A DNA stretch of 64,000 nucleotides from Thaumasiovibrio occultus. Its GTDB lineage: Bacteria > Pseudomonadota > Gammaproteobacteria > Enterobacterales > Vibrionaceae. The notes beneath the pieces are model-generated. The model saw only the letters and a program-made list of their open reading frames with translations. It was not told the DNA's origin and made no database searches. Of this stretch, positions 1 through 64,000 are shown piece after piece (the first letter of the stretch is position 1; every line of letters starts with the position of its first letter). The stretch is taken from positions 310,001 through 374,000 of the forward strand of contig AP023052.1 of the NCBI GenBank assembly GCA_019703815.1, given 5' to 3'. Made by a program: the position numbers and the translations under genes.

Positions 1-1
1 G

Positions 2-373
2 AAATTGGCTGAGAAACCACGTTGGTTGATCTTCAACAAAGTGGATTTGATGCCAGAAGAAGAAGCGCAAGCTAAGATTGAGGAAATCCTCGATGCGCTG
101 AGCTGGGAAGGTGATTACTATTGTATCTCGGCTCTTAACCGTCTGAATATCAAGCCATTGACTTATGATTTGATGGAGTTCATCGAACAGCTACCTCGTG
201 AAATTGAGGAAGAAGTTGTCGCTGAATCGGTTGAATTTAAGTGGGATGACTACCACGATAAGAAACTGCGTGAAGCAGAGCGTGGTGCTCAGTTTGATGA
301 TGAAGACGATGATGATGATTGGGATGACTGGAACGAAGATGATTACGATGTAGAAATCATCTACAAACCGTAA
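2..373 (+). CDS. obgE: GTPase ObgE/CgtA, C-terminal part
   Basis: This is the 3' end of the Obg-family ribosome-assembly GTPase, cut by the window edge, so the reading frame is open from the first bases. The visible part has the guanine-specificity motif NKVDL followed by the G5 motif SAL, and it ends in a strongly acidic tail (runs of Asp and Glu), which is typical of gammaproteobacterial ObgE. Obg proteins bind the 50S subunit and link ribosome maturation to growth and stringent control. A clear hairpin terminator follows 28 bases after the stop, so this is the last gene of its transcription unit. Confidence 0.93.
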
Positions 374-400
374 GGTTATTTGCCCAACATGGTATACTAA

Positions 401-428
401 GGAGTCGCTATTCAGCGGCTCCTTTTTT
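401..428 (+). terminator. Rho-independent terminator after obgE
   Basis: An 8-bp stem (GGAGTCGC with GCGGCTCC, one G-T pair) has a 6-base loop and is followed by seven T residues. It separates obgE from the yjjP-yjjB pair. Confidence 0.85.
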
Positions 429-461
429 TGTCTTTTCGCGTGTGCTTTTCATGGAGGAAGT

Positions 462-1235
462 ATGCAATCGCAGGATGCCCAGCGGGCAGTGTCTCGGGTC
501 TGTATTAAAGCCGGTCAGATCTTATTACAGCACGGCGCAGAAAGTGCGCTGGTGGTTGATATCACGGGACGGTTAGGGCGTGCCCTTGGGGTGGACAGTG
601 TTGAGGTGTCGCTGTCAGCGAGCTCAATGGTACTGACTACTTTGTCTGAGGATCATTGCATCACCACCGCACGGCGTTGCCCGGATCGTGGGATCAACAT
701 GCAGATGGTGACCGAGGTTCAGCGCCTTTGCATCATGGCAGAGCACGGGATCTTGGATCGTCGCAGCGTCAAAGAAAAGCTCGATAAGCTTAATCCGATG
801 CGTTACAACCGCTGGTTAGTGCTGGGGATGATCGGCGCATCGTGTGCGGCCTTTAGCCGGATCGCCGGTGGTGATCTTGCCGTGATGAGCATGACCTTCT
901 TGGCATCGTGTTGTGGTATGTTCGCGCGCCAAGAGCTAGGCCATCGCCATTTCAATCCTTTACTCAATTTTGGTATCACCGCCTTTATTACGACCTGTGT
1001 AGCCGCACTAAGCGTTCGCTTAAATATTGGCAACCAACCCTTTCTTGTGATGGCGTCATCAGTGCTGATGCTAGTTCCAGGCTTTCCGTTGATTAATGCC
1101 GTCTCTGACATGGTGAAAGGCTTTATCAATATGGGGATTGCCCGTTTTACCATGGCAACTTTGCTGACGTTATCGACTTGCCTTGGCATTGTGGTGGCGA
1201 TGAATCTGTTTGATGTTTGGGGGTGGTTGCAATGA
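462..1235 (+). CDS. yjjP: ThrE/YjjP-type exporter subunit
   Basis: This 257-residue inner-membrane protein resembles E. coli YjjP. It has a soluble N-terminal part (about residues 1-115) with the serine-rich stretch SLSASSM, followed by about five hydrophobic segments, including the family-typical LVPGFPLINAVSDMVKG loop. In the ThrE family of threonine/serine exporters one polypeptide carries two halves. Here, as in E. coli, the halves are split into YjjP and YjjB. E. coli YjjPB has been linked to succinate export. The start has an AGGAAG ribosome site just upstream. The gene overlaps yjjB by four bases (ATGA), which suggests coupled translation. The substrate cannot be read from the sequence. 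Confidence 0.85.
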   Translation: MQSQDAQRAVSRVCIKAGQILLQHGAESALVVDITGRLGRALGVDSVEVSLSASSMVLTTLSEDHCITTARRCPDRGINMQMVTEVQRLCIMAEHGILDRRSVKEKLDKLNPMRYNRWLVLGMIGASCAAFSRIAGGDLAVMSMTFLASCCGMFARQELGHRHFNPLLNFGITAFITTCVAALSVRLNIGNQPFLVMASSVLMLVPGFPLINAVSDMVKGFINMGIARFTMATLLTLSTCLGIVVAMNLFDVWGWLQ

Positions 1236-1699
1236 ACACCTTGCTGATGATGCTACATAACGGCTTGTTTGCGATGATCCCCGCCGTTGGCTTTGCCATG
1301 GTCTTCAATGTGCCGGTGAAAGCACTCAAATTCTGCGCCATCGGTGGTGCGGTCGGCCATATGGTGCGTTACTTACTCATGGACGCTGCAGGTATGTCGA
1401 TTGAGATGGCGAGCTTTATTGCCGCGAGCTGTATCGGCTTTTTGGGGGTCTATTGGTCCCAGCGCTTCTTGGCGCACCCGAAAGTGTTTACCGTCGCTGC
1501 CATTATTCCTATGGTGCCGGGGGTATTTGCCTATAAAGCGATGATTGCATTGGTGGAGATCAACCACCTTGGCTATAGCGTGGCGCTGCAAACGACATTA
1601 GTCGAAAACCTGCTAAAAGCTTTGTTTACTATTGCCGGTTTAGCGTTAGGCTTGGCACTGCCGGGTTTGTTGTTTTATCGCCGTCGCAGCGTCGTCTAA
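1232..1699 (+). CDS. yjjB: ThrE/YjjB-type exporter subunit
   Basis: This 155-residue membrane protein has four to five hydrophobic segments and pairs with YjjP. I chose the ATG inside the ATGA overlap with the yjjP stop; an in-frame TTG lies 15 bases upstream but is less likely. The motif PMVPGVFAYKAM mirrors the PGFP loop of YjjP, as expected if the two halves arose by duplication of one ThrE-like unit. Both proteins together should form the exporter. No terminator is visible before folA, so some readthrough into folA is possible. Confidence 0.83.
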   Translation: MNTLLMMLHNGLFAMIPAVGFAMVFNVPVKALKFCAIGGAVGHMVRYLLMDAAGMSIEMASFIAASCIGFLGVYWSQRFLAHPKVFTVAAIIPMVPGVFAYKAMIALVEINHLGYSVALQTTLVENLLKALFTIAGLALGLALPGLLFYRRRSVV

Positions 1700-1785
1700 C
1701 CGAATTTCGGTGCGAGGATTGACTTCTGATCCTAGATCGCAAATCCTTTAGCCCCAGACGCTTAGTGAACCTTGCAGGGAAAAAG

Positions 1786-2268
1786 ATGAAGATCAGTATG
1801 ATTGCCGCGATGGCAAAGCACCGGATTATTGGCCAAGACAACGACATGCCTTGGCATTTGCCTGCCGACTTTGCGTGGTTTAAGCGCTGCACGATGGGAA
1901 AACCTGTCGTGATGGGGCGTAAAACCTATGAATCGATTGGTCGCCCACTGCCGGGACGTCGCAATATTGTGGTCAGCCGTAATGCGGATCTGGTGATCGA
2001 GGGGGTCGATGTGGTTGGATCTTTTTCTGCTGCGAAAGATCTCGTAAGCGACGTTGAAGAGCTGATGGTGATCGGTGGCGGCAGTTTTTACAGCCATTGC
2101 CTTGCTGAAGCCGATACCTTATACCTTACCTTTATCGACGCAGAGATTACGGGTGACACTCAGTTCCCTGAGTGGGATGAGCAATGGCAGGAAACCTACT
2201 CTGAAGCGTATTCGGCGGATGAGAAAAATGCCTACGATATGCGGTTCGTGATTTTAGAGCGCCAATAA
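1786..2268 (+). CDS. folA: Dihydrofolate reductase
   Basis: This type I dihydrofolate reductase (160 residues) uses NADPH to make tetrahydrofolate for thymidylate, purine and methionine synthesis. The N-terminus MKISMIAAMAKHRIIG and the substrate loop MPWHLPADFAWFK match E. coli FolA; the catalytic acid is Asp28 (E. coli Asp27). The cofactor motif GRKTYESIGRPLPGR is intact. I chose the ATG at 1786 because a GCAGGGA ribosome site lies six bases before it and the length fits the family; an upstream in-frame GTG at 1765 would add seven unconserved residues. It is convergent with apaH. Confidence 0.96.
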   Translation: MKISMIAAMAKHRIIGQDNDMPWHLPADFAWFKRCTMGKPVVMGRKTYESIGRPLPGRRNIVVSRNADLVIEGVDVVGSFSAAKDLVSDVEELMVIGGGSFYSHCLAEADTLYLTFIDAEITGDTQFPEWDEQWQETYSEAYSADEKNAYDMRFVILERQ

Positions 2269-2394
2269 GCACGCAGGATAACTTAACGCCAAGTGTGAGG
2301 CTCTAAGCTAGAGTGATGCTAGGTTTGCGTGAGGCTAAGTTTGTGGAAAGCTCAGAATAGATTCGGCAGTAGCGATTTCTGAAAAGTGATGCTT

Positions 2395-2426
2395 GAAAAA
2401 GAGCCCGAGTTGAATCAGGCTCTTTA
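2395..2426 (-). terminator. Terminator of the lptD-apaH operon
   Basis: On the minus strand an 8-bp stem AAAGAGCC / GGCTCTTT with a 12-base loop is followed by a T run. It lies 15-46 bases past the apaH stop and ends the long minus-strand operon. Confidence 0.75.
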
Positions 2427-2440
2427 CGTATTTAAAGGGT

Positions 2441-3247
2441 TTAAAGGGTCGGCTGATAGAAGCGTTGTTTGTCTTCCCAGCGCAACAGTGTAAGGCCGCC
2501 ACCCCACACACAACCGGTATCGAGGCCGTATTCTGGGCCATCAAATTTGCCTTCCAGTGCAGCCCAGTGACCAAAGACGATCGCTTTATCCATTGGTTGG
2601 CGTACTGGATAGTTGAACCAAGGGACGAGGCCATCGGCTGGCGTGATTTCTGCTGGACCGAGTTTGCACTTGGCATCTAACGCGCCGTCGCGTCCAATAA
2701 ATCGCATCCGGGTAAATGCATTGATGGTAAAGCGCAGCTGCTCTAGCTCAGTGTCGGCCTCATGCCATAATGCCGGGCCATCACTGTACATATTCTCTAA
2801 AAGCCATTTGTAGCGTTTTGAGCGTAAGACGGCTTCGACTGCTTGCGCGTTCTGGCGCGCTGTTGCGAGATCCCACACCGGTGGAATGCCGGCATGCGTC
2901 ATTACAAACTCTGGGTGCTCGGCCAGTAAGGGCTGCTGGCGTAGCCATTTCAATAACTCATCACGATCATCGGCTTTTAAGATTGGGCGGGTTTTATCTT
3001 TATCTTTTACTTTTTTAACCCCAATCGCGGTCGCAAGCAGGTGTAGATCGTGATTACCGAGCACGGTGGTAGCACTGTCGCCCAAGGATTTCACATAGCG
3101 TAAACAGGCGAGCGAATCTGGGCCGCGTGCGACAAGATCGCCGCACAGCCAAAGATGATCTTGGTGCGGATCAAATTGAGCTTGCTCTAAGACTGCGCGA
3201 AACTCAGCGTAGCAACCTTGCAGGTCGCCGATAAGATAGTGAGCCAT
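2441..3247 (-). CDS. apaH: Bis(5'-nucleosyl)-tetraphosphatase, symmetrical
   Basis: ApaH hydrolyses Ap4A and related dinucleotides to two ADP. The 268-residue protein shows the metallophosphoesterase motifs in order: GDLQG near residue 7, GDLVARGP near residue 36 and GNHD near residue 64, followed by conserved THAGIPP. It also removes NpnN caps from RNA in E. coli. It is the last gene of the lptD-surA-pdxA-rsmA-apaG-apaH operon, separated from apaG by about 20 bases. Confidence 0.96.
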   Translation of the reverse strand: MAHYLIGDLQGCYAEFRAVLEQAQFDPHQDHLWLCGDLVARGPDSLACLRYVKSLGDSATTVLGNHDLHLLATAIGVKKVKDKDKTRPILKADDRDELLKWLRQQPLLAEHPEFVMTHAGIPPVWDLATARQNAQAVEAVLRSKRYKWLLENMYSDGPALWHEADTELEQLRFTINAFTRMRFIGRDGALDAKCKLGPAEITPADGLVPWFNYPVRQPMDKAIVFGHWAALEGKFDGPEYGLDTGCVWGGGLTLLRWEDKQRFYQPTL

Positions 3248-3267
3248 GAGATGCCTTCGAAAATGAA

Positions 3268-3645
3268 TTAGTGAAGCATGTTGGGCAGCGCGAGACGAAA
3301 GGGCGGGATCGCGATTTGATACTCGGTGCCATCAGCCGTGACGAAAATATAATGGCCTTCCATCACGCCCAGCGGAGTTTCGATCAAGGTGCCACTGGTA
3401 TAGACATAGTGATCGTCGACCGCGATCAATGGTTGCTCGCCAACAACGCCTTCACCATCGACCACCATCTCTTTGCCGTTGGCATCCGTGATCACCCAAT
3501 GGCGGCGCAATAGTTTTGCGTCAATAGTGCCAATGTTTTCAATGGTGATGGTATAGGAAAAGGCATAGCGCGGGATCTCAGGATCGGACTGAGATTCTAG
3601 ATAATGGGTAACGGTTGAAACGGTAAAGCGGGGTTGTTTTTCCAT
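3268..3645 (-). CDS. apaG: ApaG family protein
   Basis: This 125-residue single-domain protein has the immunoglobulin-like ApaG fold, shown by RYAFSYTITIENIGTIDAKLL and the downstream GEGVVGEQP and MEGHYIF segments. The molecular role of ApaG is not firmly known. It is the usual neighbour of apaH, and the domain also occurs in eukaryotic FBXO3. An open frame extends upstream to 3690, but the ATG at 3645 gives the usual family length and has an AAGGAG site eleven bases upstream. Confidence 0.93.
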   Translation of the reverse strand: MEKQPRFTVSTVTHYLESQSDPEIPRYAFSYTITIENIGTIDAKLLRRHWVITDANGKEMVVDGEGVVGEQPLIAVDDHYVYTSGTLIETPLGVMEGHYIFVTADGTEYQIAIPPFRLALPNMLH

Positions 3646-3696
3646 TGCGACAATCACTCCTTGAACGAATGCCCCACCGTAGCGGGGCATTGGGAT

Positions 3697-4506
3697 TTAG
3701 GCGTGCTTTTTATCCAGATAGTTCGCCATCTCAACGAATTGAACGATGGAGAGGTTTTCTGGACGAGTACCAGGGTCAACGCCCAGTGCTTCCAATTCTT
3801 CCGGCGACAGGATCTGCTTGTAACAGTTACGAACGGTTTTACGGCGTTGGTTGAAACCTTCACGACACACACGCTCTAGCCATTTCAAGCTAGTGGTTGG
3901 GTGCGGCAGGGTTTCATACGGTACAAGACGGACTACCGCAGAGTCTACTTTTGGTGCAGGCTTAAAGGCGGTTGGTGGTACTTCCAATACCGGAATGACT
4001 TTGCAGTAGTACTGCGCCATGACAGTCAGACGGCCGTACGCTTTGCTACCTGGACCGGCGGCAAGGCGGTTAACCACTTCTTTTTGCAGCATAAAGTGCA
4101 TGTCCTGTACGTTCTCATGGAACGTGAGCAGGTGGAAAATTAGCGGTGTGGATACGTTGTACGGCAAGTTACCGAAGATACGTAGCTTATTGCCTTCCGT
4201 CAGCAGTTGTTTGAAGTCGAACTGCATTGCGTCGCCTTCATGAATGGTCAACTTGCTGCTCAGCTCCGGATGATGGCGCAGACGCTCCGCCAAATCGCGG
4301 TCAAGTTCAACGACATGAAAATGGTCAACTTCACGGCCAACCGGCTCGGTCAGTGCACCCAAACCTGGGCCGATTTCAACTAGGGTTTCGCCATTGCGAG
4401 GGTTGATCGCCGAAACGATGCCGTCGATGATGTATTCATCATGCAGGAAGTTTTGACCAAAGCGCTTACGGGCGCGGTGACCTAAGTGAACCTGATCACT
4501 ACTCAT
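3697..4506 (-). CDS. rsmA: 16S rRNA dimethyladenosine transferase
   Basis: RsmA/KsgA dimethylates the two adjacent adenines in the 3'-terminal helix of 16S rRNA during late 30S assembly; loss gives kasugamycin resistance. The 269-residue protein has the SAM-binding motif [14 protein letters not shown] (residues 43-56), acidic VELDRD (66-71) and the catalytic NLPYN (113-117), plus the N-terminal GQNFLHD. Its ATG overlaps the pdxA stop (ATGA), as in E. coli, implying coupled translation within the operon. Confidence 0.96.
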
Positions 4507-5501
4507 TTATGTTTTTCTACCAATTCTAGGGCGTGGGCCAGTGCTGTCCGAAGACTGCCCATGTCCGCCTGTCCGGTACCAGCAAGATCCAGCGCGGTAC
4601 CATGATCTACAGATGTTCTAATAAAGGGTAAGCCTAACGTAATGTTAACCGATTTACCAAACCCTTTGTATTTCAGTACGGGTAAGCCCTGATCGTGATA
4701 CATCGCGAGAACCGAGTCTGCGTCTTTCAGGTACTTATCTTGGAACAAAGTGTCTGCCGGTAATGGCCCGATCAGATCCATGCCTTCCTGCTCTCGCAAA
4801 TCGTTGAGGGCAGGGGTGATCACATCAATTTCTTCACGACCGAGGCAGCCATCTTCGCCAGCATGGGGGTTAAGCCCACACACGTAGATGCGCGGCGCGG
4901 TAATACCAAATTTGGTGGTGAGATCATGATGAAGAATGCGGATCACGTCTTTTAAGAGCGTGTCAGTGACAGCATCCGAGACCTGCGATAACGGGATGTG
5001 AGTGGTTACTAACGCAACGCGCAGCCCTTCCGTTGCTAGCATCATGACCACTTGTGAGGTGTTTGAGTGATCGGCAAAAAACTCAGTATGACCACTAAAG
5101 GCGACGCCAGCGCGGTTAATCACCCCTTTGTGCACAGGGCCGGTGATCACTGCGGCAAACTCACCGTTCATACAGCCTTCAGCGGCACGAGTGAGGGTCT
5201 CTAATACATACTTCCCGTTGTTTTCATCAAGCGTACCGGTCACGACGGGCGCGGCGACAGGAATATCGTCGACGACAATCACGCCGGCCTGATGAGGGGA
5301 AGGGGGACGTGCCGCCTGATAGGGGCGAGTTTCAATCGACAGCCCCAGCTCCTTGGCGCGCTGTTCTAGCACAGTGCGACTGGCACAGACCACGAGTTCG
5401 TGAGGCCAATCTTGTTGCAACATTGCGAGAACCAGATCTGGTCCTACGCCGGCGGGCTCCCCCGGCGTAATCGCCAATCGTTGACAGTTAGGCATCATCA
5501 T
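4503..5501 (-). CDS. pdxA: 4-hydroxythreonine-4-phosphate dehydrogenase
   Basis: PdxA performs the NAD-dependent oxidation of 4-phosphohydroxy-L-threonine in pyridoxal 5'-phosphate synthesis. The 332-residue protein carries the metal-binding histidines at about 168 (TTHIP), 213 (NPHAG) and 269 (MYHDQG), matching E. coli His166, 211 and 266. The N-terminal [13 protein letters not shown] is conserved. Three ATG codons stand in tandem at the start (5501, 5498, 5495) inside the end of surA, so the exact first residue is uncertain by two codons. Confidence 0.95.
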
Positions 5502-6789
5502 CCTTTTCGACGTACTCTATGTACGCGCCACTTTTCAGCTCTAGCAACCATGCCTGAGCTTCTTCATTGAACTTACGGTTAAATAGAATGCGGTACGCTT
5601 GGTTCTGGAACGCGGCGTCGGTGCGATCGATATCGCGGCGATCCAGTACCTCAACAATGTGCCAGCCGTGAACGGTTTTAAATGGCTCACTGATGGTGCC
5701 TTCCGGTAGTTGCTCTACCATGGCTTTGAATTCAGGCACATACAGCTCAGGGACTTGCCAGCCTAGCTCACCATTGTTCGATGCAGACCCCGGGTCTGCG
5801 CTGAGTTCGCTTGCTGCTTCACCAAAAGTAATGTCACCAGCCAATATTTCGCGGCGGGTATCGGATAGCAAACGACGTGCACCTTCATCACTGAGGATCA
5901 CAGAGGTTTTCACCAAGATGTGGCGGGCATTTACTTCAGTGACTGACACCGTCTCCAAACCTTGCAGATCGTTGATCTTCAAAATGTGGTAACCGACGCC
6001 TGAGCGGAAAGGACCGATGATCGCACCGCGACCTTGGGTGTTGATGTGATCGGCAAATACGGTTGGCATCTCTTCTTTACGCTGCCAGCCCCAGCTGCCG
6101 CCGTCTAATGCGCGAGAGCCTTTGGAGTAAGTGATCGCTAACTCCGCAAAGTCTTCACCGTTGTTAATGCGCTCTACCAGTGCCACGGCTTGCGCGAGAA
6201 CGGCGTCACGCTGATCTTTGGTTGAGTTGCGCGGAAAGTTCAGCTGGATATCACTGACGTTGTACGTTACGTCTGATAGCGCTTCATCTGCGATACGCTC
6301 CGCCAGTGAGTTCACTTCTTGCGGCAAAATATTGATGCGACGGCGTACCAAGCCATTACGCGCTTCGGCTGCGGTTAGCTCACGACGTACTTGCTCACGA
6401 AATTGGGTGTAGTCTTGTCCGCTGGCACGTAAATCGGCAAGGAATTGCTGCAGTGATTTACCGCTGTCTTGGGCAATGCTCTTAATCGCTTCATCAAGCA
6501 TATTGTCGTCGACGCGAATACCGTAGCGCTCTGCTTCTTGCAGTTGCAGGGTTTCCATGATTTGCTGATCCATGATCTGCTCAACCAAGGTGGATTCTGG
6601 CGGCAAACTTTGGCCTGCCAGGATCGCATTGCGCTTCACGGTATCGAGCATGGCGTCGATATCACTTTGTAAAATGACACCGTCATTGACTATGGTGACA
6701 ACACGATCCATTTCCTGAGGAACCGCGGCAGCAGTGAGGCTAACGCCGGCAAGCATCATGCCTGCAATGTGGTGTTTCCAATTTTTCAT
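5488..6789 (-). CDS. surA: Periplasmic chaperone and peptidyl-prolyl isomerase SurA
   Basis: SurA escorts unfolded outer-membrane proteins, including LptD encoded just upstream, to the Bam complex. The 433-residue protein starts with a signal peptide ([22 protein letters not shown]), then an N-terminal chaperone domain and two parvulin domains, marked by [12 protein letters not shown] and by [11 protein letters not shown] with [11 protein letters not shown]. An open frame runs six residues further upstream, but the MKNWK start gives a normal signal peptide. It ends inside the pdxA start region. Confidence 0.95.
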
Positions 6790-6864
6790 ATACTTCCTAT
6801 CGAGCATATCCTGAACCTAACTCATTGGCAGAAAAAGCCACGAGATAGATCCGAGGTTCGAGCA

Positions 6865-9195
6865 TTAATTGTTCAGGTAAAACGGACGACCATAGCTCAG
6901 TGCATTACCACTTGCTTTCTCATACTGAAAGCTTTCGCGGCCACCCAATCCCAACAGCCTGAATGAGAAACTGATGTTGGACTCGTACTCAGGGGTTGTG
7001 GCGATATTTTCACGGTATTTGAGGTACTCATTGTACCCCAGCGATACCGCCCAACAGCAAGATTCGTAGTTCAACGAGATCTGGCTCTCCGACATGATCG
7101 CTTCATTGGTGTCGTAATAGACGTCACCGTACATATACCAGCTGTCGCTTAGACGCAGGCCGGTAGAGAAGCCCGCTTGGGAGATCCCATCTCGGGTATA
7201 ACTACTGATGTCGTTATCCGGCAAGCTTTGCTGCAGGTAAGACTGTGAAATGTAGCGATAGTTCGTTTGAACGTAATTTTCACCGATGCGGTACTCAATC
7301 GTCGCGTTACCAAATTGGATTTCACGCTCCGTGGCATCGTATTGCAAGCCCGCATTAAAGAAGGTGCGATCGTTGTAGTTGAACTCGGTCTCGAACGCTG
7401 ATGCCGAATAGCTGGTTTCGTTACCCGTGTAGTTGGTGACGCTGTTGAGATAGAAGATCTGTCCGTACGCGAACATGAAACGTTCACGGTATTCATCATC
7501 GTAGATGCGTGACGCCGCACCTAAGGTGAATTGGTTGGCACCGGCAATGTAATCTAGACCGCTGTATTGGCGATCGCGGAACAGGCCGTGATAGTCAAGT
7601 TGCAACAGGGTAGTGTCGTAACCGGTCTGTCCTCGGTTGAGTGGGTTATAGATCTCCGACTGATCGACATCTCTGACAAACAGGTACTGCAACTTTGGCT
7701 CAAGAGTTTGGGTGTAGTGATCGCCAAATGCTGTCATATCTCGCTCAAGGGTGACGCCAGAAACCACGCGGAAACTCGGAACGGTGCGCGACACGTCTTC
7801 TTCAAGCACGGTGAGATCAGGGTTAGCTGTTGCATCAAACTCTTGGGTGTAATGGGTGTACATCAGCTTGGCTTCAGCTTCGAAGCTCCACCAAGAACTC
7901 GCGTACGGGAAATAAAGCGAGGGTTGCAGGTGAACGCGATCGGCCGTCGGCTTAGTGATATCATCGTTATCGAAGCGACTAAACTGCGCCATCATTCCAG
8001 CGCGAAGACCGTAAGGGAGTCCATAACCATAGTGGTTAAAGGTGAACTGCGGTAATACGCGATAGAGGTTATTCGTGCCATCAGAGGTCAGTGATTGGAA
8101 GTCACGGACTCGAAGATTCGCATCCCAGTTTGTTGTGCGATACGCCACCGAGCCAGTTTGTAATAGGCTGGAGTCTTCACGGCTACCAAGATCAGAGCCT
8201 AAGCCTTTCTCAAAATAGTCGAACACACTGACTTGGCTATAGTCTGCTTCAACTAACCAGTGGTCGGCATAGGTCGCACTGTGGGTCCAGTTAAATCCCC
8301 ACAGTGCGTCATTGTTGTTGGCTTCTTTGTCTTCATGCATGTATTCGCCAGTCAATCCCCCTAGGCCAAGGGCATTGAGGTAGCGAAACTCGCCATGCGT
8401 CATCAAACCACGTTTTTCCATATACGTTGGGGTAAAGGTGAAATCGTAGTTAGGCGCAATATTCCAGTAATACGGCGTGGCGATGTCAATACCGTTACGT
8501 GAGCCGTAGCTCACATCGGGGTACAGGAAACCACTCAGGCGTTGATCACTGGCCGGTAAGCGAATGAAGGGAATGTACATCACCGTCACGTCTTTAATCG
8601 CGAACTTAGCACCATAAAGGTCGGCGTACGGCGAGGTTTGGTCGTATTCAATCTTGTTGGCGGAAAACAGCCAACTGTTGTCTTCTGGCGGACAGGTGGT
8701 GAAACTCGCTTCATTAAACGATAGCGTCGTATCCGACTCGCGGGAAATGAGCTCCGCATCACCGCGGCCTAATTGGCAGACCAAGGAGTATTCAGCTTGG
8801 AATAAGCTCGCAGTGTCATCATTTAGATTGGCTTGGACGCGTTCGGCAGTGACTTGGACTTCGTTGTCTTTCACTTCTACGTTGCCGAAAGCGGTAACAA
8901 TATTCTCAGGTTGGCGAATGACCGCTTCCTCTGCACGAATGGTGCGAGGGCCTTGGGTAACGATCACATTACCCCGGTAGGTGGCTTTATTGTCTTGCTG
9001 CGCTTCGGCGTAATCCGCTTCAATGACGACGGGCAGATTATTGAGCTCTATCGGGCTGCTCCCGTCTTGTACACACTGATTGGCGACGCCTTCACCATTA
9101 GGCAAGCGCTGTAAACAATCTTTGGCATAAGCTTGGGGACCGAATAATGCTAGTGAAATCGCAACGGCGATGGCACTGGGACGGGTCAGGGACAT
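6865..9195 (-). CDS. lptD: LPS-assembly outer-membrane protein LptD
   Basis: LptD is the beta-barrel that, with LptE, inserts lipopolysaccharide into the outer leaflet. This 776-residue protein has a signal peptide ending near residue 24 (AYAKDC), an N-terminal OstA/jellyroll domain (IEADYAEAQQDNKATYRGN) and a large C-terminal barrel. The N-terminal cysteines 27 and 41, one in SLVCQLG, one in SFTTCPPED and the pair in ESCCWAV can provide the disulfides needed for function. It is the first gene of the operon that includes its own chaperone surA. It is divergent from djlA with 169 bases between them. Confidence 0.96.
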   Translation of the reverse strand: MSLTRPSAIAVAISLALFGPQAYAKDCLQRLPNGEGVANQCVQDGSSPIELNNLPVVIEADYAEAQQDNKATYRGNVIVTQGPRTIRAEEAVIRQPENIVTAFGNVEVKDNEVQVTAERVQANLNDDTASLFQAEYSLVCQLGRGDAELISRESDTTLSFNEASFTTCPPEDNSWLFSANKIEYDQTSPYADLYGAKFAIKDVTVMYIPFIRLPASDQRLSGFLYPDVSYGSRNGIDIATPYYWNIAPNYDFTFTPTYMEKRGLMTHGEFRYLNALGLGGLTGEYMHEDKEANNNDALWGFNWTHSATYADHWLVEADYSQVSVFDYFEKGLGSDLGSREDSSLLQTGSVAYRTTNWDANLRVRDFQSLTSDGTNNLYRVLPQFTFNHYGYGLPYGLRAGMMAQFSRFDNDDITKPTADRVHLQPSLYFPYASSWWSFEAEAKLMYTHYTQEFDATANPDLTVLEEDVSRTVPSFRVVSGVTLERDMTAFGDHYTQTLEPKLQYLFVRDVDQSEIYNPLNRGQTGYDTTLLQLDYHGLFRDRQYSGLDYIAGANQFTLGAASRIYDDEYRERFMFAYGQIFYLNSVTNYTGNETSYSASAFETEFNYNDRTFFNAGLQYDATEREIQFGNATIEYRIGENYVQTNYRYISQSYLQQSLPDNDISSYTRDGISQAGFSTGLRLSDSWYMYGDVYYDTNEAIMSESQISLNYESCCWAVSLGYNEYLKYRENIATTPEYESNISFSFRLLGLGGRESFQYEKASGNALSYGRPFYLNN

Positions 9196-9364
9196 TTAAT
9201 TTCACTTTCCTGTAGTTTATGCTGTGCACTGCTATGTTACTTGGTGTGCAGCGGTCACTTTCCTGATAAGAGGATGTTATCATAATCGAAAAATTGCCGC
9301 GCAGCATCATTCCCGCGTCATTTTGACGGTGTGTTTAAAGAATAATGTGAGTAGATAATAGCTA

Positions 9365-10192
9365 ATGATAGGAAAACTAATTGGTGCAATTTTAGGAATG
9401 CTTCTGTTGAACTTTCCGGGCCTGATCCTCGGGCTTTTTCTTGGGCATCAAGTCGATAAATTCAGACGTTTGACAGGGTATGGCGGCTTTGGTTCGCAAG
9501 CGGAGCGCCAAGCCATTCAAGCGGCACTTTTCCGTCACGCCTTTGCTGTGATGGGGCATGTGGCGAAAGCCAAAGGCGTCGTCACGCAAGAGGAAATTCG
9601 AGTCGCGTCATCGCTGATGGATCGTATGCAGCTGCACGGTGAAGCTCGCCAGCAAGCGCAAGAAGCGTTTCGCGAGGGTAAGGGATCCGAATTTCCGTTA
9701 GATGATGTACTGGCCGAGGTTCGCCAGCTTGCTCGTGGCCGCACGGATCTGTTGCAGTTTTTTATCGAGCTGCAAATAACCGCCGCTTTTGCGGATGGCT
9801 CTGTTCATCCAGCAGAACGCGATTTGCTCTATCGTATCGCTGCAAGTTTGGGGATGTCGACGCAGAGCATGGCACAACGGATCCGGATGCAAGAGGCGGC
9901 ATTTCGCTTTAGCCAAGGCGGTTTTCAAGGCCAAGCGCATGGCGGTTTTGGTAGCCAGCAACAAGCGCCGCGTCGCGATCAATTGGCCGATGCTTACGAG
10001 CTGCTAGGCAGCTCAGAGCAAGCGACCGAGCAAGAGCTTAAACGCGCTTATCGTAAGCAGATGAACGAGCACCATCCTGATAAATTAGCCGCGAAAGGCT
10101 TGCCGCCGGAAATGATGGAGCTAGCCAAAGAAAAAGCACAAGAAATCCAAGTGGCGTACGATTTGATCAAGCGCTCGCGTGGCATGGCGTAA
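9365..10192 (+). CDS. djlA: Membrane-anchored DnaJ-like co-chaperone DjlA
   Basis: DjlA is a type III J-domain protein that stimulates DnaK at the inner membrane and, in E. coli, feeds into the Rcs envelope response. The 275-residue protein begins with a glycine-rich transmembrane segment (about residues 5-27), continues with a TerB-like helical domain (about 50-180) and a Gly/Gln-rich linker, and ends in a J domain with HPD at about 237-239. Length and architecture match E. coli DjlA (271 residues). It converges on the hydroxyacid dehydrogenase gene with only 29 bases between the stops and no clear hairpin there. Confidence 0.95.
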   Translation: MIGKLIGAILGMLLLNFPGLILGLFLGHQVDKFRRLTGYGGFGSQAERQAIQAALFRHAFAVMGHVAKAKGVVTQEEIRVASSLMDRMQLHGEARQQAQEAFREGKGSEFPLDDVLAEVRQLARGRTDLLQFFIELQITAAFADGSVHPAERDLLYRIAASLGMSTQSMAQRIRMQEAAFRFSQGGFQGQAHGGFGSQQQAPRRDQLADAYELLGSSEQATEQELKRAYRKQMNEHHPDKLAAKGLPPEMMELAKEKAQEIQVAYDLIKRSRGMA

Positions 10193-10221
10193 CGCCCAAC
10201 CTTCCTATGATGCCGCCAGCC

Positions 10222-11178
10222 TTACACCAGATGTCGAGGCTGGCCGGCGACAAACAGTTCAATATTCTCAACTACTTGATCCATTAGCGCCTGAATGGCG
10301 CTGGCACTGCCCCAAGCCACGTGTGGTGTTAAAATCAAATGCGGTAAGTGGGCATTTACCAGTAAGGGATTGTTGTCTTGCAACGGCTCGCTGGTAAAAA
10401 CATCGATACCTGCGCCGCCAATGTCACCGGCTTTTAACGCCTCTACAAGCGCGTTTTCATCCACTAAACCGCCGCGTCCGGTATTAATCACAATGGCATG
10501 ATTGGGCAGTAACTCAAGTTCGGCTTTGCCGATCAAATGATGGGTGTCTGGCATCAGCGGGCAATGCAGTGTGAGTACGTCAGCTTGCTGTAACACGTGT
10601 TCAAATGGCAGGTAGCCTTCACGACAGATTGGCGCGCCTTTGTGTTCGGCAAATAACACCTTCATGCCGATGGCTTGAGCCAGCGTCGCCACGGCCTGAC
10701 CAAGCTCGCCTTTACCGATAATGCCGAGTGTAGAGCCTGCGACATCACCGATCGGGTGGCTGAAAAAGCAAAATCGATTTTGGCGCTGCCACTCGCCATC
10801 AAGTATATCGCGATGATAGTCCAGGAAATTGCGCCGAAGGGCGTAGATCAAACCGATCACATGCTCAGGCACGGCACGATTGGCATACCCGCGCACATTG
10901 CAAACCGCAATATCTAAACGGCGGCAAGCAGCAAGATCAATATTGTTGGTGCCGGTTGCAGAGACGGCGATCAGCTTAAGCTTGGGCAATTGCTCAAGCG
11001 TGTCGGCATCGAGTACCACTTTGTTGGTGATCAGGATCGTGCTGTCCTTGGCGCGTGAGATCACCTCTTCGGGCACTGTTTCCGGATAGCTTTGCCAAGT
11101 ATGGGCAAATCGCGGTGCGTTGATCGTGATATGAGAAGGGATCGTGTCCTGATCGAGAAAAACAATATGGAGAGTCAT
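10222..11178 (-). CDS. D-2-hydroxyacid dehydrogenase family protein
   Basis: This 318-residue NAD(P)-dependent oxidoreductase should interconvert 2-keto acids and D-2-hydroxy acids. It has the Rossmann motif LGIIGKGELGQAV in mid-protein and the catalytic Arg-Glu-His set in INTGRGGLVDE, DVFTSEP and LTPHVAWGS. It looks closest to glycerate/hydroxypyruvate reductases, but the substrate is not determined by these motifs. It interrupts the djlA-rluA neighbourhood seen in E. coli. It stands alone and is not part of a recognisable pathway cluster. Confidence 0.85.
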   Translation of the reverse strand: MTLHIVFLDQDTIPSHITINAPRFAHTWQSYPETVPEEVISRAKDSTILITNKVVLDADTLEQLPKLKLIAVSATGTNNIDLAACRRLDIAVCNVRGYANRAVPEHVIGLIYALRRNFLDYHRDILDGEWQRQNRFCFFSHPIGDVAGSTLGIIGKGELGQAVATLAQAIGMKVLFAEHKGAPICREGYLPFEHVLQQADVLTLHCPLMPDTHHLIGKAELELLPNHAIVINTGRGGLVDENALVEALKAGDIGGAGIDVFTSEPLQDNNPLLVNAHLPHLILTPHVAWGSASAIQALMDQVVENIELFVAGQPRHLV

Positions 11179-11311
11179 CGAAGATCCTTGTGCCGTTCCG
11201 TGATGCTATTACCGTACACAAGGTTGGCGCGAATAACGAGGCTTTCATCAGTACTCGATGTTGAAAAGCACAGTAGAAAGCCCCATTAGGTGCTACATAA
11301 GGCGCTGTCGT

Positions 11312-12019
11312 TTACTTGACGATATTTTCTTTATCGATCAACACTTTATCAGGGGCTTGCGGATAAAATTCGCATGGTGCGAATAGATGCATCGGCGCTT
11401 CTGAATAGGGGTGGCGGAAGGTTAGCTCTGCAGCATGCAGTTGTAAACGAGGAGCAGCTTTTATCGCATCTTCATGGGCATAGAATTTATCGCCGAGGAT
11501 CGGGTGACCGAGCGATTGCAAATGCACACGCAGTTGATGCGAGCGACCGGTGATAGGAAACAACGCCACTAGCGTGGTGCCGTTGCTGCGTTCGACCACT
11601 TCATAATAGGTCTGTGATGGTTTGCCGTCGGTGTAGCACACTTTCTGTTTGGGGCGGTTTGGCCAATCGCAGATCAGCGGCAGATCAATTAAGCCACTGT
11701 CGTCGCTCATCTCTCCCCATACGCGGGCGTAATAGAGTTTTTGCGTTTCGCGATTCATAAACTGGATCTTCATATGGCGCTCGGCTTTTTTGCGCAGCGC
11801 TAAGACGATCAAGCCTGATGTCGACATATCTAAACGGTGGATGATTTGCGAATTGGGGTGATCGGCAAGCACCCGCGTCCACACGCTATCGGCATGGGCC
11901 GGATCTTTTCCCGGATTAGAGAGCAACCCCGAAGGTTTGTTGACGGCGATAATGTCTTTGTCGAGATAAAGTACATCGAGCCAAGGATCAGTCGGTGGGT
12001 TGTATACGAAATCGCTCAC
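11312..12019 (-). CDS. rluA: Dual-specificity rRNA/tRNA pseudouridine synthase RluA
   Basis: RluA converts U746 of 23S rRNA and U32 of several tRNAs to pseudouridine. The 235-residue protein has the catalytic motif HRLDMSTSG with the nucleophile at Asp64, the same number as in E. coli RluA. LPLICDWPNRPKQKVCY and ITGRSHQLRVH are almost identical to E. coli. It lacks an S4 domain, which separates it from RluC and RluD. It lies downstream of rapA, but a terminator stands between them, so it is probably transcribed on its own. Confidence 0.94.
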   Translation of the reverse strand: MSDFVYNPPTDPWLDVLYLDKDIIAVNKPSGLLSNPGKDPAHADSVWTRVLADHPNSQIIHRLDMSTSGLIVLALRKKAERHMKIQFMNRETQKLYYARVWGEMSDDSGLIDLPLICDWPNRPKQKVCYTDGKPSQTYYEVVERSNGTTLVALFPITGRSHQLRVHLQSLGHPILGDKFYAHEDAIKAAPRLQLHAAELTFRHPYSEAPMHLFAPCEFYPQAPDKVLIDKENIVK

Positions 12020-12120
12020 AAAGAACTCCCAAACGCAGAGTGACGATAGTTAAGGTGATAAGGCTATCGGAAAAAAGACAGCGGGCAATGCCTGATGGTA
12101 TCGCCCGTTATAGTACACCA

Positions 12121-12148
12121 ACAAAAACAGGCGGCAATGCCGCCTGTT
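12121..12148 (-). terminator. Terminator of rapA
   Basis: On the minus strand a perfect 10-bp stem AACAGGCGGC / GCCGCCTGTT with a 3-base loop is followed by TTTTTGTT. It lies 39 bases after the rapA stop. Confidence 0.85.
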
Positions 12149-12186
12149 GGTCTCGTTAGTCATGGCACAAGTGCGCGACTAACGGC

Positions 12187-15105
12187 TTAGTTGTGACTGA
12201 CGACGATCAAACGCAGTGAGTCCAACTGAATTTGCGCGCTGGCAATGTACTGATTGAGCTCAGCGATTTGCTCTTCGAGCAAGGTGATTTCGTCTTCACG
12301 AATGTTCGGGTTCACCGCTTTCAGTGCTTGCAGGCGGTTGAGCTCTTCGCCGAGGGTCTGTTGCATCTCTGCTTGCGCTTCATCTCGGGTTTGCGCCAGT
12401 GCGGTTTCCACTTCGCGATCGCCAATGGTGATCAGACTATGGATCTCTTTTTGCACTGAGTTCACCAACTTGCTGGCAAGGTGGCGGTTAACTGGGCTCA
12501 ACTGGCGGTTGAAGCCTTCGAACTCCACCTGCGCTGACAAGTTATTGCCTTTGCCATCAAGCAGAATACGTACCGGTTTTTGCGGTAAGAAGCGACCAAT
12601 ACCCGATTGTTTTGGTGCTTGCGCTTCGATGGTGTAGATCAGCTCGATCAGCAAGGTACCCGCCGGTAGTGCTTTGTTTTTCAACAAAGATACTGCAGTG
12701 GTGCCCACGCCTTCGCTGAGCAGCAGATCAATACCGCCTTGGATCATTGGGTGCTCCCAGCTGACAAAGTGCATATCTTCGCGAGATAGCGCGGTGTCGC
12801 GATCAAAGGTAATGGTGCAGCCTTCATACGGCAGACCCGGGTAGCTTGGCACCATCATGTGCTCTGATGGCGTGACCACCATGGCGTTATCGCCGCGATC
12901 GTCTTGGTTCAAGCCGATGGTATCGAACAGACCCAGTGCAAAAGTGACTAGCTCGGTGTCGCCATCCAAGCTGCCGATTTTCTCGGCCAGCTGTTGCGCC
13001 GCTTCACCACCGTTAGAGTGCATTTCTAGCAGGCGATCGCGCCCTTGCTCTAGCTTGGCTTTGAGCTCTGAGTGCATGGTGGCGCTGTGCTCAATCATGG
13101 CATTCAGGGCGTCAGTATCGCTACCGCCTTTAGCCAGCAGTGAAAGCAGCTCTGATTGGATAGAGTCATACACGGCGCGGCCGGTTGGACAGGTTTCTTC
13201 AAACGCGTTTAAGCCTTCGTTGTACCAACGTGCCAGCAATGCTTGCGAGGTGCCTTCAAGGTGCGGCACGTGAATTTCGATATCGCGGGTTTGACCGATG
13301 CGATCCAAACGGCCGATACGCTGCTCAAGCAGATCTGGGTTTACCGGCAAATCGAACATTACCAGCTGGTTGGCGAACTGGAAGTTACGCCCTTCTGAGC
13401 CGATCTCGCTACATAGCAGCACTTGCGCGCCACCTTCTTCATCTGCGAAGTACGCCGCAGCTTTATCGCGCTCGATGATCGACATGCCTTCGTGGAACAC
13501 GGTGGCACGGATCCCTTCGCGTTCACGTAGGGCTTGCTCAAGGGTGAGCGCAGTTTGTGCGCGCGAGCAGATCACCAGAACTTTTTCTTTGCGGTTGCCC
13601 AGCAGGAAGTTGATCAACCAATCGACGCGCGGATCGAAGTTCCACCAGGTGGCGTTGTCGCCTTCAAACTGCTGATAGATGTCTTCTGGGTAGAGCATCT
13701 GCAACACTTTTTCTTCATCGCTGCTTGCGCCGCCCATCATGCCGGCCACTTTCATTGCGGTCTGGTATTGGGTTGGAATTTGCAGTGGGTAGACGTTCAG
13801 GTGACGGTTCGGGAAACCTTTCACGCCACCACGGGTGTTACGGAACAGCACGCGGCCAGTACCGTGGCGATCCATCAGGTGCTCGATCAGCTCTTGGCGG
13901 GTGTGCGCTTTTTCGGTTTCATCAATGTCGTCGGCTTCAATGATGCGTAGCAATGGCTCCACATCTTGCTCAGACAGCAAATCGCCAATGGTGTTTTTCT
14001 GATCGTTGCTCAGCTTGTTGCCAGACAGCAGGCTAGCGACGGCATCGGCAACCGGCGCGTATTGGCGCTCTTCTTCAACAAAGGTGTCGAAATCGAAGAA
14101 GCGATCTGGGTCGAGCAGGCGCAAACGGGCGAAGTGACTTTCGCGGCCGAGCTGCTCTGGGGTTGCGGTTAGCAGCAGGACACCTGGGGTTTTTTCTGCC
14201 AGCGCCTCAACCACTTGGTATTCACGGCTTGGCTTGTCTTCGCTCCACTCGAGGTGGTGCGCTTCATCGACGACCAATAGATCCCATTCCGCTTCCGCAG
14301 CTTGCTCTAAACGGCGACGGCTCTTGCGCAGGAAATCAAGTGAGCACAACACATACTGCGCGGTATCGAACGGGTTATGCGCATCGGCATACGCTTCGAC
14401 ACAACGCTCTTCGTCAAAGATAGAAAAATGGAGATTGAAACGACGCATCATTTCGACCAGCCACTGGTGTTGCAGGGTTTCTGGCACCACGATCAAAATA
14501 CGTTGCGCACGGCCTGACAGTACTTGCTGGTGGATGATCATGCCCGCTTCAATGGTTTTACCTAGACCCACTTCGTCGGCAAGCAAAACGCGTGGCGCGT
14601 AACGACGGCCCACTTCATGTGCAATAAACAACTGGTGCGGAATTAAGCCAGCGCGCATGCCACATAGGCCGCGCAATGGGCTACGGTGCTGCGCGTATTG
14701 GTTTTTCAGCGCTCGGTAGCGCAGCGCAAAGCGATCCATACGATCGATTTGGCCGGCAAACAGCTTGTCTTGTGGCTTGTTAAAGCGAATGTGGTGGCTC
14801 AGCATGATTTCACGCAAAACCACGTCGGCTTCTTGTGTGTCTTGACGGGTACCGATATAGGTGTAAACGCCTTGTTCTTCCTTTACTTCTTCCACTTGTA
14901 GCGACCAGCCTTCATGGCTGTCGACGGTATCGCCCACGTTAAACATCACGCGTGTTACGGGTGCATCGGTGCGGGCATACAGGCGGTTTTCTTCGCTGGC
15001 CGGGAACATAATGGTCACAGTACGTGCGTCAACGGCGACAACAGTACCCAAACCCAAATCATGCTCTGTGTCACTGATCCAACGTTGTCCCAGAGTAAAT
15101 GGCAT
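12187..15105 (-). CDS. rapA: RNA polymerase-associated ATPase RapA
   Basis: RapA (HepA) is a Swi2/Snf2-type ATPase that binds RNA polymerase and promotes its recycling after transcription. The 972-residue protein matches E. coli RapA (968). It has an N-terminal Tudor-like region ([18 protein letters not shown]), a Walker A motif in [13 protein letters not shown] near residue 175, the helicase box II as DEAHH near residue 285, a TATP motif, and the second RecA lobe with [17 protein letters not shown] and the arginine-finger motif [11 protein letters not shown]. The position upstream of rluA is as in E. coli. Confidence 0.96.
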
Positions 15106-15579
15106 AGGAAAAACACCTTCTTATCGTTGTATGTGTTGCTGTAATACGGGGAGTCGTCCGGGCTGATGTAATCATCAGTAAGAGAGACGCCGACACTAAG
15201 TGTAGTCGGTTTACCCGGAACCAAAAGGGGGCTAATGGTACTCCATCAGGCCTATAAGGTCACGGTGAAATCACACAAAATCATAGGCTAAAAGCTGAAC
15301 AAATCAGCGGTTTTTTTGTGATCTCTATCAAGGGAGTTTGGGAAGGAGAGAGTAAGGAATGAGCATGTCACATCTTTGTCAATCTAGCTTGATTTGATGA
15401 GCAAAGGTAGCGGGGAATATGGAATTAGTGGAAGGGCTCTCAAACCTGATCGTTAAGCCATCCAACTGCCGATAAATCACGTAAGCTGTTATTGATACTA
15501 GTGAGTAGTAAAGCAATAAAGGATTGCCCGCGCTCTCGCCAAGGCATCCTTTTTGTGAAGAAGCCAAAAGGAGGTGCCT
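15106..15579. other. Gene-free interval between rapA and phoH-like gene
   Basis: This 474-base divergent interval should contain the rapA and phoH-like promoters. Small open frames are present, but none has a ribosome site or recognisable protein. At about 15288-15317 on the plus strand a short GCTGA / TCAGC stem is followed by seven T residues. It could be a weak terminator or attenuator upstream of the phoH-like gene, but the 5-bp stem is thin evidence. Confidence 0.4.
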
Positions 15580-16962
15580 ATGGGCGATACCGACCGGAAA
15601 ATCTTTGTACTCGATACTAATATTTTACTTCACGAACCTCTCGCCATTTACTCTTTCCAAGAACATGACGTGGTGATCCCGATGACGGTGCTCGAAGAGC
15701 TTGATCGGATCAAAGACAGCAAGCGCGATGTTTCCCGTGATGCCCGGGTGGCGATCCGCGCGTTAGAAGACTTATTCCACGATGCGACGCCTGATCAGAT
15801 CTCCGAAGGGATCCCATTAGGCACCAACCCCGTCGACGGCGCCAAAGGCACCATTGCTATTTTGGCTGACTACGAAATCAAAGAGACCGTCCACGCCTTT
15901 GCGGATAAGCATGGCGATAACCGGATTCTTAACGCCACGCTCTACTTGCAAAACAAGCGTACTCCGCGCCCCGTGGTGCTGGTTACCAAAGACATCAACA
16001 TGCGATTGCGCGCCAAAGGGGCTGGCGTGCGTTATGTGGAAGATTACCGCAGCGACCAATTAATTGATGATATTCGCTTTTTAACCAAAGGCTACACCGT
16101 GTTTGACGGTGAGTTCTGGCCGCAAGTGGGTGAGTGCCAAAGTGAGCATCAAGGACGCACAACCGTGCATACGTTGCCGCGAGAGCACTTTGATAACCCG
16201 TTTGTGAACCAGTACTTGCTGGATGAGGGCGACGAGTTTGCTGCTCGTATTCAGCGGGTTAACGATGCGACCGTGGAGATCAAAGATATCAGCCGTGAGC
16301 GCTTAATGAGCCGCTCAGCCTGGGACGTACGACCGAAGAACATCGACCAAGCCATGGCGATGGATGCGCTACTCGACCCGTCGATTGATTTGGTGATCCT
16401 CACCGGCCCCGCCGGTTGCGGTAAAACCATTTTAGCGATGGCAACGGCGCTAGAGCAGGTGATTGAAAAGGGGATGTACGACAAGATCATCGTCACCCGC
16501 AACACGCCGGATATCGCGGAATCGATCGGTTTTCTACCGGGTACCGAAGAAGAGAAAATGCTGCCGTGGCTGGCGGCCGTAACCGATACCATGGAGGCGT
16601 TGCACAAGAACGATGTCTGTACTGAAGGCTCGATGAAGTACATTTACGAGCGAGCGAATCTGCAATTTAAATCGATTAACTTTATGCGCGGGCGCTCAAT
16701 TCAAAATGCATTTGTCTTGCTTGATGAGTGTCAGAACCTCACCGCTTCACAAATCAAAACCATCATCACCCGCTGCGGTGAAGGCACCAAAATTGTCTGC
16801 TCGGGGAATCTTGCTCAGATTGATTCGTCGTACTTAACGCCGGTGACGTCAGGGCTGACCTATATTGTTGAACGCTTTAAGAACTTTGAAGGCAGCGCCA
16901 GTTTGTATCTTAATGGCGTGGTGCGCAGCCGTTTGGCAGAATTTGCCGAACAAAACCTGTAA
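15580..16962 (+). CDS. PIN domain-PhoH family ATPase
   Basis: This 460-residue protein fuses an N-terminal PIN-like nuclease domain (KIFVLDTNILLHEP with the first acidic residue; later DNRIL and VTKDINMR) to a C-terminal PhoH ATPase with Walker A GPAGCGKTI near residue 273 and Walker B VLLDECQN. PIN-PhoH (PhoH2) proteins studied in mycobacteria act as RNA helicase-ribonucleases, so an ATP-driven RNA-cleaving role is likely here, though the target RNA is unknown. I chose the ATG at 15580 because AAGGAGG ends six bases upstream; the frame is open to a GTG two codons earlier. A terminator follows. Confidence 0.88.
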   Translation: MGDTDRKIFVLDTNILLHEPLAIYSFQEHDVVIPMTVLEELDRIKDSKRDVSRDARVAIRALEDLFHDATPDQISEGIPLGTNPVDGAKGTIAILADYEIKETVHAFADKHGDNRILNATLYLQNKRTPRPVVLVTKDINMRLRAKGAGVRYVEDYRSDQLIDDIRFLTKGYTVFDGEFWPQVGECQSEHQGRTTVHTLPREHFDNPFVNQYLLDEGDEFAARIQRVNDATVEIKDISRERLMSRSAWDVRPKNIDQAMAMDALLDPSIDLVILTGPAGCGKTILAMATALEQVIEKGMYDKIIVTRNTPDIAESIGFLPGTEEEKMLPWLAAVTDTMEALHKNDVCTEGSMKYIYERANLQFKSINFMRGRSIQNAFVLLDECQNLTASQIKTIITRCGEGTKIVCSGNLAQIDSSYLTPVTSGLTYIVERFKNFEGSASLYLNGVVRSRLAEFAEQNL

Positions 16963-16984
16963 GGGCTATTCCAGCTAACAATAC

Positions 16985-17007
16985 AAAAGGGGCGTTAAGC
17001 CCCTTTG
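16985..17007. terminator. Bidirectional terminator between convergent genes
   Basis: An AAAAGGGGC / GCCCCTTT stem with a GTTAA-type loop lies between the phoH-like gene and the convergent small secreted-protein gene. T-rich stretches follow on both strands, so it can serve both. Confidence 0.75.
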
Positions 17008-17031
17008 TTATCGCATTCATCGAAGAAGTGA

Positions 17032-17430
17032 TTAGCCTTCGATCACGACTTTGTGGGTGGTGGCGGCGTGCTCACCGTAGATCAAGTGAATGGTGTGCAT
17101 ACGGCCGCGTGCCGTTTCTACATTAAATTCTGACGTGCCTGACTTGTTGTCACTTGGGCGGTTTTGCTTGACGACAACCGTGCGGTCATCTTCAGAGACA
17201 TCCCAATTTAACCCAATGCCTGATTCGTGGAGATCGACAATCGCGTCGTCCATTAATACGATGGTGACGCCACCCGCGATGTTGACTGGCACTTCAATCA
17301 CGCCGGTGTGGCTGCGCATCGCATCGATCACTACAGGATCCACATACGAGCCGACACATGAACTTGCTGCAAGAGAAGGGGCTGAAAGTGTAGTGAGCAA
17401 GGTGGCGGCTAAAAGCGATTTTAATTTCAT
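17032..17430 (-). CDS. Small secreted protein of unknown function
   Basis: I do not recognise this 132-residue protein. It starts with a clear signal peptide (MKLKSLLAATLLTTLSAPSLAAS), with cleavage expected near residue 22. The mature part, about 110 residues, is rich in beta-branched and charged residues (HTGVIEVPVNIAGGVTIV, DRTVVVKQNRP), suggesting a small beta-sandwich. It has one cysteine and therefore no internal disulfide, and no lipobox. It stands alone, facing the phoH-like gene. A periplasmic or extracellular location is likely; function is unknown. Confidence 0.65.
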   Translation of the reverse strand: MKLKSLLAATLLTTLSAPSLAASSCVGSYVDPVVIDAMRSHTGVIEVPVNIAGGVTIVLMDDAIVDLHESGIGLNWDVSEDDRTVVVKQNRPSDNKSGTSEFNVETARGRMHTIHLIYGEHAATTHKVVIEG

Positions 17431-17970
17431 ACAGTTTTCTTCTTTTTCATTGGTGAACGCCCATTGAAAGGGCGGTTATTGCGAGGTGCTGCTATGTAAA
17501 GCGCACTCAGTGACGTCGAGTGGGTGTGAATAGCGAGCGCGGCGCATAGTAATGAGCAAGTGAACACTCGGCAAATAACCAAGAGCAAAACTGTTACCTT
17601 GCGCGTTTCAGTACTTTGAGTTTGCTGAAGAAATCGCCATTTGAGTCACTGTGGGTAGTAACTGTTGGGTGAGTGCCGTTTCGAGAATAGCACTTGTTGG
17701 AATGACGGCGGGTTGAGTTCTTTGACGGCGCGTAAAGGGCGAACGTTAGTGAGCGCTAACGTCGAATGTACCGCTGTCGAATGTACCGCGAAGGTAGCTT
17801 TTTGATCATAGTGACCCTTAAGCTCAAAAAGCAGTACAGAGTGAGCGAGTTAAGACTGCGGTTGATGAAAGTACAGCGATTTGAGCTATTGGATCACGGT
17901 AGCTCAAATGCTCTCTTTTTTCGCTATCAACCCGGGTTTAGTCTGTGGCTGGCGGCATCACCAGACAGCG
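17431..17970. other. Gene-free interval with a 15-bp tandem repeat
   Basis: This 540-base interval has no convincing gene. An open frame at 17766-18062 runs antisense into thiQ and lacks a ribosome site, so I do not count it. At 17761-17789 the sequence GTCGAATGTACCGC occurs twice in tandem with a 15-base period. The stretch next to the secreted-protein gene presumably carries its promoter. Confidence 0.5.
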
Positions 17971-18699
17971 TCATTCCAAGGAGATCGCAACCCCAAGGTA
18001 GTGACGGATCGCGGGGATCTCGGTCATCGCTAATACTTTATCGGTACTGTCAAAGGCGATGATTTTCCCGTTATCGACAACAGCGATTTTATCGGCGATA
18101 CGGCGAGCATCGTCAGGGCTATGGGTGACCATCACCACGCTGATGCGATGCTCGCGCGCCAAGCCTTGCACCAAATCGAGCATATCGCGACGCAGCGCGG
18201 GATCGAGTGCGGAAAACGGTTCATCCAGCAGTAACAGCGGGCGCTGACGTACCAAACAGCGCGCCAAGGCGATACGCTGGCGCTGGCCGCCAGAAAGGGT
18301 ATGCGGCTGACGCTCCAGCATACCGTTGAGTCCCACCGAGTTGCAGGCGTTTTCGACTTGCTGCCATTGCGCGTCGGTGAGCTTTAAGCCCGGGTGGATC
18401 CCAAGGCCAATATTTTGCGCCACACTTAGATGCGGAAACAGGTTGTGCTCTTGAAACAGCATCGACAACGGACGCGCATGTGGCGCTTCACTAATAAACG
18501 ACTGCGCGTCCCAACAGGCATCGCCTTGCTCTGGAGTGAGAAAGCCGCCGAGCATCGCAAGCAGTGAGCTTTTTCCTGCGCCGCTGGGGCCGAGTACCGC
18601 TAAGATCTCGCCAGTAGGCAGGGTGAAATCGAATTGCAGCGTAAACGGCGCGTGCGCATCGCGATAGTGATAAGTCAGCTGATTAACGTTTAGCGGCAT
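17971..18699 (-). CDS. thiQ: Thiamine ABC transporter, ATP-binding protein
   Basis: ThiQ powers uptake of thiamine and thiamine phosphates with ThiP and ThiB. The 242-residue ATPase has Walker A GPSGAGKS, the ABC signature LSGGQRQR, Walker B LLLLDEPFSALD and the H-loop VMVTHS. An open frame extends to 18717, but the ATG at 18699 (MPLNVNQLTYHY) gives the normal family start. It overlaps the 3' end of thiP by 17 bases. It is the last gene of thiBPQ. Confidence 0.92.
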   Translation of the reverse strand: MPLNVNQLTYHYRDAHAPFTLQFDFTLPTGEILAVLGPSGAGKSSLLAMLGGFLTPEQGDACWDAQSFISEAPHARPLSMLFQEHNLFPHLSVAQNIGLGIHPGLKLTDAQWQQVENACNSVGLNGMLERQPHTLSGGQRQRIALARCLVRQRPLLLLDEPFSALDPALRRDMLDLVQGLAREHRISVVMVTHSPDDARRIADKIAVVDNGKIIAFDSTDKVLAMTEIPAIRHYLGVAISLE

Positions 18700-20257
18700 A
18701 GCGTTCGGTCCACACAAAAAGAGAAAAACTGGCGATCAAGAGTAACAAGGCCACCACGGAAGCGGCTTCCATTCGATACCCGCCTTGCAGTTGGAATAGA
18801 TACCACGGCAAGGTTTGGAAATGTTGGCTACCGAACAGCGCAATCGCGGTGAGATCGCCCAGCGACAAGGTCAGCGCCAAGCCAAAGGCTTGTGCCATCG
18901 GGCGGCCCAGCAGCTTCCATTCGACCCAGTACCAGCGGTTTTTTCCTGCAATACCGAGGCTTTGGCACAAATGGTTGTATTGCTGCGCGGTTTGGAGCAG
19001 CGGTTGGGCAAGCGTTTTGATCACAAACGGCAGCGCCATCAGGGCGTTCACTAAGACCACCAGCCAAAAGGCGTGTTGAAATACATTGGTGTAGTGGCGC
19101 AGCAGTAAAAACATGCCGGTGCTGATCACCAGCCCCGGCGTGACCAAAATTAAGCTGCCAGAGAGCTCAATCGCATCGGCGGCGCGCGGTTTTTTACCCA
19201 AACGCCAAACGCGGCTGGTGTGCAAAATCGCTAAACCCATGAATAAGGCGATCACGCTCGCGCTGAGTGCAATACGGGCTGAATTCCATGCTGCTTGCCA
19301 CAGCGCGGGTTGTTGCAAGGTCGCAAGGGTTTCACCGTTAATCCCAGCCATCACCACAGCCAGTAACGGCGGGATCACCAACAACATGCCGGCGCCAATC
19401 CACAGCCCATCCCACAGCCGCTGGCGACGAGAATCACTGAGAAAATGGCGCGACTGTTGCACCGCAGGATAGCTCTCGATGGGCTTGGCGATGAGATGCA
19501 ACAGCGCGGTTAAGCTCAGGCACAGAAGCATCTGCCACAAGGCCAAAATCGCACCTAGCCCCAAATCGAAATCAAAGCGGATCGCCTGATAGATCGCCAG
19601 CTCAATCGTGGTGTATTTCGGCCCGCCGCCCAGCATCATTACGGTGGCGAAGCTGGTAAAACAGAGCATGAAGATCAGCCCGGCGGTATGGGGCAGTTGC
19701 TGCTTGATGCGCGGCCAGCACAAATAGCGGTAAGCTTGTGTGCGGCTTAGCCCTAAATGCGCCGCCAATTGCCACTGTTGTGCCGGTACCGATTCGATGC
19801 TTTGCAGCAACATTCGGCTGGCCAAGGGCGCATTGAAAAATACATGGGCGAGCAAAATACCGCTCAAGCCGTAAATCGACAGCTCGCTATCAAACCAGGT
19901 GTTGAGTAACCCGCTGCGGCCGTAAATTGCCAGCAACCCCATAACCGCCACCAATACCGGCAACACTAAGGTCAGCGAGAAAGCTTGCAGCAGTAGCGAG
20001 CGGCCGCGAAAGTGACGTCGAGACAACGCTTCCGATAACGGCAGTGCTAAGGCGAGACTGAGCAGTGTTGAAAGCGCGGCTTGAAATAAGCTAAAGCGGG
20101 TAATGTGCCTCAGGTAAGGATCGTTCCACCATTGCAAAAGATCGCTGGTGGGCGAGGCCTGCCATAGGGCGATCAGACTGGCGCTGATAAAAAGGATGAT
20201 GAGCCCGGCGCAGATCTGGCCGGGCACAATAGTGGTGGTGTGACGCAAAGCTCGCAT
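18683..20257 (-). CDS. thiP: Thiamine ABC transporter, permease
   Basis: ThiP is the inner-membrane channel of the thiamine importer. The 524-residue protein is a fused double permease with about 12 hydrophobic segments and two BPD-type permease repeats, each with an EAA-like cytoplasmic loop (AAHLGLSRTQAYRYLCWPRI in the first half; CQSLGIAGKNRWYWVEW in the second). Its ATG follows the thiB stop with no base between. Fused double permeases of this kind also occur in iron(III) transporters; the thiB and thiQ neighbours and the leu-proximal location support thiamine. Confidence 0.9.
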   Translation of the reverse strand: MRALRHTTTIVPGQICAGLIILFISASLIALWQASPTSDLLQWWNDPYLRHITRFSLFQAALSTLLSLALALPLSEALSRRHFRGRSLLLQAFSLTLVLPVLVAVMGLLAIYGRSGLLNTWFDSELSIYGLSGILLAHVFFNAPLASRMLLQSIESVPAQQWQLAAHLGLSRTQAYRYLCWPRIKQQLPHTAGLIFMLCFTSFATVMMLGGGPKYTTIELAIYQAIRFDFDLGLGAILALWQMLLCLSLTALLHLIAKPIESYPAVQQSRHFLSDSRRQRLWDGLWIGAGMLLVIPPLLAVVMAGINGETLATLQQPALWQAAWNSARIALSASVIALFMGLAILHTSRVWRLGKKPRAADAIELSGSLILVTPGLVISTGMFLLLRHYTNVFQHAFWLVVLVNALMALPFVIKTLAQPLLQTAQQYNHLCQSLGIAGKNRWYWVEWKLLGRPMAQAFGLALTLSLGDLTAIALFGSQHFQTLPWYLFQLQGGYRMEAASVVALLLLIASFSLFVWTERYAAKR

Positions 20258-21235
20258 TTATTGAATGACAGCCTGTTGCCATTCGCGGATCCAGTTGCGG
20301 CGGTTTTGTTGTACTTCTTCCGCACTGAACTCAAGCACTTTTGATGGCAGAGTGAGCTGCTCATAGCCTTTTGGCAACTCAACCGCGGTGACTGGGTACA
20401 TCCAGTTGCCGGTTGGCATCGCATTTTGGAACTTATCGCTGAGGATAAACTGCATAAATTGATCGGCTAGCTCAGGGTGTGGGCTATTTGCCAGTTTGGC
20501 GGCGACTTCCACTTGCATGTAGTGACCTTCCGTAAAATCGGCGGCGACGTACTGGCTCTTCTCTTCAGCAATGATGTGATAAGCCGGCGAGGTGGTGTAA
20601 GACAGTACCATGTCGGCTTCACCTTCCAAGAATAGGCTGTAGGCTTCCGACCAACCCTTAGTGACCGTTACGGTTTTCTCTGCCAATTGCTGCCATGCTG
20701 CAGGCGCGTCATCGCCATACAGGCTCTTGATCCACAGCATCAAGCCTTGGCCCGGTGTTGAGGTGCGCGGATCTTGGTAGATCACGCTGATGTCATCACG
20801 CGCGAGCAGATCGCTCATGTTCGCCGGCGGGTTAGCGAGTTTGGTGTTGTCGTAGACAAAGGCAAAGTAACCGAAATCGTAAGGGACGAAGACGTTGTCG
20901 CTCCAACCGTTAGGCAGCGCGAGCGTGCTGGTATCAACGCTATGTTCAGCAAGAAGGCCGGTGGCTTTGGCTTCGGCGATCAGGTTGTTATCAAGGCCGA
21001 GCACGATATCGGCATTGCTATGCTCACCTTCCATGCGCAGGCGGTTAAGAATAGACACACCATCATCGAGCGCCACAAAATCCAACGTACACGCACATTC
21101 GGCTTCAAATGCGGCTTTCACTGTTGGCCCCGGCCCCCAGTCACTGGCAAACGAGCTGTACGTATACACGGTGAGGGTTTCTGCGCTGGCGGGCAGAGCA
21201 AGAAGGGCAGCAGTTAATGCCAATGGGTATTTCAT
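20258..21235 (-). CDS. thiB: Thiamine-binding periplasmic protein
   Basis: ThiB (TbpA) binds thiamine, thiamine monophosphate and pyrophosphate in the periplasm. The 325-residue protein has a signal peptide (MKYPLALTAALLALPASA) and the mature start ETLTVYTYSSFASDWGPGP, which matches the family. TFEAECACTLDF-like and KGWSEAYSLFLEGEADMVLSY segments are typical of this binding-protein class. The frame is open 18 residues further upstream, but only the MKY start gives a proper signal peptide. No TPP riboswitch was seen upstream, unlike in E. coli. Confidence 0.92.
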   Translation of the reverse strand: MKYPLALTAALLALPASAETLTVYTYSSFASDWGPGPTVKAAFEAECACTLDFVALDDGVSILNRLRMEGEHSNADIVLGLDNNLIAEAKATGLLAEHSVDTSTLALPNGWSDNVFVPYDFGYFAFVYDNTKLANPPANMSDLLARDDISVIYQDPRTSTPGQGLMLWIKSLYGDDAPAAWQQLAEKTVTVTKGWSEAYSLFLEGEADMVLSYTTSPAYHIIAEEKSQYVAADFTEGHYMQVEVAAKLANSPHPELADQFMQFILSDKFQNAMPTGNWMYPVTAVELPKGYEQLTLPSKVLEFSAEEVQQNRRNWIREWQQAVIQ

Positions 21236-21511
21236 GTGAGCTCCTTGAATTAGCGTGTCTGTGAACGGGGTTAACCGGCAGACCGTCATTTCCTAAATAA
21301 TGTAATAGTTAATACGACGTTGGCTCGTTACTTCGATGTGAAATAGCGGTAGCGGCGTGGCCGAGAATACCAGCGAGTTAAGCGCTCATTTTGCGCTTGC
21401 CGTCTCGATGTGTTGCCGTCTTTTAAGAATGCGACTCATTGTAGCGGTGAATGGCGAAGCTGTGAATGGCAAGAGGGAAATGCGTGGTGCTTACCAGAAC
21501 GTGGAAGCGAA
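21236..21511. other. Gene-free interval between thiB and leuD
   Basis: Together with the leuD terminator this interval spans about 350 bases. It should hold the thiB promoter on the minus strand. I looked for the conserved TPP-riboswitch boxes (CTGAGA, ACCTGA and the distal GCG-containing box) on the minus strand and found none. No gene is supported here. Confidence 0.45.
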
Positions 21512-21541
21512 GAAGACAAAAGGCAGTCCGAAGACTGCCTT
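21512..21541 (-). terminator. Terminator of the leuABCD operon
   Basis: On the minus strand the perfect 9-bp stem AAGGCAGTC / GACTGCCTT with a TTCG tetraloop is followed by TTTTGT. It lies 43 bases after the leuD stop. Confidence 0.85.
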
Positions 21542-21583
21542 AATCTGGGTGAAAGCCATTGGTTCTGCTTTGAAGATAAATTC

Positions 21584-22186
21584 TTAGCGTAAGAAGGCCG
21601 GAATATTGGCTTCGTACTGAGCGATCTTCTCTTCGTGTTGCAGTGTTAGACCGATGTTGTCCAAGCCATTGAGCAAACAGTGGCGGCGGAACGCGTCGAT
21701 TTCGAACGTATAGACTTGACCGTCTGCGCGCACTTCCATCGCTTCGAGATCAACGGTGATCTCGGCGCCTTCATTCGCATCGACATACTTAAACAGTGCA
21801 TCGACTTCCGCTTCTTGCAGACGTACCGGCACCATTTGGTTGTTGATTGAGTTGCCGTAGAAGATATCGGCAAAGCTTGGCGCGATCATCACTTTGATGC
21901 CGTAATCATCCAGCGCCCACGGAGCGTGTTCGCGAGACGAGCCACAACCGAAGTTTTCGCGAGCAAGCAAAATGCTGGCACCTTGGTAGCGCGGCGCATT
22001 CATGACAAAATCAGGATTGTCTTGCTCGCCGGCATCGTCTAAAAAGCGCCAGTCGTGAAACAAGTGCTTACCAAAGCCGATGCGGTTAACCTTTTGCAGA
22101 AACTGCTTCGGGATGATTGCGTCGGTATCGACGTTCGCTGCATCCAGAGGGACAGCTAACCCCGTGTGTTGTTTAATACCAGCCAT
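21584..22186 (-). CDS. leuD: 3-isopropylmalate dehydratase, small subunit
   Basis: LeuD is the swivel subunit of isopropylmalate isomerase, which pairs with LeuC to convert 2- to 3-isopropylmalate in leucine synthesis. The 200-residue protein carries [11 protein letters not shown] near the N-terminus and the family motif [16 protein letters not shown]. It is the last gene of leuABCD, 11 bases downstream of leuC. Confidence 0.96.
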
Positions 22187-22197
22187 GCTGTCTCTCC

Positions 22198-23598
22198 TTA
22201 TAGCTCACGAATGTCAACGAAGTGACCGGCAACCGCTGCGGCTGCCGCCATCGCAGGGCTGACCAAGTGGGTACGGCCATCACGGCCTTGGCGACCTTCA
22301 AAGTTACGGTTACTGGTCGATGCGCAACGCTCTCCTGGTCCTAGACGGTCATTGTTCATTGCCAAGCACATAGAACATCCCGGTAGGCGCCATTCAAAGC
22401 CGGCGTCGATAAAGATCTTATCCAACCCTTCTTGCTCTGCTTGGGCTTTGACTTGCTCTGAGCCCGGTACAACAAGGGCTTGCACATTGGCGGCCACTTT
22501 ACGCCCTTTGGCAATGGCCGCTGCAGCGCGCATATCTTCGATGCGAGAGTTAGTGCACGAGCCGATGAAGACTTTGTCGATAGAAAAGTCAGACAATTTC
22601 TTACCCGCTTCCAAGCCCATATAGGCCAGTGCTTTTTCTGCTGAGGCGCGCTCGATAGGATCGTTGAACGACGCTGGCTGAGGAATAACGCCATCAATCG
22701 CCATCACTTGGCCTGGGTTGGTGCCCCAAGTGACCTGCGGCTTGATGTCGGCACCATTGAGGGTAACTACCGCATCAAACTTTGCGCCTTCATCGGTGTG
22801 CAAGGTTTTCCAGTAAGCGACGGCATCTTCCCAATCTTGACCGGTTGGCGAGAACTTACGGCCTTTGAGGTATTCAAAGGTGGTCTCATCCGGCGCAATC
22901 AAACCGGCTTTGGCGCCGAGCTCAATCGCCATGTTACACACCGTCATGCGTCCTTCCATGGTGAGATCGGTGATCCCTTCACCACAGAATTCCACCACAT
23001 AACCGGTACCACCCGCTGCGGTGGTTTCACCGATGATCGCAAGCACGATATCTTTGGCGGTGATCCCTTCGGCCACTTTGCCTTTGACTTCGATTTTCAT
23101 CGTTTTCGCGCGCGATTGTTTTAAGGTTTGCGTCGCGAGGACGTGTTCTACTTCTGAGGTACCAATACCGAAAGCCAGTGCACCAAATGCGCCGTGGGTT
23201 GCGGTGTGCGAGTCACCACAAACGATAGTGGTACCTGGCAGGGTGATCCCGAGCTCAGGACCCATCACATGAACGATGCCTTGGTATGGGTGGTTCAGAT
23301 CGTACAAGGTGACGCCAAACTCTTCACAGTTCTTAGCCAAGGTTTCCATTTGGATACGCGCCATTTCACCCGAGGCATTGATGTCTTTGGTGGTGGTCGA
23401 TACGTTGTGATCCATGGTGGCGAAGGTTTTGCTAACCTGACGCACGGGACGGCCTTGAGCACGCAAGCCATCAAAGGCTTGCGGCGAGGTGACTTCGTGG
23501 ACTAGGTGACGGTCGATGTAGAGGATTGGGTTCTCACCCTCTGCCGCCACCGCGACGTGCGCGTCATACACTTTTTCGTATAAGGTCTTTGCTGACAT
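22198..23598 (-). CDS. leuC: 3-isopropylmalate dehydratase, large subunit
   Basis: LeuC is the [4Fe-4S] aconitase-like subunit of isopropylmalate isomerase. The 466-residue length equals E. coli LeuC. The cluster cysteines lie in [12 protein letters not shown] (about 347) and in [11 protein letters not shown] (about 407 and 410). [13 protein letters not shown] is the conserved substrate-site segment. It lies between leuB and leuD in the operon. Confidence 0.97.
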
Positions 23599-23641
23599 TG
23601 CTCAATTATCCTTATTGCTTACGCCGAATTTCGCTGGTGAC

Positions 23642-26286
<2,645 letters not shown>

Positions 26287-26335
26287 TGCTCGGTTCCTTA
26301 TTGGCTGTCTTCGCTGTCGCACCTGCGGGCTGAAA

Positions 26336-26364
26336 CAAAAAACCCGCGCTTCGGCGCGGGTTTT
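26336..26364 (-). terminator. Leucine operon attenuator
   Basis: Between leuL and leuA, on the minus strand, a perfect 9-bp GC-rich stem AACCCGCGC / GCGCGGGTT with a 4-base loop is followed by a T run. It lies 36 bases after the leuL stop, which is the position expected for a ribosome-controlled attenuator. Stalling of the leader ribosome at leucine codons would prevent its formation. Confidence 0.88.
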
Positions 26365-26397
26365 TTTGCTGTTCTTTGTGGGTTTAGATTTCGTCCA

Positions 26398-26460
26398 CTA
26401 GCATCCCGCGCGATAAGTCACGATAAGCAGGAGGCTGAGGAGTAAACGAAATTGATTCAT
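26398..26460 (-). CDS. leuL: Leucine operon leader peptide
   Basis: This 20-residue open frame begins MNQFR, continues with LLLSLLLIV and ends in RAGC before a TAG stop. Six of its seven residues 6-12 are leucine, encoded by TTA, CTC, CTC, AGC (Ser), CTC, CTG, CTT. This is the hallmark of a leu leader peptide: when charged tRNA-Leu is scarce, the ribosome stalls in the run and the downstream attenuator does not form. It sits about 27 bases after the predicted transcription start and 36 bases before the attenuator stem. Confidence 0.92.
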   Translation of the reverse strand: MNQFRLLLSLLLIVTYRAGC

Positions 26461-26493
26461 AAATTCAAAATTCCCAACTAAGTATTAACAATG

Positions 26494-26521
26494 AATATCA
26501 AATTACTGTGGGTGACGTCAA
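26494..26521 (-). promoter_or_regulatory. Predicted leu operon promoter
   Basis: On the minus strand TTGACG (26521-26516) and GATATT (26499-26494) are separated by 16 bases, a plausible sigma70 promoter. Transcription would start near 26487, giving a short 5' region before leuL. Confidence 0.6.
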
Positions 26522-27025
26522 GGTTTGTGTGCGTTTTTTATTCTTTTGTTTTGTAAGGTGTTGTTTTTTATCGGTATGGCATAATGGCATGAATCGTCTC
26601 ACTGTTGTGTTTATTGAATTAAATTTCAGCTAAAATGAATGGCTAAGCTTTTGGTTTTTTCGCATTATCTAATCATTGATTGCGGTGTGGTTTTTAATTC
26701 TGCTTATTGTTAATAACTAAGTTATTAACTCTGTCTTGTTGTGCTGGGACAGTTTGGCGGTATTGCATAAATCTTAGCCGTACGGGTTTGCTGTTTGCCG
26801 ACGAGGCTGTGGCGCTTATCAGCTCTGCGAGCGGCTACACAGGAGGAGACGGGAAATGGCGATGTTGGCAGCTAGAGGCTTTGGTCTGTGGACAAGGTTG
26901 TCGAGCGAAAGGCCGTTGATTGAGATCCTGGGGATCCAAAGCCGATTGAGCGCAAGCTTGTGAATAGAGAAGGCTGCTGCTCAGTGTGTCAGCGACCAAA
27001 GCGCGACTGATAAAAAGTGGCAGGC
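26522..27025. other. AT-rich gene-free interval upstream of leu
   Basis: This roughly 500-base interval separates the leu promoter from the antiporter unit. Its leu-proximal part is AT-rich with long T runs, as seen upstream of H-NS/LeuO-controlled promoters. It contains a perfect 21-bp palindrome at 26709-26729 (listed separately). No convincing gene is present; an open frame at 26707-26919 begins inside the palindrome and has no ribosome site. Confidence 0.45.
26709..26729. promoter_or_regulatory. Perfect 21-bp palindrome, candidate operator
   Basis: GTTAATAACT and AGTTATTAAC are exact inverted copies around a single central A. Arms of ten matching bases are well beyond what is expected in a short interval. 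The site lies about 190 bases upstream of the predicted leu -35 box. LeuO is a natural candidate ligand because leuO lies nearby, but this is inference. Confidence 0.5.
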
Positions 27026-27027
27026 AT

Positions 27028-27053
27028 AAAAAAGGGAAGCCCAAAGGCTTCCC
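27028..27053 (-). terminator. Terminator of the antiporter unit
   Basis: On the minus strand an 8-bp stem GGGAAGCC / GGCTTCCC with a short loop is followed by TTTTTT. It lies just beyond the stop of the 24-residue membrane peptide, so that peptide and the antiporter form one transcription unit. Confidence 0.85.
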
Positions 27054-27067
27054 ACTAAAATCGTTGG

Positions 27068-27142
27068 CTAGCGACTTACCAAGATTGAAATCAGGAAGAT
27101 CGCCATCATTCCGGCCAGTAGTTTAAGCTCTAACTTTTTCAT
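27068..27142 (-). CDS. 24-residue single-span membrane peptide
   Basis: I do not recognise this short gene, but it looks real. Its ATG follows a strong GGAGG ribosome site by six bases, it overlaps the 3' end of the antiporter gene by 20 bases, and a good terminator begins 15 bases after its stop. The peptide starts MKKLELK, has one hydrophobic span (LLAGMMAIFLISILV) and ends SR. The layout, with positive and charged residues at the start and a single helix, resembles small membrane proteins that bind or regulate transporters. A role as an antiporter accessory subunit is inferred from the overlap. Confidence 0.7.
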   Translation of the reverse strand: MKKLELKLLAGMMAIFLISILVSR

Positions 27143-28292
27143 GGTGTACCTCCGTTGAGTTATTCAGAATCAGGTTGCGCGCGATTGTGATAAACCATCC
27201 CGTCAGGATGAGGTTTAGGGCTAACGACAGCATGCCGATGGTGACAATCGGACCACCGAAGCCGTAGCCGATGCTGATCATCAGAACACCTGCGCCAACT
27301 TCGCCTCGTGGCCACATGCCGATCGAGAGGGCTAAGCGTTCTTTAACCGTGGCTTCCTTGCGGTAACAAAACAGGGGAAACATTTTGCCAATATTTGAGA
27401 TGATGGTGACCATCAATACGTGGAGCAGAACTTCGTCCATTGGCATGGCTGGCAGGGTACCAGTTACGCTGGTCGCAGCGACTGATGTGTCTGCGCCCCC
27501 GAAAATCTGCGGTAGGCTAAGCCCTACCAACACCATAAATATTGCCGCAACTCCGGTAGAAAAACGTTGATCTACCTCAGACTCATGCTGAGATTTCATC
27601 ATGCAGCCCAACACAAACGCTGGCAGTAGGACTTCAAAGTGGGTGCCTGTTGCCATGTAGAAACTTTTTGATGCTACCGCGATGATCACCGCGTAGATCA
27701 AGATCGCCGGTGCTGACGATGGGATCGCCCATTGGTGCATGTAGCGATAACCCAGCACCAAAAACAGCGCCATCAAAGCTAAGGTGATCCCTAAAGAGGC
27801 ATTCCAACCGACTAAGACAACGGTCAGCGGGATCATCAGGAGCACGGTATCGAGATCATCGAAGATCGCTAAGATACGGGCCTTGTTAAACATCCATGTT
27901 GCACCGAGTCCCGCTGCTGCAAGCATCGCAAACAGTACCCCGGCAGAGGTCGGCGCGGCAAAGCGGCCGATGACGAGCGATTCTTTCCATGCATCGGCGT
28001 TAGACCAAAACTCTGGCGGCATCACGGCGAAGACAAAGTACACCACCACACCAATCCACGGGAAGGTGGCGGTGGTCATCGCGATGGCGTAATCCCAGCC
28101 GTACTGCTTTAGGTTGGTTTTATCGAGTTCAAATTCACGACCGACATTGATCATGATGTAAGACAGTGCCGTCATTGTCAGTACCATCAGCACGGATGAT
28201 AACGACTGATAAGCAGGAAACAGTGACGGTAGTATTTGTGAGGCGATCAGTCCGAGCAACAGGAGTGCTGAGTACAACATCACTTTCTTCAT
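27123..28292 (-). CDS. CPA-type cation:proton antiporter
   Basis: This 389-residue inner-membrane protein has about 11-13 hydrophobic segments and resembles the monovalent cation:proton antiporter (CPA2, Na_H_Exchanger) family. Family-like features include the acidic residues in IFDDLDTVLLMIPL, the polar break in LIYAVIIAVASKSF, and PRGEVGAGVLMISIGYG near the C-terminus. No cytoplasmic TrkA-type nucleotide-binding domain follows, so it is not a full Kef system. It probably exchanges Na+ or K+ for protons, which fits a marine or halophilic lifestyle. A tiny membrane peptide gene overlaps its end. Confidence 0.82.
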   Translation of the reverse strand: MKKVMLYSALLLLGLIASQILPSLFPAYQSLSSVLMVLTMTALSYIMINVGREFELDKTNLKQYGWDYAIAMTTATFPWIGVVVYFVFAVMPPEFWSNADAWKESLVIGRFAAPTSAGVLFAMLAAAGLGATWMFNKARILAIFDDLDTVLLMIPLTVVLVGWNASLGITLALMALFLVLGYRYMHQWAIPSSAPAILIYAVIIAVASKSFYMATGTHFEVLLPAFVLGCMMKSQHESEVDQRFSTGVAAIFMVLVGLSLPQIFGGADTSVAATSVTGTLPAMPMDEVLLHVLMVTIISNIGKMFPLFCYRKEATVKERLALSIGMWPRGEVGAGVLMISIGYGFGGPIVTIGMLSLALNLILTGWFITIARNLILNNSTEVHHEKVRA

Positions 28293-28923
28293 AGAGTACC
28301 TTCATCCTTGTCCAGCACCTTGGCTGGAATTCGTTGGGTTGAATGCAACGTGGGTAATCCGCCACGTTAGAAATTCACGAAGTTAATGAAGACATCCTAG
28401 CGAAAAGAATTATGACAAATATTTATAAAGTGGTGCAATTTAAGAAAGGCTGTAACAGGGGAAACAAAGGCATAAATAAATATGACAAAGTGTTACTGAA
28501 TATAAATAGAAAATGGTAGCTCTACGGAGGAAGGAAAAATATGTCCCGCGATATTTCGGCTTTTTCGAATAAATATTGCGGAATAGACGTGTTATATCCG
28601 ATTTTTTAAAAACTGCAAGTTTTGATAAAAACGATAGTCTACTAAAAATAAAAGAATAATTTGTCTGATGAATAATATGGCAAAGGATCGTTTTCACCGC
28701 TTTGCCTTACGATTTGCACTGGATAATTCGCACTGAACCAGTAGCGTTGAAAACGTTGCGCCTTTCCGATCGTCATAAATCTTCCTCACAGACGTCACCA
28801 TGCTGTCATAGCCGCTGCCTAGGCTGAATGGAAAGGGAAAAGTGCGGCCTGGGCGCTTATCTGTAAATGGCTAGGCTGACGAGCGTGCGGTTTAGTGACC
28901 GCCCGTATTGTGAGGAATGAACC
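28293..28923. other. Gene-free interval with structured antiporter leader
   Basis: The 630-base interval is strongly AT-rich in its centre (about 28390-28690). Directly upstream of the antiporter on the minus strand are three short hairpins: TCCAGC/GCTGGA (28311-28328), CGTTG/CAACG (28332-28350) and AACGTGG/CCACGTT (28347-28368). The last two share bases 28347-28350, so they exclude each other. A minus-strand open frame at 28440-28697 lacks a ribosome site and a recognisable protein, so I do not count it. The PAP2 promoter should lie near the right end. Confidence 0.45.
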
Positions 28924-29433
28924 ATGCTATTGTTTGCTCCAATCCAACGGTTTGATTACGCGGTATCGACTTGGTGTCTGTGCCATCGCTTTAACCACTA
29001 CACCGCAAGGGCGAGTCGTTTGATCTCCCGTACGGGCGATGGCCACTTATATCTGCTGGTGGCGCTACTGGTGATGGTGGCTGATCGCCCGGCCAGTTTC
29101 GGCTTTGTCAAAACCGGGCTGACCGCATTTGCGATTGAGTTGCCCATCTACTTTTTGCTCAAGAACCTGTTCAAGCGCAATCGCCCGCAGCGCCTTCCTA
29201 GCTTTGTCCAGCCGTCTGATCGCTACAGTTTGCCATCTGGTCACACCGCCGCCGCGTTTTTGATGGCATTACTTATTGTTAGCTTTTACCCCGCATTGGG
29301 GTGGTTGGTATGGCCTTGGGCAGCGTTAGTGGGGCTATCGCGGGTGTTGTTAGGCGTTCATTTTATTACCGATATCGTCGCCGGGATCGCTCTAGGGCTC
29401 GGTGCGGCGTTTTTTGCACTGGAGGTGCAATGA
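28924..29433 (+). CDS. PAP2 family phosphatase
   Basis: This 169-residue membrane protein has the acid-phosphatase signature of the PAP2 family: KRNRP in the first part, SLPSGHTAAAF with the catalytic His, and SRVLLGVHFITD with the nucleophilic His and supporting Asp. Such proteins dephosphorylate membrane lipids such as phosphatidate, phosphatidylglycerophosphate or undecaprenyl pyrophosphate. It is translationally coupled (ATGA overlap) to a glycosyltransferase gene, which suggests a shared role in glycolipid or lipid-carrier metabolism; this is inference. Confidence 0.88.
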   Translation: MLLFAPIQRFDYAVSTWCLCHRFNHYTARASRLISRTGDGHLYLLVALLVMVADRPASFGFVKTGLTAFAIELPIYFLLKNLFKRNRPQRLPSFVQPSDRYSLPSGHTAAAFLMALLIVSFYPALGWLVWPWAALVGLSRVLLGVHFITDIVAGIALGLGAAFFALEVQ

Positions 29434-30539
29434 AAATACTGTATGGGGTGCAAGGCACGGGAAACGGGCATATTTCACGGGCAAGAGAAATGGCGCGTGC
29501 CTTTAAGCAACTGGGCGCGTCGGTTGATTTCGTCTTTAGCGGTCGTGAGCGCGAGCGCTTTTTTGATATGACGATTTTTGACGACTTTGCGGTAAAGCGA
29601 GGTCTGACATTTATTTCCGAGAAAGGCAAAATCAATCATCTTAAAACAGCGATTCAGAGCAAGCCGCTGCACTTTCTGCGCGAAATCCGCGACTTTGATG
29701 TCACTGGTTACGATGTGGTGTTGAATGACTTTGAACCCGTATCGGCGTGGGCAGCGAAGCGCCAGCGCGTGCCTGTGATTGGGATCAGTCACCAGTGCGC
29801 GTTTTTACACCCAGTGCCGGTAAAAGGACAAAACCTGCTAGATAAGCTGGTGATCAACCAGTTCGCGCCGGCCGATGTACGTTTAGGCTTGCACTGGTAT
29901 CACTTTGGTCAGTCAATTTTACCGCCGATCATTCCGATCATGCCACCAGAGAAGATCTGCAATAACGGAGAAGTATTGGTTTATCTGCCCTTCGAGTCGT
30001 TAGACGCTGTGGGCGCACTATTGGGGCGCTTTAAGGACGTGATATTCAATTGCTATCACCCCGAGGTGAGCCAAGAGCAGCAGCACGACAATATTGTGTG
30101 GCACCCACTGTCACAAGTCGGTTTTCATGCGCATTTGCAATCGTGCGCGGGGGTGATTGCCAACGGTGGTTTTGAGCTACCTTCAGAAGCGATGAGCATA
30201 GGAAAAAAACTGCTATTGAAGCCGTTAAAAGGGCAGTTTGAGCAAGAGTCGAATGTGATGACGCTAGAAATGATGGGGCTGGCGCATACTATGAACACAC
30301 TCAGCCCTAATGCGCTACGTACGTGGCTTGATGCTTGTGCGGTGGGGGCGGTGACGTTCCCGAATGTGGCGGACAGTATCGCCCAGTGGGTGTTGCAAGG
30401 CGGTTTTGATGATCCCCGCTCGCTGTGGGAGCCATTATGGGCAGCGGTACAGTATCCAGAATCTGTCGATGATTTAGTGCAGGAATTTGCGGGTTTGTAT
30501 GGCAATAAAAAAAGGCCAGTTTCGGTGACCAATATGTAA
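29430..30539 (+). CDS. MJ1255/VC2487 family glycosyltransferase
   Basis: This 369-residue protein fits the MJ1255/VC2487 family of predicted GT-B glycosyltransferases. The N-terminus MKILYGVQGTGNGHISRARE is the typical nucleotide-sugar enzyme start with the GxGH motif. The C-terminal half has the donor-site like ANGGFELPSEAMSIGKKLLLKPL. I chose the ATG at 29430 because it overlaps the PAP2 stop as ATGA; an open frame extends further upstream only by reading through the PAP2 gene in another frame. The acceptor is unknown. Coupling with a PAP2 phosphatase points to a lipid-linked substrate. Confidence 0.85.
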   Translation: MKILYGVQGTGNGHISRAREMARAFKQLGASVDFVFSGRERERFFDMTIFDDFAVKRGLTFISEKGKINHLKTAIQSKPLHFLREIRDFDVTGYDVVLNDFEPVSAWAAKRQRVPVIGISHQCAFLHPVPVKGQNLLDKLVINQFAPADVRLGLHWYHFGQSILPPIIPIMPPEKICNNGEVLVYLPFESLDAVGALLGRFKDVIFNCYHPEVSQEQQHDNIVWHPLSQVGFHAHLQSCAGVIANGGFELPSEAMSIGKKLLLKPLKGQFEQESNVMTLEMMGLAHTMNTLSPNALRTWLDACAVGAVTFPNVADSIAQWVLQGGFDDPRSLWEPLWAAVQYPESVDDLVQEFAGLYGNKKRPVSVTNM

Positions 30540-30867
30540 GTTTACTCATAACTTAGTGTAATGAGGCGTGTCGTAATATAACCAGGCGTAACGGTTAGTG
30601 TCAGTGATGAATAAAATACATTGTTGTTAGTATTTAATGAGAGTCAAAAAGACCGACTTGCGCCTTGTAACGGCTATTAAATTTATATGCTTGTAACTAA
30701 AAGACTTTATTTATATGCATCAAGTTTGGTTTATATTCACTAACAATTTCCAATTCGTGTTTTCATTGGTTTGTCATTTTATTTTGGTTAAAAAAGGTGG
30801 TGGTTGATAACGCGTTCAACGTGTTGTATCGACCGTCCACGTGAACTAAATAATGATGAGGCAATGC
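30540..30867. promoter_or_regulatory. AT-rich regulatory region upstream of leuO
   Basis: This interval is AT-rich and contains no gene. TTTATATGC occurs twice (30682-30690 and 30710-30718), 28 bases apart, in the right part. The composition is that expected of an H-NS-silenced, autoregulated leuO promoter region. No hairpin terminator for the preceding gene was identified. Confidence 0.45.
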
Positions 30868-31806
30868 ATGGCAGTCAAAGAAGCATCGAGACAAGCAGAG
30901 AGAGAGCCGGTAGACGCGACATTACGTCGTGTGGATCTCAACTTATTGACTGTATTCGATGCCGTGATGCAAGAGCGTAATATTACCCGAGCGGCCAGCC
31001 ATTTAGGGATGTCGCAACCGGCGGTGAGTAATGCGGTCAGCCGACTGAAAAATACCTTTAATGATGAACTCTTCATTCGCCATGGCCGTGGAATTGAGCC
31101 GACTCAGCGCGCGTTGGAGTTGTTTGGTCCGATCCGCCAAGCCTTGCAGTTGGTGAAAAATGAGCTGCCGTGTTTAACGTTTTCTCCGCAAACCTCGCAA
31201 CGCACGTTCAAAATTGCGTTGTCATCTCCAGCGGATCTGCGCATAGCGCCGCGCATTTTGCGATCTTTGGCGCAGCTTGCGCCCAATTTACGGGTTCACT
31301 TAGATGCGCAGCCAGATCGCGGGGTTTACCAAAAGCTACGTTACCAAGAAATCGATTTTGTGATTGAAGCGAAAACCTCAGAGTATGCCGGCATTAGTCA
31401 AGAGGAGCTCAATATTGAGCCCTTGGTGGTGGTCGCCTCTGCTGCCCACCCTCGGTTGGCACAAACGCTATCACCAGCGCAGTTTACCTTAGAAAAACAT
31501 GCGCTGTTTTTACCCCTGCTACACGATCGCGAACGCAGCGATGCGCTCTATCAAGGGCGGGGATGTGACTTTGCCTATCAAAGTGGCGAGCTCAGCAATG
31601 TATTGGGGATGGTTGCTACTTCAGATCTTATTGCCGCGGTGCCGCAATGGTATGCGGAAAAAATGGCCGTAGCGTTCGAGCTTAAGCTGCTGCCATTGCC
31701 GTGGAGTGCAGCTGGTGTGACGACGTATCTCACGTGGCACGAAGCGGCGAATAAAGACAAAGGCCATGCGTGGATGCGAGAGACTTTGCTAGCGGTTTGT
31801 CGGTAG
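30868..31806 (+). CDS. leuO: LysR-type regulator LeuO
   Basis: LeuO is a LysR-type regulator that antagonises H-NS and in vibrios takes part in envelope stress, bile and cationic peptide responses. The 312-residue protein has an N-terminal winged helix-turn-helix (VDLNLLTVFDAVMQERNITRAASHLGMSQPAVSNAVSRL in part identical to E. coli LeuO) and a C-terminal ligand-binding domain ending in TYLTWHEAANKDKGHAWMRE. ATG codons also lie at 30853 and 30856; I chose 30868 because GAGG stands six bases before it. It sits between leu and ilvIH as in E. coli, though further apart. Confidence 0.93.
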   Translation: MAVKEASRQAEREPVDATLRRVDLNLLTVFDAVMQERNITRAASHLGMSQPAVSNAVSRLKNTFNDELFIRHGRGIEPTQRALELFGPIRQALQLVKNELPCLTFSPQTSQRTFKIALSSPADLRIAPRILRSLAQLAPNLRVHLDAQPDRGVYQKLRYQEIDFVIEAKTSEYAGISQEELNIEPLVVVASAAHPRLAQTLSPAQFTLEKHALFLPLLHDRERSDALYQGRGCDFAYQSGELSNVLGMVATSDLIAAVPQWYAEKMAVAFELKLLPLPWSAAGVTTYLTWHEAANKDKGHAWMRETLLAVCR

Positions 31807-31864
31807 CGCCTACTCGGAACATTCACATCGGCAGTCGGCCGAGATTAAAGTGAATACTTTAGAG

Positions 31865-31893
31865 AACAGCTTACAATAGTAAGCTGTTTTTTT
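31865..31893 (+). terminator. Terminator of leuO
   Basis: A perfect 10-bp stem AACAGCTTAC / GTAAGCTGTT with an AATA loop is followed by a T run, 58 bases after the leuO stop. Confidence 0.88.
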
Positions 31894-32079
31894 ATATCTC
31901 TTTACAAGTCAAGAAAACAAGAAACATTTGTCGGTAAAACTGCTAACAAGCCACTGTTTATAGTGAGATCTGCCGAACGCTTTTCGTTGATTTACACTTT
32001 ATTTATTGCCTTTTTCTACGGCGTGGGTACTATTTGCTCAATAAGTGGGCTTACAGGTGTAAGCCTAATAGAGGTTGAA

Positions 32080-33882
32080 ATGGTAGAGATGAAGTTCCAT
32101 ATAGTTAACCGCATTCAAAGTCAGATTGTTTCACTTAGTGAGCAGGCTGCAATGCGCCATAAAGTAGACGGTCAATGGCTGGATATCTCATGGCGTGAGC
32201 TTGGACAGCAACTTGATAATATCGCTGCAGCCATTGCTGCTTCTGGTGTGCAGGTTCAGGACAAAATCGCCATCTATGCAAATAACATGGCCCGTTGGAC
32301 CATGGTGGATGTGGCTGCGTTGTACAACCGCGCGATCACTGTGCCTATCTACCCAACCAACACCGCGAAACAAGCGGAATACGTAATTAATGATGCGGGT
32401 GCGCGTATCCTCTTTGTGGGCGAGCAGGCGCAACTAAACGCTGCGGTGGAAATGCTAGCGCAGTGTCCTTCTTTGGAAACCGTCGTCGCGCTGACAGACG
32501 GCCTAGAGATGCCAGACAACAGCCAAGTGGTGACCTTTGCTGAGTTCATCGCCCGCGCTAATGACGCTGCACGTGCTGACGTGCAAGCGCGTCTGGATAG
32601 CAAAACAATGGATGATCTGGTGACCCTGATTTACACCTCAGGTACGACCGGTCAACCTAAAGGCGTCATGCTTGATTACGCTAACATCGCGTCGCAATTT
32701 GAAGCGCATGACGTCACACTGGCATTTAATCAAGGTGAGCGCTCACTGTGTTTCTTGCCGCTATCGCACGTTTTCGAGCGCGCATGGACGTTTTACGTGA
32801 TGCACCGTGGTGGCGTGAACTGCTACTTAAGCGATGTGAACGCGATTAAAGAAACCCTGTTGGAAGTGCAGCCCCACGTGATGTGTGCGGTACCACGTTT
32901 CTACGAGAAGATCTTCGCGGCGATCCACGAAAAAGTATCGAAAGCGTCGTTTGTTCGCAAAGCCTTGTTTACTTGGGCGGTGAACATGGGTGCGCGCATG
33001 GCGGCGGTGCGTCGTGAATGCCGTGAGCCATCACTGATGCTGCGTCAAAGCCATAAACTGGCAGACAAGCTGGTACTCTCAAAAGTGCGTGCGGCGCTGG
33101 GTGGCGAGATCAAGATGATGCCATGCGGTGGTGCGAAATTGGATCCAACCATTGGCCGTTTCTTCCATGCACTGGGGATCAACGTGAAGTTGGGCTACGG
33201 CATGACAGAAACCACCGCGACAGTGTCTTGCTGGGATGATCGCTGTTTCGATGCTGACTCTATCGGTATGACCATGCCGGGTGCGGAAGTGCGTATCGGT
33301 GACGACAATGAGATCTTGGTGAAAGGCCCAATGGTGATGCGTGGTTACTACAACATGCCAGAAGAGACCGCGAAGACCTTTACTGAAGACGGTTTCTTGA
33401 AGACCGGTGACTGCGGCCAGATTGATGCCAACGGTAACCTGTTTATTACCGATCGTATTAAAGAGCTAATGAAAACCTCGAACGGCAAATACATTGCACC
33501 GCAGGTGATTGAAGGCGCGATCGGTAAAGATCACTTCATCGAACAGATCGCGGTGATCGCCGATACCCGTAAGTTTGTCTCTGCATTGATCGTACCGTGT
33601 ATGGATAACCTTGAAGAGTATGCCCGTGAGCTGAACATTGCGTATCACGACCGTTTAGAGCTGCTTAAGCACAGCCAAATCGTTGAGATGATTGAAAAGC
33701 GTGTTAACGAGCTGCAAAAAGACTTGGCGCGTTTCGAGCAAGTGAAGAAGTTCACCCTGCTGTCGAAACCATTCTCAATGGATAACGGCGAGTTGACTCC
33801 AACGATGAAACTGCGTCGTAAAGTGATCAACGAACGTTACAGCTTACAGATCGAAGACATGTACGCAGAAGCGCGTTCGTAA
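32080..33882 (+). CDS. Long-chain fatty acid-CoA ligase family (AMP-forming)
   Basis: This 600-residue enzyme should activate long-chain fatty acids through an acyl-adenylate and transfer them to CoA. It has the AMP-binding P-loop LIYTSGTTGQPKGVML (about residues 184-199), YGMTETTATVSCWD near 370, and the hinge TGDCGQIDANGNLFITDRIKE with the C-terminal RRKVINERY. It resembles the FadD15-like/Vibrio VC2484 type and not classical FadD. I chose the ATG at 32080, preceded by GAGG at five bases; the frame is open upstream to 31963 over a hydrophobic stretch without a ribosome site. Its position between leuO and ilvI is shared with Vibrio. Confidence 0.88.
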   Translation: MVEMKFHIVNRIQSQIVSLSEQAAMRHKVDGQWLDISWRELGQQLDNIAAAIAASGVQVQDKIAIYANNMARWTMVDVAALYNRAITVPIYPTNTAKQAEYVINDAGARILFVGEQAQLNAAVEMLAQCPSLETVVALTDGLEMPDNSQVVTFAEFIARANDAARADVQARLDSKTMDDLVTLIYTSGTTGQPKGVMLDYANIASQFEAHDVTLAFNQGERSLCFLPLSHVFERAWTFYVMHRGGVNCYLSDVNAIKETLLEVQPHVMCAVPRFYEKIFAAIHEKVSKASFVRKALFTWAVNMGARMAAVRRECREPSLMLRQSHKLADKLVLSKVRAALGGEIKMMPCGGAKLDPTIGRFFHALGINVKLGYGMTETTATVSCWDDRCFDADSIGMTMPGAEVRIGDDNEILVKGPMVMRGYYNMPEETAKTFTEDGFLKTGDCGQIDANGNLFITDRIKELMKTSNGKYIAPQVIEGAIGKDHFIEQIAVIADTRKFVSALIVPCMDNLEEYARELNIAYHDRLELLKHSQIVEMIEKRVNELQKDLARFEQVKKFTLLSKPFSMDNGELTPTMKLRRKVINERYSLQIEDMYAEARS

Positions 33883-33911
33883 TCGATCCGCTGACACAAT
33901 TAGACTGAGAT

Positions 33912-33957
33912 AAACGCCTGTTGCGTAGCATTTCTGCGGCAACAGGCGTTTTTTTTT
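33912..33957 (+). terminator. Terminator after the acyl-CoA ligase
   Basis: Long arms AACGCCTGTTGC and GCAACAGGCGTT enclose a loop of about ten bases and are followed by eight or more T residues. Confidence 0.88.
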
Positions 33958-34248
33958 AGCTTTTTACCGGAAAATCGTCCGCTTTATTTTTATATCGTCT
34001 CGCCAAATAAATAATTAGCCATATTAACTGTTAATTTGGGTTGGCGGTGTGGTGTTCTTATCGGCAAAGTGATGAAAAAACCGACGTTAAACGGGATTTA
34101 TTTAACAGCGTAGACATATTTATAATTTACACGTTACATTTAACTTCATCATTGCGTGTGGTTATGACCATGGCAATGGCATAGCACGAAAGGGGAACTT
34201 TCGGCTTTAGGCTACGAATAAGCCCTAACTATGTAATCTGGAGGCAAA
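33958..34248 (+). promoter_or_regulatory. ilvIH promoter region
   Basis: This AT-rich interval contains a perfect TATAAT at 34121-34126 with no good -35 box at the right distance, a pattern consistent with activator dependence (Lrp in E. coli ilvIH). Downstream a CGAAAG / CTTTCG hairpin near 34188-34204 and a GGCTT / AAGCC pair lie in the predicted leader. No branched-chain leader peptide was found. Confidence 0.4.
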
Positions 34249-35967
34249 ATGGAAATGTTATCCGGCGCTGATATGATCGTCCGTTCGATGATCGATCAAG
34301 GCGTTAAGCACATCTTTGGCTACCCCGGTGGCTCAGTTCTTGATATTTACGATGCCCTGCACGAGAAAAGCGATATCGAACATGTACTTGTCCGCCATGA
34401 GCAAGCGGCAGTTCACATGGCCGATGGCTATGCCCGTGCCACTGGCGAAGTCGGTGTGGTGCTAGTGACCTCGGGTCCTGGCGCAACCAATGCGATCACT
34501 GGTATTGCGACTGCCTACATGGACTCTATCCCAATGGTGGTATTCTCTGGCCAAGTGATGTCGAATCTGATCGGTAACGATGCCTTCCAAGAGTGTGACA
34601 TGGTGGGGATCTCCCGTCCTGTCGTCAAACATAGTTTTTTAATCAAAGATCCACGCGATATTCCTAAGATCGTTAAAAAAGCCTTTTATCTCGCGGCGAG
34701 TGGCCGTCCGGGCCCTGTGGTCATTGATATCCCGAAAGATATGATGAACCCAGCCGAGCAATACCCGTACGAGTACCCTGAAGATATCAAGATGCGTTCT
34801 TACAACCCGACCATGCAAGGTCACAAGGGGCAGATCAAACGTGGCTTAAAAGCGCTGCTAGAGGCGAAAAAGCCGGTACTTTACGTTGGCGGTGGTGCCA
34901 TCATGGCTGGTTGTGAGCCGGAGTTGTTAAAGCTCTCTGAAAGCCTCAATATTCCCGTGGTTAGCACCCTGATGGGGCTAGGCGCTTTCCCTGGCACGCA
35001 CAAGAATGCGGTAGGGATGTTGGGCATGCACGGCACCTATGAAGCCAATATGGTGATGCACAATTCTGATCTGATCTTCGGGATCGGGGTGCGTTTTGAT
35101 GATCGTACCACCAACAATCTGGCCAAATACTGCCCGAACGCCACAGTGATGCATATCGATATCGATCCGTCGTCGATTTCGAAAACCGTTAATGCGGATA
35201 TTCCGATTGTCGGGAGCGCAGAAAAAGTGCTCGGCACCATGGTGAAAATGCTGGAAGAGAAAGAGCAGCACAACGATCACGATGCGATCAACCAATGGTG
35301 GGATGAAATCGCAACATGGCGTGCTCGTGAGTGTTTGAAATACGATACCAGCAGCGAACGCATTAAGCCGCAGCAAGCGATTGAAGTGCTACACAAGCTC
35401 ACCAATGGTGATGCGTACGTCGCGTCTGATGTGGGTCAGCACCAAATGTTTGCCGCGCTTTACTATCCGTTTGATAAACCGCGCCGTTGGATCAACTCTG
35501 GCGGTCTTGGCACCATGGGCTTTGGTTTACCTGCTGCGATGGGCGTGAAATTTGCCCTGCCTGAGGCAGAAGTGATTTGTGTGACCGGTGATGGCAGTAT
35601 CCAGATGAACATTCAGGAGCTATCCACCGCGTTGCAATACGATATTCCGGTGAAGATCGTGAACCTCAATAACCGTTTCCTTGGCATGGTGAAGCAGTGG
35701 CAAGATATGATCTACCAAGGTCGTCACTCGCAGTCTTACATGGACTCGGTGCCCGATTTTGCGGCCATTGCAGAAGCCTATGGTCATGTCGGTGTGCGTA
35801 TCAGCGATCCAGCGACGCTAGAGCAGCAAATGGCTGACGCGTTGGCGTTAAAAGATCGTCTGGTATTTATCGATATCAGCGTAGATGAAACCGAGCACGT
35901 TTACCCGATGTTGGTACGTGGCGGTGCAATGAATGAAATGTGGCTGAGCAAAACGGAGAGAACATAA
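34249..35967 (+). CDS. ilvI: Acetolactate synthase III, large subunit
   Basis: IlvI is the thiamine diphosphate-dependent catalytic subunit of acetohydroxyacid synthase III, the first common step of valine, isoleucine and leucine synthesis. The 572-residue protein has the ThDP glutamate at Glu51 ([16 protein letters not shown]), the FAD/central domain and the cofactor motif [12 protein letters not shown] followed by NLNN. A GGAGG site lies before the ATG. It forms an operon with ilvH and supplies the 2-ketoisovalerate used by LeuA. Confidence 0.96.
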
Positions 35968-35968
35968 T

Positions 35969-36469
35969 ATGCAACGGAGTATCGTATCAGTCCTGCTAGA
36001 AAACGAACCAGGCGCGTTATCGCGCGTGGTGGGTCTGTTCTCTCAGCGTGGCTACAACATTGAGTCATTAACTGTGGCACCTACCGACGATCCAACGCTG
36101 TCGCGTTTGAACATCACCACTACGGTGGTCGACGACGCTGCAGTAGAGCAGATCGAAAAGCAACTGCACAAGCTGATTGATATTTTGAAGGTCAGCAATA
36201 TCACGGAAAACGAGCATATCGAACGCGAACTGATGTTAGTGAAAGCCAAAGCCAGTGGTTTTTCTCGCGCAGAAGTGAAGCGTACCGCTGACATTTTCCG
36301 TGGCCAGATCGTCGATGTAACCGCGTCGCAGTATACCGTGCAACTTGCGGGTACCAGCGACAAACTCGACGCGTTCTTAAAAGCCTTAGCGGAAGTGACC
36401 GATATTATCGAAGTTGCTCGCAGTGGGGTGGTGGGAATTGCGCGTGGTGAGCGCGCCCTAAAAGCCTAG
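35969..36469 (+). CDS. ilvH: Acetolactate synthase III, small regulatory subunit
   Basis: IlvH activates IlvI and confers valine feedback inhibition. The 166-residue protein has the N-terminal ACT domain (RSIVSVLLENEPGALSRVVG, with GYNIESLTVAPT) and the C-terminal domain (ELMLVKAKA, FRGQIVDV). Only one base separates its ATG from the ilvI stop. A terminator follows. Confidence 0.96.
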   Translation: MQRSIVSVLLENEPGALSRVVGLFSQRGYNIESLTVAPTDDPTLSRLNITTTVVDDAAVEQIEKQLHKLIDILKVSNITENEHIERELMLVKAKASGFSRAEVKRTADIFRGQIVDVTASQYTVQLAGTSDKLDAFLKALAEVTDIIEVARSGVVGIARGERALKA

Positions 36470-36534
36470 TCTGTGCGAATACATGGCCTTTAATAAGCAT
36501 TAACCGCTGAGCATTGAGCTCATAACCAATACAG

Positions 36535-36560
36535 CGCCTCGCCTCTGCGGGGCGTTTTTT
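36535..36560 (+). terminator. Terminator of ilvIH
   Basis: An 8-bp stem CGCCTCGC / GCGGGGCG (one T-G pair) with a CTCT loop is followed by six T residues. Confidence 0.82.
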
Positions 36561-36603
36561 GTTTCTGGGCGCGTAGCAATCAAGACGCGTAAACGGCAGG
36601 CAT

Positions 36604-36632
36604 AAAAAAAGCCCCGGCAGCAATGCCGAGGC
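36604..36632 (-). terminator. Terminator of pykF
   Basis: On the minus strand GCCTCGGCA / TGCCGGGGC with one G-T pair forms a GC-rich stem followed by seven T residues, 25 bases after the pykF stop. Confidence 0.82.
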
Positions 36633-36656
36633 TTTCTGTTCTGGTAACGACTGAAA

Positions 36657-38069
36657 TTACAGTACGTGTACAGAAGAAGTGTTAGTAGTACCAGATGGTA
36701 CAAGCGCACCAGATACCATAACAACGATGTCGCCTTTCGCGCCTAGACCTGTTTCAAGAGCTAGCTCTTTACCACGAGTGTAGAATGCGTCAGTGCTTGC
36801 GATTTCGTCAACAACAACCGCAGTTGCACCTTTAACCAGTGCCATTTGCGCTGCAGTTTTCTTGTTAGTAGTAACAACAAGAATGTTAGCCGTTGGGAAG
36901 TATTTACGTACTGAACGTGCAGTTTTACCTTCTTCAGTCGCAACAACGATTAGAGGAGCGCTTAGCTTCTCAGAGGTGTCAACTGCGCCTTTACATACTG
37001 CTTCAGTAATACGTAGACGGTTGCTGTCTAGACGCGCGCCTAGCTCAGCTTTCATTGCTGCGTCAGTACGTGCACAGATTTGCGCCATGATGGTTACTGC
37101 TTCGATTGGGTATTTACCCTTCGCAGATTCACCAGAAAGCATTACTGCATCAGTACCGTCCATGATTGCGTTCGCAACGTCACCCGCTTCTGCGCGAGTT
37201 GGACGTGGGTTCTTGATCATAGAATCAAGCATTTGAGTTGCAGTGATAACGGTCTTACGAGCGCGGTTACACTTCTCGATCATCATCTTCTGCGCGAAGA
37301 TAACTTCTTCAACTGGGATTTCAACACCTAGGTCACCACGAGCAACCATGATGCCGTCAGATAGCTCTAGGATTTCGTCGAAGTTGTCTACGCCTTCTTG
37401 GTTTTCAATCTTAGAAATGATCTTGATTGACTCACCGCCGTTCGCGTTTAGAAGCTCACGGATTTCTTGAACGTCAGATGCTTTACGAATGAAAGAAGCT
37501 GCAACGAAGTCAACGCCTTGCTCACAACCGAATACAAGGTCAGCTTTGTCTTTTTCAGACAGTGCAGGTAGTTGAACAGAAACGCCAGGAAGGTTGACAC
37601 CTTTGTTTTCGCCTAGGTCACCGTTGTTAAGCACTTTACACTTAACTTCAGTTGCCGTTGTTGCGATAACTTCCATCTCGATTAGACCATCGTCAACCAA
37701 GATAGTGTTGCCAACGCTTAGGTCGTTTGCAAAGCCAGGGTAAGTTACAGCAACAGTGTTTTTGTTACCAACAACAGTTGTGTCAGTAGTGAAAGTGAAT
37801 TCTTGACCCGCTTCTAGAGCAACGTCTTCGCCGTTTTCTAGTTTGATGGTGCGGATTTCAGGACCTTTGGTGTCCAAAAGAACTGCTAGGTTTTTACCAG
37901 TGTTCGCCATTACTTCGCGAAGGTTAGCAATACGCTGACCGTGCTCGTCGAAGTTACCGTGAGAGAAGTTCAGACGCATTACGTTCATGCCTGCATCTGC
38001 AAGTTTAGTTAGCATCTCAACGGTTTCGGTTTTAGGACCAATCGTACATACGATTTTGGTTTTTTTCAT
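36657..38069 (-). CDS. pykF: Pyruvate kinase I
   Basis: Pyruvate kinase transfers phosphate from phosphoenolpyruvate to ADP, the last step of glycolysis. The 470-residue length equals E. coli PykF, the fructose 1,6-bisphosphate-activated isozyme. Key segments are [31 protein letters not shown], the active-site [12 protein letters not shown] and [16 protein letters not shown]. Codon choice is strongly biased, as in highly expressed genes. The frame is open to 38159, but the MKKTK start is the family one. An inverted-repeat element lies about 70-170 bases upstream. Confidence 0.96.
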
Positions 38070-38130
38070 TAGGGGTTGTCTCCGGATGAAATAAGGGGCG
38101 CGCTTTGAACAGCGAACCGCCTCAACCGGG

Positions 38131-38247
38131 TAAGAAGAGAAAGCAGTTCCACAGGCCAAAGTAAGCTACCCGAACATTATAGTTTTATCTAAGCCTTCCT
38201 GGCTTAGATAAAGCTACAAGTTCACGCGGAACTGCCTAAGAAGAGAA
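38131..38247. mobile_element. MITE-like inverted-repeat element with flanking direct repeats
   Basis: A 95-bp segment (38142-38236) has inverted ends GCAGTTCC / GGAACTGC and a perfect internal hairpin, TTTATCTAAGCC / GGCTTAGATAAA around TTCCT (38184-38212), extendable to 15 pairs with one wobble. It is flanked exactly by an 11-bp direct repeat, TAAGAAGAGAA, at 38131-38141 and 38237-38247. Direct repeats hugging an inverted repeat are the signature of an insertion that duplicated its target. The element has no coding capacity and lies between pykF and the divergent small gene. It includes a minus-strand TATAAT at 38181-38176, so it may contribute to the pykF promoter. A large protein-binding operator is the alternative. 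Confidence 0.6.
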
Positions 38248-38502
38248 TATTTGACTCATATACATTTTCATCAGGCTAGTGTTATCCAGTAATGTGATAT
38301 AACGCATAAAAAACGTGGCGTATTGTAGCAGACATCCGTCACACAATCACCTGACAATAATCAAAGAATGTTGCAATTTTGGGTACGTTCCGTTGGTTAA
38401 GCACATGAACTGTTGCAAGAATCCCAGAGACATGTATGTTACAATCTGACGGCAAGCCTTACAGGATCAGGGCTAAGCCCATAAACGGAGCAGGATACCG
38501 CT

Positions 38503-38685
38503 ATGTCTGAACAGACAAAGAAAAAAAAGAAAAAAGCAGGGAAGAAAGATAGCCAATTGATTATTCGAATCAATGGTGAAGAGCGCGATGAGTTTGTCGA
38601 ACTGTGTAACCAACTCGATACCACCGCTGCCCGCGAAATCCGCCGCTTTATCCGTGGTTTTGTCTCTGCCAATCAAGACGCTTAA
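38503..38685 (+). CDS. Small lysine-rich protein, ribbon-helix-helix candidate
   Basis: This 60-residue protein has a highly basic N-terminal tail (six consecutive lysines in KKKKKKAGKK) followed by SQLIIRINGEERDEFVELC, one beta-strand then a helix, a turn at DTTAA and a second helix REIRRFIRGFV. This order fits the MetJ/Arc ribbon-helix-helix fold, whose dimers bind DNA through the paired strands. I infer a small DNA-binding regulator; the family is not formally recognised here. A GGAGCAGG site lies upstream. The gene diverges from pykF, and its stop overlaps the convergent fabV stop by two bases. Confidence 0.72.
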   Translation: MSEQTKKKKKKAGKKDSQLIIRINGEERDEFVELCNQLDTTAAREIRRFIRGFVSANQDA

Positions 38686-39887
38686 TTCTGCTCCGGCTGC
38701 CAATGCTGAAGATCATCGAGTGACCAGCATTGGTGGTAATCCACCCCTTCAAACTCAAAGCCATTTAATTGTAAGAAAGTTTGTTTAAAGCCTTGGTAAT
38801 CGCCAACGGTGTGAAAATTCTCTGCCGTCATCAGCGCCAAACACTGTTGAACTGCCTTTTGTACGTCCTCGCGTAATTCCCAATCATCCAAGCGGATCCA
38901 ACCGTTGTCGTCGCGCTCGTTTTCAATCAGCTTTTGGGTGAACAATCGCACCATCTGTTCAATACACTCTTCGTGCAATTGCTTTTCTTTCATCACTTGT
39001 TGTAGCGCGATTAAATAGGGGCTGAGGCCGGGAATAAACACGCTAGCCTTGGTGACTAACGCTTTGCAGATCACGCAATCGACGGTCAAGGCGGGATAGC
39101 GTGCTGATAGCGCATCAGCGGTGCGTTGCAGGTGCTGTTTGGCTTGGCCGAGTGTACCGTGATGATAAACCGGGTAAGTGTGCTCTGGGCCGATGTAGGA
39201 GTACGCCAGGGAAGTGGCGTTCTGTGCCAAAACCTCGGCGTGGTGTAACGCGTCTATCCAGCGCTGCCAGTCTTCGCCGCCCATCACTTTAACGGTGGCG
39301 TCGCATTCGGCTTGGCTCGCCACCTCGACGGTGTGAGTGCGCCATGTGTCGTGCTCGATATCGATACTGATCCCGTTAAAGGGCGCATCACAGGTTTTGA
39401 TCACCGAGCGCCACACAGTATCAGATTGCGGATCGGGGCGCTGCCCACTGGCCAGTGAGTAGATCACATAGTCGACTTGGCCGACATGCTGGCGAATAAG
39501 CTGAATGGTCTGCGCGAGAGTTTCTTCAGAAAACGCATCTCCGATCACGTTAATCGCGAGATGACCGGCCTTTTCGGCTTCATGGGCGAAGGCAATATTG
39601 TTATACCAGCCCGCACTGCCAGTGTTGATGGTGTTGTCTGTGGCGTTCTCGCTCGGGCCTCGCTCAAAAGAAACGCCAATAGTGTCAGCGTTTAACGAGA
39701 ACGTGAGCGCAATACGCGACGCCAACCCAAAACCGGAAGAAGCGCCAAGAACCAATACCCGTGGGCGCTGTGGTGAGGCAATCCGAGCCGCTTGTGCGAC
39801 CTCGATTTGTTGCAATACGGCCTGATGGCACCCTTGCGGGTGGGCACTGCGTGCGATAACGCCGTGAATAATAGGAGTGATCTGCAT
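38682..39887 (-). CDS. fabV: Enoyl-ACP/trans-2-enoyl-CoA reductase FabV
   Basis: FabV is the NADH-dependent enoyl reductase of the last step in fatty acid elongation. It belongs to the long SDR-like type first described in Vibrio cholerae and is resistant to triclosan. The 401-residue protein has the dinucleotide motif LGASSGFGLASRIALTF (about 48-63), SFERGPSE and the catalytic Tyr-X8-Lys pair at Tyr241 and Lys250, then KALVTKASVFIPGLSPYL and GDYQGFKQTFLQLNGFE. The Y-X8-K spacing separates it from FabI. It diverges from menB. Confidence 0.93.
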   Translation of the reverse strand: MQITPIIHGVIARSAHPQGCHQAVLQQIEVAQAARIASPQRPRVLVLGASSGFGLASRIALTFSLNADTIGVSFERGPSENATDNTINTGSAGWYNNIAFAHEAEKAGHLAINVIGDAFSEETLAQTIQLIRQHVGQVDYVIYSLASGQRPDPQSDTVWRSVIKTCDAPFNGISIDIEHDTWRTHTVEVASQAECDATVKVMGGEDWQRWIDALHHAEVLAQNATSLAYSYIGPEHTYPVYHHGTLGQAKQHLQRTADALSARYPALTVDCVICKALVTKASVFIPGLSPYLIALQQVMKEKQLHEECIEQMVRLFTQKLIENERDDNGWIRLDDWELREDVQKAVQQCLALMTAENFHTVGDYQGFKQTFLQLNGFEFEGVDYHQCWSLDDLQHWQPEQN

Positions 39888-40073
39888 TGGGGCCTCTCGA
39901 TCTCTTACTGCGCGTTTATCGGGTGATCAAACTCGCGCGTAATGATCTTGAGTATTAAATATCCTATCGCTGAAACACAAGAAGTAAGGCGTAAATATGC
40001 GTGGTTGAAATCATTGACTGTTTTATCCGAACTCCCTAGCCTTAACACACAGTTTAAGTAAGGTGAGAGCACC

Positions 40074-40976
40074 ATGACCGAAGCAACCCAAAATCCGTTT
40101 AATCCTGAGCTGTGGGATGTTGTCCCAGGTTTTGATTTTGAAGATATTACCTACCACCGCGCTAAGCATCAGCCGACCGTTCGTATCGCGTTTAACCGCC
40201 CAGATTGCTTGAATGCTTTCCGCCCTAAAACCGTGGACGAGCTGTACACAGCGCTTGATCATGCGCGCCAGTGGTCGGATGTAGGCTGCGTATTGATCAC
40301 CGGTAATGGTCCATCGGCGAAAGGCCAGTGGTCGTTCTCATCTGGCGGCGATCAGCGTATTCGTGGCAAAGATGGCTACAAGTATGAAGGCGACGGCGAG
40401 AACACTGCGGATGTGGCGCGCATGGGCCGTTTGCATATTCTGGAAGTGCAACGCTTGATCCGCTTTATGCCAAAAGTGGTGATCGCGGTCGTACCAGGAT
40501 GGGCTGCGGGTGGTGGTCATAGCTTGCACGTGGTGTGTGACTTAACCTTGGCCTCAAAAGAGCATGCGGTCTTTAAGCAAACAGACCCGGATGTCGCGTC
40601 GTTTGACTCCGGCTACGGCAGCGCGTATTTGGCGAAAATGATCGGCCAAAAACGGGCGCGTGAGATTTTCTTCTGTGGCTTTGACTACAGCGCGCAAGAT
40701 GCCTTTGACATGGGCATGGTGAACAAAGTGATCCCGCATGCTGAACTTGAAGATGAAGCTCTGCGCTGGGGCGAAGCGATTAACAGCAAATCTCCAACCG
40801 CGATGCGCATGCTGAAATACGGCTTTAACCTGCCTGATGATGGTTTGGTGGGGCAGCAACTGTTTGCAGGCGAAGCCACTCGTTTGGCCTACGGCACTGA
40901 CGAAGCGCAAGAAGGTCGAGACGCTTTCCTTGAGAAGCGTGCTAAAGACTTTAGCAAGTTCCCTTGGCATTACTGA
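40074..40976 (+). CDS. menB: 1,4-dihydroxy-2-naphthoyl-CoA synthase, type II
   Basis: MenB closes the second ring of the menaquinone nucleus from o-succinylbenzoyl-CoA. The 300-residue crotonase-fold protein has the oxyanion segments SSGGDQRIRG and GWAAGGGHSLH and the catalytic Ser176, Asp178 and Tyr273. Its sequence is closer to the actinobacterial enzyme than to E. coli MenB: DVARMGRLHILEVQRLIRFMPKVV and DDGLVGQQLFAGEATRLAY match that group. At residue 171 it has Asp (KQTDPDVASF) where the bicarbonate-dependent type I enzymes have Gly. It is isolated from other men genes here. Confidence 0.9.
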   Translation: MTEATQNPFNPELWDVVPGFDFEDITYHRAKHQPTVRIAFNRPDCLNAFRPKTVDELYTALDHARQWSDVGCVLITGNGPSAKGQWSFSSGGDQRIRGKDGYKYEGDGENTADVARMGRLHILEVQRLIRFMPKVVIAVVPGWAAGGGHSLHVVCDLTLASKEHAVFKQTDPDVASFDSGYGSAYLAKMIGQKRAREIFFCGFDYSAQDAFDMGMVNKVIPHAELEDEALRWGEAINSKSPTAMRMLKYGFNLPDDGLVGQQLFAGEATRLAYGTDEAQEGRDAFLEKRAKDFSKFPWHY

Positions 40977-41313
40977 GTAAATGATCTATAACCCAGAAAG
41001 CTTGCACTAGCACGGGCTGAAACGCTTTTTCGGCACGAGTGAAAGGCAGGCAACAGTGTGAGTGAGACACGTATAGGCAGAGTAGGCCTTCGCGTTATAT
41101 CTGCTCGTTATGCGTCTGCTTTTAGTTGATCTCGTTGCCTTTACACTGTGTTGAGTAAGCGCAATCAGATGAACGCACTGTGCGGGGAATAGCCATCTTT
41201 TACAACGAGACTGGCGATAAGTGTTTTCGATGGTGGTGAGAAGTATATTTCAATTTACACTGGGATTACGTTCTCAATACCATTCGCCCAAAATAGTGTT
41301 AACTGGGATTAGT
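40977..41313. other. Gene-free interval between menB and maoP
   Basis: This 337-base interval has no convincing gene and no clear menB terminator. It should contain the maoP promoter. In E. coli the MaoP target site maoS lies near the maoP gene; I cannot confirm an equivalent here by eye. Confidence 0.4.
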
Positions 41314-41652
41314 ATGCGTTCGGAAGGTCTCTTTTTTGATCCTAAGTTCTTTCCTCGTGGTTTTGGAAAGAGCGGTAATTTTACAATTGCGGAAGCACAG
41401 CGTTTAGAAATGTTTGGCATCCGTATGCGTCGTTTGGCAAGTGGCGAAGTATCGCCGGAAGATGCGGAAGAGCAAGCGTTCTTGGCGCAAATCAACGGTG
41501 AAGAAGCGATCACTACGCCAGAAGCGCAAGTGTGGATGAAGTACATGCGTCTTACGACGCAGCGTAAGCAGTCTTTCACGCTATGTAGCACCCCAAGCAA
41601 AGTGGGCGCAGGCATGGACGATGATGACGATTCAAGCAGCGACGACGACTAA
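41314..41652 (+). CDS. maoP: Macrodomain Ori organisation protein MaoP (DUF413)
   Basis: MaoP (formerly YifE) organises the Ori region of the chromosome in E. coli and counteracts MatP constraint. This 112-residue protein has the same length as E. coli MaoP and the conserved FFPRGFGKSGNFTIAEAQRLE and WMKYMRL segments, with an acidic tail (DDDDDSSSDDD). I chose the ATG at 41314; the frame is open to 41221, but the upstream part is unlike the family. A strong terminator follows. Confidence 0.9.
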   Translation: MRSEGLFFDPKFFPRGFGKSGNFTIAEAQRLEMFGIRMRRLASGEVSPEDAEEQAFLAQINGEEAITTPEAQVWMKYMRLTTQRKQSFTLCSTPSKVGAGMDDDDDSSSDDD

Positions 41653-41662
41653 ATCGTAAATA

Positions 41663-41691
41663 AAAAAGGCATGAGAAATCATGCCTTTTTT
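41663..41691 (+). terminator. Terminator of maoP
   Basis: AAAAGGCATGA / TCATGCCTTTT arms around a GAAA-type loop are followed by a T run. The A-rich left side gives it some activity on the minus strand as well. Confidence 0.88.
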
Positions 41692-41799
41692 GTTGTCGTT
41701 CACAACCTCTCGCTAAATCGAATCGTTGTGGCTGTCACCCCAGCGTGTTGAAGACCCTAGTGTGCCGATTCAGCCGAGTGTTTATTTAGCAGCGCCCCT

Positions 41800-42867
41800 T
41801 TACGCCAGTGATACGTAATACTCTGCCATCACACTTGGCAGTAGTTCTGCCAATTCGGTGTCTTTGGTGTACACCGCAATCTCCGCTTCAGCCAGCTTTT
41901 CGGTGATGTCGGATGCCGACGCCGAGAAAAACAGGGTCGGTAGGTGCCAGTAGCTACCGGTCAGCGCTTTACCGTTGTCTTTTAGGTAAGCGAGGGTGTG
42001 CGTGAAGATCGCTTTTTGGATTTCCGCCGCTTCTGTCAATGAATCGACCGCAAAGGCCAGTGGCGCGAACCAATCGGTGTGCTCACCAAAGTAGCTTTGC
42101 AGCGGTTGCGCTAGGGCTTGACGCTCACCTTGCGTGTGAACAAGGGCGTTCGCTAGCACTGCCGAGGCATCTACCACATCCACTTCAGCCGGGATCATGC
42201 CTTGTGCTTTAAAACGCTCGCAGCTGCTTGGCGTTAATGCAAGTGGCAGCTCAGTACAGCCCAATACCACCTTAGTGCAACGTTGTGCTTGGTATTCAGC
42301 CGTGATCACATCACACAGCTGTTGCTCTGCTTGCGGGGTGATTTGCGCCGTTTTGATGCCGTAGACCGGGTTGTAAATCGCATCCATCACCAATTCTTGT
42401 TTCGCTTCGCTTGCACGCATTGCACTGACGCCGTCGGCTTCAAGAGTGTTTTGATAAAGGCCAGAATTCACAAGGCTATTTACGCCCAATACCATCACTT
42501 TGTCTGGCGTGCCCGAGAGCTTCGCAGCGGTTTGTTTGATCATGTCGACAAACGGGATCGGCAGTTGCTCTGCCAGTGGTCGGAACAATGGGTGCGCACT
42601 GTTACAGGCCAAGCCCAACTTATCTGCGCCCAAGTGTTGCAGCAGGCGGAGGGTATAAGTTGCAGTATCACGCTTTCTTAGTTCAGTTTGTGAGTCAGGA
42701 AGCCAGTTTTTACCCACTTCTTCGGGTTTGTAAGCGAGGCGCGCGTTACCGAACGCGACAAATTCTTGTTGGCTGGCGAGATCATCCAGCGCGATCTTCT
42801 CAAGAAGATCCACCATTGCTTCATTACCTAGACCACCGATAACACCGATACGTTGTGCATTGCTCAT
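41800..42867 (-). CDS. Aspartate/glutamate racemase family protein with C-terminal extension
   Basis: The first roughly 240 residues of this 355-residue protein form an Asp/Glu racemase domain with the two catalytic cysteines in LACNSAHPLF and VLGCTELPLAL, each at the expected place in its half. The start IGVIGGLGNEAMVDL is also typical. The last 110 or so residues are not part of the usual racemase (about 230 residues) and I do not recognise them. Reaction: probably racemisation of a small acidic or related amino acid, substrate unknown. I chose the ATG at 42867, preceded by AAGGAAATAGAG; the frame is open nine residues further. Confidence 0.78.
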   Translation of the reverse strand: MSNAQRIGVIGGLGNEAMVDLLEKIALDDLASQQEFVAFGNARLAYKPEEVGKNWLPDSQTELRKRDTATYTLRLLQHLGADKLGLACNSAHPLFRPLAEQLPIPFVDMIKQTAAKLSGTPDKVMVLGVNSLVNSGLYQNTLEADGVSAMRASEAKQELVMDAIYNPVYGIKTAQITPQAEQQLCDVITAEYQAQRCTKVVLGCTELPLALTPSSCERFKAQGMIPAEVDVVDASAVLANALVHTQGERQALAQPLQSYFGEHTDWFAPLAFAVDSLTEAAEIQKAIFTHTLAYLKDNGKALTGSYWHLPTLFFSASASDITEKLAEAEIAVYTKDTELAELLPSVMAEYYVSLA

Positions 42868-43009
42868 CTCTATTTCCTTTTTAATTGAGTACATCGAGCG
42901 AAGGCAGCAGTTTAGCGGGAGCTTGAAAGGTATAGGTTGATAAACGCCGCAATATCAGAAGAAATATCGCGGCGAAAAGAGAATTATTTGTGGAATATAG
43001 CGTCGGGTA

Positions 43010-43735
43010 TTAGTTATCGAGGTAGATCATTTTTCTGGTCATACCGCCATCGATCACCAAGTTCGCGCCGTTGATGAAGTCGTTTTCTCGATCGGTGAGA
43101 AACAGGACCGCATTGCTGATATCACGCGGGATCCCAACTCGGCCCGATGGATGCTGCTGATGATCGATTTCAGACAGCGCGTCGTAGTCGGCGGTTTGGA
43201 TCCAGCCTGGGCTGATCGCATTGACGGTGATAGGGGTTGAGGCCAGCGAAATACACAGCGATTGGGTTAGCGAAACGAGCCCACCTTTGGACGCGCCATA
43301 GGCATCCCAGTGCGGTTCATTTTGCTGGTGGCGGGTCGAGGCGATATTGACGATCCGGCCATAAGTTTGTCCTTCGTTAAGGCGAACAAACTCGCGCACA
43401 CAGGTGTACGCGCCGGTGAGATTCACGGCGGTTAAACGGGCGAATTCATCGGGCATTAACGCTTGGATCGGTTTGCACAAGTTGGCAATGGCGCCGTTAT
43501 TAATTAGCACGTGCGCTTTAGAGTAGCGTTGCTCAATATGATCGAACGCGACTTCAATTTGGGTCGCATCACCCAAGTCGGTATGGATGAAGTCGACGGT
43601 ACTGGCGAGATTTTCCGGTGGCGGCACGATATCTAAAATGACCACGCTGGCCTGCAGGGCCACATAACGCTGCACCATGTTTAAGCCTAAACCTTGGCTC
43701 CCGCCGGTGATGATAACGACAGCGTTTTTGTACAT
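43010..43735 (-). CDS. Short-chain dehydrogenase/reductase
   Basis: This 241-residue classical SDR has the cofactor motif TGGSQGLG near the N-terminus, a NNGA variant of the NNAG motif, the catalytic Ser in NIASTRHQ and the YGASK active-site Tyr-Lys, followed by ISPGWIQT. The acidic residue in ILDIVPPP suggests NAD(H) preference. The substrate cannot be told. It is a single gene; two short palindromes lie about 130-160 bases upstream (43865-43877 and 43884-43897). Confidence 0.85.
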   Translation of the reverse strand: MYKNAVVIITGGSQGLGLNMVQRYVALQASVVILDIVPPPENLASTVDFIHTDLGDATQIEVAFDHIEQRYSKAHVLINNGAIANLCKPIQALMPDEFARLTAVNLTGAYTCVREFVRLNEGQTYGRIVNIASTRHQQNEPHWDAYGASKGGLVSLTQSLCISLASTPITVNAISPGWIQTADYDALSEIDHQQHPSGRVGIPRDISNAVLFLTDRENDFINGANLVIDGGMTRKMIYLDN

Positions 43736-43952
43736 GAAAGCCTCTTTCTCTGGGGGTTAGATCGCAAACGAAAAGTATTGCCCCCAAGCGAACTAAGGTC
43801 AATCAACTACTGACACAAATGAAACTAGTCGGAGGTGAGGGCGCAGTTGCGGTTAGTCTGGTCTGGGCAAATTGCCCTAATGTGTGACGTTTGTCACTGG
43901 GTGCAAAGCAGGATCTCACTGTCTCTCGGGCAAATCTTTGTTGGAACTGAGG

Positions 43953-43978
43953 AAAGCCACGACTGTTGCCGTGGCTTT
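43953..43978. terminator. Possible terminator, stem without T run
   Basis: AAAGCCACG / CGTGGCTTT form a perfect 9-bp stem 20 bases after the stop of the following minus-strand gene. There is no T run on the minus strand beyond the stem, so activity is uncertain. Confidence 0.45.
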
Positions 43979-43999
43979 GATATTGTAGTCGGCTAGTGT

Positions 44000-44566
44000 T
44001 TAGTAGCGGTAACCAAAATAGAGATTGGTGTTGATGCCGTCGAGGCCATGGAAGTCGATAAGTGAAGTTTGCACATTCATCGAAAAGCGATTGCGCCATT
44101 CATACCCAGCACCGAACGAGAAACCGACGTCGTTATCTTCCACATTGGCGATAGGCTCAACCGGTCCCCATGCGACGATTTTTGCATCGATAAACGAAAG
44201 GCCGGCGTTTGCCATCCAGCCGTTGTCGAATTTGAACCCGACGTAAGGCGTGATCGCGCGGCTTTCAAAGGAATAGCTATAGTAGTTGTTATCCTTGATC
44301 TCGCTGCCACTATGGTTGGCAAGGGTGGGGATGTACGACAGGCCAATGATCAGCTGATTGTCGAAAAGGTAGTTGACGTTAAAGCTGACGCTGGTGTTTT
44401 CGTTGGCATCACCAAGCCCTTGCCCGCTGATGGCATGGCCCATACCCAGAGAAAGCCCGTTGCTTCGCTGAGACGCGGTAAGTTGATCTGCGCTATCGAA
44501 TTCCGTTGAGGCAATCGCACCTGTTGTCGCAAGGGTGAAAAGTGAAGCAATTACAAAGCGTTTCAT
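44000..44566 (-). CDS. Outer-membrane beta-barrel protein
   Basis: This 188-residue protein has a signal peptide (MKRFVIASLFTLATTGAIA) and alternating amphipathic strands (NGLSLGMGHAISG, SVSFNVNYLFDNQLIIGLSY, ITPYVGFKFDNGWMANAGLSF) ending in LYFGYRY, an aromatic C-terminus as used by the Bam complex. Eight strands would fit the length, so an OmpA-barrel-sized or OmpW-like porin is likely. The exact family and role are unknown. I chose the start that gives the signal peptide; an open frame extends 11 residues upstream. Confidence 0.72.
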   Translation of the reverse strand: MKRFVIASLFTLATTGAIASTEFDSADQLTASQRSNGLSLGMGHAISGQGLGDANENTSVSFNVNYLFDNQLIIGLSYIPTLANHSGSEIKDNNYYSYSFESRAITPYVGFKFDNGWMANAGLSFIDAKIVAWGPVEPIANVEDNDVGFSFGAGYEWRNRFSMNVQTSLIDFHGLDGINTNLYFGYRY

Positions 44567-44723
44567 TGTCGCTAACCTTGAATTCAAATTGGCGCACATT
44601 GTACAAATGCCCTAGTCAGGTGCCAATTTGCCTTGTGAATAGCGACGATGAAAAAATCCGCTTTAGCGCAACGTGATCAGTCAGTTAGCGTTGCGGCGAT
44701 GGCCGTAGCGATGCGCTTTAGGC

Positions 44724-45185
44724 TTAACCGGCGTTGCCATTTCCGCTATCTTGCGATTTGCTTTTTTCTTCTGTTTCTTCTGTTTCTTCTGTTTCTTCTG
44801 TTTCTTCTGCTTCCGCATCTTCCGCTCGGCCCCAGCCGGGTTGAATATCTAAGGTGTAATCGAATGCTGTGCGCAAACCAAAGAACAGGAACAAGAAGCC
44901 CCACCACCATGCAAAGGCCGATAAGGCGGGTTTAATTTCACCCCACGCAGTGATGTTAATAATGCCGTACCAAAACAGGCCAATGGAAAGAAAGGGAACG
45001 GCCATTAATATCAGATAGCAGAGCATCATCAGCTTGGTGATAAGGTAGCGGAGCTGTTGATAGACCCACCCTTTTTTACCCCGCTCATAATTGATAAAGC
45101 CAAAACCACAATTTAGCGCCACCAGAAAAACGCACGCTTGTAATGCCGTCCAACCAAGGGCGGCGAGGATCGCTAACCACTGCAT
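44724..45185 (-). CDS. Inner-membrane protein with repeat-encoded acidic tail
   Basis: I do not recognise this 153-residue protein. It has three to four hydrophobic segments (about residues 3-25, 48-75 and 88-103) and a cytoplasmic-looking loop NYERGKKGW. Its C-terminal 35 residues are hydrophilic and dominated by a Glu-Glu-Thr repeat (EETEETEETEETEE), encoded by a 9-bp tandem DNA repeat. I chose the ATG at 45185 (MQWLAILAALGW), which has an AAAGGAGAAC site just upstream. A downstream terminator is not evident. Confidence 0.65.
   Translation of the reverse strand: MQWLAILAALGWTALQACVFLVALNCGFGFINYERGKKGWVYQQLRYLITKLMMLCYLILMAVPFLSIGLFWYGIINITAWGEIKPALSAFAWWWGFLFLFFGLRTAFDYTLDIQPGWGRAEDAEAEETEETEETEETEEKSKSQDSGNGNAG
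44765..44809. repeat. Five copies of a 9-bp tandem repeat
   Basis: TTTCTTCTG occurs five times in tandem without mismatch (45 bp). On the coding minus strand each unit gives Glu-Glu-Thr in phase with the acidic tail of the membrane protein. Loss or gain of units would lengthen or shorten the tail without a frameshift. Confidence 0.9.
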
Positions 45186-45382
45186 ATTGTTCTCCTTTGT
45201 GCTCAAGATGCATCGCTTTGGGCAGGAGTGCAACGCGATTAAAAACCTCTGCGAGTTGGTGCAAACTCTATCGCGCACTAGCAGCATCAATGACTCAAAT
45301 GGTCGGTGGAATGGTGCTTGGGACGCACATTATTGAGGGCTAAGAAAGCGGCGCTTAGCCGCTGAGTAAAGGTGAAAGTCGA

Positions 45383-45416
45383 CTTCACGAACACTTCACG
45401 TTGTCTGTGACACTAT
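45383..45416 (+). promoter_or_regulatory. Candidate response-regulator box and promoter
   Basis: CTTCACG occurs twice with a 4-base spacer (45383-45389 and 45394-45400), an 11-bp period. Ten bases after the second copy lies a -10-like CACTAT (45411-45416), so the repeat would overlap the -35 region. The same arrangement lies before the DUF5666 gene. OmpR/PhoB-family regulators bind such 11-bp direct repeats, and one is encoded nearby, so it is the likely ligand. Confidence 0.55.
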
Positions 45417-45453
45417 GCCTTTCATATTCCATCACGAGACAATAACAATAACA

Positions 45454-46095
45454 ATGAAAAGAATCGTTCTAGCTTTACTCGCCACTTGTTCTTTCTCCAG
45501 CGTGGCATCGCCTTATGTTGCTATTGAGTACGGTATTGGTAGCAGTGATCATGATGTGGAGCCAGTTTTAGACGGTAAACAGCTTAACCCTGAGTTAGAT
45601 GAGGGGATCATGGGCGTCACGTTGGGTTACGCGCTAAGTGATCAATGGGCGTTAGAGCTGGGCTACAGCCAGTTTGATCTTGATGTTGGGAGCAGCCAGC
45701 GTTTACCTAACCAGACGATTGATGGCAAAGATTACATGGTTGAGAAAGAGTGGGACGCCAGCATCAGCGCGAAGCAGCTGAGCATTGCGCCGGTGTACAC
45801 CTATCACCTTAACAACCTATGGCGCGCGAAATTCAAAGCGGGTCTGACCTACACGCAATACGAAGAAAGTAGCCATGTAGGCGAAGAGTATGAGTGGGTA
45901 CTGAACGATGACGTTGAGTTTGATAAAGCGCTGGGCGGTTATAGCAAAACGTCGAATGAATTGGGCGCGTTGGTAGGTGTGGGCGTGGAATATCAACTGC
46001 TGCGCCAAGTGACGATTGGCGCGAACGTAAAATACCAGCTCGATGCGTATTCAAACACCGCATCAGCTAACCTTAGCGCGAGCTACTATTTCTAA
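45454..46095 (+). CDS. Outer-membrane beta-barrel protein
   Basis: This 213-residue protein has a signal peptide (MKRIVLALLATCSFSSVAS) and reads as an eight-stranded OmpA-type barrel: SPYVAIEYGIGSS, GVTLGYALSDQWALELGYSQFDL, LSIAPVYTYHLNNLWRAKFKAGLTYT, ending SANLSASYYF with the terminal Phe needed for Bam recognition. The specific family is not clear. It is followed within nine bases by a YgiW-type gene and preceded by the candidate response-regulator box, so it is probably induced by the nearby two-component system. I chose the start that yields the signal peptide. Confidence 0.75.
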   Translation: MKRIVLALLATCSFSSVASPYVAIEYGIGSSDHDVEPVLDGKQLNPELDEGIMGVTLGYALSDQWALELGYSQFDLDVGSSQRLPNQTIDGKDYMVEKEWDASISAKQLSIAPVYTYHLNNLWRAKFKAGLTYTQYEESSHVGEEYEWVLNDDVEFDKALGGYSKTSNELGALVGVGVEYQLLRQVTIGANVKYQLDAYSNTASANLSASYYF

Positions 46096-46107
46096 TTGGA
46101 GATCATG

Positions 46108-46449
46108 ATGAAGCGACACACTTTTCTTGCCGCTGCGCTCGTTGTTTGCAGTGCGATGGCGCACGCTGAATTACTTGACGGCAACGTTCAAACCGGTGTG
46201 AGCGATGTGCAAACGGCGCTAGAAGCTACTGACGACAGTTATGTGCTGCTGGAAGGTCATCTAGTGCGTTCGTTGGGCGATGAAATGTACGTGTTTAAAG
46301 ACGCGAGCGGCGAAATGCAGGTCGAGATCGAGCCGGAAGTATGGCGCGGTCTTGATGTCACTACGACCGATCGCGTCGCACTGTACGGCGAGATTGATCG
46401 CGATATGTTCAGCACCACATTGGAAGTTGAGCAGATCAGTAAGCGATAG
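46108..46449 (+). CDS. YgiW/YdeI family periplasmic OB-fold (BOF) protein
   Basis: This 113-residue protein has a signal peptide ending in AHA and the bacterial OB-fold pattern of the BOF family: YVLLEGHLVRSLGDEMYVFKD, GEMQVEIEPEVW and DRVALYGEIDRD. E. coli YgiW and YdeI contribute to resistance to stress and antimicrobial peptides, and ygiW lies beside qseBC there; here too a two-component system is adjacent. GGAG lies six bases before the ATG at 46108 and three before that at 46105, so the first residue is uncertain by one. It forms an operon with the preceding barrel gene. Confidence 0.82.
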   Translation: MKRHTFLAAALVVCSAMAHAELLDGNVQTGVSDVQTALEATDDSYVLLEGHLVRSLGDEMYVFKDASGEMQVEIEPEVWRGLDVTTTDRVALYGEIDRDMFSTTLEVEQISKR

Positions 46450-46474
46450 TGCAGTCGTGGTGAATGAATATAAG

Positions 46475-46501
46475 CAGGCGAGGGGAAACCTCGCCTGTTT
46501 T
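46475..46501 (+). terminator. Terminator of the barrel-BOF operon
   Basis: A perfect 9-bp stem CAGGCGAGG / CCTCGCCTG with a GGAAA loop is followed by TTTT. It separates the operon from the convergent kinase gene. Confidence 0.78.
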
Positions 46502-46504
46502 GCG

Positions 46505-47791
46505 TTATACGTGATCATCTCCGGCAGACACTGCTTCGCCTGCGGGATTCGCGGCCGTAAAATCGATGCTCGCGATAAACGTCTGCGCGTTTTTCTCGGT
46601 GATAAAGTGCCATCCCATCCGGGTACAAATGCGCTCGACAATCACCAAACCACAGCCGTAGCCGGCATTGAAGGTGTCATTACCATCGTGACGATTGGTG
46701 ATCGTCAGCAAGGTCTCCTCCAAGGTGATCGCGATATCGCCAATACTGTAGCTAAAGGCGTTTTTGATCAGATTGTTGATCAAAATCGCGATAAAGCTTT
46801 CCGGTGCCCACACTGAGCCTGGTTCAATCAGCGTTAACTGATACGTCGCATCTTGCTTGGCAAACAGCGGACTGAGCAATGAAAGCTGAGCTTCAACACT
46901 CTCGGCGAGCGCGTGTTGGGCACAGTGCTGAGTTTCAATTTCGGCCTTACCCAGCAGCAAGAATGCTTCGGTGAGGACGGTCATCTCTTGAGTGGCGCTT
47001 TCGATGCGCTGCACCGCTTTTTGCGCTAAACGCGGTTGATCTGGAATACGCTCCAGCAGCTCCGTCGAGCCTTGGATCACCATGATCGGCGTGCGCAGCT
47101 CGTGGGAGGCAAAGCGGCTAAACTCTTTTTCCCTCTGGAAAAACAATGCGATATCCACTTTGCTGTCGAGCAGGGCCTGTTCAATTTGGCGCGTTTCACT
47201 AAACCGTGTTTCGACCTCAAACATCGCCGCGTCTGGTGCCATATGATGGATCTTTTTCTCTATGATGCTCAGCGGCTTGGACAAGATCCGCACCATATAA
47301 ATGCCATAGGCCAGCATTAGGAGCGAGAGCAACCCACCCAGCGCAAACGTAAACTGGTGCAGTGAGCTTTCGTAATCATCCAAATAATCGTCGGAGTCAT
47401 CTTGGAAGACGATATACATCAGCCCTTTGCCAGAGGGATGCGCAAACACCACAAAGTGTTTATCTTCGGTGCCTAACAATTTTTCATAAAAACCCGGTTG
47501 GTCGAATTTAAGCAGCCAGTCTGGAGTTTTCGATTCACTCCAAAAGGAGTCAAATTCCAACGGGTTGGGTTTAGGCGCATCCCAAGCTTGTTGAGCAAAG
47601 TTGGTGCGGTAAAGCTCCGCTTCAGTATCGAGCCAGTGGTGCAAACTCAGCACTTCAAACTTGTTTTCAGCCACATAGATCAGTGACCAGAACAAGGTGA
47701 ACATCACCAGAGTAATTATGCCAAAACTCCAGCGAACACGACGGTAAATGCTGGGAAAGTGCTTATGCTTTGAGTCGGTAGCCTTGTCCAT
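46505..47791 (-). CDS. Sensor histidine kinase
   Basis: This 428-residue kinase has two membrane spans (about residues 22-41 and 147-169) around a periplasmic sensor of roughly 105 residues, then the dimerisation domain with the phospho-acceptor His230 in FASHELRTPI and an ATPase domain with the N box ILINNLIKNAFSYS (Asn344). The G boxes are short: HDGND and GYGCGLVIV. The protein ends in a hydrophilic tail. Its start overlaps the response-regulator gene by 29 bases, so the two are coupled. The stimulus is unknown. The neighbouring envelope genes suggest an envelope or cationic-stress sensor like QseC, PmrB or VprB, which is inference. Confidence 0.87.
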   Translation of the reverse strand: MDKATDSKHKHFPSIYRRVRWSFGIITLVMFTLFWSLIYVAENKFEVLSLHHWLDTEAELYRTNFAQQAWDAPKPNPLEFDSFWSESKTPDWLLKFDQPGFYEKLLGTEDKHFVVFAHPSGKGLMYIVFQDDSDDYLDDYESSLHQFTFALGGLLSLLMLAYGIYMVRILSKPLSIIEKKIHHMAPDAAMFEVETRFSETRQIEQALLDSKVDIALFFQREKEFSRFASHELRTPIMVIQGSTELLERIPDQPRLAQKAVQRIESATQEMTVLTEAFLLLGKAEIETQHCAQHALAESVEAQLSLLSPLFAKQDATYQLTLIEPGSVWAPESFIAILINNLIKNAFSYSIGDIAITLEETLLTITNRHDGNDTFNAGYGCGLVIVERICTRMGWHFITEKNAQTFIASIDFTAANPAGEAVSAGDDHV

Positions 47792-48431
47792 GAACAGTCT
47801 CTAGTCGTGAGTCAGTAAACCCTTTGTCGAGCGCGGTGCGCAGGGCGTAAATATGGCTGCGTAGGGCATCGCTGCTCGGCGGCTCGTCGCCCCATAAGTG
47901 CTCCGTGACTTCTTGGCGCGAAATCGTAGCCGGGGCGCGTTTCAATAACAGCTTGAGTATCTCGGTTTGAATCCGGCTCAGTTTTAGCGGGGTGTCGGCA
48001 CGGGTTGCTTTGCCGGTACTGATATCAAGGAGGATATCGGCAAACTGCAACTTACCGATGTCTTGGCGCGGACCGCGATTGGCTAACGCTCTGATCCGTA
48101 AACATAACTCCTGCATTGCAAACGGTTTGAGCAGGTAATCATCTCCGCCAGCAGTGAAGGCGTCGACTTTGTCATCCAAGGTATCTTTGGCGGTCAGAAA
48201 CAAAATCGGGGTACTGCAATACAGCTCTTCGCGTAGGCGTTTTACCGCGTTGATACCATCAAGTTTGGGCATCATGATGTCCATAATGATGACATCAAAA
48301 TGGTCTTGTGCGACTAATTGGAGCGCGGCTTCACCGTGGTAGGCGCAGTCGACCGTCATGCCTTCCAGTTCAAGATAATCCGTAATGGTTTCTGCGACAT
48401 TATGGTTATCGTCAACAACGAGTATTTTCAT
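47763..48431 (-). CDS. OmpR-family response regulator
   Basis: This 222-residue regulator has a receiver domain with phospho-acceptor Asp51 (IIMDIMMPKLDG), acidic pair Asp7-Asp8, Thr80 and Lys102, and a C-terminal winged helix (HLWGDEPPSSDALRSHIYALRTALDK, HGQGYRLKA) of the OmpR/PhoB type. I chose the ATG at 48431 (MKILVVDDN); the frame is open 12 residues upstream. It diverges from the DUF5666 lipoprotein gene across 100 bases that contain the same 11-bp-period repeat found before the barrel-BOF operon. I infer that it activates both. Confidence 0.88.
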   Translation of the reverse strand: MKILVVDDNHNVAETITDYLELEGMTVDCAYHGEAALQLVAQDHFDVIIMDIMMPKLDGINAVKRLREELYCSTPILFLTAKDTLDDKVDAFTAGGDDYLLKPFAMQELCLRIRALANRGPRQDIGKLQFADILLDISTGKATRADTPLKLSRIQTEILKLLLKRAPATISRQEVTEHLWGDEPPSSDALRSHIYALRTALDKGFTDSRLETVHGQGYRLKA

Positions 48432-48455
48432 CTTGTTGGTCTTTCCGTCATTTTG

Positions 48456-48489
48456 CTTCACGTTCACTTCACGCTTAGCGCATTACGAT
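48456..48489 (+). promoter_or_regulatory. Second candidate response-regulator box
   Basis: CTTCACG is repeated at 48456-48462 and 48467-48473 with a 4-base spacer, the same 11-bp period as upstream of the barrel-BOF operon. Ten bases later lies a -10-like TACGAT (48484-48489), again at the same distance. The box lies between the response-regulator gene and the DUF5666 gene and may act on both. Confidence 0.58.
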
Positions 48490-48531
48490 ACTCCTAAATA
48501 ATAAATTAGCCTTCAAAAATTAGGAGTTGGA

Positions 48532-49752
48532 ATGAAAAAAGTATTACTGCTCTCTGCCATTTCGATGATGTTAACCGGCTGTGGTGGCTCAAGTGACAGC
48601 GCAAATACCGGTGGCGGCACAACACCGATCACGCCCGCAGATATCGTCAGCGGTGCGATTGACGCGGTGAACAGCGACGGCACCATTGTGGTGAACGGCA
48701 ACACTTACCCAGTTGGTAATGTGGCGCTTAATGGCACTGAGCTTGCTGAAGATGTGTTGGCGAAAAACATGACAGTGACATTGCGTTCAACTTCGGCTCG
48801 CAGCGCTGCGGTTAACGTTCAGCTAGAGCCGACCATGACCGGTACGATCACCGCGATCAATGGCAACAGTTTTGAGATCAATGGCGTTACCCTAAGCTTT
48901 GCTGGGCTATCGGGAGTCGAGGTTGGCGATTGGGTATTGGTTTCGTCGCTGCCTACCGCCAATGCCGGTTATAAAGTGCTGTCGGTGGTGAAATTGGATG
49001 TAGAAGTTGAGTATCCGAGCCTTGCGACTTACTTTGAGTTGGAAGGACGTATCGCCAGCGTCAATGCCAACGATAACAGCCTAGTGTTGGGCTCTAACAT
49101 CCATGTTGATTACAGTGGGGCGCACTCGGTACCGTCACCGTTACAACCGGGTCAATGGATTGAAGTTGAAGGTCGATATGAAGTTGATCGCTTTGTCGCC
49201 ACGGAGATCGAACTGGATGGCTATGACGATGATAACGATGATCTTAACTCAGAAATCGAAGGCATAGTGACTTCAGTTGAAGACGCTGATACCGGACTGC
49301 CAAGTTTTAGTCTGAACTATCGTGGCAGCTTCGCTACCGATAGCGCCACGTGCTACCGTCAAGACGATGCCAATCATTGTGATGCGAGCTTAAAATCACA
49401 GCTGAATTTGGGCGCAGAAGTGGAAGTGATCTCAACGCTTAAAGCGGGTCGCCGCGTTGCCACGCTAGTCGAGTTTGAAGACCTTGATAGCGGCTGGCAG
49501 GGACGTGAGTTTGAGTGTGAAGGTATGCCCTCAAATGTGGTTGTCGACGTTGATACCAACACCGCCACCTTTGCGATGAGTGACTGTGAAGATGCAAACG
49601 AGCACCCACTGCCGATTGAGCGTGTGTATACCGATGCCATGACGCGCTTTGACGGTATTGATATCGATTACTTAGCCGGTAGTCACGTTGAGGTGGAAGG
49701 TGTGTTGATTGGCGAGCAATACATCGCGCGCGAAATTGAACTCGACGATTAA
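48532..49752 (+). CDS. DUF5666 lipoprotein
   Basis: This 406-residue protein begins with a lipoprotein signal peptide (MKKVLLLSAISMMLTGC, lipidation at Cys17) and a Gly/Ser/Thr-rich linker. The rest consists of several repeated small beta domains of the DUF5666 type, each with the pattern of a Gly-Xaa-Ile or Leu start and a VEVEG-like strand (MTGTITAINGNSFEINGV, YFELEGRIASVNANDNSLVLG, WIEVEGRYEVDRFVATEIEL, HVEVEGVLIGEQYIAREIEL). Such OB-like repeats suggest a binding or scaffold role in the periplasm. Function is unknown. The GGAG site at 48522-48525 fits the start. Confidence 0.78.
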   Translation: MKKVLLLSAISMMLTGCGGSSDSANTGGGTTPITPADIVSGAIDAVNSDGTIVVNGNTYPVGNVALNGTELAEDVLAKNMTVTLRSTSARSAAVNVQLEPTMTGTITAINGNSFEINGVTLSFAGLSGVEVGDWVLVSSLPTANAGYKVLSVVKLDVEVEYPSLATYFELEGRIASVNANDNSLVLGSNIHVDYSGAHSVPSPLQPGQWIEVEGRYEVDRFVATEIELDGYDDDNDDLNSEIEGIVTSVEDADTGLPSFSLNYRGSFATDSATCYRQDDANHCDASLKSQLNLGAEVEVISTLKAGRRVATLVEFEDLDSGWQGREFECEGMPSNVVVDVDTNTATFAMSDCEDANEHPLPIERVYTDAMTRFDGIDIDYLAGSHVEVEGVLIGEQYIAREIELDD

Positions 49753-49770
49753 ACCAAGCGTTAAAACGAC

Positions 49771-49800
49771 GAAAGCCCGTAGATTTCTCTACGGGCTTTC
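49771..49800. terminator. Terminator after the DUF5666 gene
   Basis: A perfect 13-bp stem GAAAGCCCGTAGA / TCTACGGGCTTTC with a 4-base loop lies 19 bases after the DUF5666 stop and just beyond the 3' end of the convergent tRNA gene. It may serve both strands. Confidence 0.8.
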
Positions 49801-49807
49801 TGCTATT

Positions 49808-49883
49808 TGGTGGCCCCTCCCAGACTTGAACTGGGGACCAATCGATTATGAGTCGACTGCTCTAACCACTGAGCTAAGGGGCC
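49808..49883 (-). tRNA. tRNA-Ile2 (anticodon CAT, lysidine-modified)
   Basis: The 76-nt minus-strand gene forms a full cloverleaf and encodes its CCA end. The acceptor stem is GGCCCCT / AGGGGCC, the D-loop carries AGTGGTTAG and the T-arm GTTCAAGTC. The anticodon at 49850-49848 is CAT in the loop CTCATAA. The body is nearly identical to E. coli ileX, which reads AUA codons after TilS converts C34 to lysidine, and differs from elongator and initiator tRNA-Met. It lies next to rpoD. Confidence 0.92.
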
Positions 49884-49964
49884 GAATGAGCAGTGATTAT
49901 AGGGGATAGGTGTAGACCTGTCTAGCGCAGCATTATGCGGTTTTGCTTGGATTTTAAGCAGTTA

Positions 49965-49995
49965 TAAAAAAAGCGAGCTAGGAGCTCGCTTTTTG
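49965..49995. terminator. Terminator of the rpsU-dnaG-rpoD operon
   Basis: AAAAAGCGAGCT / AGCTCGCTTTTT arms with a 3-base loop lie 27 bases after the rpoD stop, with a long T run on the minus strand. The symmetrical form suggests it can act on both strands. Confidence 0.85.
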
Positions 49996-50021
49996 TGATC
50001 TGACTCGGTAACTGCAACCAA

Positions 50022-51884
50022 TTACTCGTCGAGGAAGCTACGTAGAACTTCTGAACGGCTTGGGTGACGCAGTTTACGCAGTGCTTTCGCTTCGATCTGA
50101 CGGATACGCTCACGGGTAACGTCGAACTGCTTACCCACTTCTTCCAAAGTGTGGTCAGTGTTCATATCGATACCAAAACGCATACGCAATACTTTCGCTT
50201 CACGTGGCGTTAGGCCTGCTAGCACTTCGTGAGTTGCCATGCGTAGGTTCGTCGCCGTGGCTGAATCCATTGGCAATTCTAGCGTGGTATCTTCAATGAA
50301 ATCACCTAGGTGCGAATCTTCATCATCACCGATTGGGGTTTCCATTGAGATCGGCTCTTTCGCGATCTTCAGCACTTTACGGATCTTGTCTTCTGGCATT
50401 TGCATGCGCTCAGCCAGCTCTTCCGGTAGGGGTTCACGACCCATCTCCTGCAGCATCTGACGAGAGATACGGTTCAGTTTGTTGATGGTTTCGATCATGT
50501 GTACTGGAATACGGATCGTACGCGCTTGGTCAGCGATCGAGCGAGTGATCGCCTGACGGATCCACCAGGTTGCGTAAGTCGAGAACTTGTAACCGCGACG
50601 GTATTCGAACTTATCTACCGCTTTCATCAGACCGATGTTACCTTCTTGGATCAGATCCAAGAACTGTAGGCCACGGTTGGTGTATTTCTTCGCGATAGAA
50701 ATTACCAGACGCAAGTTCGCTTCAACCATCTCTTTCTTTGCACGGCGCGCTTTCGCTTCACCGATTGACATGCGACGGCTGATGTCTTTGATACGCTCAA
50801 CGGTTAGACCGGTTTCCGATTCAACCACACGCAATTTTTGCACGCTACGACGAAGTTCTTCTTCGTAACCTTGCAGGCGCTCAGCCCATGGCTTGCCAGA
50901 GCTCAGTGCTTCGTCAATCCAGCTTTCGCTTGATTCGTTACCGCTGAAGTATGCCACGAAGTTTTTCTTCGGCATCTTAGAGTTATCAACACACACACGC
51001 ATGATCAGGCGCTCTTGAGTGCGCACGCGATCCATAGTGTCACGCAGTGAGTTAACTAGGGTGTCGAATTGCTTAGGAACCAGACGGAATTGTTTGAAGA
51101 CTTCTGAAAGCTCGTCAATCGCAACTAGGCTACGCTCATCGTGGCGGCCATAAGTGGTGATTGCGGTTGCCATTTTCGTGTATTGATCACGAAGCTCAGC
51201 AAACTTCTCACGCGCAACTTCAGGGTCGATGCTGTTGTCGACTTCATCACTTGAATCGTCGTCGCCGTCTTCATCTTCGTCTTCGTCATCTTCAAGATCT
51301 TTGTCTTCGTCAGCCAGATCAGACTGGCTCAGCTCTGAGCCGATGTGCGTCGCGGTTGGCGCGCTGGTTTCGTCATCGTTTGGATCAACAAAGCCAGAAA
51401 TGACATCAGTAATACGAAGCTCTTCTGCTTCTACTTTATCGAATTGATCGAGTAGGTAAGAGATGGCTTCTGGGTATTCAGCGATTGAACACTGAACTTG
51501 GTTGATACCGTCTTCGATACGCTTAGCGATGTCGATTTCGCCTTCACGGGTCAGCAGTTCAACCGTACCCATTTCACGCATGTACATGCGGACTGGGTCA
51601 GTGGTGCGGCCAATTTCGCTTTCAACACTTGATAACGCCTGTGCCGCTGCTTCAACGGCATCTTCGTCAGCAGCATCTTCAGATAGCATCATGTCATCGG
51701 CATCAGGGGCGCTTTCTACCACCTTGATCCCCATGTCATTGATCATCTGAATGATGTCTTCTACCTGATCAGAATCGATGATGTCTTCAGGCAGGTGATC
51801 ATTAACTTCGGCATATGTCAGGTAGCCTTGTTCCTTGCCTTTAGCGACAAGCAACTTTAGCTGAGACTGCGGATTTTGCTCCAT
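50022..51884 (-). CDS. rpoD: RNA polymerase sigma factor RpoD (sigma 70)
   Basis: RpoD is the housekeeping sigma factor. The 620-residue protein has region 1.1 at the N-terminus ([29 protein letters not shown]), the acidic non-conserved insert ([13 protein letters not shown]), region 2 with [29 protein letters not shown] in part, and region 4 with the helix-turn-helix [23 protein letters not shown]. The frame is open 23 residues upstream, but MEQNPQ is the universal family start. It is the last gene of the macromolecular synthesis operon. Confidence 0.97.
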
Positions 51885-51977
51885 AGACGATATCCAACTT
51901 GGGTCTGTGTGAAGAATGTAGTATGCAGAAACGCAAACCGCCAAATATAACAAATTTAACTTAAACTGGCTACTTTA

Positions 51978-53705
51978 TCAGCGCGACGCGATCAGGAAAG
52001 CAAGCTCCTGCTTCTCAGCGTCCGTCAGGCCCTCGGTTCGGGATTTGGCCAGCAAAATCGCAATTTGTTGTTCTACGCACTGGGCTATCACTTTATCCAA
52101 TGCGTCTTTAAACAGTTTCTCCATGATGTCGTCGTCGCCGACGATCTTCCAGCCCGCAAGCCGCTTCATCATGGTTTCTTGATTGGTGTTACGCCAGTGC
52201 TCTAATAACTGGCCTGTTGATATATGGGGGTTCTCCCGGCATTTATCAACTACTTGTACTAACAATTTTATCCCTGGTACATCAAGGACATTGACCCCGC
52301 CCAACTCAGGGACGTAGGCGACCAGTGCCGGTTTTTGCAACAGTAAGGTGATCACCTCGCGCATCGGGGTGCGCTTGATTTCCGCCTGCGGTGCGATGGG
52401 GGAATTCACCTTGCCATTTTTTGATAGCAGCTGTGATAACTGCGCTTCGTCCGGTAGGCCAAGTTTATTACCTAAAACCTTACGTAAATATAGACGAAGT
52501 GCGCCGCCCGGGACTTTGTCGATCAAGGGCACGGCCAGTGTCGCTAACTTGGCTTGGCCTTCTTTGCTCGACGTGTCGACTTGCTGCATAAGCGATGAAA
52601 ACAAGAAGTCAGACAACGACATTGCATTAGTGACTTGCTGTTCAAACGCCGCTTTACCGTGGGCGCGAATGTAGCTATCTGGGTCTTCGCCATCTGGCAA
52701 AAACATAAATTTCAGTTGGCGACCATCACTCAGGTGAGAGAGCGATTGCTCCATCGCACGCCACGCCGCATCGCGCCCGGCGCGGTCACCGTCATAGCAA
52801 CACACTACGGTACTGGTTTGGCGAAACAGGGTTTGGATATGATCGCCACTGGTGGCGGTGCCCAGAGCCGCAACAGCGTAATCGACACCGAACTGGGCCA
52901 GTGCCACCACATCCATGTAGCCTTCAGCCACTAGGATCTGTGGCGGCTCGCGGTGTGTTTGCATCACTTCATAGAGGCCATAGAGTTCACGGCCTTTATG
53001 GAACAGTACGGTTTCGGGGGAGTTGAGGTATTTCGGTTTGGCATCACCTAATACACGCCCACCAAAGCCAATCACTCGGCCACGGCGATCGCGGATCGGA
53101 AACATTACGCGGCCTCGGAAACGGTCGTAACCGCCTTGGTCGCTTTCGATTAGCATGCCGGTATCGATCAGGGCTTTTTGTTGCTCTTGGTTGCGGCCAA
53201 AACGTTGGCGCACGAGTGCCCATTGATCTTCAATAAAGCCGATGCCGAATTTTTTGACAATCTCGCCGCTAAGACCACGCTGTTTGAGGTAGTCAATCGC
53301 TTGAGGTGCTTGGCGTAATTGCTGCTGATAGAAGCTGGCGATCTGCTCCATCAACTCATAGAGGTTGCGCTTAACTTCGGTGCTTGGACCGCTTCTTTGT
53401 CCTTGCTCGCGAGGCACTTCAAGGCCTAGCGTTGAGGCTAGCTCTTCTACTGCTTCGGGAAACTCAAGACGATCGAACTCCATAATGAAGCCGATAGCAT
53501 TACCGCTGACACCGCAACCAAAACAGTGATAGAACTGTTTTTCTTGGCTGACGTTAAACGATGGGGATTTCTCGTTGTGAAAAGGGCAGCAGGCGGTGAA
53601 GTTTTTCCCGGCTTTTTTGAGTTTCACTCGGGCATCGACAACCTCAACGATATCGACACGGCCTAAGAGATCATCAATGAACGAGCGGGGAATTAATCCT
53701 GCCAT
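51978..53705 (-). CDS. dnaG: DNA primase
   Basis: DnaG makes RNA primers at the replication fork. The 575-residue protein has the N-terminal CHC2 zinc finger (Cys40, His43, Cys61, Cys64 in CPFHNEKSP and HCFGCG), the catalytic core with EGYMDVVAL and the TOPRIM acidic DGDRAGRDAA, and a C-terminal DnaB-binding domain. It lies between yqeY and rpoD. Confidence 0.97.
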   Translation of the reverse strand: MAGLIPRSFIDDLLGRVDIVEVVDARVKLKKAGKNFTACCPFHNEKSPSFNVSQEKQFYHCFGCGVSGNAIGFIMEFDRLEFPEAVEELASTLGLEVPREQGQRSGPSTEVKRNLYELMEQIASFYQQQLRQAPQAIDYLKQRGLSGEIVKKFGIGFIEDQWALVRQRFGRNQEQQKALIDTGMLIESDQGGYDRFRGRVMFPIRDRRGRVIGFGGRVLGDAKPKYLNSPETVLFHKGRELYGLYEVMQTHREPPQILVAEGYMDVVALAQFGVDYAVAALGTATSGDHIQTLFRQTSTVVCCYDGDRAGRDAAWRAMEQSLSHLSDGRQLKFMFLPDGEDPDSYIRAHGKAAFEQQVTNAMSLSDFLFSSLMQQVDTSSKEGQAKLATLAVPLIDKVPGGALRLYLRKVLGNKLGLPDEAQLSQLLSKNGKVNSPIAPQAEIKRTPMREVITLLLQKPALVAYVPELGGVNVLDVPGIKLLVQVVDKCRENPHISTGQLLEHWRNTNQETMMKRLAGWKIVGDDDIMEKLFKDALDKVIAQCVEQQIAILLAKSRTEGLTDAEKQELAFLIASR

Positions 53706-53799
53706 AGACGAGAATTACCTCTGGAAAGTAGATACAAACAAGCCGCGCAATCCAACTAAATGGATGACACGGCTTGTTGTAAAGCGTTTTTGGGTTGGT

Positions 53800-54243
53800 T
53801 TAGCCGAGCTTCGCTTTCACGAGTTGGCTAACTTTACCCATATCTGCACGACCCTGAATTTGTGGTTTCAGCACGGCCATCAGTTTACCCATATCTTGCA
53901 TGCTGGCAGCGCCAGTTGCAGCGATAGCGTCGTCCAACAGAGCAGAGATTTCCTCATCGCTCAGTGGCTTAGGCATAAACTCTTCCAGAACGGCAATTTC
54001 AGCCAGTTCCGAATCGGCGAGATCTTGGCGACCTGCGTCAGTGTATTGAGCAACAGAATCACGACCTTGCTTAACCTTTTTGACCAAAACAGCAAGAATG
54101 TTTTCGTCGGTGAGCGGCATTTGCTCATCAACTTCACGCTGTTTGACTTCTGCAAGCACAAGACGAATAGCGCCCAAACGGACTTTGTCTTTTGCTCTCA
54201 TTGCAGATTTTTGTTCGTCTTTTAGACGTTCAATCAGAGTCAT
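53800..54243 (-). CDS. GatB/YqeY domain-containing protein
   Basis: This 147-residue stand-alone GatB/YqeY protein has the family start LIERLKDEQKSAMRAKDKVRLGAIRLVLAEVK in part and a C-terminal helical domain (MGKLMAVLKPQIQGRADMGKVSQLVK). Related domains bind tRNA in the GatB subunit of amidotransferases; the stand-alone protein has no proven role. In many gammaproteobacteria it sits between rpsU and dnaG, as here, and is absent from this place in E. coli. Confidence 0.92.
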   Translation of the reverse strand: MTLIERLKDEQKSAMRAKDKVRLGAIRLVLAEVKQREVDEQMPLTDENILAVLVKKVKQGRDSVAQYTDAGRQDLADSELAEIAVLEEFMPKPLSDEEISALLDDAIAATGAASMQDMGKLMAVLKPQIQGRADMGKVSQLVKAKLG

Positions 54244-54269
54244 GTCAGGTTCCTTCTGCTAATCAGTGA

Positions 54270-54497
<228 letters not shown>

Positions 54498-54559
54498 TCA
54501 GAGTGTGTGTTCGTTTATGCTGACGGTCAAAAGTGCCAGCTGTTTAAAAATGGTGCGAA

Positions 54560-54589
54560 ATTTTAATCCGATCACAGGGCGTTTGTAAA
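54560..54589 (-). promoter_or_regulatory. Predicted rpsU operon promoter
   Basis: On the minus strand TTTACA (54589-54584) and TAAAAT (54565-54560) are 18 bases apart, a good sigma70 match about 75 bases upstream of the rpsU start. Confidence 0.6.
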
Positions 54590-54670
54590 GCAAATTGCGT
54601 CGATGAACTGGTTAATTTCTGTCGGCAAGGGTAACATGTGCCCAAATCGCACTGGGTATCAGAGGTAAGT

Positions 54671-55690
54671 ATGCGAATTCTGGGCATTGAGACGTCCTGT
54701 GATGAAACGGGCGTCGCTATTTATGATGATGAAAATGGACTGTTGGCACACCAACTTTACAGCCAAGTTAAGCTGCATGCTGACTACGGCGGCGTCGTGC
54801 CTGAGCTGGCGTCACGCGATCACGTCAAGAAGACCATTCCGTTGATCAAAGCCGCACTAAAAGAGGCCAATTTAACCCAGCAAGATATTGATGGGGTTGC
54901 CTTTACTGCGGGCCCAGGGTTGGTTGGCGCACTGCTCGTTGGTGCAACGATCGGCCGCAGTTTAGCGTACGCCTGGAATGTCCCAGCGGTTCCTGTGCAC
55001 CATATGGAAGGCCACCTGTTGGCGCCGATGCTAGAAGAGAAAGCGCCGGCGTTTCCTTTTGTTGCACTGCTGGTGTCGGGCGGTCATACCTTATTGGTCG
55101 ATGTGAAAGGCATGGGCGATTACACCATTTTGGGTGAATCGATTGATGATGCTGCCGGTGAAGCGTTTGATAAAACGGCTAAGCTGATGGGGCTAGATTA
55201 CCCAGGTGGTCCACGTCTTGCCAAACTGGCCGAGAACGGGGTGGCGGGTCGCTTTACCTTCCCACGTCCAATGACCGATCGTCCGGGGTTGGATATGAGC
55301 TTCTCAGGCTTGAAAACCTTTGCCGCTAATACCATTCGTGCCAACGATGACGACGAGCAAACCCGCGCCGATATCGCCTTTGCCTTCCAGCAAGCGGTGG
55401 TGGATACCTTGGCGATTAAATGTAAGCGCGCTCTGAAAGAAACCGGTCACAAGCGTTTGGTGATCGCGGGCGGGGTGAGTGCTAACGTTTACTTGCGTGA
55501 GCAGCTGGCCGAGATGATGAGCGCGATGCACGGCGAAGTATTCTACCCACGCAATGAGTTCTGTACCGACAATGGTGCCATGATCGCGTACGCGGGTATG
55601 CAACGTTTGAAGAATGGCGAAACCTTAGATTTGGGTGTGAAAGCGCATCCACGTTGGCCGATCGATCAATTGACCGCCATCAAAGCGTAA
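54671..55690 (+). CDS. tsaD: tRNA threonylcarbamoyladenosine synthase subunit TsaD
   Basis: TsaD transfers threonylcarbamoyl to A37 of ANN-decoding tRNAs together with TsaB and TsaE. The 339-residue ASKHA-fold protein has the start [19 protein letters not shown], the metal-binding HMEGH (about residues 111-115), SGGHTLLV and [14 protein letters not shown]. The frame is open 11 residues upstream, but AGAGG six bases before the ATG at 54671 and family length decide the start. It diverges from rpsU, as in E. coli. Confidence 0.97.
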
Positions 55691-55725
55691 TTAACGCTTT
55701 GGCATCTGCCGTATGGTAACAACGA

Positions 55726-55754
55726 AAAACGCAGCGAATAGGCTGCGTTTTTTT
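55726..55754 (+). terminator. Terminator of tsaD
   Basis: AACGCAGC / GCTGCGTT arms with a 6-base loop are followed by seven T residues. The plsY gene converges from the other side. Confidence 0.85.
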
Positions 55755-55794
55755 ATGCGTGAGATAAAGTGACGATCGTCGTGAACGGTTTGGA

Positions 55795-56418
55795 TTATGG
55801 CTCGTTTGCACTGTCGTTTTGCTGGCGGCGCATCTTGTTCCAGATCTTACTCTCTTGGCCTTTGATCAGACGCACAATGTTATCGCTGTGCCGCCATAAG
55901 ATCAGGCAAGAGAGCATCGACACTGCCATGGTGTATTCCGGTTTGAAAAACCACGTAAAGAGCGGTGCGCACAAAGACGCGGCCACCGAGCCAAGTGATG
56001 AATAACCACTTGCCGCCACGACCGCTAGCCAAGTGGCGATCAGCAAGGTGGCGAGATCGCCGCCGATCGGAGCTAATGCGCCGAGTGCTGTCGCGACGCC
56101 TTTGCCGCCATTAAAGTGGAAGAAGATCGGGTAGATGTGACCAAGACAAGCGGCAATCCCGATAAAGCCAAGATAGAGCGGATTAAGCCCCAAAAACCAA
56201 GCGCCCCACACGGGCAACATGCCTTTTAAAATATCGCACACCAACACCATCACGGCGGCAACACGGCCACCTAAACGCAACACATTGGTCGCGCCGGGAT
56301 TACCTGAGCCAGACTCGCGTGGGTCGGGCAAACCGTACAGACGACAGATCAGCACGGCACTGGATACCGAGCCCAACAGGTATGCTGCTATGATGATGAT
56401 AACTGCCTGTGCCGCCAT
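55795..56418 (-). CDS. plsY: Acyl-phosphate glycerol-3-phosphate acyltransferase PlsY
   Basis: PlsY acylates glycerol 3-phosphate from acyl-phosphate in phospholipid synthesis. The 207-residue protein has about five membrane spans and the three family loops: [12 protein letters not shown], the glycine-rich [12 protein letters not shown] and the later segment. AAGGAACG before the ATG at 56418 supports this start; the frame is open nine residues further. It diverges from folB. Confidence 0.95.
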
Positions 56419-56560
56419 AATTCGTTCCTTCGCTTCACCCCGCATTGCTGCGCTGTGGTGTGCGTCTAACCTGTGCTATTATCGCTGTTTTATGCCTTGA
56501 TAATACGCGCTTTCCCGCGTATTGGGTATCCGACCTGCTAAGAAATTTTGAGTGAGCGTG

Positions 56561-56917
56561 ATGGACATCGTATTTATCGAACAGCTGGAAGTGATCACTA
56601 CGATTGGTGTTTACGACTGGGAACAAGAGATCAAACAGAAACTCGTTCTGGATATTGAGATGGCACACGATAACCGTCCTGCCGCCAGTAGTGATGACGT
56701 GGTACATGCGCTAGATTACGCCAAGGTGAGTGATGCGATCACTTCACATATTGTGAACGGACGCTTTCTATTGGTCGAGCGCGTTGCGGAAGAAGTTGCT
56801 ACTCTCATTCAAACTCAATTCAATGTGCCTTGGGTGAAAATTCGCCTAACCAAGCCGGGAGCCGTAGTGAACGCGCGCGGTGTCGGGGTGGTCATTGAGC
56901 GTGGGCTGCGCGGGTGA
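56561..56917 (+). CDS. folB: Dihydroneopterin aldolase
   Basis: FolB cleaves 7,8-dihydroneopterin to 6-hydroxymethyl-dihydropterin and glycolaldehyde in folate synthesis. The 118-residue protein is close to E. coli FolB: MDIVFIEQLEVITTIGVYDWE, DDVVHALDYAKV and LVERVAEEVA, with the conserved KPGAV near the end. I chose the ATG at 56561; an in-frame GTG lies three codons upstream. It overlaps folK by four bases. Confidence 0.96.
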   Translation: MDIVFIEQLEVITTIGVYDWEQEIKQKLVLDIEMAHDNRPAASSDDVVHALDYAKVSDAITSHIVNGRFLLVERVAEEVATLIQTQFNVPWVKIRLTKPGAVVNARGVGVVIERGLRG

Positions 56918-57417
56918 CCATCGCGTATCTCAGTATCGGTAGTAACATCGAACGTGATTATCATTTAAGGGAAGCGGTAAAGCTGCTCTCCCACCTCGAT
57001 CCCAAGGTGCGTTTTTCCACGGTGTATGAAGCAGAAGCGGTGGGGTATCAGGGTGATAACTACTTGAACTGCGTCGCTGCCATCGAAACGTCACTGGATC
57101 TTGATAGTTTGATGACAACACTGAAAAATGCGGAGCGCTATTATGAGCAAGACGACGCGCAGGCTCAGTCTGGTGCTCGGGCGCGTCGTTTAGACTTGGA
57201 TGTGTTGTTGTTCGGTGAGCAGCAATGCACGGAGCCTTGTCGCTTGCCACGTCCTGATATTTTTAAGTTTGCGTTTGTCTTACAGCCGCTGAGTGAATTG
57301 GCGCCGGAACTTGTGATCCCCGGTCAAAATGAGTCTTTGCGTGCCTTATGGCAGCGTTTGATACAGCAACCAGTCATGTCCGATCAGGTAATGTGGCCGA
57401 TTGATTTTCGTTTTTAG
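56914..57417 (+). CDS. folK: 2-amino-4-hydroxy-6-hydroxymethyl-dihydropteridine pyrophosphokinase
   Basis: FolK transfers pyrophosphate from ATP to the product of FolB. The 167-residue protein has YLSIGSNIERDYHLREAV, the NYLNCVAAIETSLDLDSL segment and the catalytic ARARRLDLDVLLFGE, then RLPRPDIFKFAFVLQPL. It starts at a GTG that overlaps the folB stop (GTGA), giving coupled translation of consecutive pathway enzymes. In E. coli folK is elsewhere (next to pcnB), so folB-folK pairing differs from it. Confidence 0.94.
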   Translation: MTIAYLSIGSNIERDYHLREAVKLLSHLDPKVRFSTVYEAEAVGYQGDNYLNCVAAIETSLDLDSLMTTLKNAERYYEQDDAQAQSGARARRLDLDVLLFGEQQCTEPCRLPRPDIFKFAFVLQPLSELAPELVIPGQNESLRALWQRLIQQPVMSDQVMWPIDFRF

Positions 57418-57441
57418 ATTTGGTGTTTTAAAGGAATCTCT

Positions 57442-58248
57442 ATGAGCACGATTGAAGCTTTTTGGCTTGCTCTGATCCAAGGTTTAACTGAGTTTTTACC
57501 GATTTCTAGCTCTGCTCACTTGATCTTGCCTTCGGCAATATTAGGCTGGGTGGATCAAGGGATTGCATTTGATGTTGCGGTGCATGTCGGCAGTTTAGCG
57601 GCGGTGATGATTTACTTCCGCAAAGAAGTCGTCGCGTTGCTTAGCGCCTGGTTCGGTTCGATGTTCAAAGGGGATCGCAGCCCAGAAGCTAAATTGGCGT
57701 GGATGATCATTATTGCCACCATTCCAGCCGGTATTTTGGGTTTAGTGCTGAACGATTTCGTTGATCTCTACCTGCGCTCGCCGTGGATCATCGCGTGCAC
57801 GACGATCATTTTTGGCTTGCTACTGTGGTGGGCGGATAAACACTCGCGTCTCGTCGATGACGAATACCAAGCCGACTGGAAAAAATCGCTATTTATCGGT
57901 TTTGCCCAAGCGCTGGCCATTTTGCCGGGCACGTCGCGTTCAGGTATCACGATGACCGCTGCCTTGTACCTTGGCTTTACTCGTGAAGCCGCGGCACGTT
58001 TTTCGTTCTTAATGTCGATGCCGATCATTTTGGCGGCGGGTGGCTATTTGGGCCTGAAAGCGGCGACCTCTGATGTGCCGATTGAGTGGGCACCTTTGCT
58101 AGTTGGTATTGGGGTATCGTTTGTGAGTGCGTATGCGTGTATTCACTACTTCCTTAAATTGGTGACGCGTGTTGGCATGCTACCGTTTGTGCTGTACCGC
58201 TTAGTATTGGGCACGTTCTTGTTTGGCTTCCTGATGCTCGGTGCTTAA
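57442..58248 (+). CDS. uppP: Undecaprenyl-diphosphatase UppP (BacA)
   Basis: UppP dephosphorylates undecaprenyl pyrophosphate to recycle the lipid carrier of cell-wall synthesis; excess gives bacitracin resistance. The 268-residue membrane protein has the family motifs [18 protein letters not shown] near the N-terminus and [19 protein letters not shown], with about eight hydrophobic segments. AAGGA lies upstream of the ATG. A terminator follows. Neighbours folB and cca are as in E. coli. Confidence 0.96.
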
Positions 58249-58295
58249 GCCGCTGTCAATACGTGCATCAATAAGCGCATAGACGCAATTGTTCT

Positions 58296-58326
58296 AAAAT
58301 CCGCCCAATTTGAGGCGGATTTTTTA
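58296..58326 (+). terminator. Terminator of uppP
   Basis: AAATCCGCC / GGCGGATTT arms with an 8-base loop are followed by a T run, about 50 bases after the uppP stop. Confidence 0.88.
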
Positions 58327-58441
58327 TGCCTGCCATTTTGTCGTTGCGGGAAAATACCGATGCCTCTATCACTGTCCTTACATCATATTTAATGAGTTAG
58401 AAAAACTTCATTACTCTCGCTTATTACGCTCATCAAGACAG

Positions 58442-58525
58442 GTGATTTCAAACGTTCGGGTTGCTCTCTTAGCATTGTTTTTAGCAAGTAGTGCGCCGTT
58501 ATTGGCAAACGATGAAAAGTATTGA
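58442..58525 (+). CDS. Possible 27-residue signal-peptide-only peptide
   Basis: A short frame starting at GTG encodes a peptide with a basic start (VISNVRVA), a hydrophobic core (LLALFLASSAPLL) and a signal-peptidase-like ALA-type site before NDEKY and the stop. It looks like a complete signal peptide with only five residues after it. No strong ribosome site is present. It ends ten bases before the lipoprotein gene. It may be the remnant of a secreted-protein gene, a small secreted peptide, or chance. Confidence 0.3.
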   Translation: MISNVRVALLALFLASSAPLLANDEKY

Positions 58526-58535
58526 GGAGAAAATA

Positions 58536-59303
58536 ATGCGTTCAGTGATAACCGGATTAATGCTCATATTTTTGGCCGGGTGTAATTCAAGTAACGATGA
58601 GAGTGTTGTGGTTGAGCCACCCGTCCATTTACCGGAAGACAGCATCAGCGATAGTGTGCCGCAGCGACCAATGCCCGATGACAATTCGCCGTTACGTCCC
58701 ACGCCGGATTGGTATAGCGAGGTGGCAACCGTGTATGGCATTCCAGAAGTAGCGCTAGCGGCGGTGTGCGAATATGAGCGCGAAGCGAACGTCGATAATA
58801 TTGCGCGTCCGGTGCAATGTGGGTGGGAAGATGAGGTGCTGAGTATTCACTACACTACTGTACCCGAGGTCGAATCGGGAACGCGTGATGGGATGACTCA
58901 ATTTACGTGGACGGTGAGCCCTGAAACGGTGGTGGAACGCCATATTTGGCCCGCGATCTATAACCACGATCCCGCGTTAGATGACACCGATACCGCCGCA
59001 GGGGAAGAGCTGACGTACTTTGGTTTTTCGTACTGTGAGCAAGGAAACTGTAGCAACGTGGTCGATGGGCATCATTATGTGTCACCGACGATGATGGGAG
59101 GCATTGTCTTTGCCGATGGGGCGCCGGATGGCGAGACTGAGTTTTCGATGCACGTGTACAAAATGGCGAGAGAGATGCGCTTCTTTGTCGACTATCGCTG
59201 GGCGGTCAATGGTGCTCCCATTAAATGGAATCAAGCGTTTGTTGATGCAAAGTTGATGGGACTGATGTTCGAGGTGCTCTCACCGGTGCACGGGTATCCG
59301 TAG
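58536..59303 (+). CDS. Lipoprotein of unknown function
   Basis: I do not recognise this 255-residue protein. It has a lipoprotein signal peptide with lipobox FLAGC (Cys16), then a low-complexity Asp/Pro/Ser linker up to about residue 60. The folded part has two paired cysteine regions (VCEYE with VQCGW; SYCEQGNCSN), which could form disulfides in the periplasm, and aromatic/acidic segments such as HIWPAIYNHDPALDD. GAGGAG lies before the ATG. It is inserted between uppP and cca, where E. coli has no such gene. Confidence 0.65.
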   Translation: MRSVITGLMLIFLAGCNSSNDESVVVEPPVHLPEDSISDSVPQRPMPDDNSPLRPTPDWYSEVATVYGIPEVALAAVCEYEREANVDNIARPVQCGWEDEVLSIHYTTVPEVESGTRDGMTQFTWTVSPETVVERHIWPAIYNHDPALDDTDTAAGEELTYFGFSYCEQGNCSNVVDGHHYVSPTMMGGIVFADGAPDGETEFSMHVYKMAREMRFFVDYRWAVNGAPIKWNQAFVDAKLMGLMFEVLSPVHGYP

Positions 59304-59327
59304 TGCTAAAGAGCCAGCTTAAACTGT

Positions 59328-59352
59328 AACGAGAGATCGGCGATCTCTCGTT
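59328..59352. terminator. Terminator between lipoprotein gene and cca
   Basis: A 12-bp palindromic stem AACGAGAGATCG / CGATCTCTCGTT with a one-base centre is followed by a T-rich stretch. The two genes converge on it. Confidence 0.6.
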
Positions 59353-59383
59353 ATTTGATTTTGAACTCGGGAAATTTTAGGGG

Positions 59384-60625
59384 CTAGCGGAACACCGAAA
59401 AATCGAACTCTGCTTTGACGATAGCGATGGCGCGTGTACGTTGGCGGGTCAGCTCAAGTTTGATCTCTGCACCTTTAAAGCCAGCCTCGACGATGGGTTT
59501 GACCGCGATCTCGTTGGCGGCCTGAAAGCAGGCACGTAGATAGTCTGCTTGCGGATAAGAGCGCTCGGTAAAGCCTAATCGACCTCGGCTATCGGCCGTC
59601 GCAGCAAGCAAGAGCTGCCCTAAGCGCTCGGGTTTGCGCCAGAGATCAAGTCGGTCAAACAGCTTGATCACAGTGGTTGGCTTTAGCTCATCACAACGAT
59701 GAACGTGCGTATGCTCACCACAGGCGATCAGCGCCATTTCACGAAACTCATTTGGTACTTTGAGGCGGGTGCACAGTGCTTTTACGGCATTCAGTCCTTT
59801 TTGCTCATGGCCATGGTGGCTAGGCAAGATATCGGCTGGAGTGAGCGCTTTCCCCAGATCGTGCATCGCACTGGCAAAACGCACCACAGGATCGTCACTG
59901 AGCTTGGCCGCTTGCTCAATCACCATTAGGGTGTGCAAACCACAATCGATTTCGGGGTGGTGTTTTTCCGGTTGCGGCACGCCAAACAGTGCGTCGATTT
60001 CCGGCATCACTACACGCAGTGCGCCGCAATGACGCAGGACTTCCAAAAACACTTGAGGTGAGGGGGAGTTCAACGCGCGCTCCCACTCTTGCCATACGCG
60101 CTCGGCGGTTAAGCTGGCGAGTTCGCCACTGATCGCCATTTGGGTCATCAAATTCAGCGTTTCGGGGGCGACGTGAAAACCGAGATGGGCGTAACGAGCA
60201 GCAAAACGGGCGACACGCAGCACGCGCAGGGGATCTTCACTAAACGCATCAGACACATGGCGCAATTGGCGTTTTTCTAGATCGCGCTGGCCGCCGTAGG
60301 GATCGATGATCTGGCCGTTATCATCCATGGCCATCGCATTGATGGTGAGATCGCGGCGGATCAAGTCTTGCTCAAGCGTGACATCGGGCGCAGCGTAACA
60401 GGTAAAGCCGGTGTAACCGCTGCCCGACTTGCGTTCGGTGCGAGCCAGCGCATGCTCTTCTTTGGTTTTGGGATGGAGAAAGACGGGGAAGTCTTGGCCG
60501 ACTTGCTGAAAGCCTTGCTCAAGTAACTGGTTTGGATGCGCGCCCACTACAACCCAATCGCGATCTTTGATCTTTATTCCAAGCAATTGATCGCGGACTG
60601 CACCGCCCACCAAATAAATGTCCAT
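59384..60625 (-). CDS. cca: CCA-adding tRNA nucleotidyltransferase with HD domain
   Basis: This enzyme builds or repairs the 3' CCA end of tRNAs. The 413-residue class II protein has the nucleotidyltransferase head [16 protein letters not shown] with catalytic acids in KDRDWVVVG, the ERxxR-type nucleotide-recognition region ([26 protein letters not shown]) and a C-terminal HD phosphohydrolase domain (HDLGKALTP), as in E. coli Cca. The frame is open 35 residues upstream, but MDIYLVGGA is the family start. It diverges from the gspAB-like gene. Confidence 0.95.
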
Positions 60626-60775
60626 CTGTTTCCCCGTTCTGTGAAGTAGCACATTACCAGACAGTTTCGCAATGATTCTCGTTAGGCTCTGGCTCCCGAT
60701 TGTGGCACTATTATACCCAAATTGCCGCATAGGTGGCGATTAAGCCTAATTCACGTTTATCTTGAGTACCCTGTA

Positions 60776-63145
60776 ATGTACAAGGATTTTTTTGCACTGA
60801 CGGAGAAGCCGTTTTCTATCGTTCCCAGTGCACATCTTTTTTATCTGAGTGATCGACATCGCGAAGCGTTGCAGTACATGGTATCGGGTCTTGAGGACGG
60901 CGGTGGCTTCGCCCTGTTAACCGGGGAAGTCGGCACCGGTAAAACCTCGGTCTCTCGTGCTCTGGTATCTCGTCTCACCGATAGAACGCAGCTTGCGACT
61001 ATCCTTAGTCCGAATTTGTCATCGTCTGATCTCTTGGCAAGCATTTGTGACGCCTTATCGATTGGCTACGGCGAAAATGCGTCGCCTAAGTTCATGACGG
61101 ATGCGCTGTATGCGCATTTGCGTAAGAACGATGCTAACGGCATTCAAACCGTCCTGATTGTTGATGAAGCGCAGCACTTGATGCCGGATGTGCTCGAGCA
61201 ACTTCGTCTTCTGACTAATCTCGAAACCGATCAACGCAAACTGCTCAAAGTGGTGCTGATCGGCCAGCCAGAGTTACAGCATTTGTTGGCGCAAGAAAAC
61301 TTACGTCAGCTTGCGCAACGCATTACCTCGCGCTACCACCTGTTGCCGTTAACGCCGGCGGAAGTGGCAAACTATATTCGCTTCCGTTTACAAGCGGTGG
61401 GCAGTTTAGAAGAAGTGTTTAGCGATCGCGTGATCACCTTGATTGCACGCCGTACCTGCGGGGTGCCGCGGGTGATCAACTTGGTGTGTGATAAGTCGAT
61501 GCAGCTCGCGTATTGCAGCGGCCAGCGCACGGTGAGTTACCGCGCGGCGGAGCTTGCCTGTAATGAAGTATTAAGCTGGCAGCAAACTGTTGATGAGAAC
61601 TCCACGTCGTCCGGTTTTCCGCTGTTGCCGGTGGCTGGCGCGGTGATCTTGGCGCTAACCGGTGCTTTGCTTTGGCCAAAACTGAATGTGGTGTGGCAAA
61701 ACCACCAAGCGCAGCAAATGGCGATGCAGCAAGGGGTGACCACCACGCTCGATAGCACGGTGGCGCAATCGGTGGCCAGTGTACAAAACCAAGTCTCGAC
61801 CTTGGTGCCGGTGCCGCAAATGGTCGGTCTGCGTGAGCGTGAAGAAGCGCCACGGATCATCAATGCGCCATCAACGATGGGACTGGGCGCTGCGCCGGAG
61901 TCGGTGGAGTTTGAGGCGCCGCCAGTCGAAGTTGCGCCAGTGGTGGAAGAGCTGCCTGAGCCTGAGAGCCTGTGGGCGTTTCGCAATGATCAACGCCAAG
62001 GCTTAAAACAGCTGGCGGCGTTGTGGGGCGTGTCGTTGAGCTTCCCACAATCGAACTGTGACATGCTGGCTAGCACGTTGCTACAGTGTGCGTCGGAAGC
62101 GGCCAGTTTAGAGCTGGTGCGGATGATGGATAAGCCGGCGTTGATCACTTTACGTCGCGGCGAAGAAAAACCGATCCATGCGGTCATTTATGCCGTCGAT
62201 GGTCAGTTTGTTGAGCTGTTGGTGAACGGACATCGCTTGAAAGCGACCCATGATTGGCTGCTAGAGCACTGGGAAGATAAAGTTATCTGGTTGTGGATGC
62301 CGCCTTATACTGACACCGTGATTTATTCTGGGCAGCAAGGTGAGCCGGTGATCTGGCTTGATAAGCGTCTGTCACTGGTGCTGGGTGAAGCGCCGTTAGA
62401 GACCGATACCTTGAATCGCGTATTGCGTGGCCGAGTATCACGCTTCCAGCAGATGCAAGGGTTGAGTGCGGATGGCATTCCGGGGCCGATGACCTTAATG
62501 GCGTTGCAATCAGCGCTACAACTGCCGGGGCCAACGCTATCGCCGCAAGATCAGCGTCTTGAACCGCAAGCCGAACCGTTGGCGTTTGTTCCAATGGCGG
62601 CGCTGCCAAAAACCACCCCGTTGTCGTTGACCAGTCCGAAAGTCTCGGAGCTACGTCAAGCGGACATTCCGGTGGCGATTGCGCCTAAGCCTGAGGCAAG
62701 TTCAACGGCAGCACAACCGCCAGCGCAGCCGCGCTCGGTATCTGATGACGAGCTGGGCGAGCTTGATCTGTCTGCGCTGTCTCCTGAGCTGGCTGAACGG
62801 GTGCAAGCGGCACTGAGTGAAACCGCAGGGCAGGGCGGCGAAGCCGAAGAGGTAACGTCTCCGGCTGAGCCTGTGGTGCCAGAGGAAATCACCCAATCGT
62901 CAGGTGAAGTAGTGCCGATTGTTGATTTGCCCGCCGAGGTGCAAAGCAAGCTACCGTCGATGAACTTCCAAACTCACATCTATGCGTCAACCTCGGACGC
63001 GCGTTGGATCAAAGTGAACGACAGAGAGCTGTGGGAAGGGGATGAAGTTGCGCCGGGCTTGCTGGTTGAGAAGATCGGTCCCAACCATGTTGAGCTTGGC
63101 TTTGAAGGCTATCATTTCTTTGTGCCGTCATTGTCGGAGTGGTAA
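60776..63145 (+). CDS. Fused GspA-GspB type secretin-assembly ATPase
   Basis: This 789-residue inner-membrane protein joins features normally found in ExeA/GspA and ExeB/GspB. Residues 1-270 form the GspA AAA+ ATPase (MYKDFFALTEKPFSIVPS, Walker A GEVGTGKT at 50-57, Walker B LIVDEAQ at 127-133). A transmembrane segment follows (about 282-300), then a region with cysteines near 428-438 and a peptidoglycan-binding repeat (FQQMQGLSADGIPGPMTLMAL, about 557-577), a Pro/Glu-rich linker (about 585-715), and a C-terminal GspB-like domain (FQTHIYASTSDARWIKVNDR, LVEKIGPNHVELGFEGY). GspAB helps place the type II secretin through peptidoglycan. I chose the ATG at 60776. Confidence 0.82.
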   Translation: MYKDFFALTEKPFSIVPSAHLFYLSDRHREALQYMVSGLEDGGGFALLTGEVGTGKTSVSRALVSRLTDRTQLATILSPNLSSSDLLASICDALSIGYGENASPKFMTDALYAHLRKNDANGIQTVLIVDEAQHLMPDVLEQLRLLTNLETDQRKLLKVVLIGQPELQHLLAQENLRQLAQRITSRYHLLPLTPAEVANYIRFRLQAVGSLEEVFSDRVITLIARRTCGVPRVINLVCDKSMQLAYCSGQRTVSYRAAELACNEVLSWQQTVDENSTSSGFPLLPVAGAVILALTGALLWPKLNVVWQNHQAQQMAMQQGVTTTLDSTVAQSVASVQNQVSTLVPVPQMVGLREREEAPRIINAPSTMGLGAAPESVEFEAPPVEVAPVVEELPEPESLWAFRNDQRQGLKQLAALWGVSLSFPQSNCDMLASTLLQCASEAASLELVRMMDKPALITLRRGEEKPIHAVIYAVDGQFVELLVNGHRLKATHDWLLEHWEDKVIWLWMPPYTDTVIYSGQQGEPVIWLDKRLSLVLGEAPLETDTLNRVLRGRVSRFQQMQGLSADGIPGPMTLMALQSALQLPGPTLSPQDQRLEPQAEPLAFVPMAALPKTTPLSLTSPKVSELRQADIPVAIAPKPEASSTAAQPPAQPRSVSDDELGELDLSALSPELAERVQAALSETAGQGGEAEEVTSPAEPVVPEEITQSSGEVVPIVDLPAEVQSKLPSMNFQTHIYASTSDARWIKVNDRELWEGDEVAPGLLVEKIGPNHVELGFEGYHFFVPSLSEW

Positions 63146-63175
63146 TACCGCGATAGCCTGATCGGGAAGAAAGAC

Positions 63176-63199
63176 AAAAGGGGCGTTCAGCCCCTTTTT
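63176..63199 (+). terminator. Terminator of the gspAB-like gene
   Basis: AAAAGGGGC / GCCCCTTTT arms with a short loop and a T run lie 30 bases after the stop. Confidence 0.85.
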
Positions 63200-63214
63200 G
63201 ATATGACGAGCAAT

Positions 63215-63242
63215 AAAAACGCCACCGCAAGGGTGGCGTTTT
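63215..63242 (-). terminator. Terminator of the ygiM-like gene
   Basis: AAAACGCCACC / GGTGGCGTTTT arms with a short loop form a symmetrical hairpin with a T run on the minus strand, between the two convergent genes. Confidence 0.75.
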
Positions 63243-63300
63243 CGTGTTGTGTAGCGTAACAAGTTCGGTGACGACGGCGTTGCCAAGCAGTCAGAACTGT

Positions 63301-63909
63301 TTATGCCCAGCCGCCAGCTTTCTTGCGCTTGCGTGGCATCATTGATGGCAACAATAGGCCTAGTAGCAAGCCAATACCGGCCACCACGCCACCGCGTAGG
63401 AACCATTTCATTAGCAGATCGTTTTGCTGCTTATCGAGCTTAGAGCGCATTGAACGCATCTCGGTTTCCGCTGCTGTTAGCTGCTTAGTCAACAGATCGT
63501 TCGCTTCTTGTAGCTCTGAAACTTGCGTTTGGCTGTCGCTCAGCTCGGTGTTAAGCGCCGATTGGTGCTCGTTAGCTGTAGCTTGTGCATTTTCTAGCTG
63601 CGATTTGGTGTCAGCCAGCTCTTGCTCTAGCGCAGGCAGGCGATCTTTCAAACCCGGTGTTTGCGAAATAAAGTCGCCCTGCACCCAGCCGTTACGGCCG
63701 CGAGCGTCGGTAATACGGATATACTTGCCGCTGCGCTCATGCATTGACACTTTCGCGCCCGCATTCACACTGCCCACGATGCGGTATTGCGTACCTGGAC
63801 CAGCGTGCATGTAAGTAAATAAATTATCAGAGATATAGCGCGTTTGCGCCGCGTAGGCAGACATCGAGAATGTACAAGCCAACAAAAGTAAGCGGATCAG
63901 GTGCTTCAC
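63301..63909 (-). CDS. YgiM-like SH3-domain membrane protein (TIGR04211 type)
   Basis: This 202-residue protein resembles E. coli YgiM, the gene next to cca there. It has a signal peptide (MKHLIRLLLLACTFSMSAYAA), a bacterial SH3 domain (TRYISDNLFTYMHAGPGTQYRIVGSVNAGAKV, here residues about 23-85), a coiled coil (about 95-165) and one C-terminal membrane span (VVAGIGLLLGLLLPSMM) with a basic cytoplasmic end (PRKRKK). The SH3 domain should face the periplasm, perhaps binding peptidoglycan. The role is not established. The gspAB-like gene separates it from cca. Confidence 0.88.
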   Translation of the reverse strand: MKHLIRLLLLACTFSMSAYAAQTRYISDNLFTYMHAGPGTQYRIVGSVNAGAKVSMHERSGKYIRITDARGRNGWVQGDFISQTPGLKDRLPALEQELADTKSQLENAQATANEHQSALNTELSDSQTQVSELQEANDLLTKQLTAAETEMRSMRSKLDKQQNDLLMKWFLRGGVVAGIGLLLGLLLPSMMPRKRKKAGGWA

Positions 63910-64000
63910 TTTGGAACCTTTCTAGTGAGTCTAATTTGGGGTCTTGGGGCCAGAATAGTAAAAAGATATTGCGAGGGTTGCAACAACAGAGAGGGGCGAA

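What the first reader, a model, noticed from the sequence alone, without database searches (positions are those of the whole stretch)
45383..48489. Shared 11-bp-period repeat links a two-component system to a barrel-BOF operon and a DUF5666 lipoprotein
CTTCACG-N4-CTTCACG occurs at 45383-45400 and 48456-48473, each with a -10-like hexamer starting after a 10-base gap (CACTAT and TACGAT). One copy precedes a beta-barrel plus YgiW-type OB-fold operon, the other lies between the OmpR-family regulator and a DUF5666 lipoprotein. OmpR/PhoB-family regulators bind 11-bp direct repeats overlapping the -35 region. I infer one regulon, an envelope-protection module made of sensor, regulator, barrel, OB-fold protein and DUF5666 repeats.
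Basis: partly seen in the sequence, partly recalled or inferred. Interest (0 to 1): 0.62.

Follow-up and report, generated by a model that had tools for sequence, protein, structure and literature searches.

The report
Two-component system's box marks envelope regulon
The same short repeated DNA box sits before two gene groups beside a bacterial sensor-regulator pair, and because relatives that carry this pair keep the box before the same outer-envelope genes even when these lie elsewhere in the genome, it is very probably the regulator's switch for a small envelope-defence gene set that has not been tested in the laboratory.

Summary
CTTCACG-N4-CTTCACG occurs at 45383-45400 and 48456-48473, each with a -10-like hexamer after exactly 10 bases; these are the only exact copies in the 4.5-Mb genome.

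The regulon inference holds in comparative tests. Among 197 genomes of the family the strict box-plus-hexamer pattern occurs in 68 and an orthologue of this response regulator (RR) in 67; 62 have both (Fisher p = 7e-38). Of 90 strict sites, 58 lie just upstream of the RR, 16 lead AcfA-type barrel genes and 7 lead BOF genes. Barrel promoters have the box in 35 of 38 RR-positive and 0 of 8 RR-negative cases (corrected as stated in the report). In Marinomonas and Colwellia, barrel, BOF, RR and kinase genes lie side by side.

Most likely mechanism: the phosphorylated OmpR-family RR binds the 11-bp direct repeat over the -35 region and activates these promoters. The effectors resemble the SipA-OmpA antimicrobial-peptide module of V. 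cholerae; the DUF5666 lipoprotein is predicted to be a chain of OB folds. It is not DbfQRS, of which this genome has a separate look-alike. Binding, signal and function are untested.

The parts
45383..45400 (+). Box 1: CTTCACG-N4-CTTCACG direct repeat, 11-bp period, before the barrel-BOF operon
   Evidence: Exact match; orthologous barrel promoters have the box in 35 of 38 RR-positive cases (corrected)
45411..45416 (+). -10-like hexamer CACTAT, 10 bases after box 1
   Evidence: Read; CANNNT at the same place in other barrel promoters, e.g. CACAAT, CAAAAT, CATAAT
45454..46095 (+). AcfA-family outer-membrane beta-barrel, 213 aa
   Evidence: NF033908 255.6 bits, cut-off 100; PF13505. Start codon chosen by me; the listed ORF begins at 45415
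46108..46449 (+). BOF (YgiW/NirD-type) periplasmic OB-fold protein, 113 aa, second gene of the operon
   Evidence: PF04076 84.2 bits; NF033674 104.6 bits, cut-off 35
46505..47791 (-). Sensor histidine kinase, 428 aa, acidic patch before the second membrane helix
   Evidence: HisKA PF00512; D134, D135, L137, D138, E141 invariant in 23 of 23 orthologues
47763..48431 (-). OmpR-family response regulator, 222 aa; its end overlaps the start of the kinase gene
   Evidence: PF00072 and PF00486; D51 invariant in 10 of 10 orthologues
48456..48473 (+). Box 2: CTTCACG-N4-CTTCACG between the regulator and the DUF5666 gene
   Evidence: Exact match; box in 10 of 10 unnamed and 22 of 26 named orthologous gaps
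48484..48489 (+). -10-like hexamer TACGAT, 10 bases after box 2; with the next base TANNNTA, readable on both strands
   Evidence: Read; TANNNTA in 27 of 33 DUF5666-side promoters against 11 of 26 others
48532..49752 (+). DUF5666 lipoprotein, 406 aa, predicted chain of OB folds
   Evidence: PF18914; Cys17 invariant in 23 of 23; model pLDDT 85.3; OB-fold matches

Best explanation
The window holds a dedicated two-component regulon. The kinase-regulator pair (46505-48431) controls two promoters, that of the divergent DUF5666 lipoprotein and that of the barrel-BOF operon, through CTTCAC[GA]-N4-CTTCAC[GA]. Two regulator molecules would bind head-to-tail to the 11-bp repeat, covering the -35 region, and recruit RNA polymerase to a -10 hexamer fixed 10 bases downstream. 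The same box lies about 25 bases before the regulator's own start codon, beside a hexamer readable on both strands, so binding might also cover the regulator's own transcription start and give feedback. The products are a periplasmic BOF protein, its operon-mate AcfA-type barrel and a lipid-anchored chain of OB folds. The most likely job is defence of the periplasm and outer membrane against cationic peptides or similar damage, as for SipA-OmpA of V. cholerae, with the kinase's conserved acidic patch as candidate detector. Shown by computation: box, fixed spacing, conservation, link to the regulator. Inferred: binding, activation, feedback, signal, function.
For: Only two exact boxes in the genome, both here. 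In 10 of 10 unnamed orthologous loci and 22 of 26 named ones the box is in the gap next to the regulator. Strict pattern and regulator co-occur, 62/6/5/124, p = 7e-38. 81 of 90 strict sites lie upstream of the regulator (58), a barrel (16) or a BOF gene (7). Barrel promoters: 35 of 38 RR-positive against 0 of 8 RR-negative (corrected). BOF promoters in RR-negative genomes: 0 of 42. Barrel-BOF-RR-kinase clusters in Marinomonas and Colwellia, with a box in front. TANNNT at gap 10 in 49 of 59 promoters, 0-6 at other gaps. Precedent for a two-component system driving a peptide-binding BOF protein: PMC5636140, PMC6370654 (abstracts and passages).
Against: No binding or expression data. Genome counts are not corrected for kinship. 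G031 has an exact box before BOF but no regulator by my cut-off; two RR-negative genomes (G129, G211) have a strict box before a DUF535 gene. G103 has the regulator but no box was seen before regulator or BOF in the 5.5 kb fetched. 44 of 51 further BOF genes in RR-positive genomes lack the box, though some are second genes behind a barrel that has it. In Vibrio sp. Hep-1b-8 (L115) the clustered BOF and barrel have no good box of their own (4 and 3 mismatches). In V. cholerae a sipA mutant is sensitive to peptides only in the Classical biotype (PMC6370654), so the protective role may be modest.
Confidence: 0.8

Rival explanations
1. Another OmpR-family regulator, for example the PepSY-linked DbfR-like one, binds the box, and this two-component system is only a co-inherited neighbour or itself a target.
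For: G031 has the box before BOF without this regulator. OmpR-family boxes are similar to each other: the PepSY-linked locus has a related repeat (TTCAT-N6-TTCAT) at the same spacing.
Against: The box follows this regulator across 197 genomes (p = 7e-38) and is absent from 42 of 42 BOF promoters of RR-negative genomes examined; the PepSY-linked locus of this genome has a different half-site.
Confidence: 0.1
2. The regulator represses rather than activates these promoters: the box overlaps the -35 region and bound regulator blocks polymerase.
For: The box covers the place of a -35 hexamer; repression would also give a fixed arrangement.
Against: No conserved -35 consensus outside the box and a strictly fixed 10-base gap to the -10 in 49 of 59 promoters are what an activator needs; the V. 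cholerae analogue is induced through its system (PMC5636140, passages).
Confidence: 0.08
3. The repeat is a chance pair or a recent local duplication.
For: Two short copies 3 kb apart in one genome, chosen after the fact.
Against: About 0.036 exact copies expected genome-wide; conserved across genera and at distant loci, with little shared information in the flanks.
Confidence: 0.01

Closest known systems
VC1638-VC1639 (DbfRS, with DbfQ) of Vibrio cholerae and its target SipA (VCA0732)
   Same: OmpR-type two-component system needed for expression of a periplasmic BOF protein; SipA binds antimicrobial peptides and OmpA (PMC5636140, PMC6370654; abstracts and passages seen)
   Different: No PepSY gene beside the window system; DUF5666 and a barrel belong to its set; this genome has a separate PepSY-linked two-component locus whose regulator is 32% identical and whose promoter repeat is TTCAT-type. 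VC1638 itself was not available for comparison
QseBC (PreAB) and visP/ygiW of Salmonella
   Same: An adjacent two-component system regulates a BOF gene (stated in PMC5636140, passage seen)
   Different: Regulator and kinase are far below the QseB and QseC cut-offs (115.6 of 345 and 46.3 of 475 bits); no DUF5666 or barrel in that unit (recalled)
PmrA/BasR and PhoB-type direct-repeat promoters
   Same: Direct repeat with 11-bp period over the -35, close to the -10 (family knowledge, recalled; spacing measured)
   Different: Half-site CTTCAC[GA] differs from the CTTAA-type half-site of PmrA (recalled); the regulator is below the PmrA cut-off (149.3 of 330 bits)
CarRS (VprAB) of Vibrio
   Same: Vibrio two-component system of polymyxin response (PMC5636140, passages; PMC10433830, listing only)
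   Different: Known output is almEFG lipid A modification; not compared by sequence here

Membership tests
OmpR/PhoB-family response regulator with direct-repeat promoters | Receiver domain plus winged-helix Trans_reg_C domain | tested here: met
   PF00072 108.6 bits and PF00486 60.6 bits, both above cut-off
OmpR/PhoB-family response regulator with direct-repeat promoters | Direct repeat of 11-bp period at a fixed place over the -35 region of target promoters | tested here: met
   TANNNT at gap 10 in 49 of 59 promoters (44 of 54 without five picked by the pattern itself); other gaps 0-6
OmpR/PhoB-family response regulator with direct-repeat promoters | Regulator binds the repeat when phosphorylated | not testable with these tools
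   Needs biochemistry; co-occurrence only
DbfQRS / VC1638-39 | PepSY protein (DbfQ) encoded next to the system | tested here: not met
   PepSY search of the own genome hits contig C2 only, at two loci, none in the window on C1; no such gene among the window neighbours scanned
DbfQRS / VC1638-39 | Closest sequence match of the regulator is VC1638 | not tested
   No V. cholerae record was obtained; the genome's own PepSY-linked regulator is 32% identical
QseBC | NCBIfam equivalog cut-offs for QseB and QseC | tested here: not met
   115.6 of 345 and 46.3 of 475 bits
PmrAB | NCBIfam equivalog cut-offs for PmrA and PmrB | tested here: not met
   149.3 of 330 and 41.4 of 314 bits
AcfA-family barrel | NF033908 above cut-off | tested here: met
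   255.6 bits, cut-off 100
BOF / YgiW stress-tolerance family | PF04076 and NF033674 above cut-off | tested here: met
   84.2 of 25.8 and 104.6 of 35 bits; the narrower TIGR00156 is below its cut-off, 76.6 of 108.15
DUF5666 lipoprotein as OB-fold protein | DUF5666 domain and lipobox cysteine | tested here: met
   PF18914 79.7 bits; Cys17 invariant in 23 of 23
DUF5666 lipoprotein as OB-fold protein | OB fold in every domain | tested here: inconclusive
   Best matches are OB proteins: bS1 (E 3e-9), RPA, CusF, PriB at Z 8.2-9.1 over 57-83 residues. Z is middling, overall TM-scores are low, and the domains were not searched one by one

The most novel reading that the evidence does not exclude
A dedicated peptide-trapping relay under one small regulon: a lipid-anchored chain of OB folds (DUF5666) and a soluble OB protein (BOF) hand cationic peptides to a co-expressed AcfA-type barrel, with an acidic-patch kinase as sensor. 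It runs beside a related PepSY-linked system that controls other BOF copies through a slightly different repeat (TTCAT instead of TTCACG), so that two regulators have divided one effector family between them.
Probability: 0.22. Interest if true: 0.68.

Novelty: new member of a known kind. Interest (0 to 1): 0.5.

Why it matters
It gives a two-component system, for which I found no description in the papers searched, a predicted regulon with a sharp, searchable box, conserved in Vibrio, Photobacterium, Aliivibrio, Shewanella and further genera. It places DUF5666 proteins in a concrete setting with BOF and a barrel. And it offers a test case for the SipA-OmpA model of peptide handling, because here a barrel is encoded next to BOF and shares its promoter.

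Tried and rejected
Considered and rejected: (a) chance repeat. (b) Filing the system as QseBC or PmrAB: equivalog cut-offs not reached. CarRS was not compared. (c) The window system as DbfQRS itself: no PepSY neighbour, separate PepSY-linked locus. (d) A wider regulon in this genome: with one mismatch allowed in the box-plus-hexamer pattern, four sites appear beyond the two known (reversed control 1); two are inside genes and two have no ORF of 100 codons or more starting within 400 bases downstream on their strand. The two one-mismatch sites lie inside ORFs.

Led nowhere or weak: the DbfQ paper holds no binding motif by a term search. CTTCACG with Vibrio gave 225 papers, of which 10 were seen as listings, none on this subject by title. 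The kinase model (pTM 0.53) was not searched for its sensor fold. The regulator's own promoter gave only the TANNNTA hint (27 of 33 against 11 of 26, p = 0.0025), weak because the sequences are related. One region (G146) was fetched on the wrong side of the gene; its exact box is known.
Full report
OBSERVATION. They are the only exact copies in the 4,502,138-base genome; there are 2 one-mismatch and 37 two-mismatch sites, against 31 for the reversed control at up to 2 mismatches. About 0.036 exact sites were expected, a post hoc figure.

FIRST CONSERVATION TEST. A search of 61 genomes with the regulator gave 10, the window's own included, with a close orthologue (60-70% identity for the nine others); the next hits are at about 45% or less. 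In all 10 a lipoprotein gene lies divergent to the regulator; it is DUF5666-like in the nine others by BLAST. In all 10 the core TTCACG-N5-TTCAC, with at most one mismatch, lies in the gap, followed by TANNNT after exactly 10 bases. The barrel was found in 8 of the 10 genomes, and all 8 have the box before it, one with a mismatch. In the seven other than the window's genome, the barrel lies on another contig than the regulator (several are drafts, so true distance is unknown). Single BOF genes in G014 and G007 also have the box.

NAMED ORTHOLOGUES. A scan of named genomes returned 79 loci, of which 26 (L112-L136, L147; 54-78% identity) are close orthologues; the other 53 (31-42%) were not used. 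The 26 come from Vibrio, Photobacterium, Aliivibrio, Shewanella, Agarivorans, Marinomonas, Colwellia, Rheinheimera and one 'Vibrionales bacterium'. In 22 of 26 the box lies 7-31 bases from the regulator start (19 exact core, 2 with one mismatch, 1 with two). The four without it (S. waksmanii, Agarivorans, Marinomonas, Colwellia) have no DUF5666 gene there but have BOF or barrel-BOF genes next to the system, with the box before those: exact before the Marinomonas barrel and before one BOF gene each of S. waksmanii and Agarivorans, one mismatch before their other BOF gene, two mismatches in Colwellia. Vibrio sp. Hep-1b-8 has regulator, DUF5666, BOF and barrel in one cluster, where BOF and barrel have no good box of their own. 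Vibrio sp. AND4 keeps the box with one mismatch, but no DUF5666 gene was found beside it.

FAMILY-WIDE TEST. The strict pattern TTCACGNNNNYTTCAC-N11-TANNNT was searched in 197 genomes drawn from the family: 90 sites in 68 genomes; the reversed control found 6 sites. The regulator (E <= 1e-70) is in 67 of 197. Both: 62; pattern only: 6; regulator only: 5; neither: 124; Fisher p = 7e-38 (kinship not corrected for). The window's own barrel box is not a strict site, because its hexamer is CACTAT. Of the 90 sites, 58 lie within 300 bases upstream of the regulator (the script did not enforce strand, and I did not check each of them for a DUF5666 gene). Of the other 32, 16 lead barrels, 7 lead BOF genes, 5 lead one type of gene that is DUF535 in the copy tested (PF04393, E 1e-75; 3 RR-positive and 2 RR-negative genomes), and 4 lie elsewhere. 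The six RR-negative sites are one BOF (G031), two DUF535 and three others. Of the five regulator-only genomes, three (G100, G153, G192) have a box that just fails the strict pattern, G103 has none in the stretch fetched, and in G116 the contig ends 43 bases before the regulator.

PROMOTER-LEVEL CONTROLS. Barrels: one search listed 46 matches in 45 genomes. My script called a box (up to 2 mismatches and all three points of the hexamer) in 32 of 38 RR-positive and 0 of 8 RR-negative genes (p = 1.2e-5). Three of the six RR-positive failures do have an exact box: G109 and G194 with GATAAT and G146, for which I fetched the wrong stretch. That makes 35 of 38 against 0 of 8 (p = 6e-7). The other three (G090, G181, G077) and four of the eight RR-negative genes are weak matches (E above 1e-35); without these it is 35 of 35 against 0 of 4. 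BOF: 0 of 42 BOF promoters in 27 RR-negative genomes have a box with at most one mismatch and a hexamer; G031 had been left out of this list because its box was already known. In RR-positive genomes 7 of 51 BOF genes not looked at before have it. Some of the 44 misses are second genes behind a barrel that has the box (G149, G195, G198, G213, G215). So many BOF copies are outside this regulon.

ARCHITECTURE. For 59 distinct promoters picked by the box core, TANNNT lies at gap 10 in 49; gaps 4-9 and 11-17 give 0 to 6. Information content exceeds 1 bit only in the half-sites and at T, A and T of the hexamer. Five of the 59 (L226, L229, L234, L240, L244) had been found with the strict pattern and are biased; without them it is 44 of 54. 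Some others (L246, L249, L250) were taken in because the strict pattern had failed there. A -35 hexamer at the usual 17-base distance would fall inside the box, as expected for an activator of this family (recalled). DUF5666-side promoters tend to TANNNTA (27 of 33 against 11 of 26, p = 0.0025), a hexamer readable on both strands; if the regulator uses it, the box lies over its first transcribed bases. This is a hint of feedback, no more.

THE PROTEINS. The kinase sensor is acidic and ends, just before the second membrane helix, in a patch whose D134, D135, L137, D138 and E141 are invariant in 23 of 23; the 41 kinases read have it too. A comparable acidic patch in PhoQ is recalled; I saw only paper listings for it. 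The DUF5666 lipoprotein (Cys17 invariant in 23 of 23) models at pLDDT 85.3. Its best structural matches are largely OB-fold proteins: ribosomal bS1, Unr cold-shock domains and LEF-3 by Foldseek (low overall TM-scores), and RPA, CusF and PriB at Z 8.2-9.1 on second look (middling Z). So two of the three effector types are probably OB-fold proteins.

COMPARISON WITH THE KNOWN. V. cholerae VC1638-39 is required for polymyxin-B induction of the BOF gene vca0732 (PMC5636140; abstract and passages). Its product SipA binds antimicrobial peptides and OmpA; whether VC1638 binds the sipA promoter was not known in 2019 (PMC6370654; abstract and passages). DbfRS with the PepSY protein DbfQ (VC1637) is described in PMC12714742 (passages). 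The window system is a different one: a PepSY-linked locus (match just below the Pfam cut-off) lies on the other contig of this genome, its regulator 32% identical to the window's. That locus has TTCAT-N6-TTCAT with TACACT at the same spacing before its PepSY gene. Repeats TTCA-N7-TTCA with a hexamer at the same place precede 8 of 42 BOF genes of RR-negative genomes (reversed control 0), 6 of them with TTCAT as first half-site; in RR-positive genomes the same loose pattern hits 12 of 51, of which 6 are TTCAC boxes, 2 are TTCAT-type and 4 lie in the end of the preceding barrel gene (positions compared for G072, G084 and G092; G096 judged by its near-identical sequence). I infer that two related systems may each serve their own BOF copies.

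LITERATURE. Searches that showed no description of this regulon: Vibrio + DUF5666 + two-component (0 papers); DUF5666 (4 papers, none on this by title); VCA0732 (4); BOF/YgiW/OB-fold/two-component/Vibrio, four of five terms (5); AcfA with four other terms (1); CTTCACG + Vibrio (225, 10 listed). Most subscription papers are not held.

LIMITS. Conservation shows that the box is selected and tied to this regulator; it does not show binding. Function and signal are by analogy.

Noticed in passing
G000 contig C2, about 351114-351950 (locus L253): A PepSY-linked two-component locus (DbfQRS-like) in the same genome, with TTCAT-N6-TTCAT and TACACT at the same spacing before the PepSY gene.
   Followed up: partly
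L238, L239, L241, L243, L245 (G194, G211, G129, G123, G109): A strict box about 94 bases before a DUF535 gene (Pfam run on L238 only) in five genomes, two of which lack the regulator. DUF535 includes VirK/YbjX-type proteins (recalled).
   Followed up: partly
L224 (G018 contig C47, 5357-5389): A strict box before a small lipoprotein-like gene of unknown function in an Aliivibrio genome; a possible private regulon member.
   Followed up: no
L114 (Vibrio sp. AND4), near 4960-5000: The box and its hexamer remain with one mismatch although no DUF5666 gene follows; looks like a leftover after gene loss.
   Followed up: partly
L227 (G031 contig C34, 183811-183843): Exact box before BOF in a genome without this regulator by the cut-off used.
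   Followed up: no
L122 2950-3633 (Photobacterium aquae): A second, shorter DUF5666-like lipoprotein gene directly after the first, without a box of its own.
   Followed up: no
window 44760-44815: A repeated TTCTGTTTC stretch (reads EET repeats on the minus strand) at the end of the ORF 44724-45185; possible variable repeat.
   Followed up: no
window about 46475-46503: An inverted repeat (GGCGAGG...CCTCGCC followed by T's) between the convergent BOF and kinase genes; looks like a shared terminator.
   Followed up: no
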